Origin: a virus
Length of the DNA: 30,390 bases
Reading direction: 5' to 3' (one strand)
IMG/VR virus record: IMGVR_UViG_3300040815_000286
Coordinates: 1-30,390 of that record
The stretch's first letter is position 1, and each line of letters opens with the position of its first letter. A model generated the notes under the pieces. That model saw only the letters and a program-made list of their open reading frames with translations, searched no databases and was not told where the DNA came from. Shown here one piece after another: positions 1 through 30,390 of this stretch. The position numbers were made by a program, and so were the translations under genes.

Positions 1-10
1 AGGATTTCAA

Positions 11-376
11 ATGTGGCAAGCATTGATCGGCCCAGTAGCCAACATCGCTGGCACTTGGCTTGAAGGAAAACAGAAAAAGGCAGAGGCGAAGGCAAAGCTA
101 GAGGTTGCTAAGGTCGAAGCTACTGTCAAAAAGGTTGAGCAGGATGGTGACTGGGAAGCACAAGCTATGTCGTCATCCGATAACTCATGGAAGGATGAGG
201 CTTGGACGCTGTGCTTTATTGCGCTGATCTTGGCATCATTCGTGCCACCCCTCCAGCCATATATGCAAGCTGGGTTTGATTTCCTGCGTACTGCTCCTGA
301 GTGGCTACAGTGGGGCATCCTTGCAAGCATCGCCGCATCTTTTGGTATCAAGTCAATCAGTCAGTTGAAGAAATGA
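11..376 (+). CDS. Holin-like membrane protein (GTA/3TM holin type)
   Basis: The 121-residue product probably permeabilises the inner membrane at the end of infection so that the peptidase encoded next can reach peptidoglycan. Residues 1-17 are hydrophobic to amphipathic, residues 20-45 are a charged Lys/Glu/Ala-rich helix, and two hydrophobic segments follow at about 65-84 and 98-116. The WKDEAW junction before the first of these segments resembles the PF11351 'holin of 3TMs' family, first named from alphaproteobacterial gene transfer agents; this is recognition by eye. An AGGA lies 7 bases before the ATG. The stop overlaps the start of the lysis peptidase in an ATGA junction, which is typical of a lysis cassette. 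No spanin pair is visible here; it may lie to the left of the window. Confidence 0.75.
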   Translation: MWQALIGPVANIAGTWLEGKQKKAEAKAKLEVAKVEATVKKVEQDGDWEAQAMSSSDNSWKDEAWTLCFIALILASFVPPLQPYMQAGFDFLRTAPEWLQWGILASIAASFGIKSISQLKK

Positions 377-828
377 AACTAAGCCGCAACTTCTCTCTTA
401 ATGAGTTAACCAAGAGCCAAACTGCGGTGCGCAACCAGATCGACAACACGCCGGCTGATGAGCATATCGAAGCCCTGCAAGCTCTCTGTAAGGCGATCCT
501 ACAGCCTGTGCGCGACCACTTTGACATACCCTTCACACCCTCTTCTGGCTATCGCTCTGCGGCCTTGTGTGAGGCTGTTGGCTCCAGCAAGAAAAGCCAG
601 CACGCCAAAGGTGAGGCGGCTGACTTTGAGGTGTCTGGCATTGACAACTATGATCTTGCTTGCTGGATCCGCGACAACCTGACATTCGATCAGCTTATCC
701 TTGAGTACTACAAGTCTGGCGATCCGTCCTCTGGCTGGGTGCATTGCTCTTTCAAGGACAAGGGTAGCAACCGACATGAGTGCCTGACCTTCAATGGCAA
801 AGAATATAAAAAGGGTTTAATCCGCTGA
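373..828 (+). CDS. Endolysin, peptidase M15 family (VanY/M15A-like)
   Basis: The 151-residue product is a likely zinc peptidase that cleaves peptide stems in peptidoglycan during lysis. The visible motifs are SGYRS (58-62), SQHAKGEAAD (75-84) and WVHCS (122-126). In the M15A family His77, Asp84 and His124 would be the zinc ligands. No signal peptide is seen, so export would depend on the preceding holin. The ATG at 373 overlaps the holin stop by four bases (ATGA); a start 72 bases upstream is possible but would run far into the holin gene and add a non-homologous-looking leader. The 3' end faces a leftward gene only four bases away, with no clear hairpin terminator between them. Confidence 0.87.
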   Translation: MKLSRNFSLNELTKSQTAVRNQIDNTPADEHIEALQALCKAILQPVRDHFDIPFTPSSGYRSAALCEAVGSSKKSQHAKGEAADFEVSGIDNYDLACWIRDNLTFDQLILEYYKSGDPSSGWVHCSFKDKGSNRHECLTFNGKEYKKGLIR

Positions 829-832
829 GCAA

Positions 833-1045
833 CTATTCCAGATTGGCATCAACACCAACAAGACTGAAGCGTGTCCTGTTGTCGCCATAGCGATTGATGC
901 AAGTCTCAAGAGCCTTGATTGCGCGGTCACGCTTTTTGTAGATGCACCCCTCTGTTGGCTCTGCAAGCCACTTGTAGTTGCGCCCAAAGAAATATTCTGG
1001 CATCTCTCCGTCGCGTGTGCGGACAACATAGTAACCCTTAGTCAT
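833..1045 (-). CDS. Hypothetical small phage protein (70 aa)
   Basis: This is the last gene of the leftward early operon. The protein (MTKGYYVVRTRDGEMPEYFFG...) has a beta-rich start with many aromatics and a basic helix around residues 38-50; I do not recognise a family. The ATG at 1045 overlaps the preceding gene's stop by eight bases (ATGACTAA) and has a G-rich stretch just upstream. A GTG at 1054 is an alternative start. The gene converges on the endolysin with a four-base gap, so transcripts from the two arms would meet here. Confidence 0.6.
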   Translation of the reverse strand: MTKGYYVVRTRDGEMPEYFFGRNYKWLAEPTEGCIYKKRDRAIKALETCINRYGDNRTRFSLVGVDANLE

Positions 1046-1241
1046 TGTCCCCACCCAAGTTTAGCAGGCCGCGCTGACGGACAATCTTTGCCGCCTCTTC
1101 CACAAAATTAAGAAGTTGATTGTCGCTAATCAAAACTGAGTGATACACATTGTCCTTGCCGCGAAAGCACAGCTCTGCGGCCCACTCCTTTTCAGGAGCA
1201 TTGCGCAAGTAAAACAGTTGGTGCACGTCGTTATTTTCCAT
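1038..1241 (-). CDS. Hypothetical small phage protein (67 aa)
   Basis: The product (MENNDVHQLFYLRNAP...) is mixed alpha/beta with no recognised family. I chose the ATG at 1241 because GAGAGGG lies nine bases upstream; the ATG at 1250 is in frame but that same purine run would sit directly against it. It overlaps the previous gene's stop by about 11 bases and the next gene by eight, continuing the chain of short overlaps in this operon. Function is unknown; position in the recombination and replication operon is the only clue. Confidence 0.6.
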   Translation of the reverse strand: MENNDVHQLFYLRNAPEKEWAAELCFRGKDNVYHSVLISDNQLLNFVEEAAKIVRQRGLLNLGGDND

Positions 1242-1404
1242 TTCTTTCATCCCTCTCTACTATAGCTCTGAGCATCTCCGCTCTTAGGTTAATCCAATCC
1301 ACTGAAAGCATCCTTGCCCCATCAGGATCATATAGCTTGCGGTTCTTAATATGATTCTCAATCACTTCGCTGACGCGGTCTAGTCCCTCAGTGGTCGCTG
1401 GCAT
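1231..1404 (-). CDS. Hypothetical small phage protein (57 aa)
   Basis: I place the start at 1404 (MPATTEGLDRVSEVIENHI...) because a clear GGGAGGA lies about nine bases upstream, inside the end of the preceding zinc-ribbon gene. The reading frame stays open up to 1608, but the extra N-terminal part would overlap the zinc-ribbon gene almost entirely and is not protein-like. The short product looks helical and charged, with no recognised domain. The 17-base overlap with the upstream gene suggests translational coupling. Confidence 0.55.
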   Translation of the reverse strand: MPATTEGLDRVSEVIENHIKNRKLYDPDGARMLSVDWINLRAEMLRAIVERDERNGK

Positions 1405-1630
1405 CTTCGTGGTCCTCCCAAGGATCTTCGTCGATAGAACCTGAGCCGCCGCATCTCTCACAGTCTGCACGATCATTGTAGGGTTCGCCATAAACTTGCG
1501 GAGCGTACCACCCATCCATCGGCCCATCATCACAAGGCACCCAACCACGACCTTTGCAGTCAGGGCAGTCAACGATTGGAATTTTAATTTCATCACCACG
1601 TCTCCCAAAAATTATTCGATAACTTGACAT
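1388..1630 (-). CDS. Zinc-ribbon protein, DnaJ-type CxxCxGxG repeats
   Basis: The 80-residue protein has two cysteine knuckles, CPDCKGRG (about 22-29) and CERCGGSG (about 57-64), the pattern of the DnaJ cysteine-rich zinc domain. A third cysteine pair member follows the first knuckle in WVPC. The tail is very acidic. Small DnaJ-zinc-finger-like proteins are common in phage early operons, but their targets are mostly unknown. AGGAGG lies eight bases before the ATG, a strong start. The last 17 bases overlap the next gene. Confidence 0.75.
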   Translation of the reverse strand: MSSYRIIFGRRGDEIKIPIVDCPDCKGRGWVPCDDGPMDGWYAPQVYGEPYNDRADCERCGGSGSIDEDPWEDHEDASDH

Positions 1631-1808
1631 TGTCTTTCCTCCTTGCTTCTGACAGACAGTCCTCTGCGTGGTGCACTGTCTGCTTTGTCATCAGAACAAC
1701 CCAGTCACTGTTGTTCAAGTTTATTGATCCTCCGCATCCTGCGCAGGTGTCCCATCTGGGTTTAACCCCAGAGCCTGAAGAGCGGTTCTTTTTCTTAGCT
1801 CGCGCCAT
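1593..1808 (-). CDS. Small zinc-finger-like protein (71 aa)
   Basis: After a basic N-terminus (MARAKKKNRSSGSG) the protein has CAGCGG (22-27) and, about 25 residues later, VHHAEDC (45-51). This C-x2-C ... H-H-x3-C layout resembles treble-clef-like zinc fingers and argues that the frame is real, although it overlaps the upstream gene by 88 bases and the downstream one by 38. The start at 1808 has only a weak ribosome-binding site (GCTGGGC), so expression may depend on translational coupling. No specific function can be assigned. Confidence 0.6.
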   Translation of the reverse strand: MARAKKKNRSSGSGVKPRWDTCAGCGGSINLNNSDWVVLMTKQTVHHAEDCLSEARRKDNVKLSNNFWETW

Positions 1809-2011
1809 GCCCAGCTATCGGTTGGGCAACTGCTGATTTCCAGTAGCCACTTTTCTAGTGACAGGCACCTGCCGCGCCAATATTTGGCGATAGCTAGGCA
1901 ATCGCCATGATTGAGTTTCTCCATCTCCGCCTCCGGCATGAGCCTGATCTGCTCTGTCAGCTTCTGGTTTGTGCTTTTCAGCTTGCTCATTAATGAACTT
2001 TTGTCGCTCAT
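1721..2011 (-). CDS. Hypothetical phage protein (96 aa)
   Basis: This mainly helical protein has a Lys/Leu-rich N-terminus and a Trp-rich core (AKYWRGRCLSLEKWLLEI, about 42-59). No family is recognised. The start at 2011 is well supported by AGGAG eight bases upstream, inside the DnaA-like gene. As a result its first 65 or so codons share 197 bases with the 3' end of the DnaA-like gene in another frame, and its last 88 bases overlap the next zinc-finger gene. Either the overlap is truly dual-coding or one frame end is misread; the good ribosome-binding site favours a real gene. Confidence 0.6.
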   Translation of the reverse strand: MSDKSSLMSKLKSTNQKLTEQIRLMPEAEMEKLNHGDCLAIAKYWRGRCLSLEKWLLEISSCPTDSWAWRELRKRTALQALGLNPDGTPAQDAEDQ

Positions 2012-2432
2012 CCTCTATCTCCTGACTCAAGGCCAACACCTTCTCACAATCTTTTGCCAGTTGGAAGTCGGTTCGCATCTTTTCTCTGACTGACTTGACG
2101 CCGTGCAAAATCGAAGTGTGGTCGCGGTTCATCAACCTGCCGATGGTGGTCAGGCTGAGTTTAAGCTCAGTGTTTGCAAGATAGTAGATAACATGGCGCG
2201 GCTTGATCAGATTGCCTGCCCGACCGCCACCCTTAAGATCATCCAAGCTGACATCGAAGACCCTCTGTGTTGCACGCGCAATGGATGCAAAACTGTTGCG
2301 GCGCGTGGTCAATTCATCAACCTCAATGTGCTTCTCCAGCTCCTTGCGATCACATAGACGCGCTATGCGTTTTGAAATTTCAATGTCAGTGAAGTCATCT
2401 GGAACATCAAGCCTGATTACGATCTGCTTCAT
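1815..2432 (-). CDS. DnaA domain IV-like DNA-binding protein (no AAA+)
   Basis: Residues about 47-120 of the 205-residue product match the C-terminal DNA-binding domain of the initiator DnaA: a helical region, then the basic helix-turn-helix ending in the signature MNRDHTSILHGVKSV (101-115), which corresponds to the GGRDHTTVLHAV motif of DnaA. The ATPase domain III is absent, so the protein cannot itself act as a DnaA ATPase. It could bind DnaA boxes to recruit, mimic or block host initiation. Residues 121-205 are charged and low in hydrophobics, and from about 141 the DNA is shared with the next gene. I start at 2432 (MKQIVIRL), with GGGAG just upstream; an in-frame codon at 2474 adds a basic leader inside the upstream gene. 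Confidence 0.85.
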   Translation of the reverse strand: MKQIVIRLDVPDDFTDIEISKRIARLCDRKELEKHIEVDELTTRRNSFASIARATQRVFDVSLDDLKGGGRAGNLIKPRHVIYYLANTELKLSLTTIGRLMNRDHTSILHGVKSVREKMRTDFQLAKDCEKVLALSQEIEDERQKFINEQAEKHKPEADRADQAHAGGGDGETQSWRLPSYRQILARQVPVTRKVATGNQQLPNR

Positions 2433-2772
2433 CTCTCTCCCTCTCAAACTGTTGCGTCTCAAGTCCAACCTCAAGCACCTTTTGTGCTAGCTTCAATAGC
2501 TGACGGCTAGACATCTTGCGGTCATAAAGTTTGCCGTCGATGTAGACGCGCAGTGCCCCTGTCAATGGAATTGGCAGGAAATTTTCTGGCTCCAGCCTCT
2601 TATCAACTGGTGCCGTTATTAATTCACTCTTTGTCATAAAACCTTTCCCTCCACAAAGTGAGCACGGCTGTTCGATGTAACTGGTGCCGTTCTCATTGTC
2701 TCCGTCAGGATTAACTTCGATTAAGAGCATACCTTGATTGCACTTAGAACATTTTACAGCCGTGTCACTCAT
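2407..2772 (-). CDS. Zinc-ribbon protein (121 aa)
   Basis: The N-terminal half has CSKC (8-11) and CSLCGGKG (37-44), a four-cysteine zinc knuckle pair. The C-terminal half (about 70-121) is helical and charged, ending in a Glu/Arg-rich tail. The role is not recognisable, but it sits between the single-strand-annealing genes and the DnaA-like gene and is probably part of early DNA metabolism or takeover. The ATG at 2772 follows GAGGACATGAC, the same leader seen before several rightward genes (4805, 5040, 7784), which links the two arms. Confidence 0.65.
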   Translation of the reverse strand: MSDTAVKCSKCNQGMLLIEVNPDGDNENGTSYIEQPCSLCGGKGFMTKSELITAPVDKRLEPENFLPIPLTGALRVYIDGKLYDRKMSSRQLLKLAQKVLEVGLETQQFERERDEADRNQA

Positions 2773-2785
2773 GTCATGTCCTCAA

Positions 2786-3061
2786 TTAAAATGGAATGCT
2801 GTCGTCTACTGGCTGAGCTGGTGCCGCCGCAGGCGCATTGTTGGCAAACTTTGGGTTGGGCCGTTGGGCTTTGCCCTTCAGTGTTGGTGCACGTTCATTG
2901 TCGCTCTGGTTTGGCCAAAGGGAAATTTCAATGACGTCACCTGCCTTATAGTCGTCGTCCAAAACAACATTGCCGCGAAGTGCAGGCTGTTTGTTATTCG
3001 GTTCGTATTTCGGATTTTTCCAAAAGGCCGCTTGGCCTTTATTATCGTACTGCTGGCTCAT
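2786..3061 (-). CDS. SSB-like small protein with acidic DDSIPF tail
   Basis: The 91-residue protein starts at 3061 (MSQQYDNKGQAAFW...), with AGGAAC upstream; an in-frame start 48 bases earlier would run into the preceding gene. Residues 1-65 look like a small beta-barrel, with a GDVIEISLW strand, and recall DUF736-type phage proteins. An Ala/Pro-rich linker leads to the C-terminal DDSIPF, which closely mimics the DDDIPF tip that bacterial SSB uses to recruit partner proteins. I infer a single-strand DNA-binding or SSB-mimic role supporting the adjacent annealing protein. Whether the N-terminal part is an OB fold cannot be shown by eye. Confidence 0.6.
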   Translation of the reverse strand: MSQQYDNKGQAAFWKNPKYEPNNKQPALRGNVVLDDDYKAGDVIEISLWPNQSDNERAPTLKGKAQRPNPKFANNAPAAAPAQPVDDSIPF

Positions 3062-3078
3062 ATCATGTTCCTTTCTGC

Positions 3079-3738
3079 TCAGCGTTTCGACACAAGATAG
3101 TCGCGCCATTTGGTGAATCGTTCGTTGATCAACTCAATGTGCGGACTGGTTGTGATGGCCTTTTGTGAGCGTGCGTACACGTCACGAAGGTCATCAACAC
3201 TCTCACATCCTTTGATTGCAAGAGTGATTTCGTTGACGAAGTCATCGTCCGAATTTGAAACCTCAGCCGCCGTGCTGGTGTGGGAGGACTGACCAACAGG
3301 CGACTGAGGCGTTTGCGCAGGAGGAGCATTAACATCCTGCGCATTGCTGGCGGATGGGGAGGGGACATCTTCGCCAGCATAAATGTGGAAGCCAAGCCCA
3401 AGATAGCCGATAGCTTTTGTTAGGCAACGCTGTAGCGCAGTGTTGACTTCAAAGCTGTTCGGATTTTGGACTGGCTTGTTGTTGAAACTCAGCACTGGGA
3501 ATGTCTCAGTCTGACTGTCCCCTCCGGCTGTTACTGTGACCTTCACAAAGGCATAGCCATTGTGATCGACGAAGCACGGATAACCTTGCGCGTTTTCGTG
3601 CTTAACGAAAGTTGCATCTGGGCATACGTCGCGGAGCTTGCCCCACGCCCAAGCCCAACTCAGGTAGCTCATGCCGTTTTTCTTTTCGACGTGACCGCTC
3701 ACGTCGATGCGTGAAAGTTTTTCCCAAACACTGCTCAT
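3079..3738 (-). CDS. Single-strand annealing protein, DUF1071/Sak-type
   Basis: The 219-residue protein carries the MSYLSWAWAWGKL signature (23-35) of the DUF1071 family, which groups with phage single-strand annealing recombinases. These proteins coat resected single strands and anneal them to complementary DNA, usually with a partner exonuclease. The conserved core runs to about residue 125 (ALQRCLTKAIGYLGLGFHIY). A Ser/Pro/Gln-rich linker follows (about 130-165), then a C-terminal helical domain. The partner exonuclease gene lies immediately upstream with a four-base overlap. A strong AAGGAGG lies before the ATG. Confidence 0.82.
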   Translation of the reverse strand: MSSVWEKLSRIDVSGHVEKKNGMSYLSWAWAWGKLRDVCPDATFVKHENAQGYPCFVDHNGYAFVKVTVTAGGDSQTETFPVLSFNNKPVQNPNSFEVNTALQRCLTKAIGYLGLGFHIYAGEDVPSPSASNAQDVNAPPAQTPQSPVGQSSHTSTAAEVSNSDDDFVNEITLAIKGCESVDDLRDVYARSQKAITTSPHIELINERFTKWRDYLVSKR

Positions 3739-4631
3739 TGTTTTCCTCCTTGTTGAAAACGTCCATATACCCAGTCCTTCGCTTCGCTCAGAAGCTCAGA
3801 GCCGATGTTCCATCGAAAGTCACCAAAGTCAAAGTCAAGGTAATTGACCAAGACATCTGGATCGGTTGAAATTTTTAGAAGGTTTTGGCGAACCACTGCA
3901 CGTTGCAAGAGCATACCCAAGTGATCACGCAAGCTGTCGAAGCGCATGGCCTGACAATTCTCTTCGCTGAAAATGCGATAGCCTTCTTCGTTGAAGTATA
4001 TGAGGATCGGCTTCTTGCCAGTCGCGGCGGAATAAAGCGCGACTTGCGTCAGGTGCGACCAGTCAGGCGTTTCTGGTAACTTGGTCGGCGTGATGTTGCG
4101 CGATCCATCTTTTCTTAGTGGCCCAGCGCGCGGCGACTTGGTTTTCAATTCGATTACATGATAGTCGGTGACTATATCGCAGTAGCCGATTATCGGAATG
4201 TCCAAGCCGACTGGCTCATAAATTATCGGAAGCTCAGCTACGCCATTCATGATGTCAATGCCGACCGCCTCTTCGCAGGCTTGGATGCCATTGTCGATGT
4301 AGCGATCAACAAATTCGTAAAGGTAATCTCTTTTTAAGCCATCAACTTCGCTGATCGGCGTGTGATTTTTCACGCGCTCTTTTGCGCGTTCGATCACCTG
4401 ATCAATAAAGATGTTGTCTGCGTTAATCAGGATTTCTTGAACGGCATCGTGGATCGCGCCACCTGCTTCGGCTGGTATGCCGAATGGAATTGTTTTGCGA
4501 CGATCACCCAGCTTCAGCATTTCAAAAGCCCAAAGACCTTGCGGCTTGATGAGTTGGCTGTTGCTGAAGTGAGTGATCACGGCCTTGCCGTCACGCATCA
4601 CATAATCTGGCAGTGGCTTAAAATTTTCCAT
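3735..4631 (-). CDS. RecB-like PD-(D/E)XK exonuclease
   Basis: This is the first gene of the leftward operon. The 298-residue product has the ordered motifs of RecB/Cas4-type nucleases: GGAIHD with His61, the metal-binding Asp152 in GYCDIV, Glu161-x-Lys163 in VIELKTKS, and a QVALY motif with Gln196 and Tyr200. These enzymes resect double-strand ends to give single strands for the annealing protein encoded next, a functional analogue of lambda Exo-Beta. Glu-Leu-Lys is the catalytic E-x-K. A strong GGAGGA lies before the ATG and a promoter candidate lies at 4655-4683. Confidence 0.87.
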   Translation of the reverse strand: MENFKPLPDYVMRDGKAVITHFSNSQLIKPQGLWAFEMLKLGDRRKTIPFGIPAEAGGAIHDAVQEILINADNIFIDQVIERAKERVKNHTPISEVDGLKRDYLYEFVDRYIDNGIQACEEAVGIDIMNGVAELPIIYEPVGLDIPIIGYCDIVTDYHVIELKTKSPRAGPLRKDGSRNITPTKLPETPDWSHLTQVALYSAATGKKPILIYFNEEGYRIFSEENCQAMRFDSLRDHLGMLLQRAVVRQNLLKISTDPDVLVNYLDFDFGDFRWNIGSELLSEAKDWVYGRFQQGGKQ

Positions 4632-4654
4632 CTCTCATTCCTCCAATGAAGCAG

Positions 4655-4683
4655 ATCATAACCCGAATCAAAAATGCACACAA
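4655..4683 (-). promoter_or_regulatory. Leftward early promoter candidate
   Basis: On the minus strand, TTGTGT (4683-4678) and TATGAT (4660-4655) are separated by 17 bases, and the first codon of the leftward operon follows about 24 bases further on. The -10 matches the sigma-70 consensus at five of six positions; the -35 keeps only TTG, so activation by a factor is possible. Confidence 0.5.
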
Positions 4684-4713
4684 TACTTTTTTTGCATATT
4701 TGTGGTGCCTCTG

Positions 4714-4737
4714 AAACCCGCAGAAATCCTTGGGTTT
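4714..4737. promoter_or_regulatory. Inverted repeat in the divergent control region
   Basis: AAACCC (4714-4719) and GGGTTT (4732-4737) form a perfect six-base inverted repeat with a 12-base spacer, followed by TT. It lies between the two divergent promoters. It could be an operator or a weak rightward terminator; nothing distinguishes these from sequence alone. The 173-base space 4632-4804 otherwise holds only the two promoters. Confidence 0.35.
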
Positions 4738-4747
4738 TTAAGGGGGG

Positions 4748-4775
4748 TTGACACATTATTCATAATCTGCATAAT
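4748..4775 (+). promoter_or_regulatory. Rightward early promoter, sigma-70 type
   Basis: A perfect TTGACA at 4748-4753 is followed after 16 bases by CATAAT at 4770-4775, 30 bases before the ATG at 4805. Six G's lie directly upstream of the -35. The spacer contains ATTAT-TC-ATAAT, a short dyad that could be an operator. A second promoter at 7728 shares the G-tract, a TTCATA in the spacer, and the downstream leader. Confidence 0.75.
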
Positions 4776-4804
4776 AGTTAATGTGATCAAAAGGAGGACA
4801 CGAC

Positions 4805-5017
4805 ATGATTAAGTTGACAAAAAAACAAAGCACAGAATGGCTGGGCACCGGCTTCGGTTCTGACACAGCAACATGGGTTGTCAAAGGCCATGAGCATATC
4901 GAAGTTTTGAAACTTGCAGGGTCTTGGACTGCAATCGACCGCAACACAAACAGCCGTCTGATTAATGGTCAACCAACCAAAGCAGACGCTTTAGAAATTC
5001 TTTCTACCAAAATCTAA
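4805..5017 (+). CDS. Hypothetical early protein (70 aa)
   Basis: This is the first gene after the rightward promoter. The product (MIKLTKKQSTEWLGTGFG...) is probably a small beta-rich protein with a short C-terminal helix (TKADALEIL). No family is recognised. The start is decided by AAAGGAGGACACGAC directly before the ATG. First-transcribed small phage genes are often host-takeover factors, but there is no specific evidence of that here. Confidence 0.7.
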   Translation: MIKLTKKQSTEWLGTGFGSDTATWVVKGHEHIEVLKLAGSWTAIDRNTNSRLINGQPTKADALEILSTKI

Positions 5018-5039
5018 TCAGTCAAAAGGAGGACACAAC

Positions 5040-5174
5040 ATGACAAACCATCAAATTCTAAAAACCTTAGAAAAACTTAATGCAGAGCTTGAAGAGGTTC
5101 AAGAAAGCATAAAAACACTGGACGCAGATGTTATAGACTTTAGAGAAAAACTAGCAAAAGAGGGGGCGGCGTAA
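5040..5174 (+). CDS. Small coiled-coil protein (44 aa)
   Basis: A short open frame begins at an ATG preceded by AAAGGAGGACACAAC, nearly identical to the leader of the gene upstream. It encodes MTNHQILKTLEKLNAELEEV followed by a continuing heptad-like helix, ending in KEGAA. The whole protein could form one coiled-coil helix, perhaps a dimer. The stop codon TAA is the end of the GTAA loop of a strong hairpin (5163-5182). The ribosome-binding site and the clean heptads make it likely to be translated; its function is unknown. Confidence 0.65.
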   Translation: MTNHQILKTLEKLNAELEEVQESIKTLDADVIDFREKLAKEGAA

Positions 5175-5182
5175 GCCGCTCC
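5163..5182 (+). promoter_or_regulatory. Hairpin with GNRA loop holding a stop codon, copy 1
   Basis: GGGGCGGC (5163-5170) pairs with GCCGCTCC (5175-5182) over eight bases with one G-U pair, around the tetraloop GTAA whose TAA is the stop codon of the 44-residue gene. No T-tract follows, so it is not a classic terminator. A near copy ends another gene at 8588-8607. Confidence 0.6.
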
Positions 5183-5198
5183 GACAGGAGGAGAGAAA

Positions 5199-5402
5199 AT
5201 GTTAGCATATAGTCGTTATAAAAGTTTAGCAGTAGCCGTCGAAGGCAAATCAGGCATCGTCGTAGTTGATAGTGAGTTTGGTTATCCAGTGCCGTTGAAA
5301 TTTATCGGCGACGACGCGCACCTACTTTTTGAGAGAGCCTGCAACAAGCTGGGCTGGGTCAAAGACAAACGTTGCAAGCATGGTTATCGCAAGGTCGGTT
5401 GA
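5199..5402 (+). CDS. Hypothetical early protein (67 aa)
   Basis: The product (MLAYSRYKSLAVAVEGKSGI...) looks like a compact beta-hairpin region followed by a helix (DAHLLFERACNKLG) and a basic, Cys-containing tail. No family is recognised. AGGAGGAG lies about eight bases before the ATG. It follows the stop-codon hairpin by 16 bases and belongs to the same early transcript. Confidence 0.65.
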   Translation: MLAYSRYKSLAVAVEGKSGIVVVDSEFGYPVPLKFIGDDAHLLFERACNKLGWVKDKRCKHGYRKVG

Positions 5403-5451
5403 CGCATAAACCTAAGCGCGATACATTTCGTGCATCAACAAGGAGATGATA

Positions 5452-5664
5452 ATGATGACACTAAGAGAATGGATGACCGCTCAGGGCATCACCCAGCATC
5501 AGGCGGCGACACTGCTTGGTGTATCCCAGCCGACGCTTTGCCGATGGATCAATCTGGTCAATGCGCCAGACATTGAGAACATCATCAATATTCGCAAGGT
5601 GACGGGCGGAGCAGTGACTGCTGATAGCATCGTCAATGAGTGGGAAGGCATAACCAATGGCTAA
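5452..5664 (+). CDS. Helix-turn-helix protein, Cro/YdaS-like
   Basis: The 70-residue product carries a textbook helix-turn-helix: ITQHQAATLLGVSQPTLCRWI, split as helix 2 (QHQAATLLG) and recognition helix 3 (SQPTLCRWI), about residues 13-34. The size and the VTADSIV tail resemble Cro/YdaS-type phage repressors. Candidate targets are the dyads at the promoters near 4755-4766 and 7738-7754, but this is inference. I start at 5452, with AAGGAG seven bases upstream; the ATG at 5446 falls inside that ribosome-binding site. The 3' end overlaps the next gene by eight bases. No matching CI-like repressor or integrase is present, so a lysogenic switch is not demonstrated. Confidence 0.75.
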   Translation: MMTLREWMTAQGITQHQAATLLGVSQPTLCRWINLVNAPDIENIINIRKVTGGAVTADSIVNEWEGITNG

Positions 5665-10478: not shown

Positions 10479-11873
10479 ATGAACCAAGACGAAATCACTG
10501 AAATCCTGATTGAGCTGAGCAAGGATCCTGTCCTGTTTGTTCGATCCATTCTGAACGCTGAACCTGAAGACTGGCAAAAAGAAGCCCTATACGCTGTCCG
10601 CGACAATGACCGCGTCGCCATCAGGTCCGGTCACGGCATCGGAAAGACCGCGTTCTTGTCGTGGCTGATCCTGTGGTGGCTCAGTACACGCACCCCTGCA
10701 AGGATTGCCTGTACCGCAAACACTGCCAGCCAGTTGAGCGACATCTTGTGGGCTGAGGTTGCGAAGTGGCAACGTCGGATGCCAAAACGCTTCCAAGAGG
10801 TAATACAGGTGAAATCGGATAAGGTCGAAGTCGTCGGAGCCGATAGCTTCGCAGTTGCAAGAACTGCACGCCGCGAAACGCCAGAGGCACTGCAAGGCTT
10901 CCACAGTCCCAATATGCTCTTTTTGATTGATGAGGCATCTGGTGTTGATGACCTGATCTTTGAGGTTGGTGAAGGTGCCATGTCTACAGAGGGTGCCAAG
11001 ACTGTGATGACCGGCAACCCGACAAGAACGTCTGGCTATTTTTATGAGGCGTTCAACAAGATGAGAGAGAGATGGTTCACAATGAAGGTTGCGTCTGGCG
11101 ACAGCACGCAAGTGTCCGACAACTTTATTGAAGACATGAAAACGAAATACGGCGAAGAGAGCAACATCTATCGCGTGCGTGTTCTGGGTGAGTGGCCCGA
11201 AGCCGACGACGACGTTGTCATCCCACTGCACTTGATTGAGAGCGCCACCAAGCGCGACCAAGAGGCGGCGGAAACGACACCTGTTGTTTGGGGGCTTGAC
11301 GTTGCACGCTTTGGATCCGATAGAACCGCCTTGTGCAAGAGAAAAGGAAATGTGGTTGTGGAGCCGCTCAAGACGTGGCGTAATAAGGACTTAATGGAAC
11401 TGTGTGGGATTATCCTGAATGAATATGAAACTACCAGATGGTCGGAACGACCGCTTGAAATTTTGGTTGATAGTATTGGCATTGGTGCTGGGGTGGTGGA
11501 TCGTCTTCAGGAGCTTGATCTACCTGCTAGGGGTATAAACGTAGCTGAAAGCTCAGCTATGAAACAGAAGTATTTTCGCCTGCGCGATGAGTTGTGGTTC
11601 AGCGCAAAAGAATGGTTTGAGGGCCGCGACTGCACGATACCTGATCAAGAGGAGTTGATTGCAGACCTGTCGAAGCCGCGCTTCAAGTTTTCTTCCAATG
11701 GCAAGCTCAAGGTTGAGAGCAAGGACGAAATGAAAAAGCGTGGCATGAATAGCCCTGACTTGGCTGATGCGTTTTGTTTGACTTTTGCTGGCAACGCCTC
11801 CATTGCTAGAAGCGGAAGTAAGTTTAAGTGGAGCAACCAGATCAATTATCCGAAAGCAAGGTGGATTGTATGA
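10479..11873 (+). CDS. terL: Terminase large subunit
   Basis: The 464-residue protein is the packaging motor. The ATPase domain has Walker A GHGIGKT (51-57) and Walker B LFLIDE (147-152), with the coupling segment TGNPTRTSG (178-186). The nuclease domain has GLDVARFGSD (Asp274), LVDSIGIG (Asp331) and SPDLADAF (Asp427/Asp430), the acidic residues expected of the RNase H-like fold. The start is set at 10479, where GAGGAGA lies upstream; the frame is open 129 bases further, but that Ser/Pro-rich leader coincides with GC-rich hairpins and looks non-coding. The stop overlaps the next gene (ATGA). Confidence 0.93.
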   Translation: MNQDEITEILIELSKDPVLFVRSILNAEPEDWQKEALYAVRDNDRVAIRSGHGIGKTAFLSWLILWWLSTRTPARIACTANTASQLSDILWAEVAKWQRRMPKRFQEVIQVKSDKVEVVGADSFAVARTARRETPEALQGFHSPNMLFLIDEASGVDDLIFEVGEGAMSTEGAKTVMTGNPTRTSGYFYEAFNKMRERWFTMKVASGDSTQVSDNFIEDMKTKYGEESNIYRVRVLGEWPEADDDVVIPLHLIESATKRDQEAAETTPVVWGLDVARFGSDRTALCKRKGNVVVEPLKTWRNKDLMELCGIILNEYETTRWSERPLEILVDSIGIGAGVVDRLQELDLPARGINVAESSAMKQKYFRLRDELWFSAKEWFEGRDCTIPDQEELIADLSKPRFKFSSNGKLKVESKDEMKKRGMNSPDLADAFCLTFAGNASIARSGSKFKWSNQINYPKARWIV

Positions 11874-12103
11874 GTGAGACAGAGTTTGTCACGTTAGGCG
11901 AAGAAAATTTAGACGATCTTAAGCAGATCATCATGCTGATGATGGAACTTGAAAATTCTGGTTCTAATTTCGAAGATCTGATGTATACTTGCCTGATGGC
12001 GGCTGGCTACTGCGCGTCAGAGGCTGGCATTGACGCAGATGAGTTTATGGAAATCGTGCGCAGTATCCGCATGACTGACGACGGCGTCCACGGAGATTGC
12101 TGA
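11870..12103 (+). CDS. Hypothetical acidic helical protein (77 aa)
   Basis: The product (MSETEFVTLGEENLDDLKQI...) is strongly acidic and helical, with LMMELENSGSNFEDLM and a C-terminal helix. It is translationally coupled to terL by an ATGA overlap and to the next basic mini-protein by a TGATG overlap. No family is recognised. An in-frame start 42 bases upstream lies fully inside terL and is less likely. Confidence 0.65.
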   Translation: MSETEFVTLGEENLDDLKQIIMLMMELENSGSNFEDLMYTCLMAAGYCASEAGIDADEFMEIVRSIRMTDDGVHGDC

Positions 12104-12225
12104 TGGCAAAAAAACAGACAGTCGGAATGTACACCCCCCTGCCGAAAACAAAACGCAGGGGGCGTAAGCGTGGTCTGAATGTCCGTAAGGTGCACGGCCC
12201 AAAGAGTAATATGAGGATCCGTTAA
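12103..12225 (+). CDS. Basic mini-protein (40 aa)
   Basis: The short frame encodes MAKKQTVGMYTPLPKTKRRG followed by RKRGLNVRKVHGP and a basic end. Almost half the residues are Lys, Arg or His, suggesting nucleic-acid binding. The ATG overlaps the previous stop (TGATG) and the TAA overlaps the next ATG (TAATG), which argues strongly that it is translated in the late operon. Function unknown; a DNA-condensing or assembly peptide is possible. Confidence 0.6.
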   Translation: MAKKQTVGMYTPLPKTKRRGRKRGLNVRKVHGPKSNMRIR

Positions 12226-14984
12226 TGGCTAGTAGATATTTAGGTGAGTATCTTGCAGACCCATCACTGATAGTTTCTGATCCTGCAATCAAGGTGGGTA
12301 CGGCTGTCAAAGAAGACCCAATGTCATTTGCGCGTGGGCTTTCTTACGCACCATTCGATCTTGTTGGTGCGCCAGTTGATCTTATGAACCTGATTGCGTC
12401 GCCAATTAACCAAGCTATAACCGGCAGGCCCATTGAGAAGCCGGTGGGCGGCAGTGATTGGCTCATTGATCTTTACTCAAAATTTGCGCCGTCAATGGAA
12501 AGGACTGGCTCTGTGGCGGAGAACACAGGCAGGTTTATTTCTGGTATTATTGATCCTATTGTTGTAGTGAGTGTGGGCAATAAAATTCTAAAGGGGATGG
12601 AAGCCCTAGATGTTTTTAGTGACTTAAAGAGATGGAGTGAAACAGGTGAAACACCAAAATGGACAGTCGAAAGAGACGACGAAGCAGGCATACTCAAAGT
12701 TAGAGGCGGCTCTGCAAGAGCGGATGACCAAGGAGCTGGGAGAGGATCCACTGCCTCCGTATCAGGAGAGCGTCAGGTCGTTGAGGGGGCAAGTGGCACA
12801 AATCTCACGGATGCAGAAGTCAAAGAAATTCTAGCCGACGACAAACTTAATGTCGCGTACCAGCTTGCAGACAAATACACGCAAGATAACTTTGGCGTTC
12901 CGTACAACCGAATAGACCCAGCGTCAGTTGAAAGCAACATCGTAAAACAGGCCGCCATAGGCCGCGTCTATGAGCTTGCTGTTATGGGTGACGACGACTA
13001 CAAGGCTCTTGTTTTTGATGCTTACAAGCGTGAGATGCCTGACGTTGTTGCGCAGTCTGGTGCAGAAAATTACGATGATCTTGTGCAGGCATCTTACGAA
13101 GCGATGGCGCGTGAGACTAAAGATCAGTTTAACCAAATGATGCCGTCAGACATGACATTTACATTTCACCAAGGTGAGCTTGAATATGGTAAAGCATCAG
13201 ATGCGTTCAGGGATGTAACAGAGAATAGAAACCTGAATGTCTTTCGCGGCGGCGACGAACATGAGTATCTAAAGAATATTGATCCAGATACCGGCCTAAC
13301 TGAAAATGAAATGTTTAGGGCTGTGCATGATATGTTTGGTCATGCCGCCGGCGGCAACAGCTTCCAGCCAAAAGGCGAAGAGATTGCGTTTTTATCTCAT
13401 TCTCAAATGTACTCACCACTTGCGCGTCTTGCGATGGCATCGGAGACAAGAGGCCAAAATAGCTGGCTGAATTACGGCACAGCCAACGCACCAATGTTCA
13501 AAGACATTCGCGTTATCGACAACGAAATAAAAGATATACGCTCTCAAGCAAGCCGCATGGGGCAGAAGCCAGATCAAGCAAAAATTGATGAACTGCAAGC
13601 TCAAAAGAAGGGCCTGTATGATGACTTGCAATACGCTGAACAAAGATCGGTTTTATTGCCGCCAGAATATGTCAGCCCAAATTTTAATGATCCTTATTTT
13701 ATTCCGCCATATCTGCGTGAATTAAATATGTCTCAGCGTGAGGCTCAACCATTCTACGGCTTACACATAGGGCCACAAGGCTTGTCTGTTGTTGATCCTG
13801 CATATCAGGGCACAAGTCGTGCACGCGGCGAAGAGGCTCAAAGGCTTACACGCGAAGATGCACCGGCACCACCGCGTCAAATGTTTTATGGGCCGGATGA
13901 GATGGGGGCTATTCAGCCTGAGAGTTTCATAGGCCAACCATACAGGGCGACAGGCGAAGGGCTTAATCTCTATAATTTTGACGAAGACCCTCTTGGGCTT
14001 TTGACGCTTGCTGGTGCGCGTTATCCAGACACAAACATCAACCGAAATGATGCGGCCCTGAATACTTTTGAGAGCTTACTGCCTGTCTATGGTTATCAGG
14101 GCTATGTCGCTAGGCAAAAAGGCGGCGGCCCTGTGACAAGCGTTTTTGATCCTGTGCGCGTAACACCATCTACGCTTGATCGTCGTTATCCAACACCAAA
14201 GAACCAACAAGAACGGATCGCAAGGGATGTTTTAAGGTTGCTGGAAAATGATCGTGGATCTGAAGTAACGGATGCGATGTTGCGATACGCAGACAAAACC
14301 TATCTTGATAAAAACTACGATCTGCCGCTTGACGTTGAAAGCCGCATGAAAAGAGCAGGAGAGATGGGCTTTGATCCTGAAGATGTTAGATACAGTGGGA
14401 CAGACAAAACTATCGACGAAATAACGCAGGCTATATGGACTTCAAGCAACCCTAAAATTGCTGAGATGTATGGCGAAAATATATACCCACTACTTCTAAA
14501 AGAAAACTTGGGTGGCACTGTTTTTGCTCATGGTGAAAACTGGGATCGCCTAACAAAAAGAACGCCAGTAGAAAGAGCCGGCGCAGGCGGTCAGGTTTTC
14601 AATATGAACCTAGAAGACCTTTATGATATATTTGGTGAGAGGTGGCCCAGCACCATAGCGAAGGGTGATGAAAAATATATCACGACTGACGATGTCGCCG
14701 CACTAGCATCTGAGGCTGGGATTCCAAGTTTGGAGTTTTCTGATGTTGTTGACTTTGGGCCTATTTGGAGAAACTTGACTGAAAACGAAAAAGCTCAACG
14801 TCGTCTCCCATCAACCACAAGGGTTGATATGTATTCTTCAAATGTAAGATCACCAACTGCACGTTTTGATCCGCGACTAGGACACCTTGCGAACATAGGC
14901 GCAAGCATTGCGGCACCCATTGTTACGGCGCAGATGATCGAAGAGCTTTTGAAAGAAGATTCGAATAACGGAGTGATTTACTGA
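12225..14984 (+). CDS. Large multidomain protein with HD-x2-GH motif and ART-like C-terminus
   Basis: This 919-residue protein sits between terL and the portal. Residues 1-130 are moderately hydrophobic, with APFDLVGAPVDLMNLIASP (42-60) and IIDPIVVVSVGNK (108-120). A low-complexity linker (160-190) follows. Residues about 195-480 form a conserved-looking domain with FRAVHDMFGHAA (364-375), GEE (384-386), SHSQM (391-395) and SETRGQNSWLNYG (406-418), seen in large phage proteins. Residues about 710-885 recall the ADP-ribosyltransferase domain of phage 'polyvalent' proteins: RYSGTDK (722-728), WTSSNPKIAEMYG (738-750), IPSLEFSDVVDFG (833-845) and SSNVRSPTARFDP (871-883). A Ser replaces the usual His of the HGT motif. 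It may be packaged and injected. Activity is unproven. Confidence 0.7.
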   Translation: MASRYLGEYLADPSLIVSDPAIKVGTAVKEDPMSFARGLSYAPFDLVGAPVDLMNLIASPINQAITGRPIEKPVGGSDWLIDLYSKFAPSMERTGSVAENTGRFISGIIDPIVVVSVGNKILKGMEALDVFSDLKRWSETGETPKWTVERDDEAGILKVRGGSARADDQGAGRGSTASVSGERQVVEGASGTNLTDAEVKEILADDKLNVAYQLADKYTQDNFGVPYNRIDPASVESNIVKQAAIGRVYELAVMGDDDYKALVFDAYKREMPDVVAQSGAENYDDLVQASYEAMARETKDQFNQMMPSDMTFTFHQGELEYGKASDAFRDVTENRNLNVFRGGDEHEYLKNIDPDTGLTENEMFRAVHDMFGHAAGGNSFQPKGEEIAFLSHSQMYSPLARLAMASETRGQNSWLNYGTANAPMFKDIRVIDNEIKDIRSQASRMGQKPDQAKIDELQAQKKGLYDDLQYAEQRSVLLPPEYVSPNFNDPYFIPPYLRELNMSQREAQPFYGLHIGPQGLSVVDPAYQGTSRARGEEAQRLTREDAPAPPRQMFYGPDEMGAIQPESFIGQPYRATGEGLNLYNFDEDPLGLLTLAGARYPDTNINRNDAALNTFESLLPVYGYQGYVARQKGGGPVTSVFDPVRVTPSTLDRRYPTPKNQQERIARDVLRLLENDRGSEVTDAMLRYADKTYLDKNYDLPLDVESRMKRAGEMGFDPEDVRYSGTDKTIDEITQAIWTSSNPKIAEMYGENIYPLLLKENLGGTVFAHGENWDRLTKRTPVERAGAGGQVFNMNLEDLYDIFGERWPSTIAKGDEKYITTDDVAALASEAGIPSLEFSDVVDFGPIWRNLTENEKAQRRLPSTTRVDMYSSNVRSPTARFDPRLGHLANIGASIAAPIVTAQMIEELLKEDSNNGVIY

Positions 14985-15259
14985 TGGCTGTAGTTTATCG
15001 CGGCGAACGCTTTGCCGGCTACAACAAGCCGAAGCGCACCCCCAACCATCCGAAGAAGAGCCACGCCGTTTTGGCAAAAGAGGGCGACAAGATCCGCCTG
15101 ATCCGTTTTGGTCAGCAAGGTGTATCTGGATCACCAAAGAAAAAAGGCGAAAGCAAGTCTTATGCTAATCGCCGCAAGTCGTTCAAGGCGCGTCATGCGC
15201 AGAACATCGCTAAAGGAAAAATGTCAGCCGCTTACTGGGCAGACAAAGTTAAATGGTAA
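14984..15259 (+). CDS. Conserved basic phage protein (91 aa)
   Basis: The lysine/arginine-rich product (MAVVYRGERFAGYNKPKRTP...) contains SHAVLAKEGDKIRLIRFGQQGV (26-47) in parts and ends in RRKSFKARHAQNIAKGKMSA followed by AYWADKVKW. This pattern recurs in many marine phage genomes near the portal, but its role is unknown to me; nucleic-acid binding is likely from charge. The ATG overlaps the previous TGA by one base. It opens a cluster of very small basic proteins. Confidence 0.75.
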   Translation: MAVVYRGERFAGYNKPKRTPNHPKKSHAVLAKEGDKIRLIRFGQQGVSGSPKKKGESKSYANRRKSFKARHAQNIAKGKMSAAYWADKVKW

Positions 15260-15269
15260 AGGAAAGACT

Positions 15270-15389
15270 ATGGCATACGCAAAAAAGAAATCATCACCTA
15301 ACAAGAAAAAAAGTTTTACCCCATGCGCAACTTGCAAAAGCCCAATGGCCTGCATGAAGATGGGCCGGTGCATGAAGGGTGGAAAGTAG
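15270..15389 (+). CDS. Cys-rich mini-protein (39 aa)
   Basis: The frame from 15270 encodes MAYAKKKSSPNKKKSFTPCA followed by TCKSPMACMKMGRCMKGGK. Four cysteines in C-x2-C-x5-C-x5-C spacing follow a lysine-rich head and may bind zinc. Similar 'CKSPxxCxxxGxC' mini-proteins occur in other phage genomes. GGAAAG precedes the ATG. Its TAG stop overlaps the GTG of the next gene. Confidence 0.6.
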   Translation: MAYAKKKSSPNKKKSFTPCATCKSPMACMKMGRCMKGGK

Positions 15390-15538
15390 TGCCTCTTACC
15401 GCCAAAGGTAAAAAGACGCTTGCTCAGCTTCAAGGCGAATACGGAAAGAAGCGTGGGGAAGGCGTGTTTTATGCGATGATAAACTCTGGTAAACTAAAGG
15501 GTGCGGAGCAGAAGAAACGCAAAAAGAGGAAAGCGTAA
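15389..15538 (+). CDS. Conserved mini-protein, GTG start (49 aa)
   Basis: Starting from the GTG at 15389 the product reads (M)PLTAKGKKTLAQLQGEYGKK, then RGEGVFYAMINSGKLKG and a basic tail. The PLtxxGkk...YGxkkG..vFYAxxn.Gk pattern is familiar from hypothetical proteins of many phages. An upstream in-frame ATG at 15323 would overlap the Cys-rich gene by 67 bases and gives an unrelated leader, so I prefer the TAGTG junction; GAAGGGTGGAAAG lies upstream. Function unknown. Confidence 0.6.
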   Translation: MPLTAKGKKTLAQLQGEYGKKRGEGVFYAMINSGKLKGAEQKKRKKRKA

Positions 15539-15694
15539 ATGTATGTCACCATCTATCGCAGAGACAGAAAGAGAGAGAAGGCTTTGGCGCAAGAAGCACT
15601 TGCTAAAGAGGCAGAGGCGGCAAAGGCTGAATCAGACGAAGAAACCAAGAAGGTAAAAAAGGGGCGACCCAAAAGACGAAAGGCTCAACCATGA
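15539..15694 (+). CDS. Basic coiled mini-protein with AT-hook-like tail (51 aa)
   Basis: The product begins MYVTIYRRDRKREKALAQEA, continues as an Ala/Glu/Lys helix, and ends in KKGRPKRRKAQP, where GRP flanked by basic residues resembles an AT-hook. Its ATG follows the previous stop directly, and its TGA overlaps the next ATG (ATGA). Function unknown; DNA binding is suggested only by composition. Confidence 0.55.
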   Translation: MYVTIYRRDRKREKALAQEALAKEAEAAKAESDEETKKVKKGRPKRRKAQP

Positions 15695-15873
15695 ACTGTA
15701 ACAACTGTGGCTATCCCAACCCAAACGGATATTTAGGTGCCTGTAAGTCCTGCCGCCAACCCCTAGTGGTTGAGCAAGAGACTATACAAGCCGTGGAAAC
15801 TGTGACAAAAAAGGCTAAGAAGGTTTCTTCCAAGAAAATTATTGTGGAGCCGATTGATGGCGAAATTAACTGA
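15691..15873 (+). CDS. Zinc-ribbon mini-protein (60 aa)
   Basis: The N-terminus carries CNNCGYPNPNGYLGACKSC, a C-x2-C ... C-x2-C zinc ribbon (residues 3-21). The remainder is a Glu/Lys-rich tail. It overlaps the portal start by 14 bases, so the two may be coupled in translation. The zinc-ribbon form is clear; the function is not. Confidence 0.7.
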   Translation: MNCNNCGYPNPNGYLGACKSCRQPLVVEQETIQAVETVTKKAKKVSSKKIIVEPIDGEIN

Positions 15874-17890
15874 CATTGAATTTCAATCTATCCTGCGCAC
15901 TGAGATTGAGCAGGCACTTGGTTACTATGACACTGAGTTTAGTCAGGATCGTATTGACGCGATGGACTACTACCTTGGTGAGCCGTTTGGCAATGAACAG
16001 CCAGACCGCTCCCAAGTAATTGCGACCGAAGTCTCTGACACCATTGAGACGATCATGCCTAACCTGATGCGTATCTTCACGCAGTCGGAAGACTATGTGC
16101 GCTTTATGCCTAATGGCCCTGAAGATGTGCAGGTAGCTGAACAGGCAAGTGACTACGTCAACTGGGTTATCAATACTGACAACTCAGGTTTTGCAATCAT
16201 GCACAACTGGTTTAAGGACGCGCTTCTATTCAAGGTCGGCGTTGTCAAATATAACTGGGATGAAATCGTCGATATTGAGTATGAGGAGTATGAAGGGCTA
16301 AACGAAAATGAGATGACAGCCCTGATCATCGACGACGACGTTGAGGTTGCTGAGCAAGAAGAGATTGTTATGGGTGAGCCTCAGCTAATGCCTGATGGTC
16401 AGGTCATGCCGCCTCCGATTGCCTACAATGTGAAACTGCGCCGCACCAAAACAAGCGGTCGCATCAATGTTGAGAATGTGCCGCCAGAAGAGTTTTTGAT
16501 CAGCAAGCGTGCGAAGTCTCTCAAAGATGCCGACTTTGTTTCGCACCGCACGACGATGACTGTTAGCGATCTGGTTAGTATGGGTTACGACAAAGATGAG
16601 GTGATGCAATATGCAGGTTACACAGACCTTGACACGTCGGACGAAAGAACAACTCGGTTCGAAGATCTTGAAAGCGGATCTGAGGATGACAGCAAAGACC
16701 CAGCCATGCGCGATGTCATGGTTACTGAAAGCTACATCAAAGCTGATTATGACGGCGATGGTGTTGCTGAGTTGCGCCGCGTTCTTGCTATTGGGACTGG
16801 CTATCATATCATAGAAAATGAAGAATGTGACTATGTCCCATTTGCCATTCTTTCGCCAATTCTAATGCCGCATCGTGCAATCGGTCGCTCGGTCGCAGAA
16901 CTTGTGATGGATGTTCAGTTGATCAAGTCAACACTGATGCGTCAGTTGTTGGACAACATCTACAACGCAAACAATGCGCGTGTGATTGCAGTTGAAGGTC
17001 AGGTCAATCTTGATGACCTTCTGACTAATCGTCCTGCTGGCATTATCCGCACACGCGCTCCAAACATGGTTCAGCCATTGCAGGTTCCAGAGGTATCAGG
17101 CGCGGTGTTCCCAGCTCTTGAATATATGGATCGGATGAAGGAACAGCGCACTGGCGTAAGCCGTCAGTCGATGGGCTTAGATGCTAACGCACTGCAATCG
17201 ACAACCGCAACTGCCGTTGCCGCCATGCAAGCCGCATCGCAAGGCAAGATCGAAATGATTGCGCGTGTATTCGCAGAAACAGGTGTTAAGGATTTGTTCC
17301 GTGGCATCTTGCATCTGGTTACGAAGTACCAGAACAAGCCGAAGATTGTACGCCTGCGTAATCAGTTTGTTCCGATGGATCCGCGCCAGTGGGCAACGTC
17401 TTATGATGTGCAGATCAATGTCGGCCTTGGCACCGGTCAGCGTGAACAACAGCTTGCAACATTGTTCCAGATCGCTACGCGACAAGAGCAGATCATTGCG
17501 GCACTTGGGCCAAACAATATGATTGTAAGCCCAGTGCAATATCGCAACACGCTTGCAAAAATCACTGAGCTGTCTGGATTCAAAGATGTTAATGAGTTTT
17601 GGATGGATCCGCGCAACGCGCCTCCGCCACAGCCACAACAGCCTCAAGTTGATCCTAAAGTGCAGGCTGAAATGCAGAAGATGCAGGCGGAAATGCAAAT
17701 GGCTCAACAGAAAGCGGCTCAAGATCTTCAACTTCAAAAAGAGAAGATGCAGATGGAGTTTGCCTTCAAGCGTGAGCAAATGGCGGCTGAGTTGCAACTG
17801 CGTCAACAGGAGCTTGCATTTGAACGTGAGCTACGCGCACAGCAAATGGCATCTGGTGTGAATGTATCGACTAACCTACCAAGGGTCTAG
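15860..17890 (+). CDS. Portal protein, P22-type
   Basis: The 676-residue protein forms the dodecameric gateway for DNA at one capsid vertex. The N-terminal region (MAKLTDIEFQSILRTEIEQA...) and VIATEVSDTIETIMPNLMRI (52-71) match P22-like portals, as do PFAILSPILMPHRAIGRSVAEL (about 329-350) and the wing and crown regions. The last roughly 85 residues are a Gln/Met/Lys/Glu-rich helix with a Pro-rich start, like the barrel of P22 gp1 that enters the capsid. The ATG at 15860 overlaps the zinc-ribbon gene by 14 bases; an in-frame start 18 bases upstream is less plausible. Confidence 0.9.
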   Translation, partial: AKLTDIEFQSILRTEIEQALGYYDTEFSQDRIDAMDYYLGEPFGNEQPDRSQVIATEVSDTIETIMPNLMRIFTQSEDYVRFMPNGPEDVQVAEQASDYVNWVINTDNSGFAIMHNWFKDALLFKVGVVKYNWDEIVDIEYEEYEGLNENEMTALIIDDDVEVAEQEEIVMGEPQLMPDGQVMPPPIAYNVKLRRTKTSGRINVENVPPEEFLISKRAKSLKDADFVSHRTTMTVSDLVSMGYDKDEVMQYAGYTDLDTSDERTTRFEDLESGSEDDSKDPAMRDVMVTESYIKADYDGDGVAELRRVLAIGTGYHIIENEECDYVPFAILSPILMPHRAIGRSVAELVMDVQLIKSTLMRQLLDNIYNANNARVIAVEGQVNLDDLLTNRPAGIIRTRAPNMVQPLQVPEVSGAVFPALEYMDRMKEQRTGVSRQSMGLDANALQSTTATAVAAMQAASQGKIEMIARVFAETGVKDLFRGILHLVTKYQNKPKIVRLRNQFVPMDPRQWATSYDVQINVGLGTGQREQQLATLFQIATRQEQIIAALGPNNMIVSPVQYRNTLAKITELSGFKDVNEFWMDPRNAPPPQPQQPQVDPKVQAEMQKMQAEMQMAQQKAAQDLQLQKEKMQMEFAFKREQMAAELQLRQQELAFERELRAQQMASGVNVSTNLPRV

Positions 17891-17893
17891 TGG

Positions 17894-19951
17894 ATGGCTG
17901 TGCCGCTTAACATTGCAGATAGCATAAAAGATCTGTTGGGTCAGTCCAACTTGTTGCCGCAACAGCAGTTGGGCCAAGGTGGTATTGATGTGCAGTCGCT
18001 TCTGAATGTTAAGCCGCCATCCTTGTTCAATGCGCCAGTTGGTCAGATGATGATGCCAGATGCACAATCTGGCGGAAGCTCATTTGGATATGCCCCTGCG
18101 TTCCAGCCATCAACACCATACTCAGCAACTAACCTGCCAGAGTTTATGCAAGGTTATGAGCAGACACCTAGCGGTCGCTTTGTGATGTCTCAGGGGTTGC
18201 TTGGCGTGCCTCCGACAATGGACAATGTTCAATCTCTCTTCTCTCAGGGATATGCGTCAGAGTACGATCCGCTAGAGAAACAATTTCAAGAGAGTTTTGC
18301 ATTGGATCCTAGCTGGTTCGGTAATGTGTATCGGTCTGGATACATGATACCAAGTATGCCAAGGGGCATGACAGAAGACACAAGTAGTCCGCTTGGTGGT
18401 ATTGCTGGGGTGCTTGCAGGTGGTGCCGCGCTCAAGGCATTAACGCCATACACTGACGATATAGCAAGTGCCATTGGTTTCAGTGGTGATGGCGTGAGTA
18501 GCGGAACTGGTTTGGGAAGTTGGTTCAAGGATATAGACCTATCAAGCTCTGGCACTGGAATTGGCACTTGGTTCAAGGAAAACTTCAACAAGCCAGAGTT
18601 TATCAATAACGCTCAAGAAAAAGCAAAAGAGTACCTTGCAGAGATTAAAAAGAGCGACCTGTACAAGGCTGGTCAGACTGCATTTGATATTGGTGGTGAT
18701 GCTTTTAATGCCTATGGTCGCATTGAGAACTTTGTAAACAATCCCAACCCTATGGATGCTTTCAAAGCCATCGACGCTATGAATAAGCTAACAACATACC
18801 TGCCAGAAGACTTGCAAAAGTCGGTGCAGGGAATTGCGGCAGACATTGGGCCTGCTGTTGGAGTTGCGCTTGATGTTTCTTCAATCGCGTCAATAGCAAA
18901 TGCTTTTGACAATCCAACACCTGTAAACATTGCAAATGCTTATGGCAGTCTTGATTATCTTGCTCAGCAGGGATATTTAGGATCCAATCTTGGATCTGGA
19001 CTGCCATACGCTCAAAACATTGCAGGTATAGGCAACATCGTCGGTGGACTACAGGCACTTGAGGGTGGCATCGACAGCGCAGGTGAAGCATTGCAGGTGG
19101 CTACCGGCGCGGCAACGGCCGCTAGTATGTTTGGCGGCGGAACTGCAATCGGATCTGCTGGCACTGCGGCATTGCCTGTGCTTGGGCCGGTCGCCGCTCT
19201 TTATGGTGCATATCAAATTCTAAACAAGCCAGAAGCAAACCTTGGTCACGCTATTGTTGGCAGGGACGACTTTGGCGGATATTCAATTTCAAGCGAAGGC
19301 TACAAAGGTGAGGGCGAAAGTATAGCTAAACCTGAAGCTAATGCCGCTATGCTTGTGCTTGGTGAGCTTGAGCGTAACTATGGTTACAAGTTTAACCCTG
19401 ATGCTTGGGAGCAAGTTAATAAGCGTGTTGACTTCGACAATGGTCGCTGGGTGCGCGGAGCGCATGACGTGATCATTGATGCGCTTCAAAAGGGGGCGCT
19501 GGTTCCGACTGAGGGTACTCCACGCAGTCTTGACTTTGTTAATATGCTGAAAGATGCACGCCTCTATATGTCAGAAGCCCCATACACAACCAACAAGTCA
19601 ATGTCATCGTTTGCGCGTGGTCAAGAACGTGCGCGTCAAATGCAAGAGAGCGAAGCCTATGGCCCAGAAGGACCACATCCGCTTGAAGTTGAGCGCATGA
19701 AAATGGGTCTTGATCCGTTCCAGTGGAGCGCAGATATTGCTGAGCAGTTTGGGCGACTAGATCTTTCTGGCCTTGACTTTAGCGCGTTAAACCTTCCGCA
19801 GGTCGCATCAGATTACCAACCAGCACCAGAGCCTGAATACTATACATTAGATGGACAGCAATATACGCCAGCACAGCTTCAAAACATATTTGGCGGTGGC
19901 ATATCAATCCCCAGCCCATTTGCAGGATTTACAGCACCACGATACGGCTAG
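17894..19951 (+). CDS. Large Gly/Ala-rich virion protein, possible ejection protein
   Basis: The 685-residue protein lies between portal and scaffold. The N-terminal 160 residues are Gln/Pro/Gly-rich and probably extended. Weakly hydrophobic glycine-rich stretches appear at 165-185 (LGGIAGVLAGGAALKAL) and 405-442 (TAASMFGGGTAIGSAGTAAL, then PVLGPVAALYGAYQIL). A short internal repeat occurs at 204-230 (GTGLGSWFKD and GTGIGTWFKE). The C-terminal 240 residues are mixed. No family is recognised. Gly-rich amphipathic segments are frequent in phage ejection or internal proteins that cross the host membrane. The gene begins three bases after the portal stop. Confidence 0.65.
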   Translation: MAVPLNIADSIKDLLGQSNLLPQQQLGQGGIDVQSLLNVKPPSLFNAPVGQMMMPDAQSGGSSFGYAPAFQPSTPYSATNLPEFMQGYEQTPSGRFVMSQGLLGVPPTMDNVQSLFSQGYASEYDPLEKQFQESFALDPSWFGNVYRSGYMIPSMPRGMTEDTSSPLGGIAGVLAGGAALKALTPYTDDIASAIGFSGDGVSSGTGLGSWFKDIDLSSSGTGIGTWFKENFNKPEFINNAQEKAKEYLAEIKKSDLYKAGQTAFDIGGDAFNAYGRIENFVNNPNPMDAFKAIDAMNKLTTYLPEDLQKSVQGIAADIGPAVGVALDVSSIASIANAFDNPTPVNIANAYGSLDYLAQQGYLGSNLGSGLPYAQNIAGIGNIVGGLQALEGGIDSAGEALQVATGAATAASMFGGGTAIGSAGTAALPVLGPVAALYGAYQILNKPEANLGHAIVGRDDFGGYSISSEGYKGEGESIAKPEANAAMLVLGELERNYGYKFNPDAWEQVNKRVDFDNGRWVRGAHDVIIDALQKGALVPTEGTPRSLDFVNMLKDARLYMSEAPYTTNKSMSSFARGQERARQMQESEAYGPEGPHPLEVERMKMGLDPFQWSADIAEQFGRLDLSGLDFSALNLPQVASDYQPAPEPEYYTLDGQQYTPAQLQNIFGGGISIPSPFAGFTAPRYG

Positions 19952-20002
19952 GGCTTGCGTTAATCGTATAGTGTGGTATTTTTGTCACATAGGAGATAAG
20001 AG

Positions 20003-20263
20003 ATGGACGATGGCAAGAGGCGTGCCGAACAGGATCGCGGAGCCAAGGCGGAAGCCCTGCTTCGCAATCCGATGTTACAAGAGGCGTTTGATACACTTGA
20101 GCAAAAGTATATCGACGCTTGGAGAAATTCACCTGTGACGGCGGAAGCCGACAGGGAAAAGCTCTTTCAGATGTACCAAAACCTGATTGCGGTCAGGGGC
20201 CATCTGCAAGAGGTTGTCAATACTGGCAACCTAGCGAAAACTGAAATTGAACTGAGGAGATAA
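20003..20263 (+). CDS. Conserved small helical protein before the scaffold gene (86 aa)
   Basis: The product (MDDGKRRAEQDRGAKAEALL...) is fully helical and charged, with AEALLRNPMLQEAFDTLEQK (16-35) and YIDAWRNSPVTAEADREKLFQ (36-56), a pattern seen in small proteins encoded before scaffolds in P22-like and marine phages. An assembly role is inferred from position only. AGGAGATAAGAG precedes the ATG. The preceding space (19952-20002) holds a weak promoter-like TTGCGT-16-TATTTT. Confidence 0.65.
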   Translation: MDDGKRRAEQDRGAKAEALLRNPMLQEAFDTLEQKYIDAWRNSPVTAEADREKLFQMYQNLIAVRGHLQEVVNTGNLAKTEIELRR

Positions 20264-20269
20264 GAAATT

Positions 20270-21307
20270 ATGAGTGACGAAACCAGTACCCTATTAGGAT
20301 CAGGCGAAGCACTTGATAAAGGTCAAGCTGTTGACCTACTCTTGAATGTCAACGCCCCCCAAGAGGCAAGCGAAGATACTCAAGAGCCTGTAGCCGAAGA
20401 AGTCGAAACAGAAGAAGTTGAGACTGAAGAGGCTGAAACATCTGAAGACGAGTCTTATGACGATGACGCTGAAGAGCCATCTGAGTCAGAAGAGGAAGAT
20501 GATGATGAAGAGTATGACGTTGATGAGAACGAAGTAGAAGTCGTTGCAGATGACGTTTATACCGTAAAAGTTGATGGTGAGGAAAAACAAGTAACCTCTG
20601 AGGAGCTTGTCAAATCATATCAACTAGAGCAAGCCGCGCAGAAGCGTATGCAAGAGGCTTCACAGACACGGAAGCAAGCAGAAGCCGAAGCACAACAACT
20701 TGCTCAACAGCGTGAACAATACGCGCAGGCTTTGCAGATTATCGAAGCCCAACTTAACCAAGTGCAAGAGCCGCCCAAAGAATATTGGGACAAGCTCTAT
20801 GAAAATGATCCTCTTGAATGGACACGTCAGCGTGACGTGTATCGTGAGCGTAAAGAGAAACTTGCAAAAGTCCAGCAAGAGCAACAGCGCGTTCAGCAGG
20901 AGCATCAACAGCAAATGTTGCAAGCTCACCGGCAAAAGCTGGTAGAAGAGCAAAATCGTTTGCTGGAGCGCATACCTGAGTGGCGCAATGAAGACATTGC
21001 CAGCCGCGAAAAGCAGGCCATTATTAGCTACGCCCAGCGGCTAGGCTATAGTGAGCAAGAGCTTTCCGTCGCCAGCGATAGTCGCGCCATCGAAGCACTG
21101 CGCAAGGCTTACCTGTATGATGAGCTAATGTCTAAAAGACCAGAGGCTCAAAAGAAGGTTAGCAAGGCACCAAAAGTGGTTAAGTCTGGTACTCCGAAAA
21201 CTAAGAAGCAGGTGCAGGGTACACGCAATAAGCAGGCTTTTGATCGCCTCAAAAAAACTGGCACTAAAGATGCCGCCGTTGATTATTTGTTACAAAGGAA
21301 CAGCTAA
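20270..21307 (+). CDS. Capsid scaffolding protein
   Basis: The 345-residue protein has a very acidic segment (33-95), then YTVKVDGEEKQVTSEELVKS (97-116) followed by a long Gln/Glu/Arg coiled coil (about 113-235), and a Lys-rich tail (290-345). Scaffold proteins with this layout line the procapsid interior and contact the capsid protein through the basic C-terminus. It lies directly upstream of the capsid gene; its TAA is followed immediately by the capsid ATG. No protease motif is visible, so the scaffold is probably released rather than digested, as in P22. Confidence 0.82.
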   Translation: MSDETSTLLGSGEALDKGQAVDLLLNVNAPQEASEDTQEPVAEEVETEEVETEEAETSEDESYDDDAEEPSESEEEDDDEEYDVDENEVEVVADDVYTVKVDGEEKQVTSEELVKSYQLEQAAQKRMQEASQTRKQAEAEAQQLAQQREQYAQALQIIEAQLNQVQEPPKEYWDKLYENDPLEWTRQRDVYRERKEKLAKVQQEQQRVQQEHQQQMLQAHRQKLVEEQNRLLERIPEWRNEDIASREKQAIISYAQRLGYSEQELSVASDSRAIEALRKAYLYDELMSKRPEAQKKVSKAPKVVKSGTPKTKKQVQGTRNKQAFDRLKKTGTKDAAVDYLLQRNS

Positions 21308-22246
21308 ATGGCTACACACACTACTACTACCGCCGTCGGTGAGCGCGAAGACCTTTCCGACGTCATCACCCGTATTGACCCAGATGAAACCCCTGTGTTT
21401 TCTGCTCTCCGCAAGGAAGCAGGCAACGGCGTTTTCGTTGAGTGGCAAGTACAAGAGTTAGCCGCCGCAAGTGCGACTAACTACCAAAACGAAGGTGCAG
21501 ACGCGACTTTTGACACGCCTACTGCAACCACCCGTCTTGGCAACTACATGCAGATTTCGCAAAAAGATGCGGCTGTATCTGGCACGTTGGATGCCGTTGA
21601 TAAAGCTGGTCGCGCCAAAGAAACTGCCTATCAGAAAGTCCTGAAAGGTCTGGAGCTTCGCCGCGATATTGAAAAATATCTGCATAGCGACACTGCACGT
21701 TCTGGCTCGGATCCGCGTAAAGCAGGTTCGCTGTCAAGTTGGATCACCAACGTAGACGACGCTTCTGGCACGTCTGCCGCAACTGGTGACGGCACGGACG
21801 TTCCAGATATGGCTGGCACGAATCGCACGCTGACGCTTGCTATGATCGACAATGCAATGCAAGCGGCTTATGAAGACGGCGGTCAGCCAAATATGCTGGT
21901 TGTCTCTCCTGCCAAAAAAGTTGAGTTTAGCGACCTGAACAGTGGTTCAGTTGCCACGAACCAAATCAACTACACGGCTCCACGCGAAGCCGCTATCGTT
22001 GGTTCGGTTTCCTTGTACCTCAGCGACTTTGGTCAGCTTGACGTTGTCATCGACCGCTTCGCTTCTAGCGACCGCGTCTACCTGTTGGACAGCGACTATG
22101 CTTCGATCTGCACGCTTGCCGGTCGGAACTTTGCGGTTCAGCCGATGGCGAAAACTGGTGATGCGGAGAAATTCCAAATCATCACGGAATGGACGCTGAA
22201 AGTGTCTGCTCCGAAAGCACACGGCGCAGTCTACGACTTGTCGTAA
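21308..22246 (+). CDS. Major capsid protein, DUF5309/SU10 type
   Basis: The 312-residue protein matches the DUF5309 (SU10 capsid) family: an N-terminal REDLSDVITRIDPDETPVFSAL (13-34), the GNYMQISQKDAAVSGTLDAV (77-96) region, a central insertion, and VIDRFASSDRVYLLDSDYAS (250-269) with a final AVQPMAKTGDAEKFQIITEW (277-296). These proteins adopt the HK97 fold and tile the icosahedral head. No N-terminal prodomain is evident. A strong hairpin follows the stop, as is common after abundantly expressed capsid genes. It lies directly after the scaffold gene. Confidence 0.9.
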   Translation: MATHTTTTAVGEREDLSDVITRIDPDETPVFSALRKEAGNGVFVEWQVQELAAASATNYQNEGADATFDTPTATTRLGNYMQISQKDAAVSGTLDAVDKAGRAKETAYQKVLKGLELRRDIEKYLHSDTARSGSDPRKAGSLSSWITNVDDASGTSAATGDGTDVPDMAGTNRTLTLAMIDNAMQAAYEDGGQPNMLVVSPAKKVEFSDLNSGSVATNQINYTAPREAAIVGSVSLYLSDFGQLDVVIDRFASSDRVYLLDSDYASICTLAGRNFAVQPMAKTGDAEKFQIITEWTLKVSAPKAHGAVYDLS

Positions 22247-22253
22247 TTGAAGA

Positions 22254-22279
22254 GGGGGGATGGGTGAAACCATCCCCCT
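22254..22279 (+). terminator. Hairpin after the capsid gene
   Basis: GGGGGATGG (22255-22263) pairs perfectly with CCATCCCCC (22270-22278); loop GTGAAA; one further G-T pair outside. TAATTTC follows, so termination would be partial. It may instead protect the capsid mRNA. Confidence 0.6.
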
Positions 22280-22300
22280 AATTTCAAAAAAGGAAGAGAG

Positions 22301-22624
22301 ATGAAGCGACTGGTTCACAAAGACCCGATTACAGGCAAAGAAACATGGTGTCACTATCAGGCTGATGGTGGCTTTATTTTTGAGACAACTCAGAACGTCG
22401 ATGCTATCTTGAAGGAGAACAAGAAGCAAGCAAACGAATACCGATCAGGTGCGTTGATAGGAAACACTCAACGTCATCATCAAAAGGTTGCCGACATTCC
22501 GGCGGCATTGTATCATCAGCTTGTCGAAAAACTTGGCAAGCCCAAAGACAATCCGAAGGCTTGGCGGCAATGGTTGAACGATCACGACAATCGGTTTTTT
22601 AGAACAGGCGGCGGTAACGTATAA
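22301..22624 (+). CDS. Conserved hypothetical head protein (107 aa)
   Basis: The product (MKRLVHKDPITGKETWCHYQ...) ends with AWRQWLNDHDNRFFRTGGGNV (about 87-107), a motif known from uncharacterised proteins located between capsid and adaptor genes in many podoviruses. It may take part in head completion, but that is inferred from position. GGAAGAGAG precedes the ATG. The stop overlaps the adaptor start (TAATG). Confidence 0.7.
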   Translation: MKRLVHKDPITGKETWCHYQADGGFIFETTQNVDAILKENKKQANEYRSGALIGNTQRHHQKVADIPAALYHQLVEKLGKPKDNPKAWRQWLNDHDNRFFRTGGGNV

Positions 22625-23253
22625 TGGCTATAGGCACATATTCAGAGCTTAAAACTGCTGTAGCAAACTTTCTTGCAAGGGACGATCTGACGGATCGTAT
22701 TCCTGAGTTTATTGCTTTGGCTGAGGCACGTATGGGCCGTGAGCTAGAGACGCGATCACAAGAAAAGCGTGCGACAGCGACACTGTCTTCGGGTGACGCA
22801 TTTGTGTCTCTGCCGACCGACTTGCGGTCTATCCGCTTGGTCAAGCTAAACACAAGCCCCACTGAGACGCTGGAATACTACACCCCAAACAAGCTCAATG
22901 AGCTTTATTCTGACAATATTGCAGGCAAGCCGCGTGGCTACACAATCATTGGCAGTGAGATTAAGTTTGGCCCAACGCCTGACAGCTCATACACGGCTGA
23001 GATTGTTTACGTAGAAGGTATATCTGCACTGTCGGACAGCAACACGTCGAACACGACACTGACGCGGCACCCTGACGCATATCTCTATGGCACCTTGGCA
23101 ACCGCATCGGTTTACCTGATGGATGATCAAAAGACCACACTCTTTGAACAGCTATTCACACGCGCTATTGAAGAGATTAAAAGAGACGAAGAGCGTGGCA
23201 AACACGCTGGAAGCGGACTATTCATGAAATCTGACTATGGAGAACTAACATGA
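22624..23253 (+). CDS. Head-tail adaptor protein (SU10/P22 gp4-like)
   Basis: The 209-residue helical protein matches phage adaptors that extend the portal ring: an N-terminal helix bundle (SELKTAVANFLARDDLTDRI, then PEFIALAEARMGRELETR), a beta insertion with FVSLPTDLRSIRLVKL (60-75), GYTIIGSEIKFGPTPD (105-120), and a C-terminal helical tail. The location after the capsid gene and before tail genes agrees. The SU10-like adaptor pairs naturally with the SU10-like capsid protein. The end overlaps the next gene by ATGA. Confidence 0.8.
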   Translation: MAIGTYSELKTAVANFLARDDLTDRIPEFIALAEARMGRELETRSQEKRATATLSSGDAFVSLPTDLRSIRLVKLNTSPTETLEYYTPNKLNELYSDNIAGKPRGYTIIGSEIKFGPTPDSSYTAEIVYVEGISALSDSNTSNTTLTRHPDAYLYGTLATASVYLMDDQKTTLFEQLFTRAIEEIKRDEERGKHAGSGLFMKSDYGELT

Positions 23254-23639
23254 GCGCGATGAGTGATTATCTGGAAAATAAATTTCTGGATCATTTTTTA
23301 GGAACAGCATCAACATCAGCACCTGCGGCTGTATATGTTGGCTTGCACACTGCTGACCCAACCGATGACGGATCTGGTGCGGAAGTAAGCGGCTTTGGTT
23401 ATGCACGACAAGCTATGGCTTTTGGTGCGGCATCTAGCGGCACAGCAAGCAATAGTGGGGCTGTAGAGTTTCCTGCCGCTTCTGGTGGCAACTGGGGTAC
23501 AATTACTCACATTGGTATCTGGGACGCATCTACAAGCGGCAACCTGCTTTTTCATGCGGCCTTGACTGTAAGCAAGACGATCAACGATGGTGACATCTTT
23601 AAGATCGCGGCTTCAGGTGTTGACATTACGGCGGCCTAA
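23250..23639 (+). CDS. Conserved structural protein, DYLENKLLDH-type (129 aa)
   Basis: The product carries SDYLENKFLDHFLGT (5-19), VYVGLHTADPTDDGSGAEVS (29-48), GYARQAMAFGAA (51-62) and WGTITHIGIWDAS (82-94), a widespread phage family often annotated as tail fibre or minor tail protein. It is all-beta and fits a small virion decoration or attachment domain. The function in the virion is not firmly known to me. It has ATGA coupling with the adaptor gene; ATG 23259 is an alternative start that keeps the core motif. Confidence 0.72.
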   Translation: MSAMSDYLENKFLDHFLGTASTSAPAAVYVGLHTADPTDDGSGAEVSGFGYARQAMAFGAASSGTASNSGAVEFPAASGGNWGTITHIGIWDASTSGNLLFHAALTVSKTINDGDIFKIAASGVDITAA

Positions 23640-23641
23640 TT

Positions 23642-24220
23642 ATGGCCGATATTGTAGGGCCAAATCTTGAGCAGTTAGATAACTGGGGTAACATTGATAC
23701 CCTAGCTTATAGCCTTGATGACCCTATCTGGCTTACTGCGGCCCTGCGCGAAGGTGAGGCATCACCATCAGTATCAGCAAGTGTTACTTCTGAAGCAATC
23801 CGAATACAGTTTGGCGCATCATCTGCGTCAGCGTCTGCAAGCGCGACGGCATCTGCATCTGTAATTTATTTGGGTGAAGCAAGCACATCATCTTCTGCAA
23901 GCGTAAGTGCAGAGGGTATCCGTGTTCAGTTTGGCGCGTCTTTGATTGTTGGCCCTGCTACAATGACTGCCTCTGGCGGTCTTGTTGCAAGCGGCGCATC
24001 ATCTATGGAGGCTGTAGTTACTGCTGAGGCTGTAGCAAGTTATGAGACATTTGGTTACGCATCAATGTCATGTTCTGTTGCAACATCTTCTAGTGCAGAG
24101 CGGCTTGGAGAGTTATGGTCTGTAGCTTTCGATGGCGGAGGGCTTTGGTCTGATGTTCCTGCTGGATCTGAGGTATGGGTGACTGTGCCTGCCGGCAATG
24201 AAATATGGAGTAGTCAATGA
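23642..24220 (+). CDS. Ala/Ser-rich protein with six 20-residue repeats
   Basis: After a 38-residue head, residues 39-156 divide into five exact 20-residue units and a final 18-residue unit, each ending in Gly (58, 78, 98, 118, 138, 156) with a preceding aromatic or aliphatic residue (IQFG, IYLG, VQFG, VASG, TFG). Units begin with (A/E)-(A/S) and alternate Ala/Ser, which suits a beta-solenoid or beta-stack. The C-terminal 36 residues have GGLWSDVPAGSEVWVTVPAG with regularly spaced Trp. No enzymatic motif is present. Given its neighbours it is probably a structural spike, neck or tail part. Family unknown. Confidence 0.7.
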   Translation: MADIVGPNLEQLDNWGNIDTLAYSLDDPIWLTAALREGEASPSVSASVTSEAIRIQFGASSASASASATASASVIYLGEASTSSSASVSAEGIRVQFGASLIVGPATMTASGGLVASGASSMEAVVTAEAVASYETFGYASMSCSVATSSSAERLGELWSVAFDGGGLWSDVPAGSEVWVTVPAGNEIWSSQ

Positions 24221-25686
24221 TAAAGTTTGGTCAGTTGTTACCAGATCAACCAGACCTGAACAATGCAGGTGTGACTGTTGCAACTAATGTTGTGCCTGCC
24301 GTCTCTGGTTATAATTCACTTCGCGGCATAAACGCATATAGCAACGCGGCTGATGCAAAAATTACTGGTATGTTTTCAGCTAAAGATGATGACGGAACCA
24401 TTGATGTTTATTGTGGCGACAGCACGAAGCTGTACGAACTTAACTCAAGCACAAACGCACTGAGCAATATCAGCAAGTCTGGCAACTATAATTCAACGAC
24501 ACAGCGCTGGCGTTTCTGTCAATTTGGCGAAGATGTAATTGCGGTGAACTTTAACAACGAAACGCAATACAAAACTGCCGCCGCATCGCTATTTGCAGAT
24601 TTATCTGCTGATGCGCCACGCGCTAAGTTTGTAGCTGTCGTGCGCGACTTTGTTATGACTGGCTACACTTATGATAGCACGGATGGTAACAAGCCGTACC
24701 GCGTGCGCTGGTCTGGCCTTGGCGATCACACTAGCTGGGCCATCTCAGCAACCACTCAAGCCGACTATCAAGACATTGCAGACATGGGTGCTGTGACCGG
24801 CCTTGTTGGTGGTGAGTACGCAACCATCTTGCTAGAAAAAGGAATTGTTCGCGCATCATATATTGGATCGCCACTCATATTTCAGTTTGACAAGGTAGAG
24901 ACAAATCGCGGTTGCGCTTACTCTGGATCCGTCTGCAATGTCGGACACACAGTTTTTTATCTTGCTGATGACGGCTTCTATATGTTCGACGGCAATGGAT
25001 CAAAGCCGATTGGCGCGGAACGCATCAATGAATTTTTCTTTGAAGACTTCAACAAGCAGTTTGCATCAGAGATGCACGCGGCTGTAGACCCATTGCGTCA
25101 GATAGTTGTGTGGTCTTATCCATCAAAGGCGGCAGGCAATGGACTATGTGATAAAATTCTTATCTATAATTATGCAGTCGATAAGTGGTCGGTTGCGGAA
25201 GTTGGGGTTGATTGTATTGCTCCTATCTTCTCACCTAGTTACAGTCTTGAAGATCTTGACACAGCTTTTGGCACTGATCTTGATGCTCTACCTGCCTCTC
25301 TTGATAGTAGCCTTTATCGTGGCGGTGAGTTTTTCTTTGCTGGAACACGCGACAATAAAATACAAACCTTCACAGGAAGCGTCCTACCAGCAACTCTTGA
25401 GACTGGTGAATTTGAACTTAAAGCAGGTAAGGTTTCACTTGTTCGAAACATTATGCCTTATGTCAACTCGCACGGAGCCGTTCCTGCGACGATTACGGCG
25501 CAAGTTGCAAGTCGCTTGCGGCAGAACGATCAATCGTCTTTTGGATCGGTTTCATCGCTAAATGCTGACAACTACATCCCAGTGCGTGCGAATGGTCGCT
25601 ATCACAAGATACGATTTAACATCTCAGGCGACTGGACACAGGCTCAAGGTTTTGACATCGAAGCAACAGTGATTGGCAAGAGATAA
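24217..25686 (+). CDS. Tail hub/stabilisation protein, P22 gp10-like candidate
   Basis: The 489-residue protein is rich in beta strands with repeated blades: RVRWSGLGDHTSWAI (about 163-177), GAVTGLVGGEYATILLEKGI (191-210), SVCNVGHTVFYLADDGFYMF (238-257) and DKILIYNYAVDKWSVAEV (313-330). This resembles beta-propeller hub or nozzle proteins related to P22 gp10 that plug and extend the adaptor. Similar genes follow the adaptor in many marine phages. The first residues MIKFGQLLPDQPDLNNAG are typical of this family. ATGA coupling with the repeat protein; TAATG with the next gene. Confidence 0.65.
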   Translation: MIKFGQLLPDQPDLNNAGVTVATNVVPAVSGYNSLRGINAYSNAADAKITGMFSAKDDDGTIDVYCGDSTKLYELNSSTNALSNISKSGNYNSTTQRWRFCQFGEDVIAVNFNNETQYKTAAASLFADLSADAPRAKFVAVVRDFVMTGYTYDSTDGNKPYRVRWSGLGDHTSWAISATTQADYQDIADMGAVTGLVGGEYATILLEKGIVRASYIGSPLIFQFDKVETNRGCAYSGSVCNVGHTVFYLADDGFYMFDGNGSKPIGAERINEFFFEDFNKQFASEMHAAVDPLRQIVVWSYPSKAAGNGLCDKILIYNYAVDKWSVAEVGVDCIAPIFSPSYSLEDLDTAFGTDLDALPASLDSSLYRGGEFFFAGTRDNKIQTFTGSVLPATLETGEFELKAGKVSLVRNIMPYVNSHGAVPATITAQVASRLRQNDQSSFGSVSSLNADNYIPVRANGRYHKIRFNISGDWTQAQGFDIEATVIGKR

Positions 25687-26489
25687 TGGCTAACCAGTAC
25701 CGCAGACTGCCACCCCAAGGCGGCGATCCTAGATTGACCGCAGAGGTGGTAAATAACTTGCTAGAGGGCAAGTTAAACTCTACTGGCACACTCACCCTAG
25801 CAACTGGCGGAGCTACCACAACAACGCTCTATGACCGCCGTATAGGTGCTGATTCTGTTATTTTGTTTATGCCAGTATCTGTTGCCGCGGCCGCCGCTAA
25901 TTTTTATCCATATGGTACGTTTGAAGAAAGAGCAGATATTACATTTGCTGTAGCAAATACACCATATGTTTTAGATTTATCTGAAACTGAATATGCCTAT
26001 GGAATGTCTTTAGCATCCAACAGGATTACTGTTGATTATGGTGGTATATACGATTTAGACATTAGTGCTTTATTTGTAAACCAACAAACGCAAATTTATA
26101 ATGGGTTTTTATGGGTAAGGGTAAATGGAACTGATTATCCTCACTCAGCAACAAAGTTTGCCATTACAGAAAATCATGGCGGAACAGATGGTTATGTTCC
26201 TGTTGCTGTAAATCATCCGCTAGAGCTAGAGGCAGGTGATTATGTTGAGGTTGTTGCGGCTGTAGGACATAACAATGTTTACCTAGAGGCATATGACGCA
26301 TCAACAACTCCGTTTAATATGCCAGCCATACCGTCACTAATGGTTAATTTAATGATGGTTGACCCGTCAGGCGTTTCTGACAGCGCCTTTGAGATGTATG
26401 TAACTGACAGACAAAAAGGACAAGCAACAATCAACCATTTGCCTAATTCTTTGGCAGATAAAACATTTGCCTATGTTATATTAGGATAG
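25686..26489 (+). CDS. Virion protein with C1q-like beta domain, possible receptor binder
   Basis: Residues 1-75 form a conserved phage module (QGGDPRLTAEVVNNLLEGKL, then TTTTLYDRRIGADSVILFMP) that anchors to the tail. Residues 76-267 are all-beta and resemble a jelly-roll or C1q/TNF-like domain (NRITVDYGGIYDLDISALFV, LEAGDYVEVVAAVGHNNVYL). The codons of the second part are clearly AT-richer than those of the first, suggesting domain exchange. A receptor or glycan role is inferred. The gene overlaps the previous stop (TAATG); the 53 bases after it hold only a weak TTTACA/TGTAAA dyad. Confidence 0.65.
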   Translation: MANQYRRLPPQGGDPRLTAEVVNNLLEGKLNSTGTLTLATGGATTTTLYDRRIGADSVILFMPVSVAAAAANFYPYGTFEERADITFAVANTPYVLDLSETEYAYGMSLASNRITVDYGGIYDLDISALFVNQQTQIYNGFLWVRVNGTDYPHSATKFAITENHGGTDGYVPVAVNHPLELEAGDYVEVVAAVGHNNVYLEAYDASTTPFNMPAIPSLMVNLMMVDPSGVSDSAFEMYVTDRQKGQATINHLPNSLADKTFAYVILG

Positions 26490-26542
26490 AGTTTTACAAA
26501 CACTAAATTAGGGTGTAAATTAGCCCCAAGAGGTATAGTACA

Positions 26543-27355
26543 ATGGCAGAACAAGTAACATCTGGAACAACTGGCTTAGGAGCGTTTGCAACGCCTTATG
26601 CTGAGTATGGCTTAGCGGAGGCTCTCAAACAGTATCAACAAGGTGCCCCAGCTTATTATGAAGGCCAGACTTATGCAGGCTTCGCGCCACAAACTGAGCA
26701 GGCTCTGCGTGCTACAGAACAGCGTGCGCTTGCAGGATCACCTGTATTGCAGGCTGGTCAAGACTATTTGCAGAGTGTTTTGTCCGGTGGATTTCTTGGG
26801 TCAAACCCATACTTAGAAGATGTTGTTCGTCGCGCATCTGGTCAGGCTCAAGCCGCAGGAATGAGCGGCCTTTCAAGTCGTGGGCGGCTTGGATCAGGTC
26901 TTGGCACGCAAGCTGTTACTAGCGCGGTTGGTGATGTTGCCTCCAACATCTATTATGGTGATTACGGAGCAGAGCGCGGTCGCCAGCAACAGGCTCTTGC
27001 CTATGCTCCGCAGTATGCGGCGGCGGACTATTACGACATCAGTCAACTTGCTAATGTCGGCGCGGCGCGTGAAGCTCTGGCTCAAAAAGGTATTGATGAG
27101 GCAATGAAACGTTACCAGTACGAAGCCACTGCGCCCCAGCAGGCTTTGGCAACATATTTGCAACAAGCCTTTGGTTATCCTGTGAGGGAGCAAACAAGCG
27201 TAACATCTCTGCCAGACCCAAGTTTCGGTCAGCGATTCTTGGGCGGCGCGGCGGCGGCTCAGAGCTTCTTTCCGCAAGGCTACGGCAAGGGCGAAGGTGA
27301 GATGTCTAACCGCTTATATGCAGGTCTTCTTGGTGGCGGCTTAGCACAACTATAG
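26543..27355 (+). CDS. Probable internal/ejection protein (270 aa)
   Basis: The Ala/Gln/Gly-rich helical product has YAEYGLAEALKQYQQGAPAY (19-38), SGGFLGSNPYLEDVVRRASG (81-100), SRGRLGSGLGTQAVTSAVGD (112-131) and NIYYGDYGAERGRQQQALAY (135-154), a pattern common to phage proteins encoded before ejection genes. Short-tailed phages inject such proteins to form a DNA conduit through the envelope. The role is inferred from position and composition. AAGAGG is upstream of the ATG but weakly spaced. Confidence 0.6.
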   Translation: MAEQVTSGTTGLGAFATPYAEYGLAEALKQYQQGAPAYYEGQTYAGFAPQTEQALRATEQRALAGSPVLQAGQDYLQSVLSGGFLGSNPYLEDVVRRASGQAQAAGMSGLSSRGRLGSGLGTQAVTSAVGDVASNIYYGDYGAERGRQQQALAYAPQYAAADYYDISQLANVGAAREALAQKGIDEAMKRYQYEATAPQQALATYLQQAFGYPVREQTSVTSLPDPSFGQRFLGGAAAAQSFFPQGYGKGEGEMSNRLYAGLLGGGLAQL

Positions 27356-27364
27356 GGTGTAGAT

Positions 27365-28399
27365 ATGGCTTATAATCCAAATGCAATTTTGAGCTTACTT
27401 GGCGGAAGTGCCGCACCAATGAGTGCAGATCCGTATCGCACGCCACAGACAGACTATATCTCAAGCCTATTGGGTGCTCAGGAATACAGCAACATGAGCG
27501 TTCCAAACTTGCCATCAAATCCAATGTTGGGCCGCCCACTTTCTTTATTTAATCCTGAAATCGAAGCGAAGGTTCCACCTGCACCTAAGCAAAGTTTTCT
27601 TGGTGCTATTGGTCAGGGGATTGGTGAGCGTTTTTCAGACCCTGATTTTGCGCTTGCGTTTGGCACAAGTATGTTGCGCCCACGGCAATATGAAGTTGGC
27701 ATAGGTCAGTCGATTGCTGAAGGCTTGCTTGCAGGCCGCGCCGCTCAAAAGGCAAAAAAAGAAGAAGATATGACAAACTTGCTTATGACCGCAAACATCG
27801 AAGCAAAACTAAGAGAGGCTGGTGGCTTTGATAAAACCTTCGGCAACGAAAAGGATATGCGTAAAGAGTACAATGATCTTACCAAGGATTTCAGAGAATC
27901 TCTTGCTGGATTTAATAAGGTTAAACAAGCGGCGGCTCTTGACACAGGTGCTGGAGATATTGCATTGATCTTTGGTTTTATGAAAACCATTGACCCAAGC
28001 TCTGTTGTTCGTGAGAGTGAATTTGACTTAGCGCAGAACACTGGCGGCGCACCTGATCGCGCAAAGGCATATATCAATCGTGTTATCAGTGGTCAGAGAT
28101 TGACACCAGATCAGCGTAAGTATTTTATTGATGCCGCCGCAAGCCAAATGGATGCCATTGTCAGTTTGCAGAGAGATATAGAGAAAAGATATGGCTATCT
28201 CTCTCAGAGGTACGGGTACGATCCGAAAAACATAGTTGATGAGTATTCTTCAAGATACACTAAAGATGCGTCAATAGTTGTTGGCACAAAAGAAAATCCG
28301 CATATTGTTTCAAGTGAGGCGGAGGGTGACAAACTCCCAGAAGGAACATATTATCAGGTTGGAAATACGATATATCAGTCTGATGGTGGGGTGCGATAA
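27365..28399 (+). CDS. Internal virion/ejection protein, IDPSSVVRESEF family
   Basis: The 344-residue protein contains KEYNDLTKDFRESLAGFNKV (about 160-180) and IALIFGFMKTIDPSSVVRES (197-216) with EFDLAQNTGGAP (217-228), a block conserved among many podovirus internal or ejection proteins; and a C-terminal PEGTYYQVGNTIYQSDGG typical of the same proteins. The N-terminal 110 residues are Pro/Gly-rich. It may travel with the DNA into the periplasm. No transglycosylase motif was found. The TAATG junction couples it to the next gene. Confidence 0.7.
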   Translation: MAYNPNAILSLLGGSAAPMSADPYRTPQTDYISSLLGAQEYSNMSVPNLPSNPMLGRPLSLFNPEIEAKVPPAPKQSFLGAIGQGIGERFSDPDFALAFGTSMLRPRQYEVGIGQSIAEGLLAGRAAQKAKKEEDMTNLLMTANIEAKLREAGGFDKTFGNEKDMRKEYNDLTKDFRESLAGFNKVKQAAALDTGAGDIALIFGFMKTIDPSSVVRESEFDLAQNTGGAPDRAKAYINRVISGQRLTPDQRKYFIDAAASQMDAIVSLQRDIEKRYGYLSQRYGYDPKNIVDEYSSRYTKDASIVVGTKENPHIVSSEAEGDKLPEGTYYQVGNTIYQSDGGVR

Positions 28400-30342
28400 T
28401 GGGAAGGGTTGTTGGTAGCGTAAACCAAGAGACAGGTGAAATCACTTTTAGCAGACTTGCTGATCCTTCAGTTGAAAAGCAACGCATACGCTCTGGGTTA
28501 CAGGGGGCAACCTTCGCGTCGGCTGATGAGATAGAGGCCGCCATCCGCTCTCTGCCGTCGCTACTTACTGGCGACTTCGGGTCGACATATGAGCAGACTG
28601 TCGGCGACATCCGTAAACAGCTTGAAGAATACCAAACCGCATACCCAATGGAATCTATGGCGTATGAAATTGGTGGTGCAGTTGTGCCGACGCTCGCCGC
28701 TACGATGCTAACTGGTGGCGCAGGTACGGCTCCAGCAACGGCATCTACAGCCGCAAGGGTTGCGGCTAATCCTGCAATGCGGACTTTCTTGCAGTCATAC
28801 GCCCCCTCTCTATTGAAGGGTGCTGGCATCGGCGCAACAGAAGCTGGCCTGTATGAATTTGGTTCAGGCGAAGGTGGCGTGTCTGAGCGTCTGAAAGGTG
28901 TTCCTGAAGCCGCCGCGATTGGCGGAGCATTAGGGCCTGTATTCCAGCTTGGCGGCAGGGCACTTGGCATGGGTATTGGCGCGATAACCAATAAGGCAAG
29001 AAGGCTGTTTGGGGCGCAATCTGCGGATGTCGTTGAAGCTGAACTTCAGCGAATTATGAGCGAAAGCGGCATCCCACTAGATGAAATACTTGATGCGGTT
29101 GCGCGTGGTGAAACGCTTGCGGAAATCAGTGAGACCACACGCAGAACGATTGGCGCATACCTCTCAGATCTATCTCACCCTGCTCTCACATCAATGGATA
29201 CACGCGCTGATAAGGCACGCGAAGTTGCGCTAAGAAATACTCAAAAAGTCCTGACTGGCGATGTTGATGCCAATGTGCTTAAGATATTCCGCAAAGGCGT
29301 AGATGAGGCTGACCAACTTGCATCTAGGGAATATGACAAGGTGTTTGATGAGTTTGGTTCATTGCCAGATTCAGTTAATGATGCAATGACAGACATCCTT
29401 GTAAGGAATATTGACGAAGCTCCTCAGATACTCAAGGGTCTTCGACTTCAAGGCGTTAAAGATCCTTTCTTTAAGGTTTCCAAGAGCGGCGAAGTTGAAA
29501 TACTACGCACCCCAACATTGCGTGAGGCTGAGCGTGTACGTCGCTCTCTGAGTGACCTTGCTCTAAACAGCAAGGGGCAAATGAAGGCGGACTACAAGGC
29601 TCTTGAGTTAAAACTTCGCAATGTTATCGACACAGCATCTCCTGAGTTAGCAGATGTCCGCGCAGTGTGGGCCAACACACGTCGCGGAGCGGAGCTTTTT
29701 GAGCAGGGCCGCAAGGTATTAACAAAGAGTGCTGACGAAATCGAAATTGATTTTGAGAAAGTGACGCAGGAAGGTGCAGACGCGATTGCGGCATATCGCC
29801 AAGGTGTAATGGATGCGATCAGGAACAAGAGAAAAGAAAAAAGTCTGCCAGCACTGTTGACAACGATGTCAAACAAAGAGGCGCGTATTTTTGCCCAGAT
29901 ATTCCCAGAGGACGAATATCAAAAGGCGTATGACCTTTGGGACAGGGCAACCCGTGCCGCAAAAGTTGCTGGTGAGAAGGCTAAAACAGAATCTACACCA
30001 CGCGCCGCTATCCGTCAGCGCATTGGATCTGGTGCCGTCATTGCAGACATTGTTGAGACGGCTGGTTTTAACAACCCAATAGCCGCCGCACGTCTCATGG
30101 GTAAGGGCTTCAAGGTTCTTGGTCAGGATATCTCTCAAGATCAGCAACGTAAGATTGCGCACTTGCTATTGAGCGAAGACAAGGATCTTGTTACAAGAGC
30201 ATTGAATAGCAATAAAGGTTGGGATCAAGTCCAGAAGCGGATACTTCAGATCCAGAAATCACTTGAGGCAGGCGCAAGACGCGCACCCGCGCCAATAGCG
30301 GAAGAGCTTGGCGGCGAAGGTTTGAGCGGATTACTTTTCTAA
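28399..30342 (+). CDS. Large internal virion/ejection protein (647 aa)
   Basis: The N-terminal 80 residues are mixed. Residues about 85-200 alternate Ala/Gly-rich hydrophobic helices (AYEIGGAVVPTLAATMLTGG, SLLKGAGIGATEAGLYEFGS, GGALGPVFQLGGRALGMGIG), the kind that can insert into membranes. The remaining 440 residues are charged helices (RADKAREVALRNTQKVLTGD and RRSLSDLALNSKGQMKADYK) typical of large ejected or internal virion proteins. No enzymatic domain is apparent. It follows the other ejection proteins and precedes a fibre gene. Exact placement in the virion is inferred. Confidence 0.65.
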   Translation: MGRVVGSVNQETGEITFSRLADPSVEKQRIRSGLQGATFASADEIEAAIRSLPSLLTGDFGSTYEQTVGDIRKQLEEYQTAYPMESMAYEIGGAVVPTLAATMLTGGAGTAPATASTAARVAANPAMRTFLQSYAPSLLKGAGIGATEAGLYEFGSGEGGVSERLKGVPEAAAIGGALGPVFQLGGRALGMGIGAITNKARRLFGAQSADVVEAELQRIMSESGIPLDEILDAVARGETLAEISETTRRTIGAYLSDLSHPALTSMDTRADKAREVALRNTQKVLTGDVDANVLKIFRKGVDEADQLASREYDKVFDEFGSLPDSVNDAMTDILVRNIDEAPQILKGLRLQGVKDPFFKVSKSGEVEILRTPTLREAERVRRSLSDLALNSKGQMKADYKALELKLRNVIDTASPELADVRAVWANTRRGAELFEQGRKVLTKSADEIEIDFEKVTQEGADAIAAYRQGVMDAIRNKRKEKSLPALLTTMSNKEARIFAQIFPEDEYQKAYDLWDRATRAAKVAGEKAKTESTPRAAIRQRIGSGAVIADIVETAGFNNPIAAARLMGKGFKVLGQDISQDQQRKIAHLLLSEDKDLVTRALNSNKGWDQVQKRILQIQKSLEAGARRAPAPIAEELGGEGLSGLLF

Positions 30343-30354
30343 GGAAAGAGAAAC

Positions 30355-30390
30355 ATGGCAAAGAACAGCATCACTGATTACGATAATGTA
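30355..30390 (+). CDS. Start of a probable tail fibre protein (partial)
   Basis: Twelve codons (MAKNSITDYDNV) are present before the window ends; AAGGAAAGAG precedes the ATG. A MAKNSI-x-DYD start is familiar from tail-fibre-type proteins of marine podoviruses, where it begins the virion-anchoring domain. The call rests on few residues and gene order. Confidence 0.45.
   Translation, partial: MAKNSITDYDNV

What the first reader, a model, noticed from the sequence alone, without database searches (positions are those of the whole stretch)
12225..14984. ADP-ribosyltransferase-like domain in a terL-linked giant protein
Residues about 710-885 carry, in order, RYSGTDK, WTSSNPKIAEMYG, IPSLEFSDVVDFG and SSNVRSPTARFDP. 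This order matches my knowledge of the ART domain of phage polyvalent proteins (H-Y-E type), except that the first motif has Ser where His is usual. A packaged ART could modify host RNA polymerase or translation on entry, like T4 Alt. The His-to-Ser change raises the question of whether it is active, altered in substrate, or only a scaffold.
Basis: partly seen in the sequence, partly recalled or inferred. Interest (0 to 1): 0.8.

Follow-up and report, generated by a model that had tools for sequence, protein, structure and literature searches.

The report
Diverged twin-ART phage cargo protein
A phage gene between its DNA-packaging motor and portal genes encodes a protein with two enzyme domains of the ADP-ribosyltransferase kind, the second with a changed active site, and a nearly identical phage carries a different gene there, as expected for an optional weapon used against the host.

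Summary
In detail: ORF 12225-14984 (919 aa) starts 351 nt after terL and carries all four motifs in order. Residues ~710-885 are an ART-PolyVal-type domain (ART-B). The window itself has no Pfam match, but 33 of 59 aligned relatives match PF18760, and an AlphaFold model (pLDDT 85) aligns almost only to ARTs. The motif-I His is Ser724, Tyr749 is kept, and the inferred acid position is Thr865. Literature gives this family as H-Y-D, not H-Y-E. Ser occurs in 4 of 135 family domains and arose at least twice.

New here: (1) residues ~506-655 are a second ART fold that keeps His514, Glu537 and Tyr555; (2) a contig 96% identical around terL and portal carries a different gene between them, exchanged from codon ~3 to the C-terminal FDPRL motif, with a standalone ART whose core is 51% identical; a 668-aa relative lacks ART-B. 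A large ORF fills this slot in 10 of 67 related loci.

Best reading: a swappable polyvalent effector, ART-A probably active, ART-B diverged and perhaps non-catalytic. Packaging, NAD binding and targets are untested.

The parts
12225..14984 (+). 919-aa polyvalent-type cargo protein (N-terminal region + phrog_3170 domain + ART-A + ART-B)
   Evidence: domains
12225..12935 (+). N-terminal region, residues 1-237; 57% identical to the 668-aa relative over 216 residues; not modelled
12936..13574 (+). phrog_3170 domain, residues ~238-450 (profile match 255-423), pattern HDxFGH ... GE ... H ... ETxGQN; function unknown
   Evidence: AF2 model
13740..14189 (+). ART-A: first ART-fold domain, residues 506-655; keeps His514, Glu537, Arg540, Arg551, Tyr555, Glu566, Asp588; departs from its family at Gly516, Ser531 and Met553 among others
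   Evidence: VIA-align to AcrIF11, NatT, ParT, RES toxins, MbcT; conservation
14187..14351 (+). helical lead-in to ART-B, residues 655-709
   Evidence: AF2 secondary structure; aligned in relatives
14352..14879 (+). ART-B: ART-PolyVal-type domain of the finding, residues 710-885
14394..14396 (+). Ser724 codon, at the position of the motif-I catalytic His
14469..14471 (+). Tyr749 codon, the conserved motif-II Tyr
14817..14819 (+). Thr865 codon, at the inferred strand-5 acid position (followed by Arg866-Val867-Asp868)
   Evidence: placed by spacing to the N[IV]RS motif
14835..14981 (+). C-terminal tail SSNVRSPTARFDPRLGHL..., holding the five invariant columns of the 59-row alignment and the right-hand junction of the gene exchange
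10350..11873 (+). terminase large subunit (context)
15842..17890 (+). SU10-type portal protein (context)

Best explanation
The gene is an optional, exchangeable cargo in the terL-portal slot of a phage with SU10-type portal and capsid proteins. It encodes a polyvalent-type effector, probably made late, placed in the head and ejected with the DNA (inferred). It has two tandem ART-fold domains. ART-A keeps His, Tyr and Glu conserved in its family and is the likelier active NAD-using enzyme (ADP-ribosyltransferase or NADase; inferred). ART-B, the domain of the finding, has the ART-PolyVal fold but a diverged site (Ser-Tyr-Thr in place of His-Tyr-acid). It is maintained rather than decaying, but most likely does not carry out ordinary ADP-ribose transfer; it more likely binds a target, nucleotide or partner. 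Shown here: homology, predicted folds, residue changes, gene exchange, genomic slot. Inferred: packaging, ejection, activity of ART-A, loss of activity of ART-B.
For: Homology: 33 of 59 members of the family alignment, each scanned alone, match PF18760 at E<=0.01, best 6.6e-15. Fold: pLDDT 85.1, pTM 0.80; 40 of the 42 listed VIA-align rows are ARTs by title or recalled identity, best 6kyf Z 7.3, diphtheria toxin 5.1-6.0, MbcT 5.6, cholix 5.1, PARP4 4.5. Ser724 is shared with L009/L171 (same contig as L004), whose core is 51% identical over 202 codons with dS not computable, i.e. saturated. In 135 family domains motif I is His in 113, Arg 13, Ser 4, Thr 2, gap 3; Ser needs at least two origins on the tree. 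None of 19 non-His domains has Glu/Asp at the spaced acid position, against at least 31 of 113 His domains. ART-A: listed residues conserved in 22-24 of 24 rows and present in the window; ART matches at Z 5.8-6.7. Exchange: L004 is 96% identical in nucleotides on both sides (TerL 99.4%, portal 99.3% in protein) but differs from codon ~3 of the gene to ~14836. Slot: 58 of 111 distinct ART-B ORFs have terL detected within 2.5 kb upstream; 10 of 67 related slots hold an ORF of 200 aa or more, 5 of them with ART-B, one an LPD23 protein. Replacing the catalytic His lowers diphtheria toxin activity at least 70-fold, and PARP13, which lacks His and Glu, is inactive (PMC7955679, passages).
Against: The window domain has no Pfam match at E<=10 (HMMER's filters drop most weak ones). 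No Foldseek match reaches E 0.001 (best 5.8e-3) and most of the 50 listed are unrelated; Z under 8 is in the range that models without a clear match can reach. The acid is missing at that spacing in most His-bearing relatives too, and Asp868 could serve instead. PARP9 is Q-Y-T yet listed with mono-ART activity (PMC7955679 table). ART-A departs from its family at several conserved positions, among them Gly516 (Ser in 21 of 24) and Met553 (Tyr in 22 of 24). No virion data; host unknown; selection inferred from conservation only.
Confidence: 0.55

Rival explanations
1. ART-B is an active ART with altered chemistry: Ser724 holds NAD in place of His and Asp868 (or Arg866) replaces the usual acid, possibly giving NAD hydrolysis or a new acceptor.
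For: Tyr749 and the fold are kept. Ser/Thr arose repeatedly in one clade and Arg repeatedly elsewhere. An acid three residues on recurs in related rows (RVD, RID, RAD, RVE). In the table of PMC7955679, PARP9 is Q-Y-T and several PARPs are H-Y-I, all marked as mono-ARTs. AcrIF11 uses H-F-H-D (PMC12421852, passages).
Against: Replacing the His lowers diphtheria toxin activity at least 70-fold (PMC7955679, passage). The +3 residue should face away from the +0 residue on a regular strand (inference).
Confidence: 0.28
2. The protein is a late intracellular factor, not a virion protein, acting on the host or on competing phages after expression.
For: No packaging was demonstrated; a place between terL and portal suggests late co-expression, not packaging.
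Against: Published context analysis links ARTs beside terminase and portal genes to head packaging (PMC9503650, passages). A cyanophage pre-ejectosome chain (9k3a_B) aligns to the ART-B model at Z 5.6, a weak lead.
Confidence: 0.2
3. ART-B is a decaying passenger left by recombination.
For: Two of three catalytic positions differ; the 668-aa relative does without ART-B.
Against: Open frame; confident predicted fold; the stretch PEDVRYSGTD is identical in a relative with saturated dS; the substitution recurs independently.
Confidence: 0.07

Closest known systems
ART-PolyVal (Pfam PF18760), ART domain of phage and plasmid polyvalent proteins
   Same: Motif order, Tyr, predicted fold, the N[IV]RS..A.FDP tail of its relatives, multi-domain protein, terminase-portal context
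   Different: Ser724 for His, Thr865 at the inferred acid position; no direct Pfam match; preceded by a second ART fold
AcrIF11 (PDB 6kyf), ART anti-CRISPR of phages and plasmids
   Same: Best structural match of ART-B and joint best of ART-A
   Different: Small standalone protein with H-F-H-D residues; 14% and 8% identity in the structural alignments
Diphtheria toxin / PARP H-Y-E ARTs
   Same: Fold; family profile aligns YHGT and A..Y
   Different: E-value only 0.064; the window lacks the His and the Glu
T4 Alt
   Same: Works-like hypothesis: ART delivered with the DNA
   Different: R-S-E clade (PMC5512222); delivery here untested
PARP13 and PARP9 (Q-Y-T)
   Same: ART domains lacking both His and Glu
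   Different: Eukaryotic; PARP13 is inactive but PARP9 is listed as a mono-ART, so the precedent cuts both ways

Membership tests
ART-PolyVal (PF18760) | Profile score at Pfam gathering cut-off (31.2 bits) | tested here: not met
   No match for the window at E<=10; 33 of 59 family members match at E<=0.01
ART-PolyVal (PF18760) | ART fold | tested here: met
   AF2 model pLDDT 85.1; 40 of 42 listed VIA rows are ARTs, Z up to 7.3; predicted, not experimental
ART-PolyVal (PF18760) | His in strand 1 | tested here: not met
   Ser724
ART-PolyVal (PF18760) | Tyr in motif II | tested here: met
   Tyr749; Tyr in 109 of 135 domains
ART-PolyVal (PF18760) | Asp (or Glu) in strand 5 | tested here: inconclusive
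   Thr865 at the spaced position, Asp868 three residues on; Glu/Asp at that spacing in 31 of 135 domains, 21 unreadable
ART-PolyVal (PF18760) | NAD-dependent ADP-ribosylation | not testable with these tools
   needs biochemistry
Phage polyvalent protein | Several effector-type domains in one protein of a terminase-portal phage | tested here: met
   phrog_3170 domain + ART-A + ART-B beside terL and portal; the phrog_3170 domain's role is unknown
Phage polyvalent protein | Packaged in the capsid and delivered | not testable with these tools
   no virion data
RES/ParT/AcrIF11-like ART (for ART-A) | ART fold | tested here: met
   7 of 50 VIA rows, Z 5.8-6.7, reach residues ~508-657; the other 43 cover a helical hairpin; all under Z 8
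RES/ParT/AcrIF11-like ART (for ART-A) | Catalytic residues equivalent to those of RES or ParT toxins | not tested
   His514, Glu537 and Tyr555 are conserved but no residue-level superposition was available
T4 Alt clade (R-S-E) | Arg in motif I | tested here: not met
   Ser724 in ART-B, His514 in ART-A

The most novel reading that the evidence does not exclude
A virion-delivered tandem of an active ART (ART-A) and a pseudo- or re-tooled ART (ART-B), in a phage clade that has repeatedly replaced the catalytic His by Ser or Thr. ART-B alleles would be swapped between near-identical phages as an interchangeable targeting or regulatory module: a pseudo-ART family in phage effectors, of a kind I did not see in the listings.
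Probability: 0.25. Interest if true: 0.68.

Novelty: new variant of a known kind. Interest (0 to 1): 0.5.

Why it matters
ARTs are described as by far the commonest predicted protein-modifying domains of polyvalent proteins (PMC5512222, section 9); I recall no measured member, but did not search print for that point. A natural series with His, Ser, Thr or Arg at the key position, plus a natural gene swap in a 96% identical backbone, would let one ask whether these domains work by catalysis or by binding, and what the host selects against.

Tried and rejected
Direct matches: none in Pfam for ART-B at E<=10, none in NCBIfam or PADLOC; phmmer of ART-B and of the middle region against PDB sequences gave only noise, as did the middle/ART-A profile.

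Aromatic-amino-acid-hydroxylase idea for the middle domain (shared HDxFGH motif): hhalign against four Biopterin_H proteins gave probability 1.4% and did not place the two HDxFGH motifs on each other. Its score (23.0) exceeds 20 column-shuffled controls (10.9-18.1), which is not enough; unsupported.

Profile comparison of ART-A with ART-B gave probability 26% (P 7e-4) over 38 columns at the last strands: suggestive, no close kinship shown.

The C-terminal FDPRL tail as a pure packaging signal: considered because the exchange ends in it. In relatives such as L043 and L050 the motif ends an ART that sits near the N-terminus of a long protein, so it goes with the ART domain.

Calling Thr865 simply 'loss of the acid': softened. 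The hope of a host: a scan of 84,980 species' genomes gave 4 weak relatives, the best in a Rhodobacterales assembly; host left open. Two paper searches on cyanophage A4 found none.

Full report
OBSERVATION. The ORF at 12225-14984 encodes 919 residues without an internal stop. The four quoted motifs lie at residues 722-728, 738-750, 833-845 and 871-883. The gene starts after a 351-nt gap from terL (10350-11873) and is followed by a 91-aa ORF (phrog_7595) and an SU10-type portal; a head-scaffold match and an SU10-type major capsid protein follow. The window is an IMG/VR virus record of 30,390 bases. Its portal's closest named phage records are at most 52% identical (Phage C72C1 51.9%; Pelagibacter phage HTVC106P 45.0%).

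WHAT THE DOMAIN IS. Neither the whole protein nor the region alone matches Pfam or NCBIfam. One bridge is Octadecabacter DB virus 2 gp6, found by tblastn at E 4e-4. It aligns through the domain to the NIRSQFARFDPRLGHL tail, carries a normal YHG motif, and matches ART-PolyVal at E 7.7e-4, below the curated cut-off. An alignment of three sequences reached 97 relatives in viral contigs, best 80 kept. I built a 59-row alignment (window plus 58 of the 80 loci; duplicates and fragments dropped by hand). Of these 59, each scanned alone, 33 match PF18760 at E<=0.01 (best 6.6e-15); the window does not. As a profile, its five best PDB sequences are diphtheria toxin entries (best E 0.064), aligned YHGT to YHGT and A..Y to A..Y.

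FOLD. AlphaFold2 on residues 655-919 with that alignment gives pLDDT 85.1 and pTM 0.80. Foldseek's best PDB match is 6kyf (E 5.8e-3, probability 0.97); none reaches E 0.001, and most of the 50 listed are unrelated, such as ubiquitin-conjugating enzymes. The VIA-align second look lists 42 rows; 40 are ARTs by title or recalled identity (all but 9k3a_B and 5umr): 6kyf Z 7.3, diphtheria toxin 5.1-6.0, MbcT 5.6, NatT 5.3, cholix 5.1, exotoxin A up to 4.9, PARP4 4.5, Arr-2 2.8. 6kyf is the ART anti-CRISPR AcrIF11 (PMC12421852, passages read). Z under 8 is not decisive by itself; the consistency of the list with the independent sequence evidence is what persuades.

ACTIVE SITE. Motif-I His is Ser724; Tyr749 is kept; the residue at the spacing of the family's Glu is Thr865, followed by Arg-Val-Asp868 (placement inferred from the spacing to N[IV]RS, equivalence to the PARP Glu recalled). 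I took 146 domain matches in all loci held, 139 unique, 135 of at least 130 aa; these include several domains of one protein and near-identical contigs. Motif I is His in 113, Arg in 13, Ser in 4 and Thr in 2, with 3 gaps; Tyr is kept in 109; Glu or Asp at the acid spacing occurs in 31, with 21 unreadable. All 31 are His domains; none of the 19 non-His domains has it (Fisher p 0.007, not corrected for kinship). On a quick 115-row tree with the motif-I column masked, well-supported branches force two origins for Ser and six changes for Arg; window and L171 pair with SH-aLRT 100. In that pair the cores are 51% identical over 202 codons with dS not computable, read as saturated, yet both keep PEDVRYSGTD. 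So the change is old, repeated and maintained, not a sequencing error. Replacing the His lowers diphtheria toxin activity at least 70-fold and PARP13, lacking His and Glu, is inactive; against that, the same table marks PARP9, Q-Y-T, as a mono-ART (PMC7955679, passages read). The polyvalent ART family is described as H-Y-D (PMC5512222, section 9 read).

A SECOND ART. Residues 236-660 were modelled with 25 sequences (pLDDT 83.5, pTM 0.83). Residues ~508-657 align to AcrIF11 (Z 6.7), NatT (6.2-6.5), ParT (6.2) and a RES toxin (5.8-5.9), and MbcT (6.7) spans a wider range; these are 7 of 50 rows, the other 43 cover a helical hairpin. His514 is conserved in 23 of 24 aligned rows, Glu537 in 22, Arg540 in 23, Arg551 in 23, Tyr555 in 22, Glu566 in 22 and Asp588 in 24, and the window has these seven. 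It departs from its family at other conserved positions, among them Gly516 (Ser in 21 of 24), Ser531 (Gly in 20) and Met553 (Tyr in 22). ART-A and ART-B are not shown to be close relatives (hhalign 26%).

CARGO EXCHANGE. Contig L004 is 96.7% identical to the window in nucleotides over 10485-12230 and 96.2% over 15258-19717; TerL is 99.4% and portal 99.3% identical in protein. Between them the 919-aa gene is replaced from codon ~3 by a 351-aa gene with a different N-terminus and an ART-B 58% identical over 251 residues. Similarity returns at about 14836, inside the NVRSPTARFDPRL coding stretch, and L004 has an extra 450-aa gene. L091 carries a 668-aa protein (62% identical over 625 residues) that ends where ART-B would begin. 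The window gene is therefore best seen as a 668-type protein joined to an ART-B module. Among 79 terL loci examined (78 of 80 found plus the window), 67 show a portal downstream. Of these 67, 10 have an ORF of 200 aa or more in between, 5 of the 10 contain ART-B, and the other 57 loci have no such ORF. Two of the 10 (L251, L292) carry the same 458-aa protein. One alternative cargo has LPD23 (E 2.9e-22) and a sub-threshold metallopeptidase match. More widely, terL was detected within 2.5 kb upstream of 58 of 111 distinct ART-B ORFs, a lower bound since many contigs end nearby.

READING. A polyvalent-type effector in an optional slot next to the packaging genes fits published inferences that such ARTs are packaged and injected (PMC9503650, passages). 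Delivery is not shown here; a cyanophage pre-ejectosome chain aligned to ART-B at Z 5.6 is only a lead. I favour ART-A as the catalyst and ART-B as a diverged, probably weak or non-catalytic partner; an altered-chemistry ART-B remains open.

Noticed in passing
window 12936-13574: phrog_3170 domain (HDxFGH ... GE ... H ... ETxGQN) of unknown function, abundant in viral contigs and found in mycobacteriophages such as Flabslab and Alice; looks like a metal site, no PDB relative found.
   Followed up: partly
L201, L189, L205, L186, L195, L200, L238 and others: Arg replaces the motif-I His in 13 of 135 ART-B-family domains, with at least six changes forced on the tree.
   Followed up: partly
L305:6277-7509: Alternative cargo in the same slot with LPD23 and a HELQH metallopeptidase-like motif.
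   Followed up: partly
L140:1531-4323: 930-aa protein with an ART-like stretch at each end of the phrog_3170 domain (N-terminal one found by profile; C-terminal one read by eye).
   Followed up: no
L284 353-aa ORF, L288 350-aa ORF, L004:1740-2795: Standalone ART-B proteins of this slot share, by eye, a hydrophobic N-terminus (TM..P..GD..GLLADA.MY....E.R), perhaps a virion-targeting or membrane segment.
   Followed up: no
PDB 9k3a_B residues 949-1606: Cyanophage A4 pre-ejectosome chain aligns to the ART-B model (Z 5.6, 120 residues): possible ART fold in a solved ejection apparatus.
   Followed up: no
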